Assembly (NCBI RefSeq): GCF_902150025.1
Contig: NZ_CABFVS010000011.1
Span: 1 to 64,000 of the forward strand
Length of the DNA stretch: 64,000 bases
DNA from: Bartonella massiliensis
Lineage (GTDB): Bacteria; Pseudomonadota; Alphaproteobacteria; Rhizobiales; Rhizobiaceae
Direction: 5' to 3'
The stretch's first letter is position 1; each line of letters starts with the position of its first letter. Below, in pieces: positions 1-64,000 of the stretch. The position numbers and the translations under genes are program-made. Below the pieces are notes generated by a model that saw only the letters and a list, made by a program, of their open reading frames with translations, had not been told where the DNA came from and did not search any database.

Positions 1-141
1 CTCTTTTGAAAAAATTATCAGCTTTTTTAGCATTTTTCTGCATTTTTTCTCATTTCATTCAAAACGTATTTAATAAGCTTCATTTCGATTCTTTTGAAAA
101 GAATTAATTCGTAGAATATTTTGTCATGGAGTTTATTCTTT

Positions 142-3100
142 ATGCTTCGCTCTCACAAATCTAATCATGAACACGTCTCTTTACGCTCTCTGTTGGACTA
201 TTATCGTCAACGAGCAAAATCACCCCGTGAATTGGGAACTCTGTTTGAAAATCTTGTGAAGGATTATCTGTCTGAAGACCCATTACAAAAGCAAGAATAC
301 GAAAAGGTTCAAACCTATTTGGAATGGGCTAACGAGCATGATGAAGATGGGCGTGATATTGGCATTGATCTGGTCGCTACAATCCGTGATGACGGCGGCT
401 ATGCGGCTATTCAATGTAAATGCTATGATGCTTCTCACATCATTAAAAAAGAAGATATTGATAGTTTTATCGCTGCCTCTGGCAAAAAGATCTTCACACG
501 TCGCATACTGGTTGATAGCACTGAAAGCAATTGGAGTGATAATGCGAACAACACATGTGATGGTCAAGAGGTTCGTATTCAACAGATTAATCTGTTTGAT
601 TTAGAAAACAGTCAAATTGATTGGGGGGCTTATAAAGAAAAAGGACAAGCCGTCCTTAAAGAGCAACCGAAAAAAAAGCTTTTAGATCATCAGAAAGAAG
701 CACTGAAAGCTATTTGTGAAGGTTTAAAAGAAGCAGACCGTGGCAAGCTTATTATGGCATGTGGTACGGGGAAAACGTTTACTAGCCTTAAAATAGCAGA
801 AACTCTCGCCGGAAAAGGCAAGCGTGTGTTGTTTTTAGTCCCTTCTCTTGCTTTGATGTCACAAACAATCCGTGAATGGACCATTGATACAGAAATCCCT
901 TTGCGTTCCTTTGCGGTGTGTTCGGATACACAAGTAGGCAAGCGTCGTAAAGGGAAACATGATGATGAATCTGGTCTTGATGCTTCTGATCTTGTTTTGC
1001 CCGCTACCACGGATTCACAAGAGCTTGCACGTAAAGCCAATAAAACCTCTCTTGATGTGATGACCGTCATCTTTTCGACTTACCATTCCATTCAAGTGAT
1101 TTCCGATGCGCAAAGAGAGCATGGATTACCCGAGTTTGATCTGATCATTTGTGATGAAGCCCATAGGACGACGGGGGTTGTATTGGGAACAGACAAGCAT
1201 GAATCTGAATTTATCAAGGTTCATGACAACAGCATCATTGGCGGCAAAAAACGTCTATATATGACAGCAACGCCTAAGATCTTTGCTGACAATGCTAAAA
1301 AACAAGCTCATGAAATGAATGGCATTCTGGCGTCTATGGATGATGAAGCGCTTTATGGAAAAGAGCTTTACACCTATACATTCTCAAAAGCCGTCCAGAA
1401 TGAACTCTTAGTCCCTTATAAGATTATTATCTTGGGTGTTAATGAAGAGGAAGTGAGTGAATCCATTCAACATCTGATGACCGATGAGAATTATGAACTT
1501 ATCCTTGATGATAAGACTAAGATTATAGGCTGTTATCAAGCTCTGAGTAAAATAGATCTGAAAGTTGATTTGAGTGATGACCCCAAGCCTATGCGGCGGG
1601 CTTTGGCTTTTTGTAAAGATATCCAGACCTCTGAACGTATCCGTGATACATTTAACTCTCAAGACATACAGAAAGAACTATTAAATCTTCATAAGCTCTA
1701 TAAAGAAACGCCGCCTCTTCAATGTACCTTTGCGCATATTGATGGAACACAAAGTGCCAAGAAACGTAACGAAGCTCTTGATTGGTTAAAGGAAGATGCG
1801 GGGGAGCATACGTGTCGTGTGTTGACCAATGTGCGCTGCCTATCTGAAGGTGTCGATGTTCCTGCTCTTGATGCGATTATGTTTTTACACCCGCGCAAAA
1901 GCCAAGTGGATGTGATACAGGCGGTGGGGCGTATTATGCGTCGTTCCAAAGGCAAGAAGAGAGGTTATATCATTTTACCCGTTGGGGTACCTGCTGGGGT
2001 TTCTGCTGAAGAGGTTTTAAAATACAACAAGAGATACAGTGTTGTCTGGCAAGTGATCAATGCGTTGCTTTCCCATGATGAGAACTTTGAAGTAACCCTT
2101 AATCAGATGATTTTAGGTCAAGATGTTAGTCATACTTTAGAGATTGCTGCCTTAAAGAGTATGACGACGGTTGAAGATAAACTCTATGTTTATGAGAAAC
2201 CAGAAAGCACGGGTCTTGATATTGGAAAAGCAGCTTATGAACCACAACGCTATATTCATAGCGTAACCGGAAGATTACCTTTTTATAAAGAGTTTCCCAA
2301 TGCCCTTAAAACCCTTTTGGCTAAGAAATTTACTCTTGCGGATTATTGGGGCATATGGGCTAGCAATGTTGCTGAGATTGCACAAAACCATATCAATCAT
2401 CTTAAAGATGTCCTATCCGATGAAACCAGTGAAGCCTATCATGCCTTTGATGCATTCCATAAGGAATTAAAAAACAACTTAAACAGTGAAATCAAACAAG
2501 AGGAAGCGCTTGAGATGTTAGGACAACATCTTGTGACGCGCCCCGTGTTTGAAGCTTTGTTTGACGGCAATGAATTTGTGCAAAACAATGCCATTTCACA
2601 AGCCATGGAAAAGATTTTAGCTGAGTTGGATAAAACCAATATCAAGCAAGTCTCTAAAGAATTACAAGAGTTTTATGACAGCGTAAAATTCCGTGCCTCT
2701 GGAATTACAACCTCCCAAGCAAGACAGAACCTTATTATCAAACTTTATGAAGATTTTTTTACCAAGGCATTTAAGAAAACCACGGATAGGCTTGGGATTG
2801 TTTATACCCCCGTTGAGATTGTTGATTTTATTATTCACTCTGTTGATGATGTCTTACGCAATGAATTTGGCAAAAGTCTAGGATCACGGGGTGTCTCTAT
2901 TCTTGACCCTTTTACGGGTACAGGTACCTTTATCACACGGTTGTTACAATCCAATCTCATAAAACCAGAAGATATGGAATATAAGTTCCGTCATGATATT
3001 CATGCTAATGAGATTGTTCTCTTAGCTTATTACATAGCCGCCATTAACATTGAATCGACTTATCATAGTCTTATGAAAGGAGAGTATATTCCCTTTAAGC

Positions 3101-5106
3101 ATATTGGTTTAACCGATACGTTTCGGATGTTGGAAGAGAGAAATCTGCTACAAAAATTATTTAAAGAGAACAGTGAATATTTAGAACACCAGAAAAAACT
3201 GAATATTGAAGTTATCTTTGGTAACCCCCCTTATTCGGTTGGACAAAAAAACGCTAATGATAATGCAAAGAATACTCCTTATCCTATTTTAGATAAACGT
3301 ATCAATGAAACTTATGCTGCTCAATCAAAAGCAGTGAATATGCGAAATTTTTATGATAGTTATATCCGCGCTATTCGCTGGGCTAGTGATCGGATTGATA
3401 ATGCTGGGGTAATTGGTTTTGTCACAAATGCCGGTTTTATCAATGGAAGTTCTATGGACGGTTTACGCAAATGCCTTGTTGAGGAATTTAGCAGCCTTTA
3501 TATTTTCCATTTACGAGGTAATCAACGAACTTCTGGAGAACTTTCTCGAAAAGAAGGTGGTAAGATTTTTGGAGAAGGTTCTCGGGCGCCTATCGCTATT
3601 TCTATTCTCGTAAAAAATCCAGAATTTCAACAGCGTGGAAAAATATATTTCCGTGATATTGGAGATTACCTTAAAAGAGAAGAAAAGCTTACGATAATCG
3701 AGACCCTTGGTAGTATTGATGGTATTACACGTAAGCAAGGTTGGCAAATGATTACACCAGACAAGCATGGTGATTGGCTTGGTCAACGTGATGACAGTTT
3801 TAATGCTTTCTTAGCTATAGGTGATAAAAAGGCTGATAATAAAAAGCTATTCGACACTTTTTCTCTTAGTGTTATAACCAGTCGTGATGCTTGGGCTTAT
3901 AACTCAAGCTGTGAATTTCTCGCAAAAAATATGAGGAATATGATTGCCTTTTATAACAGCGAAGTAGAACGCTTTAATAATGCTTATCTACATGCTGACC
4001 GTAAAACACGCGCAAATGCTGTAAATGATTTTGTCAATGCAGATAGAAAAAAAATCAGTTGGAGCAATAATGTTAAGCAAGAATTAGTCAGAGGAAAGTT
4101 TTTTGAGTTTGAAAATGCATGCCTTATTCAAAGTCTTTATCGTCCCTTTACAAAGCAATGGCTCTATTATGATAGAATCTTTAATGAAATGGTTGCCAAA
4201 ATACCGCATATATTTCCTATGGAGCAAGCGGTTGAAAATAGAATAATACAAATTTCTTCTGTAGGAGCAAGAAGTGGTTTTTCTGTTCTTATGACGAAGA
4301 ATTTGCCCGATTTTAATATGATGGATGGTGGTGGTCAATGTTTCCCAAGATATTTTTATGAAGATACTGAATCCTTAAAAAATAAAAAACAAACTCATTT
4401 ATTTTTAATTTCTACAGAGGAAAGGAACAGTGCTGGTTTACAGAGACGTGATGCCATTACGGATGAAGGGCTAGATTATTTTAAAGCGGCTTATCCTAAT
4501 GAAAAAATCACGAAAGATGATCTATTCTATTATGTTTACGGTTTACTTCATTCAGAAGATTATCGTGCCCGTTATGCTCATAATTTATGCAAAGAATTAC
4601 CTCGTATCCCTTGTGTAAAAACTGCTGATGATTTTTGGAAATTTGTTACAGCAGGACGTGAATTAGGTCATTTACACGTGAATTATGAAGATGTGGAACC
4701 TTATCCAGTCACATTTAAAAAAGGCAATCCAAAATTAACTGATATCTCTAATCTTGAGAAATTTTACTATGTTACAGAAATGAAATTCGCAAAAATTAAG
4801 AATAGTAAGGAAAAGGATAAAACAACGGTTATTTACAACAGCAACATCACAATGACAGATATCCCTCTAGAGGCTTATGACTATATCGTCAATGGTAGGC
4901 CTGCTCTTGAATGGGTTATGGGGCGTCAATGTGTAAAAACAGATAAAAAGAGTGGTATTGTTAATGATGCCAATCGCTATGCTGTTGAGACCGTTGGAAA
5001 CCCTGCATACCCTCTAGAATTGTTTCAAAGGGTTATTACCGTAAGTTTAGAGACAATGAAAATCGTTAAGAACTTACCAAAATTAGAACTTAAAGAAACT
5101 GAATAG
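142..5106 (+). CDS. Type ISP-like single-polypeptide restriction-modification enzyme (nuclease-helicase-methyltransferase)
   Basis: Predicted to cut unmodified DNA after ATP-driven translocation and to protect host sites by N6-adenine methylation, all in one chain of 1654 aa (LlaGI/LlaBIII-like enzymes are of similar size). Domains seen in order: an Mrr-like nuclease (D76 and Q91-C-K93); an SF2 helicase with GTGKT 208-212, DEAH 338-341, TATP 375-378 and motif VI QAVGRIMRR 593-601; an adenine methyltransferase with DPFTGTGTF 922-930 and NPPY 1028-1031; then about 550 residues that should hold the target-recognition region. I chose ATG 142 because GGAG at 128-131 lies 10 nt upstream. A TTG at 121 would add seven residues. 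No frameshift is visible and all core motifs are present, so it may be active. No separate specificity or methylase gene lies nearby, as expected for a self-contained enzyme. The neighbouring prophage-like genes suggest horizontal acquisition. The family call is firm; the recognition site is unknown. Confidence 0.9.
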   Translation: MLRSHKSNHEHVSLRSLLDYYRQRAKSPRELGTLFENLVKDYLSEDPLQKQEYEKVQTYLEWANEHDEDGRDIGIDLVATIRDDGGYAAIQCKCYDASHIIKKEDIDSFIAASGKKIFTRRILVDSTESNWSDNANNTCDGQEVRIQQINLFDLENSQIDWGAYKEKGQAVLKEQPKKKLLDHQKEALKAICEGLKEADRGKLIMACGTGKTFTSLKIAETLAGKGKRVLFLVPSLALMSQTIREWTIDTEIPLRSFAVCSDTQVGKRRKGKHDDESGLDASDLVLPATTDSQELARKANKTSLDVMTVIFSTYHSIQVISDAQREHGLPEFDLIICDEAHRTTGVVLGTDKHESEFIKVHDNSIIGGKKRLYMTATPKIFADNAKKQAHEMNGILASMDDEALYGKELYTYTFSKAVQNELLVPYKIIILGVNEEEVSESIQHLMTDENYELILDDKTKIIGCYQALSKIDLKVDLSDDPKPMRRALAFCKDIQTSERIRDTFNSQDIQKELLNLHKLYKETPPLQCTFAHIDGTQSAKKRNEALDWLKEDAGEHTCRVLTNVRCLSEGVDVPALDAIMFLHPRKSQVDVIQAVGRIMRRSKGKKRGYIILPVGVPAGVSAEEVLKYNKRYSVVWQVINALLSHDENFEVTLNQMILGQDVSHTLEIAALKSMTTVEDKLYVYEKPESTGLDIGKAAYEPQRYIHSVTGRLPFYKEFPNALKTLLAKKFTLADYWGIWASNVAEIAQNHINHLKDVLSDETSEAYHAFDAFHKELKNNLNSEIKQEEALEMLGQHLVTRPVFEALFDGNEFVQNNAISQAMEKILAELDKTNIKQVSKELQEFYDSVKFRASGITTSQARQNLIIKLYEDFFTKAFKKTTDRLGIVYTPVEIVDFIIHSVDDVLRNEFGKSLGSRGVSILDPFTGTGTFITRLLQSNLIKPEDMEYKFRHDIHANEIVLLAYYIAAINIESTYHSLMKGEYIPFKHIGLTDTFRMLEERNLLQKLFKENSEYLEHQKKLNIEVIFGNPPYSVGQKNANDNAKNTPYPILDKRINETYAAQSKAVNMRNFYDSYIRAIRWASDRIDNAGVIGFVTNAGFINGSSMDGLRKCLVEEFSSLYIFHLRGNQRTSGELSRKEGGKIFGEGSRAPIAISILVKNPEFQQRGKIYFRDIGDYLKREEKLTIIETLGSIDGITRKQGWQMITPDKHGDWLGQRDDSFNAFLAIGDKKADNKKLFDTFSLSVITSRDAWAYNSSCEFLAKNMRNMIAFYNSEVERFNNAYLHADRKTRANAVNDFVNADRKKISWSNNVKQELVRGKFFEFENACLIQSLYRPFTKQWLYYDRIFNEMVAKIPHIFPMEQAVENRIIQISSVGARSGFSVLMTKNLPDFNMMDGGGQCFPRYFYEDTESLKNKKQTHLFLISTEERNSAGLQRRDAITDEGLDYFKAAYPNEKITKDDLFYYVYGLLHSEDYRARYAHNLCKELPRIPCVKTADDFWKFVTAGRELGHLHVNYEDVEPYPVTFKKGNPKLTDISNLEKFYYVTEMKFAKIKNSKEKDKTTVIYNSNITMTDIPLEAYDYIVNGRPALEWVMGRQCVKTDKKSGIVNDANRYAVETVGNPAYPLELFQRVITVSLETMKIVKNLPKLELKETE

Positions 5107-5130
5107 ACTTATAAGACCTTATAACTCATA

Positions 5131-5171
5131 AGGGGTATAGGATATAGCTATTATAATCTATACCTCTTTTG
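5131..5171 (+). terminator. Probable rho-independent terminator of the restriction-modification gene
   Basis: A 10-bp stem with one G-U pair is formed by 5131-5140 and 5158-5167, with a 17-nt loop, followed by a short T run. It lies 24 nt after the stop codon. The long loop and short T run make it moderate in quality. Confidence 0.5.
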
Positions 5172-6065
5172 TAAGTTGATTAGATACAATCTTAAAAGAA
5201 GTGTTTATATGTGTTATTCTAAAAAAAGAAGCTTTGCACTTTTAGACACATTTATTTTGATTACCTTTAAGAGGTTATGTCCTAATCTCAAATGATAGCT
5301 TTATCCTTTTTAAAAGTTTTGTTTAAAGAGAGATTTGTATATTCATTTTTCTTATAGATTTTGAAGGTTTCTCAAACTCTCAAAATACCTTCAAAAATAT
5401 ACTATGGGTTGTTTTTTAGGTTGTGTTGTCGATATAAGTTGTATCATTAAAATACTAACATATTGAAATATAATAACTTTTATTTTTGATTAAAAAATAT
5501 ATAGAAAGGGGGGGCTAAAAAGAACTGACAAAACTGACAAGACTGACAAAAGTCTATTAAAAGGGATTTTGCTCATCTCTATAATTAGCAATCTCTCTTT
5601 AGATGCTTTCATAACAAGCTATAAATCACAATTATCCTATTTATAATCTCTCTTATGAAAATGAAAAATAATGCGGTGGCTATAAAAATTATAACAGCTA
5701 TAAAGCACGCGTGAAAAACGCAGGCTTTCATAATCAAAATACAAATGAAAGCATTGGTTATAAAGACAGTTCCTATAAAAGGCTGTTAAGTTGCAAATGT
5801 GTTATTAAAAGAAATTAACAGAAATCTTTAAAACCATTTAGTAAAAAACATGATAGGTTATAAAGTTAAAAATACGCATGATGAGAGCGTTTCTAAATAT
5901 TATAAATGTATAGATTCAAAAAATAACGCAATCGCTTAATAAAACCCATAATATAGCTTTAAAAGCATATAATAAAAAAGAAGCAATTAATAATCATATT
6001 ATAAATATTTGCACACAATGCATTTAAAAAAATCATAAAAAATATCAAAAAAGATAAAATATTAT
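5172..6065. other. Gene-free AT-rich spacer with a short tandem repeat
   Basis: No coding region is supported here. A tandem array of a 9-mer (AACTGACAA twice, then GACTGACAA) lies at 5523-5549. The rest is AT-rich, with only very short open frames lacking ribosome-binding sites. Confidence 0.5.
5523..5549. repeat. Three tandem 9-bp units (AACTGACAA-like)
   Basis: Two perfect units and one unit with a single change stand directly head to tail. Short iterated words like this can be protein-binding sites, such as replication iterons or operators. Nothing nearby shows which, so the function is unknown. Confidence 0.6.
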
Positions 6066-6095
6066 TTGACAATAAATACGTATTTTGATTATATA
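6066..6095 (+). promoter_or_regulatory. Candidate sigma-70 promoter upstream of the c4-like leader
   Basis: A perfect TTGACA at 6066-6071 is followed after 18 nt by TATATA at 6090-6095. Transcription from here would read through the structured leader into the hexapeptide-repeat gene at 6342. A second -10-like TATAAT lies at 6197-6202, just before the folded region, with only a poor -35 match. Confidence 0.45.
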
Positions 6096-6204
6096 AATAA
6101 TCAAGTGATTAAAAACACTAAATCGTAAGCGGTTAAACCACGTAAGGTTTTTCCCATTCTTAGAAATACTGGCTGTCTTTTATGTTATAATTAGCATATA
6201 ATGA

Positions 6205-6333
6205 CTCTGTCGGGTGTGCTTATACCATACAATACCCTTCGCGAGGGAAAAGTATAAGCAACGGACTTACGACCGTGTTTTTAGCGCCCGATGCCCTTAT
6301 AGGGTGTCAATTAAAAACTCTAATTTCGTAAGG
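6205..6333 (+). ncRNA. c4-antisense-RNA-like structured leader
   Basis: The sequence folds into a three-way junction. P1 pairs 6210-6217 with 6284-6291 (8 bp, two G-U). P2 pairs 6218-6225 with 6252-6259 (8 bp, perfect) and is capped by a CCCTT/GAGGG hairpin at 6235-6247. P3 pairs 6261-6264 with 6273-6276. The P3 loop CTTACGA (6266-6272) is perfectly complementary to TCGTAAG (6326-6332), which overlaps the ribosome-binding site of the downstream gene. ATACCCT (6232-6238) can pair with AGGGTGT (6301-6307), which otherwise sits in a second hairpin at 6290-6308. Two loop segments pairing with two downstream segments is the known a'/b'-a/b arrangement of phage P1/P7 c4 RNA. The pairing is seen directly; the family assignment is from memory and no covariance search was run. 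Confidence 0.6.
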
Positions 6334-6341
6334 TTTTAAAT

Positions 6342-7049
6342 ATGACAAATGTCTCAAAAAACACCTCCGTTATTTCTTCCATTTCAAATGAAACCGCTTC
6401 TGTTAATAAACAAGAGCCTGCAAAAAAATACGAATTTATTGATGATTGTGAATATATAGATGGTCATTTCTTAAAGCGAATTAGAGCTTTAAGAGATTTT
6501 GATGATGTCAAAAAAGGCGACCTCGGGGGGTATATTGAAAGTGAAGATAACCTTTCTCATGATGGCAATTGCTGGGTTTATGATAAAGCACGCGTCTTTC
6601 AAAATGCTAGGGTTTTTGAGAATGCTAAAATAAAAAGCTTTTTTGTCGATGTTTATGGCAATGCTAAAATTTATGGCAATGCTCATATTGAAAATGCCGT
6701 TATAATTGAAGGTAATGTTAAAATTTATGATAACGCCCGTGTAAGTGGGCATGCGCATATTTCTGATGAGACTGTCATTTGTGATAATGCTCATGTCGGT
6801 GGCAATGCAAAAATAAGTGATGGTGCTTATATATGTGATTATTCTCAAGTTTATGATGATGCGGTTGTATGTGGTGCTCTTGTCTCTGGCGATTCTTATA
6901 TTCATAGCGCCGCCTCTTTAACTTCTGATGATCAAATTCATGATGAGGCAATTCCAAGATTTGGTAGTAAAGATGATTATTATCGTCATGAATATTATGA
7001 TGATTATGGCTATGATGATGACAGCGCATATGAAAATGACGCTGCTTAA
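6342..7049 (+). CDS. Prophage-type hexapeptide-repeat (left-handed beta-helix) protein 1
   Basis: A 235-aa protein of the YdcK-like group often found in prophages; the biochemical role is unknown. Residues 1-28 are a polar lead. Residues 29-80 form the conserved cap, with RIRALRDF at 46-53, LGGYIE at 61-66 and NLSHDGNCWVY at 70-80. About 80-200 are repeated six-residue turns of the form x-G-N-A-x-[IV], typical of a left-handed beta helix. The tail from about 205 is unusually rich in Asp and Tyr. No catalytic acyltransferase residue was recognised, so it may be structural or binding. The start is fixed by TAAGG at 6329-6333, 8 nt before ATG. That site is the predicted target of the c4-like leader loop, so translation is probably repressed by RNA pairing. 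A strong terminator follows, so it is likely monocistronic. Confidence 0.8.
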   Translation: MTNVSKNTSVISSISNETASVNKQEPAKKYEFIDDCEYIDGHFLKRIRALRDFDDVKKGDLGGYIESEDNLSHDGNCWVYDKARVFQNARVFENAKIKSFFVDVYGNAKIYGNAHIENAVIIEGNVKIYDNARVSGHAHISDETVICDNAHVGGNAKISDGAYICDYSQVYDDAVVCGALVSGDSYIHSAASLTSDDQIHDEAIPRFGSKDDYYRHEYYDDYGYDDDSAYENDAA

Positions 7050-7058
7050 ATAAAGCAC

Positions 7059-7084
7059 GGGCGCGGCGGGGGCGCCCCTCTTTT
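7059..7084 (+). terminator. Rho-independent terminator after hexapeptide-repeat gene 1
   Basis: A GC-only 6-bp stem (GGGCGC 7059-7064 with GCGCCC 7072-7077) and a 7-nt loop are followed by CTCTTTT. It is strikingly GC-rich against the AT-rich surroundings. Confidence 0.75.
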
Positions 7085-7143
7085 AAATTTTCCATTCCAA
7101 ATTTTATCCAATGTTTATCACATTAGGTTGTGAGGGTATTCTT

Positions 7144-7923
7144 ATGTCTAAAAAATATGAATTAACCAGCGAAATTAAAAAAATCAAACACGCACGTACT
7201 CGAAATATTATAAATCTTTATCGCATTCGTGCTTTAAAAGATTTTGATGATGTTAAAGCCGGTTCTCTAGGCGGCTTTATTGAAAAGGAAGCTAATCTAT
7301 CCCATGATGGCAATTGCTGGGTTTATGATAATGCTTGTGTCTATGGCTATGCCCATGTCTATAACAATGCAAAAATACGGCATTTTTCTCAAGTATGTGG
7401 TCAAGTCTATGGGAATTGTGAAATCTATGGCAAGGCTTTCATTTCTCAATATGCAAGGGTTTATGACCATGCTTGTGTCTATGGCAATGCCCGTGTTTAT
7501 GGCAATGTTTATGGGTATGCCCATGTAAGTGGGGGTGCTTGCGTTTTTGCTGATGCTCATATTCATGATCATGCTCATGTTTCTTATGATGCTACGGTTT
7601 TTAATTATGCAAGGGTCTATGGTCGTGCCATTGTTGCTGGCTCGGCTCGTATTCATAGCTATGCCGAGGTTTATAATTATGCCCTTATTAATGGTCGTGC
7701 AAAAATACATGGCAAGGTCTATGGCGGTGCTTTGGTGGGTGGTTGTGCTGAGATTTATGGCTCTGTTTTTGGCAATGCCAAGGTTTTATTCTATACCAAG
7801 GTCTGGGGTCGCGCTTATGGCAATGCGAAATTAACCAAGAAAAGCAAAGTAAGGGAAGTTCCTATAAATTATGAAGTTTATGAAAGCGATAATCTTGTAA
7901 AGATTGTTGATGAAATAGAATAA
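7144..7923 (+). CDS. Prophage-type hexapeptide-repeat (left-handed beta-helix) protein 2
   Basis: A 259-aa paralogue of the preceding gene. It shares the cap words RIRALKDFDDVK, SLGGFIE and NLSHDGNCWVYDNA. The repeat region is longer, with many Y-G-N-A-x-V turns reaching nearly to the C terminus, and the acidic tail is absent. The start is placed at ATG 7144, where GAGGG at 7132-7136 gives 7-nt spacing. An upstream ATG at 7111 has no ribosome-binding site and would add 11 residues. It has its own terminator and no c4-like leader, so the two paralogues are probably regulated differently. Function is unknown; beta-helix repeat proteins of this type occur widely in temperate phages. Confidence 0.78.
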   Translation: MSKKYELTSEIKKIKHARTRNIINLYRIRALKDFDDVKAGSLGGFIEKEANLSHDGNCWVYDNACVYGYAHVYNNAKIRHFSQVCGQVYGNCEIYGKAFISQYARVYDHACVYGNARVYGNVYGYAHVSGGACVFADAHIHDHAHVSYDATVFNYARVYGRAIVAGSARIHSYAEVYNYALINGRAKIHGKVYGGALVGGCAEIYGSVFGNAKVLFYTKVWGRAYGNAKLTKKSKVREVPINYEVYESDNLVKIVDEIE

Positions 7924-7928
7924 AGAAC

Positions 7929-7949
7929 GGCGCATGGGGGGCGCCTTTA
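7929..7949 (+). terminator. Rho-independent terminator after hexapeptide-repeat gene 2
   Basis: GGCGC at 7929-7933 pairs with GCGCC at 7941-7945 across a 7-nt loop and is followed by TTTAT, six bases after the stop codon. Confidence 0.6.
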
Positions 7950-8013
7950 TGGCTATAAACGCATTATAAAATACATTGTTTAAAACGTATCATAAAAAAG
8001 AGAATTCAAAAAG

Positions 8014-8046
8014 AAAGCCGTGCCAATTGATATGACGCGGCTTTTT
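8014..8046 (+). terminator. Terminator or attenuator hairpin directly before a small ORF
   Basis: A 9-bp stem (8014-8022 with 8036-8044, one G-U) and a 13-nt loop run into five T residues at 8042-8046. Only four bases later comes a perfect GGAGG ribosome-binding site. That placement looks like a leader attenuator, although a plain terminator is also possible. Confidence 0.6.
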
Positions 8047-8063
8047 AACGGAGGTATATAAAA

Positions 8064-8165
8064 ATGATTCATACAAACGAAATCAATAATGCATGCCTAT
8101 ATACAAAACGTATCATATTGCAAGCGCTTTATTGTCGTTATGAAAACTTATCAAAAGGAACGTAA
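8064..8165 (+). CDS. Small ORF, 33 aa, with strong ribosome-binding site
   Basis: An open frame of 33 codons, below usual gene-calling limits. GGAGG at 8050-8054 lies 9 nt before the ATG. The peptide begins MIHTNEINNACLY, contains two cysteines and ends ENLSKGT; no family was recognised. It sits right behind a terminator-like hairpin. It could be a leader peptide, a remnant of a longer phage gene, or chance. Only the ribosome-binding site and the hairpin context support it. Confidence 0.35.
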   Translation: MIHTNEINNACLYTKRIILQALYCRYENLSKGT

Positions 8166-9399
8166 ATGATATGGGTATCATCTTGATAGCATTCATTTGA
8201 ATGAGAGAAAATATAAACGCTTGTTATGGCTATCAAACGTATTAATAAAATGCTCTTTTCTTTAAAGAGATTCATTTGAAATAAAGCACATAATCACAAT
8301 GCTTCTTTAAAACGTTTCAATTACTACTAAGCTCAAAATTAAGTTGAGTGAATTCAAATAACTGACATTCTAAAATCAAAACCTATCAAACAAATCAAAA
8401 TGCTTTTATAAAATATAAGTTTTTAAGATTTGCTCTGCTGTGAAATCTAGATCTTCTTTTTTTCGTAAATGAAACCTTTTTAAAAGCAAATGATAACTAA
8501 ATATAGCTGTTATAAAAAGAGATTTTAAACGTTTTTTATAAAGATCTCATTTTATGTTTCAAACGTTTAAACGTTCACTTAAAAAGGTTCTTATAAGCAT
8601 CTTTTCATTTTGCACTCAATTAACCAATCCAATTTTGGAGGCGTTAATTTTAAAATAGAGCATTTTTGAACAGCATTGTTTTTTCTAAAAATTAAGTAAA
8701 ATCCCATGCCTTTATGATGCTACAATGGTTTTGAATTTTGCTTGCTTATCTTTGTCTTAATAGGTGCCCCCATTTAACTTTGTATTTTTAAACGATAACT
8801 TTTAAAACATCTTTTGATAGCTTGCTTGCACCCGTTATAAAAAGGCTTTCTCTTATCATAAGATATAACGTTTTGAATTTCATATCTGCTATTTCGTACC
8901 TCGGTAAAAAAATACCGTGGTTATAAAACTGATCTTATCTTTAAATATTTTATGCCCCCTTAATAAATGAAAATCTATAAGCTTATAAAAGTTTCAAATG
9001 ATTACCCTCTTATAGAATGATCTAATGTTAATATAATATTTTTAGATTTTACGCTTCTCAATTTTGGTAAATGTTAATTTGTTCTTTGTTATGCGATTAA
9101 GAATCCAAGCTTTAAAACAAGCTGTGATCTTTAAACGTATGGTATTGAAAATTTCAAATGATTAAATTTTTAACAATGCGATTTGTGAGTAATAAAAACG
9201 TATCATAAAATTTATGAACTGTTATGAATGATAGCTGCTTTTCATTTCAATCGTGATTTACTTTTTATGGTCTATTCATACGTGGCAATTGTTTATAAAA
9301 AATGATCAAATGAATCACGTATAAAAGTGTGGATTCTTAAGTGGATTCATATAAAATAATTGCACTCAACATATTGACTTTATTGTTTTTTTATGCAAC

Positions 9400-9606
9400 A
9401 TTTGGTTCCATGTCACGGACTTGTTTTAAAGAGACATCTCTCAAAGCGCACCCAAGCTCCTTTTATGGTACCGACCATGAATGATATCACGATAAAGCTC
9501 CCTTAGAAATAATATAAAACCTATTGCACCCCACACTTTTACGCTTATGAAAGAGCAAGCCAGAACCATCATATACTTGTGCCAGCCGTTGAGTGTTGTT
9601 GCAAGA
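9400..9606 (-). pseudogene. Integrase remnant (internal fragment, minus strand)
   Basis: Read on the minus strand this segment gives broken pieces of the integrase N-terminal region: TQRLAQVYDGSGLLFHKRK, then after stops ALRDVSLKQVRD. These words correspond to the arm-binding domain of DUF4102-type phage integrases. It is cut off at about 9606 by the start of an oppositely oriented copy. Confidence 0.6.
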
Positions 9607-10065
9607 CATTGATTTATAATGATAATATAGCGTTATTCATATTGAATTAGACCCTCGAATAACGTAAGGTTCTAATCATTTCAAATCTGTTTACGTGGCA
9701 TCAATCAAAATCATTCCCTTGCTCGTCAAAAGCGGGATGAATGTGTGGATCAAATTTGTATAAGAAAGGACTAAAATGGCTCTTATGAATCGTCTTAATG
9801 CAAGATCTGTCGCAACATTGGGGGTTGGCAAATATAATGATGGTGCCCGCTTGTTGACCACTCCTTGGGCTTGTAAGACGATTTACGAAAAATCATTTTT
9901 AGTCCTTTCTTGTATAGTTTTTTATCCACGCTTTTAATGGGCAAGCGAAGGATTTTGGCTGATGCCACGTAAACAGATTTGAAATGAGAGAATCTTACGA
10001 TATTCGGGGCCCTCATTCAACATACAAAACAGTAAATTATTATTATAAATCAAATTGTTATATAT
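9607..10065. repeat. Head-to-head inverted pair of integrase 5' regions
   Basis: The left arm (about 9607-9868, plus orientation) and right arm (about 9870-10065, minus orientation) match each other as reverse complements over most of their length. Both contain the promoter-proximal words of the repeat, such as TTTGAAATGAGAGAATCTTA on the right and its imperfect complement on the left. Both arms also hold the integrase start region. The pair could form a long hairpin. Confidence 0.65.
9776..9937 (+). pseudogene. Truncated integrase start fused to inverted repeat (53-codon chimeric ORF)
   Basis: ATG 9776 is preceded by AAGGA at 9766-9770. The first 28 codons read as an integrase N terminus (MALMNRLNARSVATLG, then KYNDGARLL). 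At about 9868 the sequence passes into an oppositely oriented copy of the same 5' region, giving 25 unrelated codons and a stop at 9935. The chimeric product cannot be a recombinase. The upstream 170 bp (9607-9775) is the conserved 5' part of the dispersed repeat. Confidence 0.6.
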
Positions 10066-11063
10066 ATATCTATAGGTGTATAAAGCTCATGCGAAAAAGC
10101 AATTTTGTACGGTACGCATGAAAATGATCACTTTAGGTTGGGTGAAAGGAGGTTATGAGAAGACTCATTCAATGACGCTTTAAATTAATTAAAATGTTGT
10201 TTAAAAAGGATAAGGTGGAGAGTTTGGGGCTACTGTAGAAAAAAGTTTTATATTTTCATTTATAAATTACCTAAAAATAAGATAAGGAAACGAGACAAAA
10301 GAATTCTTCAGAAGTTTTTGGTAACAGGAAGGAAGATATTCTTTAATGCACTCATAATATGGTTAAGCTTTTACGAGTGGTTAAAATAATTTTAGAAATT
10401 AACAATTGGAGATGAGATATATGGGGAAATAGGATCATAAGAAACAAAGTTGCATGCCATTATTAAGACAGATCTAAAGTCTCTATATTTCGTTATTAAT
10501 ATATTGATAATACTTGACTATTTTTTGCAAGATCGTTTGAAAACTGTGAAAAAGTGATGTCGAGACGATATTGAATATGAGGTATGAATGCACTATAACC
10601 AATAAGAGGTGGATTATTTTACGAAAATACATGTATTGAATATATAACGTCGAGAAGCGATAGGGTATAGGGCTGTGAAATTTTTTGAGAGAGTACAAGG
10701 TGTATTTTCGATATTTTTCAGCAGATTGCTTGTGATATAAAGAGTATTGTTTATTTCTTAACAGAGTGGTGGTATATCTTTATCTTGTTTTGAGGTCCTA
10801 TTGCTTAAAGAAATCGTTTTTTATACAAAAACGAAATGAGTGGTATGAAATCAAACTTGCTATTTTTTAATGTGATTATTGAATAAAAAGTTCATATTTT
10901 TGTAACGACTAAAAGGTTACAATGAAACGTAAAAACTATTCTGATTGGTGTGAAAATATTTCGCTTATTGAGGGAATTAGGATAATTATACATAGTATCA
11001 AAGAGTTTTTGTTGGACTTTTCCGATGAAGAGAATCTTGTTAGAAACTAAAGAAGTGAGCTAA

Positions 11064-11573
11064 ATGAAGATGTTTGAGAAAACTGTTATTGCTGCGTCTG
11101 TAATGGTTCTGATTACAGCGGGGGCAGCATATGCACAAGCGCCAAGCCGTTTAAATCAATTTGAAGCGTGGGGAGCCTATTCTTATAAATCGCCAAAAAA
11201 TACGATTTGTTATGTGTTATCGGTTCCTTTGAAATCTCTTCCAACAACAGTTAATCATGGTGATAACTTTTTCTTAGTTACTAAGCGTTCTCAATCGCCT
11301 ATTTCGTTTGAACCTCAGTTTATGGCTGGTTATACGCTTCAAGAGGGGTCAAGAGTGACAGTAACCATTGGAGGTAAGGACTTTGATTTTTTCACGAAGG
11401 ATTCTTCAGCTTGGTTAGCGTCATCAGAGCTAGAAAAGCAGCTGGTTTCTGCTATGCGTGCTGGAAACAATATGACAGTAAAAGCGATATCAAGACGGGG
11501 AACGCATACCACCTATACTTATTCCTTAAAAGGGGTTACTGCTGCCTTAAATGCAGCTCAAAAGTGCCATTAA
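11064..11573 (+). CDS. IalB-family (invasion-associated locus B) periplasmic protein
   Basis: A 169-aa secreted protein. A signal peptide covers residues 1-25 (MKMFEK, a hydrophobic stretch, then AYA before QA). The mature part has the pattern of the IalB family (Pfam PF06776): a W-x-AY motif near the start, a cysteine at C49 (TICYVL), several beta-strand-rich segments and a second cysteine near the C terminus (C168), possibly a disulfide. The family is named for a Bartonella locus linked to erythrocyte entry, but most rhizobial members have no proven role, so virulence should not be assumed. A weak AGAAGTGAG ribosome-binding site precedes ATG 11064. It lies just upstream of rlmN in the same direction. 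Confidence 0.75.
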   Translation: MKMFEKTVIAASVMVLITAGAAYAQAPSRLNQFEAWGAYSYKSPKNTICYVLSVPLKSLPTTVNHGDNFFLVTKRSQSPISFEPQFMAGYTLQEGSRVTVTIGGKDFDFFTKDSSAWLASSELEKQLVSAMRAGNNMTVKAISRRGTHTTYTYSLKGVTAALNAAQKCH

Positions 11574-11615
11574 GATTTTGATAAATTTTAAAATAGTGAT
11601 GTGAATTGGAAAGCA

Positions 11616-12845
11616 ATGGCCATTTCTTATGACCTTAGACCAGTTGGTTCATGTTTTGCGCGAAAAACAGATAATGTGGTGGTAAAGGAGAGTTCTAAGC
11701 TCTCTTTAATTGGCTTATCGCAAGATGAAATGGTACAAGCTTTAAAGACAGTTGGTGTACCAGAACGTCAAACGCGTATGCGTGTACGTCAGCTTTGGCA
11801 TTGGCTTTATGTCCGTGGCGTTTCAAATTTTGATGAAATGCTGAATATTTCTAAAGTAATGCGGGAAACACTTGAACGTCATTTTTCCATTGCACGTCCA
11901 GAAATTGTTGGAGAACAGATATCAAAGGATGGCACACGTAAATGGCTTTTACGTTTTCCAGCGCGTGGGGCTGGCAGGCCTGTTGAAGTTGAAACGGTTT
12001 ATATCCCTGAAGAAGGACGTGGTACTTTATGTCTTTCATCGCAAGTGGGGTGTACGTTAACCTGTTCTTTTTGCCATACAGGAACGCAGATGCTTGTTCG
12101 CAATCTGACGGCGGAAGAAATTTTGGCACAATTATTGGTTGCGCGTGATTGTTTGGGTGATTTTCCTGATAAAAATACTCCTGATGGAGCAATTGTTCCC
12201 GTTGAAGGACGCAAAATTACCAATATTGTTATGATGGGAATGGGAGAACCTCTTTATAATTTTGAAGCAGTCAAAAAAGCTTTGTTGATTGCTTCTGATG
12301 GCGATGGTCTTTCTTTATCAAAACGTCGAATTACGCTTTCAACCAGTGGAGTTGTTCCTGGAATTATCCGAACAGGGGAAGAAATTGGTGTGATGTTAGC
12401 AATTTCACTCCACGCCGTACACGATACACTGAGGGATATGCTTGTTCCTATCAATAAAAAATATCCGCTGGCTCTGCTCATGGATGCTTGCCGTAATTAT
12501 CCTGGTCTGTCCAATGCAAAACGAATCACTTTTGAATATGTGATGCTGAAGGATATCAATGATAGTTTAGATGATGCTAAACGATTGATTCAATTATTGA
12601 AAGGGATTCCTGCTAAGATCAATTTAATTCCTTTTAATCCGTGGCCAGGGAGTAATTATCAATGTTCTGATTGGGAGCAAATCGAGCATTTTGCTGATAT
12701 TGTTAATCAAGCAGGTTATGCTTCTCCTATTCGTATGCCGCGTGGGCGCGATATTTTAGCTGCATGTGGACAGCTTAAATCAGCTTCAGAGCGTTTACGG
12801 AAATCTGAACGCTTGAAACTTGAAAATGCCATTGGTCATTCGTGA
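11616..12845 (+). CDS. rlmN: Dual-specificity rRNA/tRNA adenine-C2 methyltransferase RlmN
   Basis: Radical-SAM enzyme that methylates A2503 of 23S rRNA and A37 of some tRNAs. The cluster-binding motif C-x3-C-x2-C is at C146, C150 and C153. The methyl-carrying cysteine is in the ACGQL word near the C terminus (C384). The GEPLYN word and the MPRGRDI region are also typical. Length is 409 aa from ATG 11616, which has GGAAAG just upstream. A GTG at 11601 would add five residues. It lies behind the IalB-like gene with a short spacer, so the two may be cotranscribed. Confidence 0.95.
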
Positions 12846-13632
12846 ACGTAATTTTTAGCGCTATAGCTGATATAAAGCCTGTGCTTTTGTCTATAAATCA
12901 ATTCAAAATCTCATGTGATAGTATGTGTGAAATAAAAATGAATCAGAGTAAGATGAATAGTTCTAGCTTTTATAGGTTCAATAGGGGAAAAAATATTACA
13001 TAAAGTCTGTTTTCGCAATTGCTGAAATAAAAAAAAGAGCCTAATTTAGAGGAAAGTCTCAAGGGCGACACATTTCTACTTCGCTGCTACACTCTTTACT
13101 TCGTTTTTATAACTTTTAAAAACATCTGTGGTCATATATTTTAAAGAGTGGAAATGTACATTGTGCCTCATGCTTTCGTTTATTGCATTCTTTAATAAGA
13201 CAACGACTCCCCCATAAAACAGGGTGTCTAAAATATAAATGCCATTGTGCTGTCCATTGACATATTTTTTAAAAGTATTTCTTAATATATTTATTTCGTG
13301 ACAATGCCTATAAGGTGTAAAAAGCCTCTGTGAAGTGTAGGGTACTTCTGCATCTTTACATTTAAAAGAGATTTAAGTTGTTAGAGCCGTTCTATTTTTT
13401 ATACACGAATGTTGTAGCAGCTTTTGGTGTTTAAAACGGTTCATAAGAGCTATTCTTTTTTAGTCGTTTTTATCCATATGATAATTCCATTTCTTCTTAT
13501 GATGTACGCGTTTTTTGTGATGTACAAGGGGAAACACTTGTTTTAATTCAACTAAACAGATTTGAAATGAGAAAGTTTCGCTATGTTTAGAGTTTTCATT
13601 TAAATTAAAGATTATGAATTACACCTTATAAA
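12846..13632. other. Intergenic region with decayed repeat
   Basis: No intact gene. From about 13040 to 13632 the sequence aligns by eye with other copies of the integrase-derived repeat, for example through ATTCTTTAATA and CATAAAACAG words, but it is strongly degenerate. Confidence 0.45.
13040..13632 (-). pseudogene. Degenerate integrase-derived repeat (minus orientation)
   Basis: On the minus strand the 5' end contains the shared words TCTCATTTCAAATCTGTTTA and, at 13430-13470, a start-like segment reading MNRFKHQKLLQHS, which resembles the MNRLNARSVATLG start of better copies. Beyond that the frame is lost. It abuts the end of the LysE-family gene. Confidence 0.4.
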
Positions 13633-14274
13633 TCAATTTCTTGTAACGATAAGAAGATGAAGGGCAAAGCTGGTAAAAATACCTGCAATAAGCCAATCGA
13701 GAAAGCGAAGATAAAGAGGATTTTGTTTAAGGGTTTTGGTAAGTTTATGCGCTGTAAAAACAACTAAAATTGTAATGGGGAAAGAAATAGGAATATAAGA
13801 GAGTCCTAAAAAGAGTAACTTTTGTGTTGCCATAGGATCATTCGCATCGATAAATTGTGGTAAGAATGTTGCGTTAAAGAGTATAACTTTAGGATTGAGA
13901 AGATTAATTCCAATACCAGCAAGATAGTTACGTTTAAAACTGTGAGATTTAGAAGCTGTTTGTTCATAGAAAAACGTCGATTTTCTCCGTAATGCTTGGA
14001 AGGAAAACCATAAGAGATAAAAGGCGCCAACAATTTTCAGAAGAACAAAAGTGTGTGGAGCTGCAAAAATAAGCGCTGATAAGCCAAGAGCTACAGCGGT
14101 AACTTGAATGGCAAAACCTGTTGCACTTCCCAAGGTGCACATAATTCCAGCTTTTTTGCCTTGTGTAATGGTTCGTCCGACAGAAAGCATCATGTCAGGT
14201 CCTGGAATAAGTGCTAAAATCAGCGATGCTAAAGCAAATTGTGCAATAATAGACCACTCCGGTAGAAATGACAC
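13633..14274 (-). CDS. LysE/RhtB-family amino-acid exporter
   Basis: A 213-aa inner-membrane protein with about six hydrophobic segments. The family signature PGPDMM lies at about residues 24-29 and a conserved NPKVILFN word at about 126-133. Members export amino acids or homoserine derivatives; the substrate cannot be read from sequence. It starts at GTG 14274, supported by AGGAG 6 nt upstream on the minus strand. It is divergent from argG and monocistronic. Its stop is next to a decayed integrase repeat. Confidence 0.85.
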   Translation of the reverse strand: MSFLPEWSIIAQFALASLILALIPGPDMMLSVGRTITQGKKAGIMCTLGSATGFAIQVTAVALGLSALIFAAPHTFVLLKIVGAFYLLWFSFQALRRKSTFFYEQTASKSHSFKRNYLAGIGINLLNPKVILFNATFLPQFIDANDPMATQKLLFLGLSYIPISFPITILVVFTAHKLTKTLKQNPLYLRFLDWLIAGIFTSFALHLLIVTRN

Positions 14275-14448
14275 GTAAATCTCCTCTTATTTTTAAGTAG
14301 TGTTCACACTATTTACAGTCCGAAGCGCCTTTATTGACACTTTTTGAGTCTTTTTAATGTTGCTTAAAGAAAATTTATTCTTATACTTTTTACGTTGTTT
14401 TGATTTTTTGGAAGAAATAAAAAAGAACAGCTCATATAGAACTTTAAA

Positions 14449-15684
14449 ATGAAAAAATGGCAAAATATTAGAAAAGTTGTTTTGGCGTATTCAGGGGGAT
14501 TAGATACGTCAATTATTCTCAAATGGTTGCAAAGTACACTAGGTGTTGAAGTTGTGACCTTTACGGCAGATTTGGGACAGGGGGAAGAACTAGAACGTGC
14601 GCGTCGTAAAGCTGAAATGCTAGGTGTTAAGGAAATCTATATTGAAGATTTGCGTGAAGAGTTTGTGCGTGATTTTGTCTTTCCGATGTTTCGAGGCAAT
14701 ACCGTTTATGAGGGGGCTTATCTTTTAGGAACATCAATTGCACGTCCACTTATTTCAAAACGTTTGATTGAAATAGCTAAAGAAACAGGGGCAGATGCAA
14801 TTGCTCATGGAGCAACGGGTAAAGGTAATGATCAAGTACGCTTTGAGCTTTCTGCTTATGCTCTTAATCCTGATATAACGATTATTGCTCCATGGCGTGA
14901 TTGGGATTTTAAGAGTCGGACAGATCTGTTTGAATTTGCTCGTACACATCAAATTCCTATAGAAAAGGATAAGCAAGACGAACCACCTTTTTCAGTGGAT
15001 GCAAATTTATTGCATTCTTCATCAGAAGGAAAGATTTTAGAAAATCCGGCACTTCCTGCTCCGGAATATATCCATATGCGCACTCTTTCACCGGAAGATG
15101 CTCCTGATCAAGCAACGAGAATCACTCTTGGCTTTAAAAAAGGCGATGCGGTTTCAATCAATGGGAAAAATTTATCTCCTGCAACTTTACTTGCAGAGTT
15201 AAATAGTTATGGACGCAATAATGGTATTGGTCGATTAGATTTAGTAGAAAATCGCTTTGTAGGTATGAAATCGCGGGGTATTTATGAAACACCAGGAGGA
15301 ACCATCCTTTTAACGGCTCACAGAGCGATAGAATCTTTAACGCTAGATCGTGGTGCAACGCATTTGAAAGATGAATTGATGCCACGTTATGCAGAACTCA
15401 TTTATTATGGTTTTTGGTTTTCACCTGAACGCAAGATGTTGCAGGCAGCGATTGATTTATCTCAAGAACATGTTGAAGGTGAAGTCACATTAAAGCTCTA
15501 TAAAGGGAATGTGATTGTGGAAGGGCGCCAAAGTCAAAAGTCACTTTATTCGAGTGAGTTGGTGACTTTCGAGAATGATCAAGGTGCTTATGATCAAAGA
15601 GATGCAACGGGTTTTATTAAATTAAATGCTCTGCGTCTGCGTACATTAGCCATGCGTCATAAAGGTGATAAAGAAAAGAAATAG
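14449..15684 (+). CDS. argG: Argininosuccinate synthase
   Basis: Joins citrulline and aspartate with ATP to give argininosuccinate, the penultimate step of arginine synthesis. The PP-loop AYSGGLDTS is at residues 13-21 and the GATGKGND substrate/ATP word at 121-128. Length 411 aa is normal for the family. The start ATG 14449 lies close before the PP-loop, as expected. It stands alone, and a TTGACA-like hexamer at about 14335 may belong to its promoter. The rest of the arginine pathway is not in the window. Confidence 0.96.
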
Positions 15685-16302
15685 GAAGTTACTTTGACAA
15701 GTATAGTATAGATCAGTGTTTTTGTATAAAATGCTTCCTTTAAGTATTTTTATCTGTTTTTTTGCAGTTTTTTCATTCAGTCTTAGAGGTTTCGTTTTTA
15801 TGCTTTATCACATTGATTTATAACGATTATTTAGCGTTAATTCTATTGAATTAGAACTTTGAATACCGTAAGATTTTTTCATTTCAAATGTCTCTCATGT
15901 TGAATCAAATAAAATCATTTGCTTATACATCACAAGCGGGGTTGAAGGGAGGGGGAAACTGTCCAATAAAAGTGCTACATTTCAAGTGCCAAGGGGGCAA
16001 CATTTTAGAGCTGGCAAAGTGCGTGATGATGCCGGCTTGCTGATCAACATAACATAATCAGTGATTTTCGTCATAAGAGCAATAAAGGCTTTTATAATCA
16101 AAAATGAGATAATTTTTGCTTTATAATATCGAATATTTTTTTATTTTTATCAGAATGAAATATGTTTACAGCAAGGAAAGTTTTTATATTGTGACTTAAG
16201 AATATAAAGAAATTTTCATCTTTTTGCTTGCTATTCTTGACGAATAAATTCAAGAACCATACACCCTATTTTTAAAGAGTATAATTTTTAGGATAAATAA
16301 TC
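15685..16302. other. Intergenic region with an integrase-derived repeat
   Basis: Contains one repeat copy at about 15808-16060. The remainder is AT-rich. A TATAAT at 16280-16285 and AGGA at 16290-16293 probably serve lysS. Confidence 0.45.
15808..16060 (+). pseudogene. Integrase-derived repeat, 5' region and broken start
   Basis: Plus-oriented copy: the 5' untranslated part (ATTGATTTATAA at its start, then the TTCATTTCAAAT word) is followed by a broken coding start with the words KCQGGN and DDAGLL in different frames. It ends abruptly at about 16060. Confidence 0.5.
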
Positions 16303-17964
16303 ATGCATGATCCGTTTGATACCCTTAGCCTTACGTCTGAATTAAAAGACACGGCTGCTCAATCGAGAGCTTGGCCATTTGAAGAAGCTCGTAAGATTAT
16401 CAAACGGTATGAAAAGGTGGGTTATCCAGAAAATGTAATATTTGAAACCGGTTATGGACCTTCTGGTTTACCGCATATTGGCACCTTTGGGGAGGTTGCA
16501 CGCACAACCATGGTGCGTCATGCATTTCATGTTCTCACGGAAAATAAAGTCAAAACAAAATTGCTTTGTTTTTCTGACGATATGGATGGTTTGCGCAAGG
16601 TTCCTGAGAATGTGCCTGATCGTGAGAAGATGGAGCGTTATCTTGGTCAACCGTTGAGCCGTGTACCTGATCCTTTTGGAGATGATTATCCTTCTTTTGG
16701 AGCGGCGAATAATGTGCGTTTACGGACTTTTCTTGATCGTTTTGGTTTTGATTATGAATTTGCAAGTGCTACGGATTATTACAATTCCGGTCGTTTTGAT
16801 GAAACACTTTTAAAAATCCTTGCCTGTTATGACAAGGTTATGGCGATTGTTTTACCAACATTGGGTGAAGAACGACAAGCAACCTATTCACTCTTTTTAC
16901 CGATTTCTCCTTTTTCTGGAAAAGTATTACAGGTACCAATGATTGCGCGGAATGTTGAAAAAGGAACGGTTACTTATATCGAGCCTGAAACAGGCGAAAT
17001 CATAGAGACAGAGGTTACAGGGGGCAAGGTCAAATGTCAGTGGAAGGTCGATTGGGCTATGCGTTGGACAGCGCTTGGCATTGATTATGAAATGGCAGGA
17101 AAAGACCTTATTGATTCCACAAATCTTTCTTCTAAAATTTGTAAAGTGTTAGGTGGGAAACCTCCAGAAGGATTTAACTATGAGCTCTTTTTAGATGAAA
17201 AGGGGCAGAAAATTTCCAAATCCAAGGGAAATGGTTTAACGATTGATGAATGGCTTACTTATGCCCCGACAGAGAGTTTAGGGCTTTATATGTTTTCAAA
17301 GCCTAAAACAGCCAAACGGCTTTATTTTGATGTTATTCCCAAAGCCGTGGATGAGTATTATGCACATCTTTCAGCCTATGGTCGTCAAAGTTGGCAAGAG
17401 CGGCTTAATAATCCTGTATGGCATATTCATAATGGTTCTCCACCGAAGGTTGATTTACCTGTATCTTTTGCCATGCTTTTAAATTTGGTAAGTGCTTCAA
17501 ATGCAGAGAATGCAGAGGTTTTATGGGGGTTTATTTCTCGTTATGCTCAAGGAGCCAATGCACGAACTTATCCAGAACTGGATCAATTGGTGCAGTTTGC
17601 CATTAAATATTTTGATGCCTTTGTTAAACCCAACAAGAAATTTCGTCTACCGGATGACAGCGAACGTGCAACATTAGCACAAATTGATGAAAAGTTAGCT
17701 AATTTGCCTGAAACTTTTGATGGCAACATATTGCAAAATACGCTTCTTGATGTTGCACGGTTAACGGAACGCTATCAAGATCATAGCAAAAAAAGTCCTG
17801 AAGGGGGACCTGGTGTTTCCAATGTCTTTTTCCAAATGTTGTATGAAGTTCTTTTAGGACAAGAGCGAGGTCCTCGATGGGGATCATTTATAGCGCTTTA
17901 TGGAATTGATGAAATGCGTGCATTGATTGCTGAAGCGCTTGCACGGCAGCATATGGAGGAATAA
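16303..17964 (+). CDS. lysS: Class I lysyl-tRNA synthetase
   Basis: Charges tRNA-Lys. This is the class I form found in archaea and many alphaproteobacteria, unlike the class II enzyme of most bacteria. The HIGT version of the HIGH motif is at residues 58-61 and KISKS at 303-307; length is 553 aa. The C-terminal half has the helical anticodon-binding region of this family. ATG 16303 has AGGA about 10 nt upstream and a TATAAT 18 nt before it. Its stop overlaps the prfC start by one base (TAATG), indicating translational coupling. Confidence 0.95.
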
Positions 17965-19538
17965 TGGAACGAAGAGTGCAAGAAGTAAAGCGACGCCGTA
18001 CATTTGCAATTATTGCTCACCCAGATGCTGGAAAAACAACATTGACAGAAAAGCTGTTATTGTTTGGTGGTGCTATTCAACTTGCAGGAGAGGTAAAAGC
18101 TAAAAAAGATCGTATTCAAACTCGTTCTGATTGGATGAATATTGAGCGTGATCGTGGTATTTCTGTTGTGACTTCGGTGATGACGTTTGAATATGAAAAT
18201 CATATTTTTAATCTCCTAGATACTCCAGGCCATGAAGATTTTGCAGACGATACCTATCGCACGCTTACAGCTGTTGATAGTGCTGTTATGGTCTTGGATG
18301 GGGCCCGCGGGATTGAGCCTAGAACACTAAAATTGTTTGAAGTATGTCGGATGCGGGATATTCCTATTGTTACTTTTATCAATAAAATGGATCGTGAGGC
18401 GCGTGATCCACTAGAGCTTTTAGACGAAATTGAAGAAAAGCTAGCGCTTGATGCCGCGCCCATAACATGGCCCATTGGGATGGGTAAAGATTTTGTTGGC
18501 ACCTATGATCTTCATCATAATCGCTTTCGCCAAAAAGATGATGAAATCACACAGCAGGTTGTTTCAGACCCCAGTGAAATTGTCCATTTACTTCCAGAGT
18601 ATCAACATTCAACTTTTATTGAAGGGGTAGAAATCGCTCGAAATGCTTGCAAAAACTTTGATCTTCAAGCTTTCCATGAAGGTCATATGACTCCAGTTTA
18701 TTTTGGTTCGGCTTTACGAAATTTTGGTGTTCGTGATTTGATCAATGCACTCATTGATTTTGGTCAAAGTCCTCGAGATCAAAGTGCAGATCAGCGCGAT
18801 ATCATAGCAACTGAACCTAAAATGACGGGATTTGTTTTTAAAATTCAAGCCAATATGGATCCTAATCATCGTGACCGTATTGCATTTTTTCGGGTATGTT
18901 CGGGAACACTTGAACGTGGTATGAAAACAAAGTTGGTTCGAACAGGAAAACCGATGACACTTTCGGCGCCGCAATTTTTCTTTGCGCGTTCACGCCAAAT
19001 TGCTGATCAAGCTTATGCGGGTGATATCGTGGGAATCCCTAATCATGGAACGTTACGTATTGGTGATACTTTGACAGAAGGAGAAGACATCTTCTTCAAG
19101 GGCGTACCCAATTTTGCACCAGAGATTTTGCGTCGTGTTTGTTTGGGCGATCCAATGAAAGCAAAAAAGCTCAAAGAAGCTTTGCAACAAATGGCTGAAG
19201 AAGGGGTTGTACAATTATTTGTTCCTGATGATGGATCACCTTCTCTCATTGGGGTTATTGGTGCTTTGCAAATTGATGTTTTAAAAGAACGATTAAAAAT
19301 AGAGTATTCTTTACCGGTGAATTTTGAATCGGCGCGCTTTAATTTATGCCGTTGGATTTCAGCGCAGAGCAAAGATGAATTGCAAAAGTTTCTAAGCAAT
19401 CATCGTTCTGCTACTGCGTATGATTTAGAAGGTGATCCAGTTTTTTTAGCGGAGAACCATTTTTCATTGAATTATGAGGCAGAAAGAGCCCCTAAAATAA
19501 AATTTTCTGCTGTTAAAGATTATCAAGTACGCTCTTAA
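17964..19538 (+). CDS. prfC: Peptide chain release factor 3
   Basis: GTPase that removes RF1/RF2 from the ribosome after termination. The G1 motif AHPDAGKTT is at 18-26, G3 DTPGH at 86-90 and G4 NKMD at 140-143. Length 524 aa matches the family (about 529). The switch I region with DRGISV is intact. It is coupled to lysS through the overlapping TAATG. Confidence 0.96.
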   Translation: MERRVQEVKRRRTFAIIAHPDAGKTTLTEKLLLFGGAIQLAGEVKAKKDRIQTRSDWMNIERDRGISVVTSVMTFEYENHIFNLLDTPGHEDFADDTYRTLTAVDSAVMVLDGARGIEPRTLKLFEVCRMRDIPIVTFINKMDREARDPLELLDEIEEKLALDAAPITWPIGMGKDFVGTYDLHHNRFRQKDDEITQQVVSDPSEIVHLLPEYQHSTFIEGVEIARNACKNFDLQAFHEGHMTPVYFGSALRNFGVRDLINALIDFGQSPRDQSADQRDIIATEPKMTGFVFKIQANMDPNHRDRIAFFRVCSGTLERGMKTKLVRTGKPMTLSAPQFFFARSRQIADQAYAGDIVGIPNHGTLRIGDTLTEGEDIFFKGVPNFAPEILRRVCLGDPMKAKKLKEALQQMAEEGVVQLFVPDDGSPSLIGVIGALQIDVLKERLKIEYSLPVNFESARFNLCRWISAQSKDELQKFLSNHRSATAYDLEGDPVFLAENHFSLNYEAERAPKIKFSAVKDYQVRS

Positions 19539-19559
19539 AATAGAAAAATATTTTATACA

Positions 19560-19830
19560 ATAATTTTTATTTATAATGATAATTTATCACCTTTACATGG
19601 GATGTAAGAATCTAAATATTGTGAAATTTTTTCATTTCAAAGTTTTTATATTAAAACAATAAAAGTCATTTGTTGGCAATACTGATGAATAGGATTGGTG
19701 TGTGTAAAAAAACACTTGAAAAAAGAAATAAAATGCCTCTTATAACCCTTCTCTATGCCTAAGAGCTTTTTAAATAAACAATAGTGCCGGCTTGCAGCTT
19801 TCTAATAAAAAATGGTGGGGTGCGATGAAT
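19560..19830 (+). pseudogene. Degenerate integrase-derived repeat (plus orientation)
   Basis: Holds the 5' words (TTATAATGATAA, TTTTTTCATTTCAAA) and a start-like ATGCCTCTTATAACCCTTCT at about 19733. The coding frame is lost within about 10 codons. Confidence 0.45.
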
Positions 19831-19899
19831 CTTGTCTCATACATGAAAGATTTTACGGTTTGCTATGCATTATATTATTTACGAGGTAGTATTTACGCA

Positions 19900-20460
19900 A
19901 TGGGCTCGCGTACATAAGAGATGCCTCTTTAAAAAGCGTTTAATTTCGCAACAGAGTAATATGTTGTTTTAAGCATTCTATTTAAATAGAAGATCGCTTA
20001 TTGTCTCACGTTTTTGTTTCTCACGTTCTTTAATAGGATTATGCCTCTCACATAAAACAGAGCACTATCGGATTGCACATTCACGTGCTTTTTTAAAAAG
20101 AAATATTTCTCAAGGTACCCAAGTTCATTTTGCGACGGCGCTCGTGAAGGGTATAGCGATAAATCTATTGAGCACGCCCGTCTTTACACGTCATAAAAAA
20201 AGCAAGCCAGCATCATCATACACTTACACCAGTTCTAAAATGTTACGGACCAACTCTTGGTACTTCTCAAAGATTCATGAAAAGCCACGCCTTTCTTGTA
20301 CAGCTTCACTCTACACACTGATCTTGCTTGTAATGTGCAAGGGGATGGTTTTGATTATTTCAATATACATAGATTTTAAATAAAAGAATCTTATGGTATT
20401 CAAGGTTATAATTCAAGTTGAATAGCGATAGGTTATTATTATAAATCAATAGCTTTTCTA
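19900..20460 (-). pseudogene. Integrase pseudogene, N-terminal third (minus strand)
   Basis: One of the most readable copies. On the minus strand, 20097-20155 encodes YTLHERRRKMNLGTLRNISF before a stop. In another frame, 20003-20040 encodes NPIKEREKQKRE. Both are words of DUF4102-type tyrosine integrases, where the family has HGRRREMGLG and GKDPIKERE. Upstream on the minus strand lie the remains of the D-x-A-G-L-L segment (about 20205) and the conserved 5' region up to about 20460. Stops and frameshifts rule out function. The catalytic domain is absent. Confidence 0.7.
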
Positions 20461-20682
20461 AACTACAGCTCATTCTTCGTTGAAAGGTATCAGGAAAATT
20501 TTATATGTCTTTCACGATGATTTAAGACATGGAATGTCTTTCAGTGTTTTTTTTAAATCTCAACTAAAAATATCCTGTATAAGTATAGCTTTTCAGTTTT
20601 TCCTTGTAGTAAAAATTGTATACAATCAAAATAATGTAAATAATCAATAAGATGAAATTTGTTATCGCAAATATGAGATCAT

Positions 20683-23600
20683 ATGACCTATAAACCGCGT
20701 GTCTTTTCTATTTCTTCTGGAACGGCTTTTTTACCTCACTTTGTTGATGCACTGCTCTCTGGTACTCTTATTGATAATTTTGCGCCCAATGGAGATATTC
20801 AAACTGCTCTTGCTGATAGCCTTATTTATGTTCCGACACGTCGTGCGGCTCGCGCTTTGCGTTTAGCTTTTGTTGAAAGAAGCGATACACAGGCAACCTT
20901 TTTGCCAACCATTCGTGCTCTAGGAGATGTTGACGAAGACAGTTTTCTTTTTGTTGAAAATCATACCAGCGTTCTCAATCCGCCTATTGGAGAAAGTGAA
21001 CGTCTGCTGCTTTTAGCGCGCCTTATTCGTCCATGGCGTGAAAAATTGCCTGTGCATCTGCGTGCCATGTTTGGGACAGAAGATGTGCTTATTCCGGCTC
21101 ATAGTGCCGATGCCATTTGGCTTGCTCAAGATTTAGCACATTTGATGGATGAAATTGAAACAGAAGCAGCAGACTGGTCAAAACTTAAAGATATTGCGCC
21201 TGATATGGTTGCTGAATGGTGGCAAATAACGCTCGATTTTCTAACGATTGTTACACAAAATTGGCCACAAATCTTAACAGAAAGACAACGAAGTAATCCC
21301 GCTGAATGGCGTAATAAAGCACTCACAATGCACGCAGAGACATTACAACGCGCACAATCTGATAAACCGATCATTGCGGCTGGTGTATCGGGTTCTATTC
21401 CTGCCGTTTCTCATCTTTTAAAGGTTATAGCTTCTCTGCCAAAAGGAGCTGTTGTTCTTCCTGGTCTTGATCTTCATATGGATGAAGAACAATGGAATGC
21501 ACTCAGCACAATTAATAAAGAAAAAACAGCTTGTGATTTTTTTGATCATGCAAAAAATGTTTTTAGCCACCCTCAATATCATTTAAAAAAACTTCTCACT
21601 CTCATGGAGTGTCAACGTAACCATGTTTGCGAAATTGGCCAACAAAGTACAATAAAGAAAAAGCGAATGGCTCTTTTATCGGAAGCACTCCGCCCCGCTT
21701 CTACAACCGATAAATGGGTACAAATTATTCGTGATGATTATGAGGAGATTTGCGCAGATTGGTCGTTTATTGAAGCTATCAATGAACGTGAAGAAGCTCT
21801 CGCTATAGCGGTTACCTTACGCAAAGCTATTGAAGACCCCCCAAAAACTGCTGCTCTTATTACAAATGATCGTAATTTGGCACGCCGTGTTGCTGCGGAA
21901 TTACAGCGATTTGGTATTGAAGCAAATGATTCAGGGGGGATACCCCTTGCACAAACATTGCCTGTAACGCTCTTACGGCTTATTTTAGAAAATATATTGC
22001 AACCTGATGATCCCATTGCTTTTCTTTCCCTTCTTAAACATCCACTAACAACACTCCAACAGAACCGTCATCGCTTACGCGAAATGGCAGAAAATTTTGA
22101 ACTTTTTGTACTTCGAGGGAATACAGGACGCATTAATCTTTGTGAATGTGATCAATTTCTTGAAAAATGGATTGAAACATATTGCTGTAATTGTTCAGAA
22201 ATTAATGTCCTTGATCAGCAGAAGTTTGAAGAAGCACGTTTCCTTTGTCATCTTTTAAAGAAAGCTGTTGAACCTTTAGCCTCTCTTTTGAAACAAGAGA
22301 AAGAATGCACCATCAATGAAGCTGCGATAGCAATGGTTGAGGTTTTTGAAAATTTTGGTCGCAATGAGGATAATTCTCTTGCTCATCTTTATCAACATGA
22401 GGCAGGACAAGCCCTATCAAATTTTTTGCGTGAATTGGTTAGCGATCAATCAGGATTAACATTTCATCTTAGCGAATGGCCCGCTATGTTTTCTGCATTG
22501 ATTGCAACGCGTTCCGTTACACCTTCACCTGGAGGACATCCACGTTTATTCATTTGGGGTACTTTGGAATCACGTTTGCAAACGGTTGATACAGTGGTTA
22601 TTGGTGGTCTTAATGAAGGATCATGGCCGATATCAACCAAAAATGATGCTTTTTTATCACGACCGATGAAAATGATGTTAACGCTGGAACCACCAGAGCA
22701 ACGTATTGGTCTTTCTGCGCATGATTTTCAATGGGCTATGGGAATGGATAAAGTGGTGATGACTCGCGCATTACGGGTTAATCATACCCCTTCTATTCCT
22801 TCACGTTGGTTACAACGCATAGAAACCGTTGTAGGAAAACAGGCTTGGAAACAAATCCGTGCAAGAGGTGAAATACTGCGTCACTGGACCAAGATGCTGG
22901 ATCATACCAGCGTGACTTCTAATGTTGAGCGTCCTTGCCCTATCCCCCCCCTTGAGATGCGACCGCGTCATTTTTCAGTCACTGAAATAGAAACATTGCG
23001 GTATGATCCTTATGCTATTTATGCCAAAAAAATCTTACGGCTCACTCCTCTTAAAGCATTGGTTCATGACCCTGGCGCTAGTGAGCGTGGAATACTTTAT
23101 CACGCTATTCTTGCTGCTTTTTGTACACAAATAGAAAATCCAAAGGCTGCGAATGCATTAGATGTCCTGCTTGCTATTGGACGTAAAGAATTTAATAAAT
23201 TCAATTTTCCACCTGATATTGAAACAGTTTGGTGGAACAGTTTTGAAAATCTTGCTCCACGTCTTATTCAATGGGAACAAAGTTTAGGACCGCGAAAGCG
23301 ATATGCTGAAGTAGTTTCACAAAAAATCCCTATAGGCACAACAGGGGTAACCCTTTCAGGACGGGCTGATCGTCTTGATGTTTTGCCAGACAAAACGGTT
23401 GAAATTCTAGATTTTAAAACCGGAACTCCCCCTTCATCAAAACAGGTTCGTGAATTATTATTTCCGCAATTGGCTTTAGAAACAGCTTTGCTGATAGAAG
23501 GGGCATTTCCAGATTTTCAAGATTTTGTTCCCTCAAATTTATTTTACATTCCCTTAAGCGGAAAAGGTGAAATTAAATCCCAATCTATTCTTTTAACGAA

Positions 23601-23802
23601 AAAAGAAGGAAAAACGTACTTCAGTGCTGTTAATCTTGGTGAAATTGCCTGGAAAAATCTTATTGCACTGATAACGTATTATCAAAATCCACAACAAGGC
23701 TATCTCTCACATGCTGTTCCCATGGAAAAACGATATGAAGGTGACTACGACCATTTAGCACGGTTGTGGGAATGGTCAATTGGTTTTCATAAAGAAGAGT
23801 AA
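20683..23802 (+). CDS. addB: Double-strand break repair protein AddB
   Basis: Nuclease and scaffold subunit of the AddAB helicase-nuclease that resects DNA ends for RecA-dependent repair. Length is 1039 aa, typical of the alphaproteobacterial form. The N terminus has the PTRRAAR word of a degenerate helicase-like fold. The C terminus holds a PD-(D/E)xK nuclease with GRADRLD at 893-899 (D896) and D910-F-K912. addA starts two bases after its stop, so the pair is an operon. ATG 20683 has only a weak ribosome-binding site. Confidence 0.94.
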   Translation: MTYKPRVFSISSGTAFLPHFVDALLSGTLIDNFAPNGDIQTALADSLIYVPTRRAARALRLAFVERSDTQATFLPTIRALGDVDEDSFLFVENHTSVLNPPIGESERLLLLARLIRPWREKLPVHLRAMFGTEDVLIPAHSADAIWLAQDLAHLMDEIETEAADWSKLKDIAPDMVAEWWQITLDFLTIVTQNWPQILTERQRSNPAEWRNKALTMHAETLQRAQSDKPIIAAGVSGSIPAVSHLLKVIASLPKGAVVLPGLDLHMDEEQWNALSTINKEKTACDFFDHAKNVFSHPQYHLKKLLTLMECQRNHVCEIGQQSTIKKKRMALLSEALRPASTTDKWVQIIRDDYEEICADWSFIEAINEREEALAIAVTLRKAIEDPPKTAALITNDRNLARRVAAELQRFGIEANDSGGIPLAQTLPVTLLRLILENILQPDDPIAFLSLLKHPLTTLQQNRHRLREMAENFELFVLRGNTGRINLCECDQFLEKWIETYCCNCSEINVLDQQKFEEARFLCHLLKKAVEPLASLLKQEKECTINEAAIAMVEVFENFGRNEDNSLAHLYQHEAGQALSNFLRELVSDQSGLTFHLSEWPAMFSALIATRSVTPSPGGHPRLFIWGTLESRLQTVDTVVIGGLNEGSWPISTKNDAFLSRPMKMMLTLEPPEQRIGLSAHDFQWAMGMDKVVMTRALRVNHTPSIPSRWLQRIETVVGKQAWKQIRARGEILRHWTKMLDHTSVTSNVERPCPIPPLEMRPRHFSVTEIETLRYDPYAIYAKKILRLTPLKALVHDPGASERGILYHAILAAFCTQIENPKAANALDVLLAIGRKEFNKFNFPPDIETVWWNSFENLAPRLIQWEQSLGPRKRYAEVVSQKIPIGTTGVTLSGRADRLDVLPDKTVEILDFKTGTPPSSKQVRELLFPQLALETALLIEGAFPDFQDFVPSNLFYIPLSGKGEIKSQSILLTKKEGKTYFSAVNLGEIAWKNLIALITYYQNPQQGYLSHAVPMEKRYEGDYDHLARLWEWSIGFHKEE

Positions 23803-23804
23803 TC

Positions 23805-26800
23805 ATGACTTTTTTTTCTATTCCTCAAGCCGCTCTTGATGCACAGGCAACGGCAACACATCCCCAAAAAAACGTGTGGGTTTCTGCAAATGCAGGATCT
23901 GGAAAAACGCATGTTTTAAGTGAACGTGTTATTCGTTTGCTTTTAAACGGTACGCCTCCAGCACGTATTTTATGCCTTACTTATACAAGAGCTGCTGCTG
24001 CTGTTATGCAATCACGAATTTTTCGTACGCTTTCCAGTTGGAATGAACTGGATGATGCACAGCTGCAAGAAACCTTGACACGGTTTGAAAATAAGCCCGT
24101 CAATGCGCAAAAATTAATTTATGCACGACAGCTCTTCGCGCGTGCTCTTGAAACACCTGGTGGCTTAAAAATTCAAACGATTCATGCTTTTTGTGAATCT
24201 CTTTTGCATCAATTTATGTTAGAAGCCAATATTGCAGGGCATTTCGAACTTCCCGATGATATCAGTCGCAAGAAGCTACAACAAGAATCCCGTCGCCAAC
24301 TTTTAGCACGTCGTGATGCACAACCTGCTTTGCAACAGTTACTTCAAGTTATTAGCGAACATACTTTTAACCAACTGCTCTATGAAGCCGTTGAAAAGCA
24401 ACATAAAATTTCTAACTTCTTATCTTCTCTTTTGTCTGAAAATGGAGAAGAAAAATTGCGTGCGCTTTTTAACTTAGCACCCGATGAAACAAACCAATTC
24501 TTGCTGGAACAAATTCAACAAACTGCTCCTCTTCCTCTTTATGCGCTTAAGCATTGTGAAACCAACGGCAGTCAAAGTCTGAAAGAGATGGTGGCAAAAT
24601 TTTCCCAATTAGAAAAAGCGCGTGATGAGACCAATATTCTCGAGATTATTTCTGATATTTATTTTAACACAAAAGGTGAACCGCGTAATTTTTCACATTT
24701 ATTTCGTAAAAAGTCAGATGAAATTTGGCCTTTTATTCAACAAATGCTTGAAGATAAACAAAGCAAGCTTTCTGTTCTTTTAGAAAAATACCAATGCGCA
24801 AAAATTGCCACACTCAATATGGCTGCTTTTCAGCTGTGTGCTGTTTATCTCGAAATCTATACCAATCTAAAAAAAGCCAATGGTTTTTTAGATTTTGATG
24901 ATCTTATTGAGCGCACAGTTCATTTGTTACAGCGCAAAGGTGCAAGCCAATGGGTGCATTATAAACTTGATCAAGGCCTTGATCATATTCTACTTGATGA
25001 AGCACAAGATACCAACCCTGAGCAATGGCAAATTATTCAATTGTTGGCACAAGAATTTTTCTCAGGATATAGCCAACGAACAAATATACGAACTCTTTTT
25101 GCTGTTGGAGATGAAAAGCAATCTATTTATTCTTTTCAAGGTGCTGCTCCAGAAAATTTTGCTGCAAATGGAAGAATTATTCAAAAAAAAGTGCAGCAAA
25201 CAAAACAGCAATTTGAAAAAATACAACTACATTACTCTTTTCGCTCTACAGCAGATGTTCTTAAAAGTGTTGATTTGGTTTTTGAAACACCAGAAAACTA
25301 TAAAGGACTTTCGGCAGAAAATACAAAGACGGTGCATGAAGCTATCCGTGTGCATAGTCCGGGCGAAGTTGTTATATGGGATGCCATTTCCAAAGAAACG
25401 AGCGAATTTCCGCATGATTGGCATTTAAGTGTTGATCATTTAGATACCCCTGAAGTTCGTTTAGCAGAAAAAATTGCTGAAACGATTGCTGGTTGGTTAC
25501 AAAAAGGCGAAATGCTTCCAGCAAAGGGACGCTTAATACGGGCAAGTGATATTATGATCTTAGTCCGTAAGCGTGATAAATTTGTTTCAGCTCTTTTCCG
25601 TGCTCTTAAACACCGTAATATTCCCGTAGCAGGGGCTGATCGTTTACAACTCACCAAACATATTAGTATCCGTGATTTAATGGCGCTTGCGCGTTTTATT
25701 TTGCAGCCACAAGATGACCTTTCTCTTGCTTGCATATTAAAAAGCCCTCTTTTTGCTTTGAGTGAAGAGGAACTCTATCAACTTGCCGCACACCGAACCG
25801 GCTCTCTTTGGCAAAGTTTATGTGAGCATGCATCATCGAAAGCGTCTTTTAAAGATGCTTTTGAAAAGCTGAGCCATTATCATGCTTTAGTGGATCAAAT
25901 ACCGGTTTTCGAGTTTTATAGCCATATTCTAAATAATGATAAGGGAAGACAAAAAATTCTGTCTCGTTTAGGATCTGAAGCCAATGATGTGCTCGATGCT
26001 TTTATGGACTATACGCTCACCATTCAAAAAACAGGCTTACCAGGACTACAAGCTTTTTTAGAAACATTAAGTGCAAGCGAACCAGAAATTAAACGTGAAT
26101 TTGAGCAAAACCATGAAGAAATTCGCATCATGACTGTTCATGCCGCAAAAGGACTAGAGGCTGCTGTTGTGTTTTTAGTTGATCCTGGTAGTGCGATTTG
26201 GCATCCTCAGCATGCACCTCATTTGCTTAAAGTTCCTTTAAACAATGCACAAGGGAACGAACAACACGCTTTTATTTGGTGTCCCAATAAAAAGTTTGAT
26301 ACAAAACTCTCTAAACAAGCAATTTCACATTTAAAAGAGCGTGCAGAAGAAGAATATAGACGCCTTCTTTATGTAGGAATGACACGCGCTGAAGATCGTT
26401 TATTTGTTTGTGGATATAAAAGCCAGAAAAGTTCCTCTGATACATGGCTACAATTGGTAAAAAAAGCCCTTGAACCCCATGCAGTTGCTATAAAAGGTTC
26501 TGCGGAAGATATCGTAGCTTGGCGTTATTGCATTACCCCTTCTTCTACTGCTTCTATAAACCAAGAAATCCCTTTTTCTGAAAGTCAAGACTTAGCACCT
26601 TTGCCTGCTTTTTTCTTTCATAAAGTACCAGCCGAACCAGCTCTCCCAAAACCGTTAAAACCTTCAGTCGCAAGCCTTTCCATTGAAGCTGATACAGAAA
26701 TTTCCTCCAGCTCAAAACAGCTTTTTACGTCACCTGTTTTAGGAGAAACAAACACTAACAGAGCTTTTTTTATCGAATATGGTCATCTCATTCACCGATT

Positions 26801-27281
26801 GTTGCAATATTTACCCGACTGCCCTCCACAAAAACGTCAAGAGTATGCTCGAAACTATCTCAATATAAAGGCTTCTCATTGGGAGGAGAGCCAAAGAGAA
26901 GATGCTCTTCGTCATATTTGGAAAATATTAGATCATGTTTATCTCAAGCCTCTTTTCTCTGAGCATTCACGTTCTGAGGTTCCCTTAATGGGTATTGTAA
27001 AAATTCGTGGAAAAGAACAAGCAATTTCTGGTCAAATTGACCGTCTTTACATCACACAAAACAGCATTATCTTTGCTGATTTTAAAACGGGAATTCCACC
27101 AGAAAATGAAGCTGCTATTGCGCCTCATCATTGGTTGCAAATGGCTCTTTATAGAAAATTGTTGCAAGCTATTCATCCTAATAAAGATGTTCAAGCTCTG
27201 CTTATCTACAGTAAAGAAGCTAAAATTTTTAAACTTCCTCCGGAAAAACTCGAGGCATTTCTTGATGAAATTGCCTTATAA
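23805..27281 (+). CDS. addA: Double-strand break repair helicase-nuclease AddA
   Basis: UvrD/PcrA-like SF1A helicase with a C-terminal nuclease, partner of AddB. Length is 1158 aa. Walker A GSGKT is at 31-35, Walker B DEAQD at 398-402, motif V VHAAKGLE and motif VI YVGMTRAEDR lie in the second half, and the nuclease GQIDRL plus D1092-F-K1094 lie near the end. All catalytic motifs are present. It is translated directly behind addB; trxA follows after a promoter-sized gap. Confidence 0.95.
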   Translation: MTFFSIPQAALDAQATATHPQKNVWVSANAGSGKTHVLSERVIRLLLNGTPPARILCLTYTRAAAAVMQSRIFRTLSSWNELDDAQLQETLTRFENKPVNAQKLIYARQLFARALETPGGLKIQTIHAFCESLLHQFMLEANIAGHFELPDDISRKKLQQESRRQLLARRDAQPALQQLLQVISEHTFNQLLYEAVEKQHKISNFLSSLLSENGEEKLRALFNLAPDETNQFLLEQIQQTAPLPLYALKHCETNGSQSLKEMVAKFSQLEKARDETNILEIISDIYFNTKGEPRNFSHLFRKKSDEIWPFIQQMLEDKQSKLSVLLEKYQCAKIATLNMAAFQLCAVYLEIYTNLKKANGFLDFDDLIERTVHLLQRKGASQWVHYKLDQGLDHILLDEAQDTNPEQWQIIQLLAQEFFSGYSQRTNIRTLFAVGDEKQSIYSFQGAAPENFAANGRIIQKKVQQTKQQFEKIQLHYSFRSTADVLKSVDLVFETPENYKGLSAENTKTVHEAIRVHSPGEVVIWDAISKETSEFPHDWHLSVDHLDTPEVRLAEKIAETIAGWLQKGEMLPAKGRLIRASDIMILVRKRDKFVSALFRALKHRNIPVAGADRLQLTKHISIRDLMALARFILQPQDDLSLACILKSPLFALSEEELYQLAAHRTGSLWQSLCEHASSKASFKDAFEKLSHYHALVDQIPVFEFYSHILNNDKGRQKILSRLGSEANDVLDAFMDYTLTIQKTGLPGLQAFLETLSASEPEIKREFEQNHEEIRIMTVHAAKGLEAAVVFLVDPGSAIWHPQHAPHLLKVPLNNAQGNEQHAFIWCPNKKFDTKLSKQAISHLKERAEEEYRRLLYVGMTRAEDRLFVCGYKSQKSSSDTWLQLVKKALEPHAVAIKGSAEDIVAWRYCITPSSTASINQEIPFSESQDLAPLPAFFFHKVPAEPALPKPLKPSVASLSIEADTEISSSSKQLFTSPVLGETNTNRAFFIEYGHLIHRLLQYLPDCPPQKRQEYARNYLNIKASHWEESQREDALRHIWKILDHVYLKPLFSEHSRSEVPLMGIVKIRGKEQAISGQIDRLYITQNSIIFADFKTGIPPENEAAIAPHHWLQMALYRKLLQAIHPNKDVQALLIYSKEAKIFKLPPEKLEAFLDEIAL

Positions 27282-27390
27282 GTTATTTCTTTTCGTCAAA
27301 GTATCTTTATGCTTTTTTATTTTCATAAAATTGCTCAAATAAACACGTTCCCCAATTTGTGGTGCAAAAAAGCTCTTTAATAGTTTATCT

Positions 27391-27420
27391 TTGCAATAAC
27401 TTGATATGAATTGTTATCAT
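27391..27420 (+). promoter_or_regulatory. Candidate promoter of trxA
   Basis: TTGCAA at 27391-27396 and TATCAT at 27415-27420 are separated by 18 nt, about 37 nt before the trxA start. This is a moderate match to the sigma-70 consensus. Confidence 0.35.
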
Positions 27421-27456
27421 ACCAATCTATAAAAAATAACGATAAAGGATAAATTA

Positions 27457-27780
27457 ATGACGTGTATAAAAGTTGATAAGGATAGTTTCGAAAGTGAAGT
27501 TTTAACCTCTTCCATTCCTGTTGTGGTTGATTTTTGGGCAGAATGGTGTGGTCCTTGCAAAATGATTGCTCCAATTTTGGATGAAATTTCAACGGAAATG
27601 CAAAACCAAGTTAAAATTGCCAAAGTAAATATTGACGAAAATCCGGAACTGGCTACCCAATATGGCGTGCGTTCTATCCCTACATTATTAATGTTTAAAA
27701 ATGGAAATGTTTCATCAAATATGGTTGGTGCTACCTCTAAAGGACGTCTTTCTGAGTGGATAAAAGATGGGCTTAGTTAA
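27457..27780 (+). CDS. trxA: Thioredoxin
   Basis: Small disulfide reductase of 107 aa. The active site WCGPCK is at 30-35 with redox cysteines C31 and C34, and the cis-proline lies in the RSIPTL word. An AAAGGA-type ribosome-binding site lies about 7 nt upstream of ATG 27457. A strong terminator follows, and it probably has its own promoter behind addA. The addB-addA-trxA order is common in the Hyphomicrobiales. Confidence 0.96.
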
Positions 27781-27799
27781 TGCCACATACAGTAACAAT

Positions 27800-27836
27800 A
27801 AAGGAGGGAAGTTTTATCTCTCCTTTTGACTTTTTA
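27800..27836 (+). terminator. Rho-independent terminator of trxA
   Basis: A 10-bp stem with one G-U (27800-27809 with 27817-27826) and a 7-nt loop are followed by T-rich sequence including TTTTT. Confidence 0.78.
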
Positions 27837-28513
27837 AACATTTTTTTCTGCAGTATATTGCAATAGCACTTCAATTAAATCAAAAAGTTAAAGCATTTAT
27901 TTTAATGCTTTTAAGAATCCGCATTGTTATGCATGATTCAATATTCAATGGATCATTTAAAAAAACTATCCTATATAAATAATGTAGACAATCCCTTCTT
28001 TATATGCGTTCCAAAATGTTAGGTGAATGATACTTTCTTCTTGGATAAGGCTATCAAGATAGGGAGCCAACCCATAAAAACAAAGATCAATCTAGAAATA
28101 AGGAGGTTTAGGGAGAGTTCTTGGTAAGCCCAGAAGGAAATTTTAAGCAAAGGTTTTATAAATTTCTTTTCTAAAATTTGCATTTTTTAAGTAGAAAAAA
28201 GCAAAAAATTCATTATAGGTGAGTTAATACTCTTCTGAGAAGGTTAACACTTTGATCTAAAATTCTCTTCTATGTTTCTCTCATATCAAAAGAGTTTTTT
28301 CAAAATCTTCAAAAAAAATATGGAAAACCCATTCTCTAAGAAAAACGTATTCATTCCTACCAATTAACGAATATCCTTTGCAAGTTATGCCCCTTTTATA
28401 AAAGAGTCAGCATTTTGTTTCATCTTTATGGTGTGCATCATTTCAAATTTCATCGGTTTGTTAAGGCATTACCAACTAAAAAATGATAATGCACATGATC
28501 ATGTCGATATTTT
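27837..28513. other. Spacer between convergent trxA and tsaE
   Basis: AT-rich, with no supported gene. A purine-rich AAGGAGG at about 28101 looks like a ribosome-binding site, but only a 17-codon frame starting with TTG follows. It is regarded as chance. Confidence 0.4.
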
Positions 28514-28993
28514 TTATGGATGAATTGCAAAAGAGCGTTGCAAACGTTCAATAGAATGTGGTGCTGATCTCAGCGTCACATGACGTCCCTGTGCTTTATA
28601 TTGTAAGGTGAGTGCAAAAGTAGCAAGCTCCAAAAGATCTGAACTTCTTTCTGGCCATTCAACAAGTAAAATGCTTTCTTCACGTGCTTCATGAAGCCCT
28701 AATTCATCAATTTCTTCTGCCATAGACAGGCGATAAAGATCAGCATGAATAATTTCAAACTGTTGAAGTTGATAGCTTTGCACAAGAGTGAAGGTCGGGC
28801 TTGGAACATCCATAGTGTTATCGTTTGCAAGTGTTTGGATGATTGTCCGTGCAATGGTTGATTTTCCAGTTCCAAGATCTCCTTGCAGCGTTACAAGATC
28901 TCCCCCCTTTAAAGAAAAGGCTAAATTTTGTGCAAAAAGCCTTGTTGCCTCTTCATTTTCAAGAAAAAAATTAAAATCCATTAAGCGTTCCAT
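28514..28993 (-). CDS. tsaE: tRNA threonylcarbamoyladenosine biosynthesis ATPase TsaE
   Basis: ATPase needed with TsaB and TsaD to make t6A37 in ANN-decoding tRNAs. The P-loop GDLGTGKS is at about residues 38-45, with the VPSPTFT and HADLYR words of the family and an LLVEWPE word near 110. Length is 159 aa. Starts at M1 or M5 (MDFNFF) are both possible. It lies 39 nt after the divL stop on the same strand, consistent with an ahcY-divL-tsaE operon. In relatives it is followed by sugar-phosphate kinase and nucleotidyltransferase genes, which are not here. Confidence 0.92.
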   Translation of the reverse strand: MERLMDFNFFLENEEATRLFAQNLAFSLKGGDLVTLQGDLGTGKSTIARTIIQTLANDNTMDVPSPTFTLVQSYQLQQFEIIHADLYRLSMAEEIDELGLHEAREESILLVEWPERSSDLLELATFALTLQYKAQGRHVTLRSAPHSIERLQRSFAIHP

Positions 28994-29032
28994 GAAATGG
29001 GTGAAAAATTTTTGTTATAATGAAGGTCAAAA

Positions 29033-31498
29033 TTAAAAAATCCTCTCTTCCTTTAGGAGTGGAAAAAAACACTTAACGGTTGTTCCTTTTCCAGAACCAG
29101 TAAGAATTTCAACATGTCCACCGTGTAGTTCAACAAAACTTTTCACTAACGAAAGACCAAGCCCAGCCCCTGCACGCCCACCATGGTGTGAATGGGAAGA
29201 AAAACGTTTAAAAATACGATCAAGGATATCTTCAGGGATGTCAGAGCCCTCATTGTGCACACTAAAGACAATGTTATCGTCTTGTTCATCAACACAAAAT
29301 TCAATAGTGCTTGCCTCTGTTGCAAAATTAAGTGCATTACTTAAGACATTCACAAAAATTTGATGTAAGCGTTTTTCATCAGCAGAAATAGAATTTAAGG
29401 AAGGAGAAATTTGTTGTAAAAGCGTAATATGGCGTCCATTAAGGCGATCTTCTACACGGGTTACTGCTTGGATCATCGCATCGGCAATATTCACCGATTT
29501 TATGTCTAACTCCATAATACCTGCATCAAGGGTAGCAAGATCAAGAATATCATTAACAATATTTAAAAGAGTCCCTGATTCTGAATGAATATGCCCAAGG
29601 TATTCTTGTTGACGTTCATTGATAGAGCCAAAAATTTGATCCCGTAAAATATCGGAAAATCCAATAATATTGGTGAGAGGTGTACGCAATTCATAGGAAA
29701 CATGTTGGACAAATTCATTCCGCAAACGATCAGCACTTTCTAGGGCTTCATTTTTCTCTTGAAGAGCACGTGCAACATGGACAGTATCTGTAACATTCAC
29801 AAAGGTGAGCATCGTTTGTCCATCAGGCAGAGGAACCAAGGTATAGTCAAAAATCATATCATTTTTAAGATCGATACGACCCGAATATGCTTCACGTTTT
29901 TCAGCAAAACCAGTAATGAATTTAGTAAATTGATCCCATTCTTGTCCCAGGGTTAAGGCTGAACAATGGTTTTGTAACTGTGTAATATGAGTCCCTTCTA
30001 CCAGTAAATTATAAGGCAGAGACCACAATTTCGACAGGGAAGGATTCGATAAACGAAGACGTCCATCAGTACCAAAAACAACGACACCTTCAGAAAGCTT
30101 ATCAAGTGTTTCACCTTGTATTTTAATGAGTGTATTATAACGACGTTCAAGATCAATTTTTTCTGTAAGATTTTCGTAAAGCCACGTGACCCCTCCTTGT
30201 GGATGAGGGGTTGAGATAACACGCACCGTACGGCCATCTGGAAGATTCCAAATCTGTTGGTTTGATTCTGTTTGTCGATAGGCTTTAAAAAGCTCTTCTT
30301 TCCACGCGCGCCAATCAGGGTGTTCAGCAATGAGCCCTTTTTCACGTAAACGCTCAAGAAACAGCGTATGACTTGGTTCACTTTCTAAAAAGGAACTCTC
30401 CAAGGGCCATAAAATTTTAAAAGCATGATTGCAGAATTTTAATTTTTGATTTTTATCAAAAATGGCTACAGCTGTTGAAATTTGGTCAAGGGTTTCACAA
30501 TGGCTTTGAAGAACATATTTTAATTCATGAGCAAGATTTTCATAGGCGCTGTCATCACGTGCAAAAGCAGCCATCCCTTCAGCTGTTGTGAGACGTGTGA
30601 GATGAAAACGACGCCGTTCTCCATCAATGACGGTATGAACATGTTCTTGAAAGATTGTTTCTGTTTCATCTGTTTTGCGTTGTGTGTTTTCATTGAAAAG
30701 ATCTTCCACTTCATCACTGCCTTCACGAAAGTTTGTCATTTCTCTAAAGGCGCGATTGATAAAACAAATTTTTCCTTCACAATCTTTTATCCATACGGGC
30801 TCTTGAATAAGATCAAGAAGATTACGCTGCATTCTCAGTTCAGTGAGAAGACGGGCAATATCTTTCTGTAAACGAGCATTTTCGCTCTGCTGTTTTGAAA
30901 TATCTTGAAAACGAGCAACGGCGACTGTTCCGGCAACAACCCCTGTAACGTGTAGCAGCACATTATTTGTGGTGGTAATAGAAAGTTCAAAAGGGTGACA
31001 TTGAGAACGCAGTTGAGTCAATGCATAATCAAGTTCTCGCAGAGAATTTTCTTCAACCCAGAGTTCAAAGCGCTGAAAATTTTGCTGATCAATGCCTATT
31101 TTTTGCAATGTCGAAAGGCCACCAACGACACGAGGTAAGGTTGTTGGATTTTCCCAAATAAGAAGGAGTTGATTGGTTTCCTCCAAAAGCCATTCATAAT
31201 ATTTAAGTTTTTCAGAAAAATCTGCTTGAATTATCTTCAAAGGTTTCTGTGCTGCTCTTTTTGCATGCATAATAACAGCCATGCACGCGAGAAATGAAGC
31301 ACAAGAAATTCCTCCACACAGCGCTAAAAGCAGCCATGGACCATTTGGCAAAGTGAAGGAAAATGGTAAATAATCTTGCAACGGCTGAGCAATAGCGCGT
31401 GTGGGGAAGAAAAAGAAAAAAAGGCAAAATATATATGTATAGATTCGAATCATTTTTTGAGCTTTTTCTTTGGGGGTATGGTCACCAAAGCTGAGCAC
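29033..31498 (-). CDS. divL: DivL-like cell-cycle sensor pseudokinase (Tyr at the phospho-acceptor site)
   Basis: Membrane-anchored regulator of the CtrA pathway. An N-terminal hydrophobic pair occupies about residues 20-80, followed by PAS-like segments and a histidine-kinase core. The H-box reads VSYELRTPL, with Tyr602 where kinases have the acceptor His; this substitution is the hallmark of Caulobacter DivL. The N-box (FVNVLSNALNFA) and G-boxes (GAGLGLSL) are intact, so ATP binding is possible. In Caulobacter, DivL works with CckA and DivK to set CtrA activity; the same role here is inference. Length is 821 aa from GTG 31498. An alternative start is ATG 31453, giving 806 aa and Tyr587. It is next to ahcY and tsaE, a known location for rhizobial divL. 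Confidence 0.85.
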   Translation of the reverse strand: MLSFGDHTPKEKAQKMIRIYTYIFCLFFFFFPTRAIAQPLQDYLPFSFTLPNGPWLLLALCGGISCASFLACMAVIMHAKRAAQKPLKIIQADFSEKLKYYEWLLEETNQLLLIWENPTTLPRVVGGLSTLQKIGIDQQNFQRFELWVEENSLRELDYALTQLRSQCHPFELSITTTNNVLLHVTGVVAGTVAVARFQDISKQQSENARLQKDIARLLTELRMQRNLLDLIQEPVWIKDCEGKICFINRAFREMTNFREGSDEVEDLFNENTQRKTDETETIFQEHVHTVIDGERRRFHLTRLTTAEGMAAFARDDSAYENLAHELKYVLQSHCETLDQISTAVAIFDKNQKLKFCNHAFKILWPLESSFLESEPSHTLFLERLREKGLIAEHPDWRAWKEELFKAYRQTESNQQIWNLPDGRTVRVISTPHPQGGVTWLYENLTEKIDLERRYNTLIKIQGETLDKLSEGVVVFGTDGRLRLSNPSLSKLWSLPYNLLVEGTHITQLQNHCSALTLGQEWDQFTKFITGFAEKREAYSGRIDLKNDMIFDYTLVPLPDGQTMLTFVNVTDTVHVARALQEKNEALESADRLRNEFVQHVSYELRTPLTNIIGFSDILRDQIFGSINERQQEYLGHIHSESGTLLNIVNDILDLATLDAGIMELDIKSVNIADAMIQAVTRVEDRLNGRHITLLQQISPSLNSISADEKRLHQIFVNVLSNALNFATEASTIEFCVDEQDDNIVFSVHNEGSDIPEDILDRIFKRFSSHSHHGGRAGAGLGLSLVKSFVELHGGHVEILTGSGKGTTVKCFFPLLKEERIF

Positions 31499-31533
31499 GA
31501 CATCTTTCCCTTTTTAAAACCCAAGGAAGCATT

Positions 31534-32931
31534 TTAGTAACGGTAATGGTTTGGTTTATAAGGTCCTTGCGGTGTAACTCCAATATAAGCGGCTTGTTCT
31601 TCTGATAAAACAGTTAATTTTATTCCTAACCGATCAAGATGAAGACGTGCAACTTTTTCATCAAGATGTTTAGGCAAAACAGTGACTTCATTTGTATAGT
31701 GTTCTGCACGGGTAAAAAGTTCAACTTGCGCTAAAACTTGATTGGTAAACGAAGCCGACATGACAAAAGAAGGATGTCCCGTCGCATTACCGAGGTTTAA
31801 CAAACGCCCTTCAGAGAGCAAAATGATGCGTTTTCCATCGGGAAAGGTGATCATGTCAACTTGAGGTTTAATATTGATCCATGGCAAATTTCTAAGAGCT
31901 GCAACTTGGATTTCATTATCAAAATGACCAATATTTCCAAGAATACACATATCCTTGACTTGTCGCATATGGTCTAAACGGACAACATCTTTATTACCTG
32001 TTGTTGTGATGATAATATCAGCATTGGAGGCAGCATCATCCAAATTAACAACTTCATAGCCATCCATAGCTGCTTGGAGAGCACAAATAGGATCAATTTC
32101 TGTTATTTTAACACGCGCCCCAGCACCCGAAAGAGATGCTGCTGAACCTTTTCCTACGTCGCCATAACCACAGACAATGGCTGTTTTTCCAGCAATCATC
32201 ACGTCTGTTCCACGTCGAATGCCATCGACCAATGACTCTTTACATCCATATTTATTATCAAACTTTGATTTCGTGACACTATCATTAACATTAATAGCAG
32301 GAAAAGGTAGAAGCCCTTGTTTTTGTAATTGATAAAGACGGTTTACACCTGTTGTAGTTTCTTCGCTGACACCTTTAATTGCTGCGCACTGTCGTGTAAA
32401 AAAACCTGGCGTTGCATCCATACGCTTTTGGATTTGTTTGAAAAAAAATTCTTCTTCTTCTGTTTTGGGATGCGAGAGGATATCTTTATTTTGTTCGGCA
32501 CGACTTCCCATTAAAATATAGTTTGTGGCATCAGCGCCATCATCTAAGATCATATTGGAAGGATTACCATCAGGCCATTGGAAAATTGCATCTATATAAG
32601 TCCAATATTCTTCCAATGTTTCACCTTTAACAGCGAATACAGGAATACCAGCTGCGGCAATAGCTGCTGCTGCGTGATCTTGCGTAGAAAAAATATTGCT
32701 AGAGCTCCACCGTATATCGGCGCCAATCGCTTTTAATGTTTCAATTAAAACAGCTGTTTGAATTGTCATATGCAATGAACCAGAAATACGCGCACCGCGC
32801 AAAGGTTGACTGGAGAAAAATTCCTTGCGACAAGCCATCAAGCCAGGCATTTCAGTTTCAGCAATATCAAGTTCTTTACGACCATAAGCGGCAAGGGCAA
32901 TATCTTTGACAACAAAATCTTGAGCTGTCAT
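31534..32931 (-). CDS. ahcY: Adenosylhomocysteinase
   Basis: Hydrolyses S-adenosylhomocysteine to adenosine and homocysteine, relieving product inhibition of methyltransferases. The NAD-binding GYGDVGKG word lies near residues 255-262, the N terminus has [10 protein letters not shown], and the C terminus ends KPNHYRY, typical of the family. Length is 465 aa. A GGA-containing ribosome-binding site lies upstream of ATG 32931. It is followed 35 nt later by divL on the same strand. I saw no SAH riboswitch structure upstream. Confidence 0.96.
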
Positions 32932-34383
32932 TCTTCATTCCTTTTAAATCAGTTTTTGAAGACGGTAGGAGAAATTAAAAAAAAATGCAAGGCAAGAAGA
33001 AGACTTCTTTGATGTGAAAAGGCTCTTTTAGAATTTCTATAAATTTGTGCAACAAATATGCACTGATATTTCAGAATATGAAAAATGCTGACCATAGTAT
33101 CAACGAGATGAAAAACCTATGTAAATAGGCTTTAAATTCTGTTTTTCTTATATAAAGGATCATACTTTTTTCATGAAGAGGACTATGATAGGTAAGAAAA
33201 AAGATAATCACTTTGCAGAGAGATAATGAATTGTCTCAATAACTTTGCATGCTTTTAATAGCCAAGGTACACAAAAAAACAACGATAACGCTATCATGTC
33301 CTTAGAGATATCCTCTAGACAAGGCGTTTTGATATATTATCCTCAGTTTGATTTTTATGAATACGACATAGGGGACACCTACAAATACGCATAAAATGTA
33401 TTAATGGGAAGTGAGAGGTGTTTCTAATGTCCTTTTCAAAGTATTTATAAAAAAACATGCCAGAGCTATAGCAGAGATATTTTCATTTTTATGGGGTTAT
33501 TTATTTAATAAAATCTATGATGTTATGATGAAATCATTTTCAACTTGGTTTTTACGAGTATAACGCAGAAAAAGTCATGCGATTACCTGTAAAGATGAAA
33601 AAATATAAATTCAAATGTGTGATTGCCATATTTTGCAAAGGGAAAAAATCTGGCACTTTTCCTCATAAAACTTTTGCAGTCACTTGTAAATTGACATCTC
33701 ACTCTCATGCCATCGCATGGTTAAAACAAATGTTGAGAGGGCTAAAAGCATCCTATACGCAATCCCAACTTTTCATATGTCAGAGTGGGGCAAGATGAGT
33801 ATTATTTTTAATAATTTCTAAAATGAAACATAATTTAATTTGAAAAAAAAGAGGCATAAAAAGAAAACAAAATTTTATCCTTTTTACGTAACTTTAAAGT
33901 TTTTTAAAAGTCTTCAAAGCAATATTTTTTATAATAAAAATGATGCATTGCGTCACAATTTTTATATTGATTTTTTTATGGAATAATCAATGATAGCATA
34001 CTCTTATTCTGCTCACTCATACGGTTGTTTAGAAAAGGTATCATTACCTTATTTCATTTCATTATTAAGCTTTTTAGCAAAATAATATTAATGCAAAGCC
34101 ATAAGCTATCATCTTCATGAATAGACAAGTCCAGATCCAGTTCTTCTGGATTCCCATGTTACATCTGTTCTTGCCTGAAGATAATTTATAAGAGATGTTT
34201 TTTTCCTATTTTCAATGATTTTTATCAAAAGGACGTCATATACGCGGAAATACGTGTTTCAATGCTGAATGGAGTATTAAAAACGCAAAAACATCAATCT
34301 ATTGAACACTCTAATTTTAAAGTAGCCAACAACAAGCCCTGAATTACAAATCAAATAATTAACTCAGTTTGAGAGAATTTATT
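32932..34383. other. 1.45-kb region without a confident gene
   Basis: A 73-codon plus-strand frame at 33577-33798 (lysine-rich, starting MRLPVKMKKYKFK) lacks a ribosome-binding site and resembles nothing I know; I do not call it a gene. A 28-base sequence at 33916-33943 recurs exactly at 59653-59680. A 6-bp hairpin with a 5-nt loop lies around 34135-34152. Otherwise the region is AT-rich. Confidence 0.45.
33916..33943. repeat. 28-bp exact duplicate of 59653-59680
   Basis: The sequences starting AAAGCAATATTTTTTATAAT are identical over 28 bases at the two sites and diverge on both sides. It is low complexity, but too long for chance. Its origin is unknown. Confidence 0.6.
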
Positions 34384-35382
34384 TTAAACGAGTAAGTTTT
34401 TGGAAAATTGACCATGTGGACGAAATCTCCAGAGATAATTTGGCAAGAAGGCAGCTATTGCTTTAGGCGTAATTCCCACACCTTCTAAAGTATATCCATT
34501 TTCAATAGCTTCTTGAGAAACAATGTTATCCATTTGCAAAAAGCGTATCTGATTGGCTGTTACAAGTGTTGGTATAAAAGGTAATTTACCGATGGTTCCC
34601 AAAATTCCTCCAATCAATAGACCAGCAGAAAGAGGCATGGATAGGATTGTTTTTTTACGGTGAATAATTTTGAGTATCGTTTCAAGAGCATTTTGGAAGG
34701 TGATAATTTGCGGACCACCAAGATCATAATTTTTTCCCCAAGCAACCTGTCCATCTAAAGCGTGCGCAATAAACTCGGCAACATCACCAACATAGACGGG
34801 TTGCAACTTACTTTGTCCTCCTCCAAAAAGAGGCATAATGGGTAAAAAACGTGAAAAATCTGCTAAGGTGTTAAAAAAACAATCTTCTGGTCCAAAGATA
34901 ACGGATGGACGGATAACAATTGCTTGAGGATGCTTGTTATGAATAATTTGCTCACCCATAAACTTAACACGTGCATAAAGGCATGAAGCGTTCTCATTGG
35001 CTACAAGTGTTGACATATAAATGAGTGGGATACCAGCTTCTGCTGTTAATTCAGCAACATTGTGAGTACCATCAATTTGTGTTTTTTTAAAATTCGATTG
35101 ATTTGCTTGTTTTAAACTACCAGGCAAAAACACTGCAGCATCAGCTCCAAGTAATGCGCGTGCAACAGAGGCACGATGCTTGATATCTGTTTTCAGCATT
35201 TGCGTTTGTCCTACTTCTCCTATTTGGAGCATGTAATAAGCCTTTTGTGGACAACGAACAGCGATACGAACGCGATATCCCCGCTTAGTCAAAGTTTCAA
35301 CGACATGGCGCCCTACAAAACCAGATCCGCCGAAAACAGTAATAAGTTTAGGATGTTGATAAAGTGCACAATCAAATTGCAT
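34384..35382 (-). CDS. Complex I NDUFA9-family NAD(P)-binding protein
   Basis: A 332-aa atypical short-chain dehydrogenase. The Rossmann motif GGSGFVG is at residues 18-24; the YARVKFMGE word lies in the position of the catalytic Y-x3-K. It belongs to the NDUFA9-like subgroup associated with NADH:ubiquinone oxidoreductase in mitochondria and alphaproteobacteria. An assembly or stabilising role is likely rather than catalysis, and this is inference. It begins 43 nt after the folC stop on the same strand, so it may be the last gene of an accD-folC unit. Confidence 0.85.
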   Translation of the reverse strand: MQFDCALYQHPKLITVFGGSGFVGRHVVETLTKRGYRVRIAVRCPQKAYYMLQIGEVGQTQMLKTDIKHRASVARALLGADAAVFLPGSLKQANQSNFKKTQIDGTHNVAELTAEAGIPLIYMSTLVANENASCLYARVKFMGEQIIHNKHPQAIVIRPSVIFGPEDCFFNTLADFSRFLPIMPLFGGGQSKLQPVYVGDVAEFIAHALDGQVAWGKNYDLGGPQIITFQNALETILKIIHRKKTILSMPLSAGLLIGGILGTIGKLPFIPTLVTANQIRFLQMDNIVSQEAIENGYTLEGVGITPKAIAAFLPNYLWRFRPHGQFSKNLLV

Positions 35383-35425
35383 GATTAAAAAGTCTATCTT
35401 TCAAAGCTTTAAAAATAGCTAATTT

Positions 35426-36745
35426 CTAGCACGGTGGTGTTTTATTGTCACGCAAAATATCGCCTGCAAGATAAAGAGATCCTCCGATCAGGACAATAGC
35501 CTCTTTATATTCCACTTTAATTTTATGCAAAGCACCTTGTAAGTGCGTTTGAGAGGATGCACAGATTCCTGCTTTCTGCGCCGATTCAGCTAAGTTTATG
35601 GGACAGATACTGGCGTTATTGTTAATAAGTGGTATCGTATACACTTTATCGACAAGGTTTGCTAAAGGACGAAAATAACCGACAGCATCTTTAGTATTAA
35701 GCATGCCAGCAATCATAATAATGGGACGATTTGTTTTTTTTCTCCATTGCCTAAGTTCAGTCGCAATAACTTTTCCAGCAGCAGGATTGTGACCACCATC
35801 GAGCCATAAATCGATATTAGGGGATAATTGATCAACCAAATATCCATGGGTTAAATGTTGCATCCGTGCGGGCCAATAAATATTTTTTAAAGCTTCATTG
35901 ATGACTTGTTCTGAAAGTTGAAAACCTGCTTGATAGACTGCTTCAAGAGAAGCACCAGCATTGGCAACTTGGTGATCTCCAATGAGGTTAGGAAGGGAAA
36001 GATCTAGGAGGCCTTGATTGTTTTGAAAAACCATACGTCCATGTTCTTTATAGCTTTGATAATCTTGATCAAAGAGAGAATAAGGTGCCTTATTTTTATC
36101 GGCAAGGGATATTAAAGTAGAAAGCGTTTCCTCATAATTTTGCTTACCGATAACCACGGGAACATTTGGTTTTATAATTCCCCCTTTTTGAAAAGCAATT
36201 TGAGAAATTGTATCACCAAGAAAGTTTTCATGATCATAATCAATGGGCATAATAAGCGATACAGCTGGTTTGTTAATGACATTGGTTGCATCAAAACGTC
36301 CTCCCAACCCAACTTCTAAAATGACAACATCAGCTGGATGTAACCTAAACAGCATAAAGGCAGCGGCTGTAAAAATTTCAAAAATAGTAATTGGCTCTTG
36401 ATGATTTATTTTTATAATTTCACGGATTGTTTCAGCCAATAGGCTTTCTGTAACAAGTTGACCCCCTCCTTTTTGACCTAACCGACAGCGTTCGTTCCAG
36501 TTGACAAGATGAGGTGAGCTGTACATATGAACACAGTAGCCAGCACTTTCTAAAAGAGCACGGCAAATTGCTGAGGCAGATCCTTTGCCATTTGTTCCAG
36601 CAATGTGAATAATGGGGCCAAGTTTTAAATGTGGATTACCAAGACGTTCTAAAAGCCGAACAACACGGCCTAAAGAAAAATCAAACTTTTTTGGATAATT
36701 CTTTAGTAAATCATCCACCACCCTTTGCACTTGACTTTTTTGCAT
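35426..36745 (-). CDS. folC: Bifunctional dihydrofolate/folylpolyglutamate synthase
   Basis: Adds glutamate to dihydropteroate and then to folates. The P-loop GTNGKGS is at residues 50-56; YSSPHL and a GLGGRFDATN word follow. I chose ATG 36745 (439 aa), four bases after the accD stop, because the family starts here with a short helix before DFSLGRV. A longer frame from 36817 would overlap accD by 68 nt and adds an unrelated hydrophobic lead. It is cotranscribed with accD, as in many alphaproteobacteria. Confidence 0.93.
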   Translation of the reverse strand: MQKSQVQRVVDDLLKNYPKKFDFSLGRVVRLLERLGNPHLKLGPIIHIAGTNGKGSASAICRALLESAGYCVHMYSSPHLVNWNERCRLGQKGGGQLVTESLLAETIREIIKINHQEPITIFEIFTAAAFMLFRLHPADVVILEVGLGGRFDATNVINKPAVSLIMPIDYDHENFLGDTISQIAFQKGGIIKPNVPVVIGKQNYEETLSTLISLADKNKAPYSLFDQDYQSYKEHGRMVFQNNQGLLDLSLPNLIGDHQVANAGASLEAVYQAGFQLSEQVINEALKNIYWPARMQHLTHGYLVDQLSPNIDLWLDGGHNPAAGKVIATELRQWRKKTNRPIIMIAGMLNTKDAVGYFRPLANLVDKVYTIPLINNNASICPINLAESAQKAGICASSQTHLQGALHKIKVEYKEAIVLIGGSLYLAGDILRDNKTPPC

Positions 36746-36749
36746 AAAT

Positions 36750-37670
36750 TTAAGCTGCTTTTGTTGTCGAAAGCGATGTTTGAGAGTCTGTGGGGGATGG
36801 AGTAGAAGGGTTAACAACAGTAGGATGTTTCATCATTAAACGTAAAAGACGTGCAATGGTTGTTTTCATTTCTAGGCGCGATACAACTATGTCAATCATA
36901 CCATGTTCGAGCAGATATTCACTACTTTGAAACCCTTCTGGTAGAGTTTCGCGTATAGTTTGTTGAATCACACGTGGACCAGCAAAACCAATCATAGCGC
37001 CAGGTTCAGCAATGTGAATATCGCCGAGCATGGCGTAAGAAGCAGTAACACCACCGGTGGTTGGATTGGTCAGAACAACAATATAGGGAAGTTTTGCTTC
37101 TTTTAGCATTTCAATCGCTACGGTTGTACGGGGCATTTGCATCAATGAGAGTGTTCCTTCTTGCATGCGTGCACCACCAGAAGCAGCAAAAAGAACCAAA
37201 GGACGTTTTTCCGCAATGGCAGTATCAAAAGCTTTGATAATCGCTTCTCCTGAAGCCATACCGAGAGACCCCCCCATAAAGGCGAAATCTTGAACAGTTG
37301 CAATAATGGGTAAGCCTTCAATCGTACCGCGTGCACTTAAAATATTGTCATCAACACCAAGTTTAGAACGATAATCTTTTAAGCGGTCAATATAGCGTTT
37401 TTCATCGCGAAACTTTAAAGGATCTGTGACAACTTTTGGATTTTCAAGAGCTGTATAGACACCATCATCAAAAAAATGCATGAGACGATTTTTGGCACTG
37501 ATGCGCATATGATGTCCAGAATTGGGAGCCACAAATTGATTGGCTTCCAGATCTTTATGAAAGATCATTTCACCACTCGTAGGATCTTTAATCCATAGAT
37601 TTTCTGGAATTTCGCGGCGTCCCAATATAGAGTTAATTTTAGGACGAACATAATTTGTAATCCAGTTCAT
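36750..37670 (-). CDS. accD: Acetyl-CoA carboxylase carboxyltransferase subunit beta
   Basis: Forms the carboxyltransferase with AccA to make malonyl-CoA for fatty-acid synthesis. Length is 306 aa. The [10 protein letters not shown] and PTTGGVTAS words of the crotonase-fold core are intact. The N-terminal region that forms a four-cysteine zinc ribbon in Escherichia coli reads [10 protein letters not shown] and then [10 protein letters not shown]: all four cysteine positions are replaced, so zinc cannot be bound there. Loss of these cysteines is, to my knowledge, shared by related Hyphomicrobiales. It is the first gene of the accD-folC unit. Confidence 0.95.
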
Positions 37671-38662
37671 CTTTATAGCCTTCCTTTAAATATTATACAT
37701 CTTTTGCATGATTTGAAAAAATATAAAACTTAAGCAGTTACATTTGCTTTTCCGGCTGAACAAACGAGTCTATTTAATATTTTTATCCGTGCACGTATAG
37801 CTCTAACTGCATTGTTTGTTTATTTTTAATATTTCCAATACCATAAAAATTACATACACGAAGAGTATTCCCTATAAAAAATTTCTCATAATTTTTAATA
37901 ACTTACATGTTTTTATTTTTTGACTTTGGTATTAAAACTCACCTCTTGCGTTGGTTAACAAACGGCTTATTTCCTTTTAATAAAAATGCCTCTCCAATTA
38001 ATCACTAATATCAACAGTCCTCAAGCAAAGAAACCTTATAATATAAAACCTTAACAAGGCTATACACATCCATTAAAGATAAGGGATATAATAACATTAT
38101 GTTAGCGAAACGCGAACACCAGAGCAAGATTTTTTTCAAACGGTTTTCTTAAAGCGCGTACGTTTCGCATAAAATAAAGCACCCCAAAAAAAATATCATT
38201 TTTATTGTGTATGCACGCGTTATTAGATTTAACATCACGTATTCTCAAAACTTTCTCATGATAGTGCCTATAAAGAGTCTACACTCCTTTTATGAAAGGC
38301 ATAAAATTTATAGGCTCTCCTACTTTTACTGAAATAGAAAGTACAAACCGATATCCTCGTATTCTTTGTCAGTTTCCAATGTGATAATAATTCTTGCATT
38401 TGAGAACATTCATAAGTGATATTTTATACTTTTTTAAAAGTGCTTTTATCCACATACTGTTCCGCTGATGACCTTTCAACAAATGATTTTAATTGATTCA
38501 ATATGAATAGGGGTGAAATGAGAAAGCCTTATTGATATTTAGTTTTTTACTCATGTTATGAACTGATAAATGATCATTATCAGTCAATATATTGATTGAT
38601 ATAAAACATAGGATTTATAGTATGCCTTTTTGACGGGAAAGTTCTGTTAAGTTCAAAGAACA
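37671..38662. other. Intergenic region with a degenerate repeat
   Basis: No supported gene. The 38090-38605 part resembles the integrase-derived repeat in minus orientation; the rest, next to accD, presumably holds its promoter. Confidence 0.4.
38090..38605 (-). pseudogene. Strongly decayed integrase-derived repeat (minus orientation)
   Basis: Recognised mainly by the promoter-proximal words near 38488-38605: ATTGATTCAATATGAATAGG, then GAAATGAGAAAG, and CAATATATTGAT at the end. The coding part is no longer readable. Confidence 0.4.
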
Positions 38663-39382
38663 TTATTTTTGTGTGATACGTGCTATGGTTTTTTGGGAAA
38701 GCATTTTATGTAAATGTGTCATAAAGGCGGCTGCAAAAAGCGGTGTAGCCAAATTAAGAATGGGAATCGAAACAAAAACCGCGATCAACAATCCAGCACC
38801 AAAAACTGCTGCGTAATGGGTATGTAAAAAAGCACGCGCATCTTGTTCTGTCCGAAAACGATAAGCCGCAAACAAGAAATATTCATGCCCAAGCAAATAG
38901 CCATTAATAACATAAAAAGCAATCAAATTAACACCTGGTATGAAGAATAAAATAAAAGCAATTCCATTACCAAGAAGGCTTAAAATAACAAATTTAAAGG
39001 AGAGAACAAGAGAACGTGCAAATGGCATAGCTTGTCCAAGTGGCTCATTTGGATAATCTTGCCTTTCGATGATTTCAGCAGCAGAGTCAATGAAAAAACT
39101 ACCAATCATAGCTGTGATGGGAGCAATCAAAAAAGCCAACAAAAGAGCCAAACCAAGATTGAAGATGATAAGCATGCTAAATCCCAGCCACCCAGCCCAG
39201 CTCGGGAGCCCAGGAAGAAACTGAGCAATCCAAGGCCAAAAGTAAGACACAAAAAGTTGGTGCACACATAACCATAAAATGGCGAGCACGAAAAACGTAA
39301 CCCCCAATGCTTTTAGTATCATAATGCTATATTGCGAGGTCACAAGGCGTTGTAAAGCACGATAGGCAGCTGTAAAAATCAT
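38663..39382 (-). CDS. CysZ/EI24-family membrane protein
   Basis: A 239-aa integral membrane protein with four main hydrophobic blocks (about residues 22-45, 65-95, 125-165 and 190-225) and the amphipathic pattern of the EI24 domain (PF07264). Escherichia coli CysZ in this family takes up sulfate, but alphaproteobacterial members are mostly uncharacterised. The HEYFLFAAYRF word in the second half is typical. It is isolated on both sides by long gaps; no cysteine-synthesis genes are nearby. Confidence 0.75.
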   Translation of the reverse strand: MIFTAAYRALQRLVTSQYSIMILKALGVTFFVLAILWLCVHQLFVSYFWPWIAQFLPGLPSWAGWLGFSMLIIFNLGLALLLAFLIAPITAMIGSFFIDSAAEIIERQDYPNEPLGQAMPFARSLVLSFKFVILSLLGNGIAFILFFIPGVNLIAFYVINGYLLGHEYFLFAAYRFRTEQDARAFLHTHYAAVFGAGLLIAVFVSIPILNLATPLFAAAFMTHLHKMLSQKTIARITQK

Positions 39383-41040
39383 AGGTTAATAAACTAAGGA
39401 AAGAAGTAAAAAAAACAAGAAAGATATTTAAAGAATGTAATGTTTAATTTTTATCGTTTGAATTACAAGCTCTATTTTTAATAACATTAAAGAAATACAT
39501 TGATATTGCTTTGTAAAAATAGAGGATTTTTACCTTTATATATTATTAAAATAAGGCTAAATTTTTCTTATATAATGGATAAAATAGATAAAAATTTTGT
39601 TTTAAAAAAACGAGCAGAATTTAAGAAGCAGCTATTGTAGAAGAATTTTTTTAAATATTTTTGTACAGATTTTAGCTTATTGCGTTTACATGATATACAT
39701 AAATTAAGGTCGTAAGAGATATTGACTAGGCGTTTTTACGGCCATTTTTTATCCAGTGTAGCTGCTTAATTTTATTTATGGATATCCTTATTTGTTTTGC
39801 ACGATCCCTAATATTTTGAATTTTAAGAGTTATAAGTGCAATAAAGTAAGAGTTCATTACAGCATTTTTCATACAAATGATGTATTGGAGCGGATAATTT
39901 TTTAGATCATTACACCATTGATTTATAAAGAGAATTGATCTTCATTCAACAGGAATAAGAATCCCAAATATAAAAATATTCTCTCAAATTTTCATCGTTA
40001 CAATCAAAAAATCATTTATTTGTACATTATCGAAGTGACTCGTGTGCAGATACAAAGCTTTTCTTATAAAAAACTAAAAGTGCGTCTCATGAATTGTTAT
40101 AGCATCAGGACATCATGAGTTTTGGAGGCTCTGATACATCGGAGGGGTTATACAGTTAATCTTAAAGGCTTATTACTGAGAGAATGGTACTGTTTGTTTC
40201 ATAAGTTTTATAGATAGTAATGCAATGAATTGTGTGTACGCTTTTTATGAGCGTTATTATGAGATATGATGAAGATTACATTGATATGTTATAATATATT
40301 ATTTTATATTTCACAAAGTATAATAAGAGTGCCAAAAAAGGCTGTTATATTTTCTCCAGTTGCTTTTATCATGAAATAATTAAAACCACACAAATAGAAC
40401 TTATGTGAGGATAAAAACACTTAAGAAAGGAAATGTTTTTATAAATTTTCTTCAGTACAAGAGCTTTCGTAAAATTGAAGGGTGGCAAATGAACGTTCCA
40501 GCTTGTATTTTTATAAGCTTGAGAGCCAGTGGTGCAAAAGCTTCTCTTCTTTATGAAGGCTAGAATTAAGATGAGATTTTAAAAAGAAACATCTCTCAAT
40601 GCGCGCCATACCCATTTCGCAACAGCGCCCGTGAACGGGATAAAGGTAAAGTTTCCATGAATACTATAAACTTATAGGGCACTATTATCTTTACACTTAA
40701 CAAAAGAGCACGCTTGCTGTCCTCATATATTTATTCTCAATGTTGTGATAGTTCTTGAGACGTTTCATTATAGGCTTTTTAGTTTTTTCTTAAATGGTTT
40801 GTATTCATACGGTTGTTCTTGCTAACATGAAAACAAATGATTTTGATTGATTCAATATACACGGATTTGAAATGAGAGAATCTTACGATATTTAGGATTC
40901 TCATTAAAGCTGAAGAACGCTAGATTATCCTTATAAATTAATGTGTTAGCTAATCTAATCGAGATTAATAGGCATTTTCGTATATTCAAAAGTTCAGTTA
41001 TTATTTTATGAGACGTTTTAATAAGATGTTTGAAGGGTTA
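39383..41040. other. 1.66-kb gene-free region with a repeat
   Basis: The first 1.1 kb is AT-rich with no recognised feature. An integrase-derived repeat occupies about 40560-40960, ending shortly before the coaBC stop. Confidence 0.45.
40560..40960 (-). pseudogene. Integrase-derived repeat (minus orientation)
   Basis: On the minus strand the segment around 40580-40625 still encodes ALRDVSF after a frameshifted HGRRREMG-like stretch. The 5' region at 40855-40950 keeps the words CTCATTTCAAATCCGTGTAT and the TTATAAGGATAATCTAGCGT end. Stops interrupt the rest. Confidence 0.6.
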
Positions 41041-42462
41041 TTATTTGAAATGGGGACTCTTTTCTTCATGAAGATTAGGCGTCTGGGAGGCAAAAAATGA
41101 TACGATCATGTGTGCTAATTTTTGCGCTACGTGTTGTTTACGCATAGGGGGCCATTGTTCGACTTTTTCTTTACTTACGAGATAAATTTGATTTGTATCA
41201 GAACCCATGACACTTGTGCCATCTGGTTGAAGAGAAATATCATTAGCAAGAATAAAATCAGCTCCTTTTTCGCTACATTTTTTTTGCGCATTGGCAATGA
41301 TGTCACATGTTTCAGCAGCAAAACCAATGACCAGAAGGGGGCGGTTTGGAGCGTGTCCAATCGTTGCTAAAATATCAGGATTTTCAACCATAGGCAGAGA
41401 TGGCGGTGTTTTATGAGCATTCTTTTTAATTTTGTGTAAAGATTGTGTTTGAGTGCGCCAGTCACAAACAGCAGCAACGAAGATAGCGCCATCAGCAGGC
41501 AATGCTTCTTGAACCGCCTGTAGCATCTGTTGTGCTGTTTCAACATGAATGGTTTTTACTTCTTGTGGGTCTGCAAGATTAACAGGTCCACAAATAAGGG
41601 TTACTTTTGCCCCCAAATGCGCAAGAGTGGTTGCAATGGCATGACCTTGTTTACCGGAAGACCGATTAGCAATATAGCGCACGGGATCAATTGGTTCATG
41701 GGTAGGCCCAGAGGTAATGATGAAATGACGGCCAGAGAGAGGTTTTTCATGCCCATTCAAAAGAGCCTCTATGGCAGCGATAATGTTTAAGGGTTCACTC
41801 ATACGCCCATAGCCTGTCTCGTCATGTTCAGCCATATTTCCGCTTTCTGGTCCAATAATATGAACGCCATCTGCGCGTAATTGTGCAACATTGCGAACAG
41901 TGGCTGGATGTGCCCACATGGCTGGATTCATAGCGGGGGCAATTAAGAGTGGACAGCGTGCTGCTAAAAGGACGCAATCGGCGAGATCATCTCCTATACC
42001 ATGGGCTATTTTTGCGATGCGATTGGCTGTAGCAGGGGCTAAAATAATAAGGTCAGCATCACGGGCTAGTCGGATATGTCCAATATCATGTTCTTCTTCG
42101 CGTGAAAATAAATCCGTATATACCCTACCACCGTTGAGAGCTTCAGCGGCTAAAGGTGTAATAAATTTTTGCGCTGCTTTTGTCATGATGACGTTTAAGT
42201 GTGCTCCACGTTCTTTTAAACGACGAATGAGATCAAGTGCTTTATAGGCAGCAATACTACCCCCAATAATAAGAAGGAGTGATTTTGACTGCAATGATTG
42301 CAATTCAACGGCACTTGCTTGAGAAGAGGGTATCGTTGGGATGATAGGATTGCTTAGAAGGCGGCGCGCTTCTTCTTCCATAGAAACGCCATTTTGCGCG
42401 GCACGTATACGCAAAGCTTCTTTGGTTTCAGAAGAGAGGTTCCGAATGGTAAGACTAGCCAT
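41041..42462 (-). CDS. coaBC: CoaBC with an N-terminal ribbon-helix-helix (FitA-like) domain
   Basis: Bifunctional enzyme of coenzyme A synthesis: CoaB joins 4'-phosphopantothenate to cysteine with CTP and CoaC decarboxylates the product with FMN. Residues 1-38 (MASLTIRNLSSETKEALRIR, then NGVSMEEEARRLL) match the ribbon-helix-helix antitoxins of the FitA/VapB type. A linker runs to about 58. The CoaC part has GGSIAAYKA, the HIRLA histidine word and PAMNPAMW. The CoaB part has SGPTHEPIDPVRYIANRSSGKQG and AAVCDWR. GGAG, 7 nt before ATG 42462, serves the RHH start, so the fusion is probably translated as one chain. Total is 473 aa, about 70 longer than usual CoaBC. It follows ubiB by 68 nt. Confidence 0.9.
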   Translation of the reverse strand: MASLTIRNLSSETKEALRIRAAQNGVSMEEEARRLLSNPIIPTIPSSQASAVELQSLQSKSLLLIIGGSIAAYKALDLIRRLKERGAHLNVIMTKAAQKFITPLAAEALNGGRVYTDLFSREEEHDIGHIRLARDADLIILAPATANRIAKIAHGIGDDLADCVLLAARCPLLIAPAMNPAMWAHPATVRNVAQLRADGVHIIGPESGNMAEHDETGYGRMSEPLNIIAAIEALLNGHEKPLSGRHFIITSGPTHEPIDPVRYIANRSSGKQGHAIATTLAHLGAKVTLICGPVNLADPQEVKTIHVETAQQMLQAVQEALPADGAIFVAAVCDWRTQTQSLHKIKKNAHKTPPSLPMVENPDILATIGHAPNRPLLVIGFAAETCDIIANAQKKCSEKGADFILANDISLQPDGTSVMGSDTNQIYLVSKEKVEQWPPMRKQHVAQKLAHMIVSFFASQTPNLHEEKSPHFK

Positions 42463-42530
42463 AAGATATCTCCAAGAAATAAAATGATTGCAATGATTTC
42501 ATTGTTGATATTTTTAGCATATTAGGAAGA

Positions 42531-44117
42531 TTAGAAAAGATGAAAAAAGTAAAAAGTGAAAAAAACGCAACAAAGTGCAATGATGAAAAGGCTATAACGA
42601 CCATAACGGTTTTGACGACTTTGTTCGCTCGCCAGTTGTTTGAGGGTCGCAGGAGAAAGATTAAAACCTGTTTTTCTCATTTGATTAAAATCTTCTTCTA
42701 TACGTTGGAAATTTTGTACCAATTGTGGTGTTTTGCGTGCCAGCGAAAGGAGAGCTTGCGCGCCTTCACTAAAGTCTTTTGCAATGCCTACGGGTCCTAA
42801 ATTTTTATTAATCCATTCTCTGACAACGGGTTCAGAAGCTTTCCACATATTAAAATTGGGGTCTAATGTGCGGGCAACACCTTCCACGACAACCATTGTT
42901 TTTTGCAGTAATAGAAGTTCGGGTCGTGTTTGCATATCAAACAATTCAGTGACTTCAAACAACAAGGTGAGCAACTTAGCCATGGAAATGCTTTGTGCTG
43001 ATTGTCCGTGAATTGGCTCACCAATCGCGCGATTGGCTTGTGCAAAGCTTTCAATATTATGGTGTGAAGGGACATAGCCTGCTTCAAAGTGGGCGCGTGC
43101 TACTCGATGGTAATCGCGGGTAATAAAGCCGTAAAGAATTTCAGCAAGGAAATGCTTTTCTTTTTTGCCAAGCCTTCCGGTAATGCCTAGATCAACAGCA
43201 ACAATACATCCTTGCGAGTCTACAAATAAATTACCAGGATGCATATCGGCATGAAAAAAACCGTCACGTAATGTGTGGCGTAGAAAAGATTGAATAAGCG
43301 TAATGGCAAGTGCCTGTAGATCAAATCCTGCTTCTTTGAGTTTGGAAGTTTCAGATATTCTTATACCATCAATCCATTCCATGGTGAGAACATTACGTCC
43401 TGTTCGTTCCCAATCAATTTTTGGCACCCGAAAGCCTATATCCTGTTGAATATTTTCAGTCATTTCAGATATAGCAGCTGCTTCTAAGCGTAGATCCATT
43501 TCAAGACGTGTTGTCTGTGCTAAAGTATCGACCACACGAACAGGGCGTAACCTTCGAGAAGCAGGGATATAGCGTTCTTGTAAATGCGCAATGAGATAGA
43601 ATCCTCTAAGATCTTTAGAAAAACGCGCTCTGATATTGGGACGAATGACTTTTACGGCACATTTTTTCTTATGACCGCTTGCATCATTATATTCAGCCGG
43701 ATGAACTTGAGCGATAGAAGCAGCGGCAATGGGGGGATAAAAATTGACGAATAAATCATCAATAGAGCGACCAAGAGAACTTTCAATTTGAGCAATAGCG
43801 GCGGGACAAGAAAATGTTTGGACGCGATCTTGTAGTTGGGACAAATCCTCTGCAACATCTCGTCCGACAATATCAGGTCTTGTGGCAAGAAATTGACCAA
43901 GTTTTATGTAAGAGGGGCCAAGTTTATTGATGGCATGCGAAATATTTTCAGATCGTTGTTTCTTTTTCGTTTTACGTCGCGCTAATGCACCCGCTATGCG
44001 ATGACATAATGCAGGAAATCCTCGAAGATCATCATGGGGGAGAGCACTTAGAACACCTTCACGCGCTAAAACCCATCCTGCACGCATCAATTGAAAGTAG
44101 GGAGAAATTTGCACCAT
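42531..44117 (-). CDS. ubiB: UbiB-family atypical kinase for ubiquinone biosynthesis
   Basis: ADCK/COQ8-type ATPase that supports the ubiquinone biosynthesis complex at the membrane. Seen: the KLGPSYIKLGQ (KxGQ) word near residues 65-75, the AAASIAQVH word, HADMHPGN and DLGITGR catalytic region, and hydrophobic C-terminal residues (LFIIALCCVFFTFYFF) as a membrane anchor. ATG 44117 gives 528 aa and starts 2 bases after the ubiE stop; a TTG at 44132 would overlap ubiE. ubiE-ubiB-coaBC is a usual rhizobial order. Confidence 0.93.
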   Translation of the reverse strand: MVQISPYFQLMRAGWVLAREGVLSALPHDDLRGFPALCHRIAGALARRKTKKKQRSENISHAINKLGPSYIKLGQFLATRPDIVGRDVAEDLSQLQDRVQTFSCPAAIAQIESSLGRSIDDLFVNFYPPIAAASIAQVHPAEYNDASGHKKKCAVKVIRPNIRARFSKDLRGFYLIAHLQERYIPASRRLRPVRVVDTLAQTTRLEMDLRLEAAAISEMTENIQQDIGFRVPKIDWERTGRNVLTMEWIDGIRISETSKLKEAGFDLQALAITLIQSFLRHTLRDGFFHADMHPGNLFVDSQGCIVAVDLGITGRLGKKEKHFLAEILYGFITRDYHRVARAHFEAGYVPSHHNIESFAQANRAIGEPIHGQSAQSISMAKLLTLLFEVTELFDMQTRPELLLLQKTMVVVEGVARTLDPNFNMWKASEPVVREWINKNLGPVGIAKDFSEGAQALLSLARKTPQLVQNFQRIEEDFNQMRKTGFNLSPATLKQLASEQSRQNRYGRYSLFIIALCCVFFTFYFFHLF

Positions 44118-44119
44118 TT

Positions 44120-44902
44120 TTAAATTTTCCAACCTGAATGCAGTGCTGCAATTGCACCGGTGAGATTACGGTACGATACGCGTGAAAATTCCGCCTGCTT
44201 GATCATATGGGCAAAATCATCTTGCTTAGGAAATTTACGAATAGATTCAACCAAATAACGATAGGCATCGCCATCATTTGCAATAAACTGACCCAGCTTA
44301 GGGATAGCATGGAAAGACCAAAGATCATAAACTTTATCAAGCAAGGGCATTTCGACATTTGAAAATTCTAAACATAAGAAACGTCCACCGGGCTTTAAAA
44401 CACGAAAAGCTTCTCTAAGGGCTTGATCAATATGAGGAACATTGCGAATTCCAAAAGCAATCGTGTAAGCATCAAAGCTTTGATCTTCAAAGGGAAGATG
44501 TTCTGCATTGGCTTCAACAAAATCAATCAGAGGGGCAAGACCATTTTTTTGTGCACGCTTTTTTCCAACGCTGAGCATTGAGCCATTAATATCAAGCACT
44601 GTCGCATGGGCTTTTTGGCATGAAGCATTAAGGATACGAAAAGCAATATCACCTGTACCGCCAGCAACATCAAGAACTTTCCAATGAGAAAGCGCTGGTG
44701 GAGAAAGCCACGCAATCATGGAATTTTTCCACACACGGTGCAGCCCTAAGGATAAGATATCATTCATCTTGTCATAATTTTCAGCAACAGAATGAAACAC
44801 ACCATCCACCATGGATTGTTTTTGTGTTTCATCAACTCTTGTGAAACCAAAAGAGTGCTCCATGCCACCTTCGATTCCTACACGTTTTGTTTCAGTTGCC
44901 AT
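44120..44902 (-). CDS. ubiE: Demethylmenaquinone/2-methoxy-6-polyprenyl-benzoquinol methyltransferase UbiE
   Basis: SAM-dependent C-methyltransferase of ubiquinone synthesis. The SAM-binding [13 protein letters not shown] lies at about residues 78-90; [17 protein letters not shown] and GIRNVPH are family words. ATG 44902 (260 aa) is preceded by AAGGAAGG about 8 nt upstream. A longer open frame from 45019 would add 39 hydrophobic residues that do not belong to the family, so I reject it. ubiB follows 2 bases after its stop. Confidence 0.95.
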
Positions 44903-45021
44903 GTATATGACCTTCCTTATTTTTTCTTTTATCGTAAATGAAAGAGAGAGGGAATGTTCAAATACGAAAAAACAACGTATAAAACTGCAACGGTTATAGA
45001 GCCAAAAACAGAAGATCACCT

Positions 45022-47475
<2,454 letters not shown>

Positions 47476-48179
47476 TCAATTTACAATATTCTATCTGCTT
47501 TTTTAAAGTTCAATTTTCTGATCAGTTATTTATGGAATAACCACATTAAACATTTACCGTATATCAACTCTAGATTCAATATCTGTCGATATATAATGGA
47601 GCAAATGATGCAATGATATTGCACTATTCTACAGTAAAACATCGTCATTGAGGGTGGTGATATAAGATAAGTAAGCACTTCTTTGATATATTTAAGTATT
47701 TTTACAGTGCGTGGTGAATATTCAGGGTAGGGCTTGAAAGCCTTGTGTTAAGTAAATCGCATGAATGGAAAGACTAAAGAAATTAAAAGCGTAATTTATC
47801 GAGATAACCGAACTGTTTATAAGCCAACGTTGGTACAAATTCTTTTCCTTTAAGATTTTGGGACGAGGTCAATTAAGTTTTAAATATAAATTCTAAAATT
47901 GTGCCAAGAGTGATATTATCGCTCATTTTTGCACATACGTAATATTTCAAAACGAGTTGTGTATCTTTGTATTACACGAACAAAGCTTTTACTTTGTTTA
48001 CCTATCAATCAATCTTCAATTCTAATGAAGTTATATATTTAAAACAAAGATGACGCGTTTTCTAAGCCGCTCAAGTTTGTTGTATGTTAGATTGAGACGA
48101 GAATATTGTGTATATTGGTTTATATCCTCTTTAATTTAAAATGGGGAAAACAGCTTCATTTAAGGAAAAAGGTAGGCAA

Positions 48180-48700
48180 AAAGGTAAATTTTAAAAGCCG
48201 TTTTTATTGTCATCCTTTTATTCAACTTTACAGCTTTTAAAAGCATTGATGGTCATGTTTTTTAAGAATGGGGCTGATGATGCATTTCTTACATTTTTGT
48301 TTTTCTCATTCCTGTAATGGAGGCTACAGTCATTCATTCACAAAGACGCCATTGTGTTGCTTATTTACGCATTTTTTTAAAAGAAGCCTCTCTCAATGTT
48401 CAAAGACTCGTTTTACGATGATGTTTGAATGCTATAAAATTCATTGTTTCTATCTTGGCTTAAGGTGCAAGTCAGCATTATCATTTTATTTTCCAGCTTT
48501 TAAATGCTGAGAAGATTCTTGGCATTTGAGAGATATTTTTACTCTTTACTTCAATAATATTTATCTCTCTCCGGTTGTGATAGGCAGGGAAATGTTTTTG
48601 ATGCTATTCAATAATAGATTTGAAATGGGGGAATCTTACAGTATTTTGTTCTTTTATTTAACACACAAATAATAAAAGATCATTAAAATCAGTATATTAA
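48180..48700 (-). pseudogene. Integrase pseudogene, N-terminal part (minus strand)
   Basis: On the minus strand 48345-48405 encodes TLREASFKKMRK, a stop, then ATQWR. In the integrase family this corresponds to ALRDVSLKQAR and ATQWR in one continuous frame. The 5' end of the repeat at about 48600-48700 keeps the CATTTCAAATCTATTATTGA word. Stops throughout exclude a product. Confidence 0.65.
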
Positions 48701-48779
48701 TACTTTAAAGTGTACGAGATATTTTGATAAAATGGGGTGTGCTCTTAAAGGTATGTAAAGCTTATTTCTTATATTAAAT

Positions 48780-48920
48780 ATTAAAAAAATCAAAATTGCT
48801 TATTCACGCACTTTTTAAAGAAGTATCTCGCAATGTTTGCAGATTTATTTTGCGACAACATTTGAAGAGTATAATGTCAAATACCTTGTGAATGCTATAA
48901 GGTTCATTTCTTTTTATAGA
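48780..48920 (-). pseudogene. Partial integrase-derived repeat (minus orientation)
   Basis: A second short copy in the same gap and orientation, covering only the ALRD-like segment (TTTAAAGAAGTATCTCGCAA at about 48812 on the plus strand) and its flank. It seems to be a tandem partial duplicate of the neighbouring copy. Confidence 0.5.
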
Positions 48921-49121
48921 CTTATTTGAGAAAATTTGAGACTAAAAATTAAAACATCTTAAAACGTATTTCGAAAAAATATATGAAAATTGTTAAAATT
49001 TTTAACAGCTTTAGAAAATAATAAAAATTTTATTGATTAATCGGCAGATATTCTGGTGAAGTGCGCTAGATAATAACTAAGCGGAGTTGTATTTGAGTTT
49101 TGAAACAAGGGGGGAGAGATT

Positions 49122-50036
49122 TTGAAAATAAGAAAGCTTATACATGTAAAACAGCTTCAATGGCGTTTTTGGGGCTTTTTATTCAATAAGTTATACACTA
49201 TTTTTATTCGCATTTTATTTATCACAGGGGGATTTCTATTTTCCTCTGACTTAGGAGCTGAAATAGCTGGAAGGTTGCCTTCTTTTTTTGATTCCCATGA
49301 ACATTTGCTACAACCTGATACAACGGATATCACTCGCTTGCGTTTTGTCACAACTTTTGATTTTCCACCTTTTAATTTTCTTGATAAAACGGGGCATCTT
49401 GCAGGCTATAATGTTGATTTATTGCGGGCTATTTGCACAAAATTAAAATTAGAGAAAGTTTGTGAAGTAGAAGTGGTTCCTTGGAAAGAACTCGTAGAGC
49501 ATGTTAAAAATGGTGGTGCAGAAGTCATTATTGCGGGTTTAAAAGAAACAAGTAAAACCCAGCAAGATCTTATTTTTACAAAGTCATATTTACGTTTTCC
49601 GGCGCGATTTGTTGCTTCGCGACTTTTAAATTTCGATGAGCCAATAAGTGATCAATTGGTCCATTTAACCAGTGGTATTTTATCAAAAAGTGTTCATGAA
49701 AAGCTCTTTCATGATTATTTTCCTAAAGCAAAATGGCAAGGATTTAAAGAGAGGGAAGAGCTCTATAAAGCCTTACAGGAACATAAAATTGACCTTATTT
49801 TTGATGATGGATTTGCTTTATCGTTATGGTTCAAAAATCAAAAATTTGTTGATTGCTGCCATTTTGTTGGGGGAGTATATATGGCACCACAGTTATTGGG
49901 GCAGGGAATGCAGCTTGCTGTTGCAAAAAAGAACGACAAATTGATTGATATCCTTAATTATGCACTAAAATCTTTAGAAGAAGATGGTAAACTGACAGAA
50001 CTTTATTTACGTTATTTTCCAATAAGTTTTTACTAA
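49122..50036 (+). CDS. Transporter substrate-binding protein (amino-acid type, SBP family 3)
   Basis: A 304-aa exported solute-binding protein. It has a basic N terminus, a hydrophobic segment at about residues 27-44 and then the family 3 fold, starting with RFVTTFDFPPFNFLD and GYNVDLLRAIC and ending in a DGKLTELYLRYFP helix. The start is TTG at 49122, supported by a very strong AAGGGGGGAG 5-8 nt upstream; no ATG lies nearby. No permease or ATPase gene is adjacent, so either it works with a distant transporter or it is a sensor domain acting alone. The ligand is unknown. It converges with comM, the two stops being 11 nt apart. Confidence 0.8.
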   Translation: MKIRKLIHVKQLQWRFWGFLFNKLYTIFIRILFITGGFLFSSDLGAEIAGRLPSFFDSHEHLLQPDTTDITRLRFVTTFDFPPFNFLDKTGHLAGYNVDLLRAICTKLKLEKVCEVEVVPWKELVEHVKNGGAEVIIAGLKETSKTQQDLIFTKSYLRFPARFVASRLLNFDEPISDQLVHLTSGILSKSVHEKLFHDYFPKAKWQGFKEREELYKALQEHKIDLIFDDGFALSLWFKNQKFVDCCHFVGGVYMAPQLLGQGMQLAVAKKNDKLIDILNYALKSLEEDGKLTELYLRYFPISFY

Positions 50037-50047
50037 TGAACAGTTTT

Positions 50048-51580
50048 TTAATTAAGAGCCGTTAATCTTTCCGTACCAAGTCGATAGGAGATGGCTTCTG
50101 CGAGATGATGGCGTAAAAGGTTATCGGATCCATCAAGATCAGCAATTGTACGCGCAACTTTGAGAATGCGATGATAAGCGCGTGCAGAAAGGTGCATTTT
50201 TTCACTCACATCTCGTAAAAGTATGGCGGCATTTTTATCAGGAATAGCAATTTGTTCTATAATTTTGGCAGGGCAATCGCCATTAGTTCGAATCTGATCA
50301 AGCCCTAATGTTGCAAAACGTTTGGCTTGAATGGTACGGCACTGTGCGACGCGTTTTGCAACATCACAGCTTTTTTCTGATTGCTCTGGTTGCATAAGGT
50401 CCATTGCTGTCAAAGCAGGAACATCAATCCGTAAATCAATTCGATCGAGCAGCGGACCAGAAATACGGGATTGATAGTCGATTTGACAGCGTATTCCTTT
50501 AGCACACACATGGCCTTTTTCACCTGCCATACCACATCGGCAAGGATTCATTGCGGCAATGAGTTGGAAGCGAGCAGGATAGCTTATATGATGATTAGCT
50601 CTAGCGATAACCGATTCTCCACTCTCTAAAGGTTGACGAAGAGAATCAAGAACTTGTGGAGAAAATTCAGGCAATTCATCAAGAAATAAGACGCCATTAT
50701 GGGCAAGAGAAACTTCTCCCGGTCGTCCTTTAAGCCCTCCACCAATCATTGCAGCCATGGAAGCAGAATGATGGGGGGAACGAAAGGGGCAATGAAGTGA
50801 AATGGTATGATGAACTGTTTCTCCTGTAATAGAAGCAATCAGAGAGACATCTAAAAGCTCACGACTATCAAGAGGGGGTAAAATAGAAGGTAAGCGTTGC
50901 GCCAACATAGATTTTCCAGCACCAGGAGGCCCCACAAACAAAAGGTTATGGCGTCCAGCAGCACAAACTTCTAAGGCGCGCTTGGCAGTTTTCTGTCCTT
51001 TGATTTCGCAAAGATCTGGAAGTTCAGTTTCGATAGCATATTGACGTGGTTGTGGACGTTTTTGAATTTGGGTTCCTTTAAAATGATTGACTATCGTGAG
51101 AAGAGTTTCTGGGGCAAGAATATTTATTTCTGCATTTGCCCATGCTGCTTCAGGTCCACATTGAAAGGGACAAATCAGTCCTTTATCGAGTGATACAGCT
51201 GTCATAGCCGCTGGTAAAACGCCATTGACGCTAGTCAGTGAACCATCCAGTGACAATTCGCCTAAAATGACATAGTCTTGCGCTACTTCGGGAGGGAGGA
51301 TACCCATAGCAACCATTAAGCCTACAGCAATTGGCAAATCATAATGTGATCCCTCTTTAGGCAAATCAGCTGGTGCAAGATTAATCGTAATTCGTTTGGT
51401 CGGCATAGAAAGCCCACACGCATGAAGAGCTGCTTGTACACGTTCACGGCTTTCTGCAACTGCTTTATCGGCTAATCCAACAATAGCCATTCCCATTTTA
51501 CCGGACGCAATCATAACCTGTACATCGACAGGGACTGCCTCTAGACCACGAAAAGCAACAGTTGTAATACGTGCGATCAT
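50048..51580 (-). CDS. comM: YifB/ComM-family Mg-chelatase-like AAA ATPase
   Basis: Hexameric helicase-like AAA+ protein; ComM promotes branch migration during natural transformation in Haemophilus and others. An N-terminal Lon-protease-like domain (about 20-170) precedes the AAA core, with GPPGAGKS near residue 215-225 and GVLFLDELPEF as Walker B. A cysteine cluster (NPCRCG, then C) in the middle is usual in the family. Length is 510 aa. Competence has not been shown here; the role is inferred from the family. Confidence 0.9.
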   Translation of the reverse strand: MIARITTVAFRGLEAVPVDVQVMIASGKMGMAIVGLADKAVAESRERVQAALHACGLSMPTKRITINLAPADLPKEGSHYDLPIAVGLMVAMGILPPEVAQDYVILGELSLDGSLTSVNGVLPAAMTAVSLDKGLICPFQCGPEAAWANAEINILAPETLLTIVNHFKGTQIQKRPQPRQYAIETELPDLCEIKGQKTAKRALEVCAAGRHNLLFVGPPGAGKSMLAQRLPSILPPLDSRELLDVSLIASITGETVHHTISLHCPFRSPHHSASMAAMIGGGLKGRPGEVSLAHNGVLFLDELPEFSPQVLDSLRQPLESGESVIARANHHISYPARFQLIAAMNPCRCGMAGEKGHVCAKGIRCQIDYQSRISGPLLDRIDLRIDVPALTAMDLMQPEQSEKSCDVAKRVAQCRTIQAKRFATLGLDQIRTNGDCPAKIIEQIAIPDKNAAILLRDVSEKMHLSARAYHRILKVARTIADLDGSDNLLRHHLAEAISYRLGTERLTALN

Positions 51581-51978
51581 TTATCCCCCTTTAGACTTGA
51601 GAGAGACAATCATATCTATGCATAAAAATCAAGAAGCATCTCTATGGTTTTTTTAGTAGAGAGATCTATATACATACGCAGTTTTTTGTAGCGTTCTCAT
51701 GGCAAGTTATTTGTACAAATTTAACCATGATAATATGGAGCACAATAAAACATTTATAATAAGCTAAGTGAATATGTTAAGAAAAACAAATAAGGTTGTT
51801 TATATGACACAACAGAGAGGAATTTTGTGAAAATATGAAGGGGAGGGTGACGTTATGTATTGCAGATTTATTTGATGTGATAAAACGTATAAGATATGCG
51901 AAGTAGTTATATTTACCTTTCTTATTTTATATTATTTAAAGTGTAGTAGATGCAGAGTGTATTAAAGGTATCTGATTT
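51581..51978. other. Divergent promoter region between comM and tamA
   Basis: 398 bases with no gene. Very short frames exist (8 codons from 51804, 23 codons from 51835), and GGGGAGGG at 51840-51847 precedes a 6-codon frame. None is convincing. Promoters for both flanking genes should lie here. Confidence 0.4.
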
Positions 51979-53943
51979 ATGGTATACCAGACGAGAATTT
52001 TGTTAAAATCAGGAACCATGCGCTGTGTATTTATAGGCTTGTGTTTTTCTTTTGCTTTTCCGCAGCCACTTGCCGCATTTGATTTTTTCGGCATCCCTTT
52101 TTTTGGTCAAAAGAAAACAAATTCTTCTTCACATTCTGTTAAAAGTACAGAGAGATTTTATAAAGTTGATGTTGTTACACCGCCAGGGGCGCCATTAGAA
52201 GGTATAAAAATAGTTAAATCTGTCTCTTCTCTTGTTGCAGATAAAGGGAAAGCATCTGCTAGTTCTTCTGGTTTATTAGCCAAAGCACGTTCAGATTATC
52301 GGGCTATTCTTTCTGCTCTTTATGCTGATGGACGCTATGGTGGTGTTATTAGTATCAAAATTAATGGTTTAGAAGCTGCTGATTTGAGTCCGATAACGCA
52401 ACTTCCAGCACATTCCAATATCGTTATTACGGTTAATGCCGGTCCACAATATGTTTTTAGTATTGCAAATATTGATAAAGTAGCACCTCTTGAAAAACGT
52501 AAAGTGCATAAAATGCCCACAATTGAAGAATTGGGCTATAAAGTTGGGGCTATTGCCAAATCTGAAGCCATTTTGAAAACAGAAAAATGGGCTGTAGAAA
52601 GATGGCGTCAACAAGGTTATGCTAAAGCGAAAATTGTGAAGAGTGAGGTCGTGGCTGACCATGCTGCGTTACATGTTGAAGGACGAATTGTTGTTGACCC
52701 TGGACAAAAGGCTTATTATGGTCCTTTAACTATCCGTAATATCAGTAAGAAACCACGTGTCGATTCAGCTTATATCGCATGGATGACCGGATTAAAACCA
52801 GGCCAGAAATACGATTCCGATGCGTTAGCTAAGGCAAATGAACGTCTTGCACGCCTTGGTGTTTTTCGTGCTATCAATATACGTGAGGCTGATACCATTA
52901 ATCCAGATGGCAGTTTACCGCTTATGCTTATTGTACAAGAACGTAAACCGCGTCGTTTTGGTGTAGGGGGTGGTTACTCAACATTAGATGGTGCTGGTTT
53001 TGAAGCTTATTGGATGCATAATAATCTTTTTGGTCATGCAGAGGTTCTTAAAATTGAGACAAAAATAAACGGTGTTGGTAACAACAAAAAACAATCATAC
53101 AATTTTAAAAATTTTGATTACCTTTTCGGAGGCACGTTTATAAAGTCCGGTGTACTCACGCCTGATACAGATCTCAGATCAGAATTAAAAATACAGCAAG
53201 ATGTTCTGGAAAATTATACAACAAAGGCCATTAAAGGAAAGGTAGGTATTACGCATATTTTCAATAGTAATCTATCGGGACATACTGCTGTAGAAGTTTC
53301 AAATGGCTACTCACGTGATATCTATTTTGGAAGTCGTAATTTTACAACAATTGGTTTTCCTAGCGGTTTGATTTACGATAGTCGTAATAATAAGTTTAAT
53401 GCGACAAAAGGTTTGTATGGTGAGGTAATTGTTGAACCTTTTTATGAAATGCGTTTTAGCAACTTTGTTGCAAAAGTAACGGCAGAAGGTCGTTCTTATT
53501 GGTCATTGGATGAAGGGGAACATTTTGTTTTGGCAGCGCGGGCAAAGCTTGGTACAATTCTTGGGAATGATACAGCACATGTCCCTTCGGATACGCTTTT
53601 TTTTGCTGGTGGTGGGGGCTCTGTTCGTGGTTATGCTTATCGTAATATTGGTATCAAAACAGAAAATGATGCAGTTGTTGGCGGACGGGCACTTATTGAG
53701 GGATCTGCAGAATTGCGTTTTTCTTTCAATGATAAAATAGGATTTGTCAGTTTTCTTGATGGAGGTCTCGTAGGGAAAAAAGCGGATTTTGATTTTTCTC
53801 AAAAAATTAAATGGGGAGCCGGTATAGGAGGTCGCTATATGACAGGTCTTGGTCCTTTACGCGTTGATTTAGCCTTTCCCTTAAAGAGAGAGCAGGGTGA
53901 TCCTCGTATTGGTTTTTATGTGGGTATAGGACAAGCATTTTAA
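51979..53943 (+). CDS. tamA: TamA, Omp85-family outer-membrane assembly protein
   Basis: Outer-membrane barrel with periplasmic POTRA domains, working with TamB in inserting proteins or moving lipids. A signal peptide lies within the first 35 residues (GLCFSFAFPQPLAA). POTRA-like repeats extend to about residue 290, then the barrel from FGVGGGYSTLDGAG, with the FFAGGGGSVRGY (GxxSVRGY) lid motif and a C-terminal strand ending in GIGQAF. Length is 654 aa. ATG 51979 is used; ATG 52018 (AGGA just upstream) is an alternative that still keeps the signal peptide. Its stop overlaps the tamB start (TAATG). Confidence 0.92.
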   Translation: MVYQTRILLKSGTMRCVFIGLCFSFAFPQPLAAFDFFGIPFFGQKKTNSSSHSVKSTERFYKVDVVTPPGAPLEGIKIVKSVSSLVADKGKASASSSGLLAKARSDYRAILSALYADGRYGGVISIKINGLEAADLSPITQLPAHSNIVITVNAGPQYVFSIANIDKVAPLEKRKVHKMPTIEELGYKVGAIAKSEAILKTEKWAVERWRQQGYAKAKIVKSEVVADHAALHVEGRIVVDPGQKAYYGPLTIRNISKKPRVDSAYIAWMTGLKPGQKYDSDALAKANERLARLGVFRAINIREADTINPDGSLPLMLIVQERKPRRFGVGGGYSTLDGAGFEAYWMHNNLFGHAEVLKIETKINGVGNNKKQSYNFKNFDYLFGGTFIKSGVLTPDTDLRSELKIQQDVLENYTTKAIKGKVGITHIFNSNLSGHTAVEVSNGYSRDIYFGSRNFTTIGFPSGLIYDSRNNKFNATKGLYGEVIVEPFYEMRFSNFVAKVTAEGRSYWSLDEGEHFVLAARAKLGTILGNDTAHVPSDTLFFAGGGGSVRGYAYRNIGIKTENDAVVGGRALIEGSAELRFSFNDKIGFVSFLDGGLVGKKADFDFSQKIKWGAGIGGRYMTGLGPLRVDLAFPLKREQGDPRIGFYVGIGQAF

Positions 53944-56900
53944 TGAAAAAAAGTGTACGTTTATTAGCGTTCTTCTTTGGACTTGTATTTTTTTTGGTCG
54001 GTGGTTTTGTGTTTGCACAAGGAGAAGACCTTCTTTCTTCTAGTGAAGAGACAGCAGATGATCGTTCATGGTTTGTTTCTTTAATTGAACGCAAGCTTTC
54101 AGCACCTAATCGTCAAGTTCGCTTACACAATATGCAAGGAGCACTATCTTCTCAAGCATCAATTGATACGATTACGATCAGTGATAAAAAAGGGGTTTGG
54201 CTTAAAATTACCAATGCAAAAATGGATTGGAATCGTCTAGCGTTGCTGAGAGGGCGCATGGATATTAACCAGCTTTCGGCAGAACAGGTTACGTTTTTAC
54301 GCAAACCGCAAGGCAATTCTTCTTTTGTTTCTTCTCTTGAGACGAGTAAGTTTTCGCTACCAAAATTGCCGCTTGCTCTTTCGATCAATACGTTTACAGC
54401 TCAACATGTGATATTTGAACAGAATCTTTTGGGTTTTTCTACTGATATGTCCTTAGAAGGTAATTTCACTTTGGCGAGTGGTGATTTTGATGTGAATATC
54501 ACAGCACATCGTTTAGATGCGCAGGGTTCTTTTTCTGTTCTTACCAAGATATCTGAAAACAATCGCACAGCTCAAATTGATATTTCTTCTGATGAACCAG
54601 AAAATGGTATTTTGGCGAATATTTTTAACATTGAAAGGCGTCCAGCATTAAATCTCGCCATTAAAGGCGATGGTACTTTTGATGATTTGGTTGTCAGACT
54701 TTCTTTAGAAGCCGATCATCGCTCTATTTTAGATGGTCATGTTGTTCTTGCAAGTACTTCAGAAGGACACAGTTTTTCTACGAAACTAGAGGGAACATTA
54801 AGTCCTTTAATATCTTCTCAATATCGTCGTTTCTTCGCATCTGATATAACATTAAAAGCAGAGGCAAGAAGGACAAGAGAGGGGGTGACTCACCTTGATC
54901 AGATGGTACTTCAGAGTCAAGCAATGAATATTATCGCCAATGCTGAAATAACCGCCGATGGATTTTTACGTCGGCTTTTTGTCGATGGTAAAATGGCTTT
55001 TGATAACGAAAAGGAGTCTGTTCATTTACCCCTATCAGAAGTGCCAAAACCTGCCAATAATATTGCTTTGAACATTGACTATGGTCGTGAAGGGCAACAA
55101 TCTTGGAATGGGCGGCTTGTTGTCCATCATTTTAGCAATAAAAATATTTATATTAACGATGCTGTTTTTGATATGGGGGGGGTAAGTGAAAATCTTGATA
55201 ATGCGGCTTCTCGGCACGTTGGTGTTCAGGTTAATGGAACGCTTCAAGGGGTTAAAAAGATTAAGGAAGCATTGGTAGAAGATTTAAGCCAAGCGGTTCA
55301 TATGCATTTAGATACGGATATTGTTTCAAATAAACCAATTTTGATTCATGATCTTAGTGTTACGTCTCAGGGTTTTTCTTCTTGGTTAAAAGGAACAATG
55401 GAGCATTTTGTTTTTAAAGGCGATCTCGGTTTAAAAGCGCAAACATTAGCTCCTTTGGAAGTATTTAGTAAACAACCCCTCTCTGGTAGCGCAGATATTA
55501 AAGCAAAAGGAACGATCGGTTTATTGAGTGGTATTTTTGATCTGAGATTATCAGGAATGGCTGACAATATGAAAATAGGTGTGCAGCCTTTTGATCGTTT
55601 ACTCAAAGGAAATATCACTCTTTCAGGGGGAGTTTCTCGAAATAGAACGGGTTTTGTTTTGAATCATTTTAATTTGAAAAACCAATATACAGACATAAAG
55701 GCTAATGGTTATTTTTCGGGTGAAAGCGCTAAAATGGACTTATCTGCTAAAATATCTGATCTAACCAAATTAGATCCGAAGATAAATGGTGCGCTTACAG
55801 TTCAAGGCACAGCAAGAGGGCGCAATAGTCATATAAAGCTCAATACACGTGCTTATATTGCTGAAGCGTTAGTTGTGGGGAAAAAACTTCAAAACACAAC
55901 ACTTAACATAAAGGCATTTGTAGATAATACAGCACCCGTTACTTCTTTAACGGGGGTTGTAAAAGGTGAAGGGATTTTTGCTAAAAAACCTTTGCATATA
56001 TCTGCTTCTTTTAAAGATTCTCATAAAATTCGAAAACTTGAAAATATCGATATTAAGGGAGGGAGTGCAAAAATAACGGGTGATCTTTCTCAACAACTTG
56101 GTGGTTTTTTTAAAGGAGCACTGCATATTGATGCCGATGATATTTCAGTACTTTCAGCGTTGTTTTTGCAGGATGGTAGTGGAAAAGTAAAAGGAGATTT
56201 TATTTTTGATGAACAAGATGGCAGACAAAAAGCCCATGTGAAGGCACATGTTAACCATTTGGATTTTGCTAAGAATAAAATAAAAAAACTGGCAATAGAT
56301 GCCGACATATTCGATCCTTTTGGTACGACACAGTTTGAAGGTGTTATGAATGCAGAGCATATCCAAACGCCTTTGATAATGGTTAATCGTTTAAATGCGC
56401 ATGCCAATAGAGATAATGGCCAAACGGTTTTTTCTGTTAAAGCGATGTTGCATGATGCTCTTAATGCTCAACTTTCTGGTCGTGTAATGGGTGTAGAACT
56501 TCCAAAAGGCATAAAACGAGAAGTGCAAATTGAAGCCATAGATTTAAAACAACACCATTTTCATGCAACATTGCCAAAACCGTCAAGCATTGTTTTTGAT
56601 GAAGATGGAATGACAATCAATGAATTAGGAATTGCAATAAATGGCGGTAAAGTTACTCTTGCAGGGAATATTCACGATAGCCTTAATTTGCACCTTAGCG
56701 TAGATGCTCTTCCTGCGACTTTAGCCAATCTGTGGAAATCTGATCTTGGAGCAGCAGGGAGTGTAACAGGACAGGTTATGATTCGTGGTCATTTTAAAAA
56801 ACCAGATATAACCTACGATATAAAAGGTGAAGGACTGACAACTGTTTCTCTTCAAGATAAACAAATTATGCCTTTTTCGCTTTCTGCTACGGGGAAAACT

Positions 56901-58595
56901 TTAGATAAAAACCTTACTGTGAATGCAAATTTCACAGGAGAAGGCATACAAGCCCAAGCTCAGGGGCTTGTATCTCTAGAGAAAGACAAACTTGATCTTC
57001 ATATTAATTTACAAAGTTTATCGGCACGTTTGGCGAATAGCTTTATTGCAGGACAAGCACTTGATGGAACGGTGATAGGTAAAGTTGATATTAGTGGAAC
57101 AATGAAGGATCCTTCTGCTCATTTTGAGCTTTCTAGCCAAAGTTTAACCGCTATGACGCATAAAGGACCGATGTCAATTAATATAAATACGCGTGGTTCT
57201 TATAAAAAGTCGACATTTCATATTGAAAATATGATAGCGACAGGAGATAAAGGATTAGATCTTTCCATCTATGGGCCTGTTTCTCTTAACGGTTCAGAGG
57301 CAAATTTAAACGCTAAAGGGATAATACCTCTTGATTTTGTTAATCTCTTATTAGCGAAGCGGGGTGCCCATATAACGGGTACAGCAAGAGTTGATACAGT
57401 TCTTAATGGTACGTTATCAAAGCCACAATTTATTGGAAATATTTCTATCGGTGATGGGAGCTTTTTTGATTCAAAAACCAATGTAGGATTGAATAATATA
57501 ACGCTTGAAGGCAAATTAAATGGCGATCAGATCTTTATAGAGAAAGCTTTAGCTTCTTCGTCTGAAGGAGGGAGAATTTCTGCTTCAGGTCGTATCTCTA
57601 ATGATTTAGAGGCTGATTTAATCTTTGATCTTGATAATGCCAATTATAATGATGGTTCTATGATTCTTGCGACATTGTCAGGTAAGATGACCATGACAGG
57701 TCATTTTTTGCATGATCTTGCTATTGGTGGTGACATCATCGTCGAAAAAGCTGAAATTTTGGTTCCGGATCATTTTCAAGGTACCAAGTTTCTTGATGTC
57801 AAAAATAAGAATTTAACCAAACCAATTCAGACAACCCTTGAACGTGCTGATATTAAAAGCACGAACAAAAGCCATAATATTACAGAAGAATCTTCATCTG
57901 TTGTCCTATCAAATATGCGTGTGACAGCACGTAATCAATTTTTTGTACGGGGAAAAGGGCTAGATGCTGAACTAGGAGGACGCATTAATCTAACAGGTCC
58001 ATTGAATGATGTACATCCAGTAGGTGAATTTAGAATGATTCGTGGACGTTTTGATATTCTTTCACAACGTCTTAATTTTGATCAAGGACAAGCAAGCTTT
58101 AGCGGTAATCTTAATCCTACGGTTTATTTTGTAACCAATAATAATAGTGGTGACATTCACGTCACTGTAACTGTAAGTGGAACGATTGATAATCTTGATA
58201 TTAATTTTTCTTCACAACCGAACTTGCCACAGGATGAGGTTTTAGCGCGTTTGATTTTTAATCGTTCTCTAAGTGAACTATCACCATTTCAGATTGCTCA
58301 ACTTGCGGCAGCAGCAGCTGATCTTGCGGGTGCTTCTAATACATCTTTGTTGAACACTTTACGAACTAAAATTGGGCTTGATGATCTTGATGTTATCGTT
58401 AATGAAAAGGGCAATACAGGTTTACGTATTGGACGTTACATACACAATAACATTTATTTAGGCTTTGAAGCAGGATCTGATGGAACGACAAAAGGGACAA
58501 TTAATTTAGATATTTCGCGTCATCTCAAAGCTAAAGGTGCTATAGGAAATGAACAAAATTCGAGTATTGGTCTCTTTTATGAAAGAGATTATTAA
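53943..58595 (+). CDS. tamB: TamB, AsmA-like inner-membrane/periplasm bridging protein
   Basis: A 1550-aa partner of TamA. The N-terminal membrane anchor is at about residues 5-25, followed by a very long periplasmic region of repeated beta strands predicted to form a groove across the periplasm. The C-terminal TamB domain (DUF490) covers about the last 350 residues, with the words GRINLTGPLNDVHPVGEF and the final GLFYERDY. It is coupled translationally to tamA by the one-base overlap. The arrangement is the conserved tamAB operon. Confidence 0.92.
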   Translation: MKKSVRLLAFFFGLVFFLVGGFVFAQGEDLLSSSEETADDRSWFVSLIERKLSAPNRQVRLHNMQGALSSQASIDTITISDKKGVWLKITNAKMDWNRLALLRGRMDINQLSAEQVTFLRKPQGNSSFVSSLETSKFSLPKLPLALSINTFTAQHVIFEQNLLGFSTDMSLEGNFTLASGDFDVNITAHRLDAQGSFSVLTKISENNRTAQIDISSDEPENGILANIFNIERRPALNLAIKGDGTFDDLVVRLSLEADHRSILDGHVVLASTSEGHSFSTKLEGTLSPLISSQYRRFFASDITLKAEARRTREGVTHLDQMVLQSQAMNIIANAEITADGFLRRLFVDGKMAFDNEKESVHLPLSEVPKPANNIALNIDYGREGQQSWNGRLVVHHFSNKNIYINDAVFDMGGVSENLDNAASRHVGVQVNGTLQGVKKIKEALVEDLSQAVHMHLDTDIVSNKPILIHDLSVTSQGFSSWLKGTMEHFVFKGDLGLKAQTLAPLEVFSKQPLSGSADIKAKGTIGLLSGIFDLRLSGMADNMKIGVQPFDRLLKGNITLSGGVSRNRTGFVLNHFNLKNQYTDIKANGYFSGESAKMDLSAKISDLTKLDPKINGALTVQGTARGRNSHIKLNTRAYIAEALVVGKKLQNTTLNIKAFVDNTAPVTSLTGVVKGEGIFAKKPLHISASFKDSHKIRKLENIDIKGGSAKITGDLSQQLGGFFKGALHIDADDISVLSALFLQDGSGKVKGDFIFDEQDGRQKAHVKAHVNHLDFAKNKIKKLAIDADIFDPFGTTQFEGVMNAEHIQTPLIMVNRLNAHANRDNGQTVFSVKAMLHDALNAQLSGRVMGVELPKGIKREVQIEAIDLKQHHFHATLPKPSSIVFDEDGMTINELGIAINGGKVTLAGNIHDSLNLHLSVDALPATLANLWKSDLGAAGSVTGQVMIRGHFKKPDITYDIKGEGLTTVSLQDKQIMPFSLSATGKTLDKNLTVNANFTGEGIQAQAQGLVSLEKDKLDLHINLQSLSARLANSFIAGQALDGTVIGKVDISGTMKDPSAHFELSSQSLTAMTHKGPMSININTRGSYKKSTFHIENMIATGDKGLDLSIYGPVSLNGSEANLNAKGIIPLDFVNLLLAKRGAHITGTARVDTVLNGTLSKPQFIGNISIGDGSFFDSKTNVGLNNITLEGKLNGDQIFIEKALASSSEGGRISASGRISNDLEADLIFDLDNANYNDGSMILATLSGKMTMTGHFLHDLAIGGDIIVEKAEILVPDHFQGTKFLDVKNKNLTKPIQTTLERADIKSTNKSHNITEESSSVVLSNMRVTARNQFFVRGKGLDAELGGRINLTGPLNDVHPVGEFRMIRGRFDILSQRLNFDQGQASFSGNLNPTVYFVTNNNSGDIHVTVTVSGTIDNLDINFSSQPNLPQDEVLARLIFNRSLSELSPFQIAQLAAAAADLAGASNTSLLNTLRTKIGLDDLDVIVNEKGNTGLRIGRYIHNNIYLGFEAGSDGTTKGTINLDISRHLKAKGAIGNEQNSSIGLFYERDY

Positions 58596-59221
58596 AATTA
58601 AAAAAACAATTTCTTTATTTTTTATCTCTCATTTCTAAGGCTGAGAAAGAAAGCCACAACGAGGAATACACTCAAAGGGGGAGTGTGTTATGGTGGTGTG
58701 GAAAAGAACGATCTAAAATATTTTATTTTTTATTGATGCTATTTTCTAAAGAGACCGAATCTTTACGAAAAAAAGTATGTTATTTTGCTTATCTGCATTT
58801 ATTTGAGAGAAACTCTTATCTTTTTCTCAAGCCTATTTTATACTGTTGTCTAAAGAGTTATAATATATACAACCTATTGAGTTATAAATATAATTTATCG
58901 TTATTCAACTGGAACCAGAACGTTGAATGCCGTAATTTTTTCTCATTCATTGCAAACCTCTCTCCTTATAGTTTGATAGTAGGTTTTGTAGTAAGTAGGA
59001 TTAGATGAGAATACGTGATAATTTATTGTTTTTATAAGTGTTTTTACCATTAAATGCGCGTTTTTTAAAAATGGATTGTGACACCTAAAATTGCAAAAAT
59101 TGGAATTTAATGGTAAAAATGAGAAAAGGCTTTGAAAGGTCTTTTAAGCTTCTTTGAGAGCCTCTTAAAAATCACTTGAACATCAAATGAATTGGTACAA
59201 AACTTTAAGTCAAAATATCCA

Positions 59222-59640
59222 AAATCTGCTGACAAACGACACTCATGTTGAATCAATCAAAATTATTCGCTTACTTGTTACAAGTGGGAAATCCTGCATG
59301 GATAAAAAACGATTAAGAAATGACTAAAAATGCCTCTTATGAACCATCTCGATAGCTAAGGGGTGTCCGCAACACTGGGTGGCAAAAAATATGTGATGGT
59401 TCCAGTGTGTTACGCCATAAGCCTAAAAATAGAGGATGTTCAAGGGATTCATCATTGTACAATTCACGAACGTTGTCGCGAAATGAGTGTGACGAGCATT
59501 GAAAGATGTCTCTTTAAAACAAGTCCGTAATTTTCAACACAATGGTGTTCTATCTCACGGGAAGAAAGTGATTTCATTAAAGAATGTGATAAATCAAAGG
59601 GTGCGGTAAGCATAAAGTTTATAGGGTACAGATTTTATTT
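59222..59640 (+). pseudogene. Integrase pseudogene with in-frame stop, plus strand
   Basis: ATG 59330 opens MPLMNHLDS, a TAA stop, then GVSATLGGKKY. Aligned with the 9776 copy (MALMNRLNARSVATLG, then KYNDG), this shows a stop at codon 10 and a later frameshift. Further on the words IHERCREMSVTSIERCLFK (about 59460-59520) and SREESDFIKECDKSK (about 59555-59600) correspond to the HGRRREMGLG and REGKDPIKERE parts of the family. The core catalytic domain is missing. The upstream copy of the 5' region starts near 58850 and is interrupted. Confidence 0.7.
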
Positions 59641-59652
59641 TTAAAACCATTT

Positions 59653-59680
59653 AAAGCAATATTTTTTATAATAAAAATGA
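59653..59680. repeat. 28-bp exact duplicate of 33916-33943
   Basis: Identical 28 bases at both sites, beginning AAAGCAATATTTTTTATAAT, with different flanks. This copy follows an integrase pseudogene; the other does not. Confidence 0.6.
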
Positions 59681-59799
59681 CTTATTATTTTAAATTCTCG
59701 TTTATTATGTTTTTTAACGAGATCACTTTTTTGACAACGCCACCAAACATCTCCCCAAAACAAGAACGCTCTAAAATAGAATACACTCGTGCTGCATAT

Positions 59800-60190
59800 T
59801 GACGAGCGTGTTAAAAAAATCTCAGTGCGCGCTTGTGCCTATTTCATAATACTGTTTGTGGAAGGGTATAAAGTATTCCGTATGAATGGTAATAAATCCG
59901 TATGATTGTTATGAATAAAGGTATAACTATTTAATAAAGATGTCAGTTGGCATCATCATGTTATTTTCAGCTTCTCATGTTGCGGCAACCTTTGCACTTG
60001 AAAGCGTTGAGGTATTTTATTGCTTATCTTAAGCGTTTTTATGGACATGTAAATGTTTTTTATCATCTAAGACAAGTGCTTTTGCTTATTTTATCCTAAA
60101 TATAAAGAAGGAATAAGCAAACGACATTGTATCTTTTATTTGAGATGAATAAAAAACTATGATTATAAATCAATATGTTAATATATATTA
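59800..60190 (-). pseudogene. Degenerate integrase-derived repeat (minus orientation)
   Basis: Aligned by eye with the other minus copies through GGAAGGGTATAAAG (about 59870) and GTCAGTTGGCATCATCATG (about 59942), ending in ATTATAAATCAATATGTTAA at about 60162-60181. No frame is left. Confidence 0.4.
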
Positions 60191-61118
60191 AAAAATATTT
60201 TTGTAAAAATATTGATCAGAGTTATATCGTATTTTTCTATTGAAGCAGCTTTGCTTCATTAGGATGTTGTTTTTGCTTTTCATCTGTTTTTTTAGCATAT
60301 CATAGTTTTATATTAGCGATAACGTTGTATAGGTATAAATGCTTCAAGAAGTTAAGATATTTTAGGAATATCATTTTAGGTTCTAGAGGTGAGGATAAAA
60401 CAGCAAACCTTGTTTTCAAGCAATCTACAACAGTAAAAAATTTAGAATAAATCCTTTCTTATTTTTTCAATCTTTTTTTACACTGAGTATTTCTATAATT
60501 TGCAGCACATTTTTTTGTAATCGAGTTTATCCTATGTGCCATGCAAGACTGTCATTTGAGATTTATAGTAAGGCGTGTAGCTTCTTTGACCGAGTGTTTT
60601 GAAGGCCTGTAATGAATATTTAGAGGCGGTCTTGTCGTTGAGCTTTGTATAAGTGGATTACATAAGTCAGTGTCGGGTGGAATGTATTCAATAAGAATCT
60701 GGATTATTTATAAATTAGATTGAGTAGGAATCTTTATCCTTTTAAAGTATGAAGAAGAAAACATTATCAAGGTAGAGATAATATGGATAAAGGTAGTATC
60801 AATCTAGATTCCTCCTTTTTCATGAATTTTTTCAAGACTTGATGGTATTCCCACTTTTAGGGTTCATAAAATTTACGAATGTTTCATTACTCTCTTAAAA
60901 AGAGAAAACGTTTTTTTTGTTTTCAAGTTGCATGATTAAAAATCAGTGGCATTTAACAAAAGAAAAGGCTTTTATTTAAATCCAAGAAGTTTATTCTCAA
61001 TAAACTATAAATTCTTTGTCAATTCTTAATTAAAATAATACTTTTCTTTGGTCATTCTATTTTTACAAATGGGGTGTTAGCTTCTATCCATTTTCAATCG
61101 TATTTAAAGACCTATAAA

Positions 61119-62885
61119 TTAAGACGTATTTTTTTTGAACTGAATATTATGAAGTTTTTTATAAAACCCATGTTCTTTTGCGAGTAATTCTTTCTGAGTC
61201 CCTTGTTCAATCAGTTGTCCATTTTGTATGACCACAATTTTATGAGCACAAGCAATTGTTGAAAGGCGATGAGCAATAATGATCGTTGTGCGCCCTTTGG
61301 TAAGCTGATGAATGGCTTCATTAATTTGTGCCTCGGTGTGTGAATCGAGCGCGCTTGTTGCTTCATCAAGAATCAGAATTTCACTATCGTGAATCATTGC
61401 TCTAGCAATAGCGAGTCTTTGTTTTTGTCCCCCTGAAAGATTACAGCCATTATCACCTATCTGTGTATCATAACCATTTGGCAAATCCACAATAAAGTCA
61501 TGAGCATTGGCAGCTTTTGCTGCTTCAATAATTTCGTCATCACGCGCTCCTTCTTTTCCAAGCCCAATATTATATTTAACAGTTCCTTGAAAGAGAAAAG
61601 TATCCTGTCCTACATAGGCCATCAGGTTTCTTAAGGAGCGAAATGTTGTGTAGCGGATGTCTTGATCATTAATCAATATACGTCCTTTTGTGGGGTCATA
61701 GAGGCGCATAATAAGATTAATAAGGGTTGACTTTCCTGAACCGGATGGCCCCACCAATGCTGTCATTTTTCCGGCTTCTATTTCTAAATTTATGTCTTTC
61801 AATACCATTTTGTTATCGGTATAGGCAAAAGAAACATGCTCGAAGCGAATAGCTCCTGGCATTTTATTCAGATCTTTAGCTTTTTTATGTTCTATAACTG
61901 TAAGGGGACGATCGAGTATTTCAAACATCGTACGAATATTGACCAAGCCAGATTCAATTTTGACACGAACATTTGCTAATCTTTTTGCGGGTTCATAAGC
62001 TAAGAGTAAAGCAACAATAAAGGACATAAATTCACCCTGAACACCTGCGCGTTGGGTTGCAAGGTAACCGGAAAAACAGATAATACCTGCAATGGCGACA
62101 CCCGTGAGTGTTTCCATAATCGGATTGGTAATCGCTTCAAGTGTTGCAATATTATTTGTTTGTTTTTCAACATTACAAATGGCTTTGTCCATTCGTTTTT
62201 TCATGACTTCTTCTAACGAAAAAGCCTTGATGACTCGAATGCCAACAGCTGTTTCTTGTACGATTTTGATAATTTCACCAAGTGAAAGGAGCTCTTTTTC
62301 CATCAGGCGGCGAACGCGTTTTAAAGCCATTCGAACGCCTAAAAAAGCCAAGGGTCCTACGATTAAAGTAATGGAGATTAACACAAAGTTTTGAATAAAC
62401 ATAACAAGCAACAGACCACAAACGGAAAGCAAGTCCCGTACAAAAGTTGTAATAATCGTATCAATGATATTACGTACGGCTGTCGCATTATGGGTTACGC
62501 GAACAAGAAGATCAGATGATGTGTTATTATGATAAAAAGAGACACCTTGTTCCATCAGGCGCGCATAAATTTTGCGTTGTTGTTCAGCAATGATACTGTT
62601 GCCTGCTTTGCTTAAAAAGTAAGTTTGGGCAAAAGTTGCAATTCCTTTAAGAATAAAGATAAAAGCAATGAAGCTAGAAATCAAAACGATCATAGAAAAA
62701 TTTTGCGCATCAATAATCTGATTAACAACATCACGCATAATCCATGCACTGATTGCAGTTGTGCAGGAAATAATGATCATTGCAAAAATAGCTGCACTGT
62801 ACCAACGCGCATGTTTATGAAAATTTTCTCGCAAAAGACGGATAATAAGATGTTTATCAAAAGAAGAAATTTGTTTTTTTGCCAT
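61119..62885 (-). CDS. MsbA-like ABC exporter (fused permease-ATPase)
   Basis: A 588-aa half-transporter working as a homodimer. Six membrane segments lie in residues 1-320, then an ATPase domain with Walker A GPSGSGKST at about 378-386, the signature LSGGQKQRLA at about 480-490 and the Walker B word ILILDEATSALD. It resembles lipid-flippase/multidrug exporters; the substrate cannot be stated. ATG 62885. It is isolated by long gaps on both sides, so monocistronic. Confidence 0.9.
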   Translation of the reverse strand: MAKKQISSFDKHLIIRLLRENFHKHARWYSAAIFAMIIISCTTAISAWIMRDVVNQIIDAQNFSMIVLISSFIAFIFILKGIATFAQTYFLSKAGNSIIAEQQRKIYARLMEQGVSFYHNNTSSDLLVRVTHNATAVRNIIDTIITTFVRDLLSVCGLLLVMFIQNFVLISITLIVGPLAFLGVRMALKRVRRLMEKELLSLGEIIKIVQETAVGIRVIKAFSLEEVMKKRMDKAICNVEKQTNNIATLEAITNPIMETLTGVAIAGIICFSGYLATQRAGVQGEFMSFIVALLLAYEPAKRLANVRVKIESGLVNIRTMFEILDRPLTVIEHKKAKDLNKMPGAIRFEHVSFAYTDNKMVLKDINLEIEAGKMTALVGPSGSGKSTLINLIMRLYDPTKGRILINDQDIRYTTFRSLRNLMAYVGQDTFLFQGTVKYNIGLGKEGARDDEIIEAAKAANAHDFIVDLPNGYDTQIGDNGCNLSGGQKQRLAIARAMIHDSEILILDEATSALDSHTEAQINEAIHQLTKGRTTIIIAHRLSTIACAHKIVVIQNGQLIEQGTQKELLAKEHGFYKKLHNIQFKKNTS

Positions 62886-63234
62886 GAAGTGCTTCTATAT
62901 TCTCTCGTTGCTTTATGCAAGATTGAAGCGCTCTTAATGAAAACCTCTTAACTTTTTACAAAAAGAGCCTTCTTTATTTCAATGTGCATTACACGCCTTC
63001 ATGCCACGGAACCTCGTATAACGCAAAATCTTTCATAAGTGGTCTGTGCACCACCATTTCATTTATATACAAATAGATACCATTTATAAGATATAAACTG
63101 ATATCATCACTCTATTGGTATTCCCCTATTGCACCCTGTCTTCTGGTTGCTTGAAAAGTTTTATAAGAGGATTATGATTTCTTTTTATGCACATGATACC
63201 ATCACGGGTGGGGCGCAAACAAATATTTTTGTTT

Positions 63235-63345
63235 AATTCCATATCGAAAATGATTTGAAATGAGAGAGACCCGCGATATTTACTTCTCTTATTCAAGGAG
63301 CATAAATTATCCTTATTCATTAATATGTCACCGTATTCTACTCCA
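63235..63345 (-). repeat. Short copy of the integrase 5' region (minus orientation)
   Basis: Contains GATTTGAAATGAGAGAGA and TTATCCTTATTCATTAATAT, the conserved 5'-region words, without any integrase coding part. Confidence 0.5.
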
Positions 63346-63639
63346 TGTAAAACATTGCGCAAGGAATTTTTCATGCTGTGAGCATTTATAAATACATCAT
63401 TTTCATCTTATAACGTTGTGTCTTGGTTTTATTTTGTTACTTTCAGAAGGTTAAATTGAATTCAATGGAATAAAAAATTTTTAAAGGCTTTGGTAGTGAA
63501 CCAATAAAATGATCCATCTTTAAAAGAGATCGTAGCTAAAATTGCTGAGAATACTGACAATGGAGTTGATAATAAGGGGAAGTTTTTAATGAGGAAATGA
63601 TATCTTATTTGGAAAAATAAACACGAGTTGTCCACTGGC

Positions 63640-63970
63640 TTATTGCATGTTGTTTGGTCAAGTGTTGTTATTAAACATCCCCATCTTTACGCTTGTGAAG
63701 AAATAAGCCGGTACCATCACACACACTTTGTCAGCCTTTGAGTGTTGCGGACCAAACTTTGGCACTTAAGATGGTTCATGAAAAGCCATTTTTTTATACA
63801 AATTTTATCCACACACTCAGCCCGCTTTTAATGTGCAAGCGTATGGTTTTTATTGATTTTAAGATAAACAAGTTTGAAATAAAAGAATCTTGCAGTATTC
63901 GAGGTTCTAATTCAAGTTGAATAATGCTAGATTATCATTGTAAATCAATATATTGATATTGTAAGTAACA
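63640..63970 (-). pseudogene. Integrase pseudogene start region (minus strand)
   Basis: On the minus strand a start-like ATGGCTTTTCATGAACCATC lies at about 63794, followed in shifted frames by LVRNTQRL and then DGTGLFLHKRKDGD (about 63672-63715), which is the DGxGLxLHKRxDG part of the arm-binding domain. The full 5' region follows to about 63970. It breaks off within the domain. Confidence 0.65.
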
Positions 63971-64000
63971 GATGAGAATGGTCGTGTTAATGGGCATCAT

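Follow-up and report, generated by a model that had tools for sequence, protein, structure and literature searches.

The C4 RNAs of phages P1 and P7 (Rfam RF01695) fold into a three-way junction in which one antisense segment, b', lies in the loop of helix P3 and faces a ribosome-binding site, and a second, a', lies in the strand joining P3 to P1. Their targets occur both upstream (a1b1) and downstream (a2b2) of the junction, their helix P2 is a short tetraloop hairpin and the genes they control form an antirepressor operon. C4 is described as being processed by RNase P to ~77 nt and as active in trans, and many-copy C4-derived sRNAs are known from Acinetobacter (PMC5320573).

Two other RNA families enter the comparison. 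The first, sRNA-Xcc1 (RF02221), has been described in print as an sRNA that acts in trans, has many predicted targets and stands under virulence regulators. It is a discrete RNA of 88 nt with mapped ends (PMC2996969) and is often found on integron cassettes (PMC12444791). Keyed pairing of sRNA-Xcc1 with its own leader is not described in the literature text examined (PMC2996969, PMC12189769, PMC12444791). The second, Brt, has been published as a set of multi-copy Bartonella leaders of XRE genes, 194-203 nt in length, acting as riboswitch and trans-acting sRNA (PMC5387305); the riboswitch is described as heme-responsive and has been linked in print to control of badA. When the 3' stem-loop of a Brt-like XRE leader is deleted, transcription of trp1 goes up, and an effect of heme is also reported (PMC8070961). 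The Rfam names of sRNA-Xcc1 and C4 stand side by side as annotations in one paper (PMC12189769), and a literature search found no paper joining sRNA-Xcc1 or Brt to C4.

The element considered here lies near the start of the window, that is, the whole stretch of 64,000 nucleotides of Bartonella massiliensis DNA that was analysed. Positions 121-7923 hold a type ISP restriction enzyme, with a Type_ISP_C match, then a leader with antisense segments, or keys, and then beta-solenoid genes. The first-pass annotation had proposed a c4-like leader that sequesters the start of a hexapeptide-repeat gene beside a restriction system; the restriction gene lies upstream of a YdcK-like gene. The features are as follows.

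6066-6095, + strand: possible promoter, weak, read from the sequence (TTGACA at 6066-6071, a spacer of 18, TATATA at 6090-6095).
6110-6116, + strand: a1, upstream copy of target a (TAAAAAC).
6123-6129, + strand: b1, upstream copy of target b (TCGTAAG).
6208-6293, + strand: three-way-junction RNA, with P1 at 6208-6216/6285-6293, P2 at 6218-6225/6252-6259 and P3 at 6261-6264/6273-6276 (folding, RF02221 match, covariation and RNAalifold).
6266-6272, + strand: key b' in the P3 loop (CTTACGA; co-changes with its targets).
6277-6283, + strand: key a' in the P3-P1 junction strand, J3/1 (GTTTTTA; co-changes with its targets).
6312-6318, + strand: a2, downstream target a (TAAAAAC).
6326-6332, + strand: b2, downstream target b (TCGTAAG), overlapping an AAGG Shine-Dalgarno sequence.
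6342-7049, + strand: cargo gene, 235 aa, a YdcK-like beta-solenoid with hexapeptide repeats (Pfam B_solenoid_ydck and Hexapep).
7059-7081, + strand: terminator-like hairpin 3' of the cargo gene (4 terminator-like sites against 1.0 expected from shuffles, all of them here).

The order a1b1, a'b', a2b2 gives the whole element an extent of about 6110 to 6344. A transcript from the possible promoter would begin just 5' of a1; a consensus scan found no promoter at 6066-6095, where one is needed. The AAGG overlapped by b2 belongs to the ORF starting at 6342. The product of this ORF matches phrog_5070 and phrog_7964, both PHROGs of unknown function. It is predicted to be a beta-solenoid, confidently so in the core, where the AlphaFold pLDDT exceeds 90, and its nearest solved structure is YdcK. 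A second beta-solenoid paralogue (7144-7923) follows beyond the terminator-like hairpin and, on reading, has no keyed leader of its own. Short tandem-like ACTGACAA repeats occur at 5520-5555, within the degenerate DNA that separates the restriction gene from the leader.

The same gene order is found on the Bartonella tribocorum plasmid pBT01. Here the ISP enzyme is 84% identical to that of the window over the 283 residues compared. Four genes follow the leader (L411), which has all four segments, and the first of them is 43% identical to the window cargo. As the neighbourhood recurs on a plasmid, the window cargo is to be regarded as mobile-element cargo.

The junction folds as the first-pass annotation had claimed, into helices P1, P2 and P3, of which P2 encloses a further helix of three pairs. 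Folding of the single sequence gives modest support: the minimum free energy of 6205-6345 is -37.4 kcal/mol (z -2.2), and 8 of 200 shuffles were equally low. The comparative support is strong. In an alignment of 45 distinct cores, taken from the 112 Bartonella copies described below, the 22 pairs are formed in 99.8% of cases, and both partners have changed in 61 cells against a shuffled mean of 18.6, a figure that none of 500 shuffles reached. Sliding the partner columns by 1-3 positions lowers the pairing to 32.5-51.1%. RNAalifold returns approximately the same structure. The covariation in P1-P3 that had been proposed as a check is thus present.

Membership of the Rfam C4 family is another matter. 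The C4 model, whose use had been suggested as a check, has no match anywhere in the genome at E<=10, and none is found among the matches at that threshold in 5900-6500; at gathering thresholds nothing in Rfam matches the window. A permissive search found RF02221 instead, at 6209-6300, with 42 bits (E = 5e-06) and the full model, 1-87 of 87, covered. The gathering score of RF02221 is 53 bits, so that the window copy falls below it. Eight further RF02221 matches occur in the same genome, one of them above the gathering score at 55.6 bits (G000:C56:11641-11771), and this sister copy shares 81% identity with that of the window across the region matched (E = 1.3e-22). The junction, which is the same across the full model, and the sister copies that match it place the two RNAs together: judged by sequence, the window RNA is a divergent relative of sRNA-Xcc1 and homologous to it. 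The wider family occurs widely: at E<=0.001, 47 of 385 genomes sampled from the class have a match, 8 of them above the cut-off, and at E<=0.0001 so do 55 of 398 from the phylum, 40 of them above it. A search by DNA similarity detected the window leader itself in 25 of 61 genomes, the 25 all belonging to a single genus.

The pairing at the locus is exact. The P3 loop, 6266-6272, is complementary to the ribosome-binding site, 6326-6332, at 7 of 7 bases, as first noted. The annotation had spoken of two loop segments and two downstream segments. The P3 loop is one of them, but the second antisense segment is the junction strand, 6277-6283, which pairs with 6312-6318, and not the P2 loop; among the Bartonella copies the P2 loop, as a candidate second segment, gave only 2 of 112 own matches of at least 7, with 1.1% for swapped targets. 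The segments are so ordered and oriented that b'/b and a'/a can form jointly as one interrupted duplex. Its predicted energy is -17.0 kcal/mol with a1b1, -5.4 with a coding stretch and -12.1 with a2b2, this last value not being extreme, as mononucleotide shuffling of the target gave values as low in 3 of 500 cases, the lowest reaching -13.2.

The upstream copies of the targets, 6110-6116 and 6123-6129, were absent from the earlier account, and because the targets recur upstream the layout resembles P1 c4 more closely than was first noted. P1 c4 was fetched as a positive control and put through the same comparison. Its b' has matches at -68 and +29 and its a' at -82 and 0, the same four-segment layout. 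P1 c4 matches RF01695 and not RF02221, and the P1 a1b1 targets correspond to RF03163. The window RNA thus has the P1-P2-P3 junction of C4, a b' that faces a downstream ribosome-binding site, a target for a' and an upstream a1b1, and many of its sister copies precede antirepressors. It differs in its lack of an Rfam C4 match, in its P2, where the tetraloop hairpin gives way to a long loop containing a conserved AUACAAUACC-like motif, and in its own cargo, a beta-solenoid gene and not an antirepressor operon.

Copies of the element were collected from Bartonella and from other taxa. Those from Bartonella came from loci of the own-genome and 61-genome searches with 80 further DNA matches, a subset of the matches, and those from other taxa from the class and phylum RF02221 surveys with 60 further matches. 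Of 245 parses, which for L030 and L031 covered both strands, 16 were removed because P1 was weak, P3 was missing or the sequence was short. Collapsing identical copies left 220 distinct ones, 114 from the genus and 106 from other Pseudomonadota. Two genus parses without a loop anchor were set aside (the wrong-strand L030 and L163), leaving 112. Each key was then set against its own target and, over 200 permutations, against those of other copies, a match being a run of at least 7 Watson-Crick pairs.

The keys and targets change together. In Bartonella, b' matches its own downstream target in 104 of 112 copies against a permuted mean of 2.7% (highest 7.3%), and its upstream target in 101 of 111 (3.7% when swapped). 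For a' the figures are 97 of 112 downstream (10.6%) and 99 of 111 upstream (12.7%). The co-change of 6266-6272 with 6326-6332, a further check proposed at the outset, is therefore found in most of the genus copies. Both b1 and b2 are perfect in 95 of the 112 copies, and 17 are without a perfect b1 or b2. As controls, b' against coding sequence (1/112) and the P2 loop gave background values. In other Pseudomonadota, b' matches upstream in 65 of 105 copies (2.5% swapped) and downstream in 36 of 106 (2.6%), and a' in 63 of 105 (4.8%) and 24 of 106 (3.3%), respectively, counts that are probably conservative as the parser shortened P3 in some of these copies (L213, for example). Outside the genus, upstream pairing is therefore commoner than downstream pairing, and fewer than half of the copies have a downstream pair. 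All six plasmid records that match the leader are from Bartonella, and all four segments with runs of at least 7 were found in each of the three plasmid records fetched. The same was true of three of the four viral contigs checked, in which the leaders were located by reading; the fourth contig is cut off. A DNA search of a phage collection with 6205-6345 gave no match.

Three outcomes had been named in advance as counting against a c4-like RNA: no model hit, no covariation and loop-target pairing that is not conserved. Only the missing model hit was found. As regards c4 identity, the C4-like wiring (covariation, co-change and the upstream targets) holds, but membership of the Rfam family does not. 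The sequence comparisons support the idea of c4 control over a different cargo: by inference, the window RNA would act as an antisense RNA in the manner of C4 while standing outside the Rfam C4 family.

We consider it likely that the leader encodes a C4-type antisense RNA that silences the beta-solenoid gene. A transcript starting from about 6100 would carry a1-b1, then the junction RNA with b' and a', and then a2-b2. The junction RNA would most likely be freed by processing, as in P1, and could act in trans. Co-linear pairing of b' with b2 and of a' with a2 would hide the ribosome-binding site and keep the beta-solenoid gene silent until some cue lifted the repression. The identical a1-b1 would be a competing partner that could titrate the junction RNA or set the threshold at which it acts. 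A private two-part key in each copy would largely insulate paralogous units from one another.

The main rival, which we think unlikely though worth serious attention, is a purely cis-acting leader resembling an attenuator or riboswitch, in which a'b' pairs with either a1b1 or a2b2 within one transcript and a signal shifts the balance without any free RNA. All segments do lie in one leader, the identity of a1b1 and a2b2 fits two mutually exclusive folds, and the effects of the 3' stem-loop deletion and of heme in the Brt-like XRE leader (PMC8070961) are what such a switch might show. However, the discrete 88 nt sRNA-Xcc1 (PMC2996969) has the size of the junction alone, and copies outside the genus are often without a downstream target, so an independent RNA must be useful there.

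It is very improbable that the repeated 7-mers serve as sites on DNA for a protein or recombinase and not as RNA targets. There are three related sites on the DNA, and integron cassettes are a frequent home of sRNA-Xcc1 (PMC12444791), as such a reading might expect. However, the sites vary freely while their complementarity is kept. A run of at least 5 is present in 109 of 111 copies. In these, positions 3, 4, 5 and 7 of the loop form Watson-Crick pairs only, with all four pair types at 4 and 5, and position 6 forms 107 Watson-Crick pairs, again of all four types, and 2 G-U pairs. A protein site would keep its sequence; here b' sits in a hairpin loop and b2 at the ribosome-binding site, its 3' end 8-13 nt 5' of the start codon in most genus copies with a run of at least 6. 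Chance, or the shared ancestry of A+T-rich leaders with a loop biased towards anti-Shine-Dalgarno sequence, can be dismissed almost entirely: many copies are related and loop positions 1-2 (CU) are almost invariant and pair with the AG of the Shine-Dalgarno sequence, yet target swaps preserve both biases and fall to background, the same holds outside the genus, and kinship does not explain the co-change because for 34 of the 38 distinct keys at least one copy has a perfect match on each side, upstream and downstream.

These 38 different 7-nt keys are spread over 111 copies in 24 Bartonella genomes. The full two-part key is shared by none of 280 within-genome pairs of copies and by 38 of 5825 between-genome pairs, a difference that is suggestive and not significant. 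When b' alone is considered, it is identical in 9 of the 280 pairs from one genome and in 165 of the 5825 from different genomes, so that selection for differing keys inside one genome is not demonstrated. One copy in the same genome as the window (L007, G000:C11:203030-203157) has an upstream target that fits its key perfectly (7) and a downstream run of only 4; by its sequence it is a decayed or re-keyed unit.

The genes behind the leaders are varied. Among the 112 genus leaders, 62 precede members of the beta-solenoid cluster that includes the window gene, 36 an antirepressor cluster, 10 a small-protein cluster and 4 other or unassigned frames. Two members of the antirepressor cluster were scanned, one with AntA and KilAC and the other with Rha and KilAC, and one small protein matches phrog_33768. 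Outside the genus, the scanned cargo includes KilA-N, Bro-N, P22_AR_N, Rha and SymE (two scanned) proteins; several of the scanned cargo proteins have no Pfam match. Two leaders outside the genus (L068 and L202, genome G331) stand 5' of long frames with, by eye, an HExxH-type metalloprotease-like stretch, and have keyed pairs to the leader.

The SymE genes deserve separate mention. SymE is under RNA control by SymR, which is cis-encoded at symE (PMC12444791; PMC1891008). At three loci outside the genus (L077, L096 and L213), an RNA of sRNA-Xcc1 type lies 5' of SymE-like toxin genes with a and b pairs to the leader. The SymE cluster has five members, three with a and b pairs downstream, one with a only and one with b only. 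In contrast to SymR, the keyed RNA lies upstream on the same strand and, in three of the five SymE copies, pairs with the leader through both a and b; at these three loci it would be an alternative to SymR. On Xanthomonas integrons, sRNA-Xcc1 is reported upstream of symE and a divergent regulatory mechanism has been suggested (PMC12444791). Keyed pairing is a candidate for that mechanism.

The comparison with Brt was made on XRE leaders. Of 33 HTH_3 matches, 20 were fetched, together with further loci, and L361-L410 yielded 51 distinct leaders, seven loci being without a parse; they include L361-L376 in the same genome as the window (contigs C4, C7, C9, C10, C30 and C37) and L382-L397 in its relatives. 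In 36 of the 37 leaders that could be measured, the distance from the first hairpin to the 3' hairpin is 185-196 nt. An XRE-like motif occurs in the next frame of 37 of the 51 by a simple pattern, and HTH_3 was confirmed for L361. Matched by description (PMC5387305, PMC8070961), these are probably the published Brt RNAs. Their P3 loop pairs upstream with a run of at least 7 in 36 of 51 (permuted mean 9.4%, maximum 20.4%), and their junction strand in 35 of 51 (mean 22.6%, maximum 38%). A downstream target was found in none of the 51, either for the P3 loop or for the junction. Rfam gave no match in the 13 XRE leader loci scanned.

The Brt-like XRE leaders and the window RNA thus belong to one genus, are multi-copy and have keys in the P3 loop and the junction that co-change with targets lying upstream, but the XRE leaders differ in sequence, in that no downstream target was found and in their XRE cargo. 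The window RNA is not itself a Brt-type RNA of ~200 nt directly 5' of an XRE/HTH gene, its cargo not being XRE. Window-family sequences have few short, weak matches to the XRE leaders, the best with E = 2.9e-4 over 35 bases, and the notion that Brt RNAs are simply the window RNA family is ruled out, as the leaders differ in sequence although they are alike in wiring. Judged from these description-matched leaders, Brt probably carries the a1b1/a'b' half of the C4 layout in a different sequence, and if the XRE leaders are Brt, then Brt would be recast as C4-type.

On balance we lean towards a broader reading, in which mobile DNA of the Pseudomonadota makes general use of C4-type wiring as a control cassette, carried by at least three RNA families (C4, sRNA-Xcc1 and Brt) that are mutually unmatched in Rfam searches, and set with private two-part keys in front of genes for antirepressors, SymE toxins and beta-solenoid proteins and of other cargo. 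The C4 mechanism is already known; what is new here is the proposed link of C4-type keyed wiring to sRNA-Xcc1 and Brt. If the broader reading is true, the Brt 'riboswitch' and the 'trans-acting sRNA' sRNA-Xcc1 would both be C4-type antisense RNAs, and a testable mechanism is offered for two published families that are without one. Where an sRNA-Xcc1 copy has a downstream target, its likely target would be the gene directly behind it. C4-like control would then extend beyond antirepressors, and Bartonella genomes would be banks of keyed switches. The comparison suggests repeated reuse of the phage P1 off-switch for many different mobile-element genes, each time with a key of its own.
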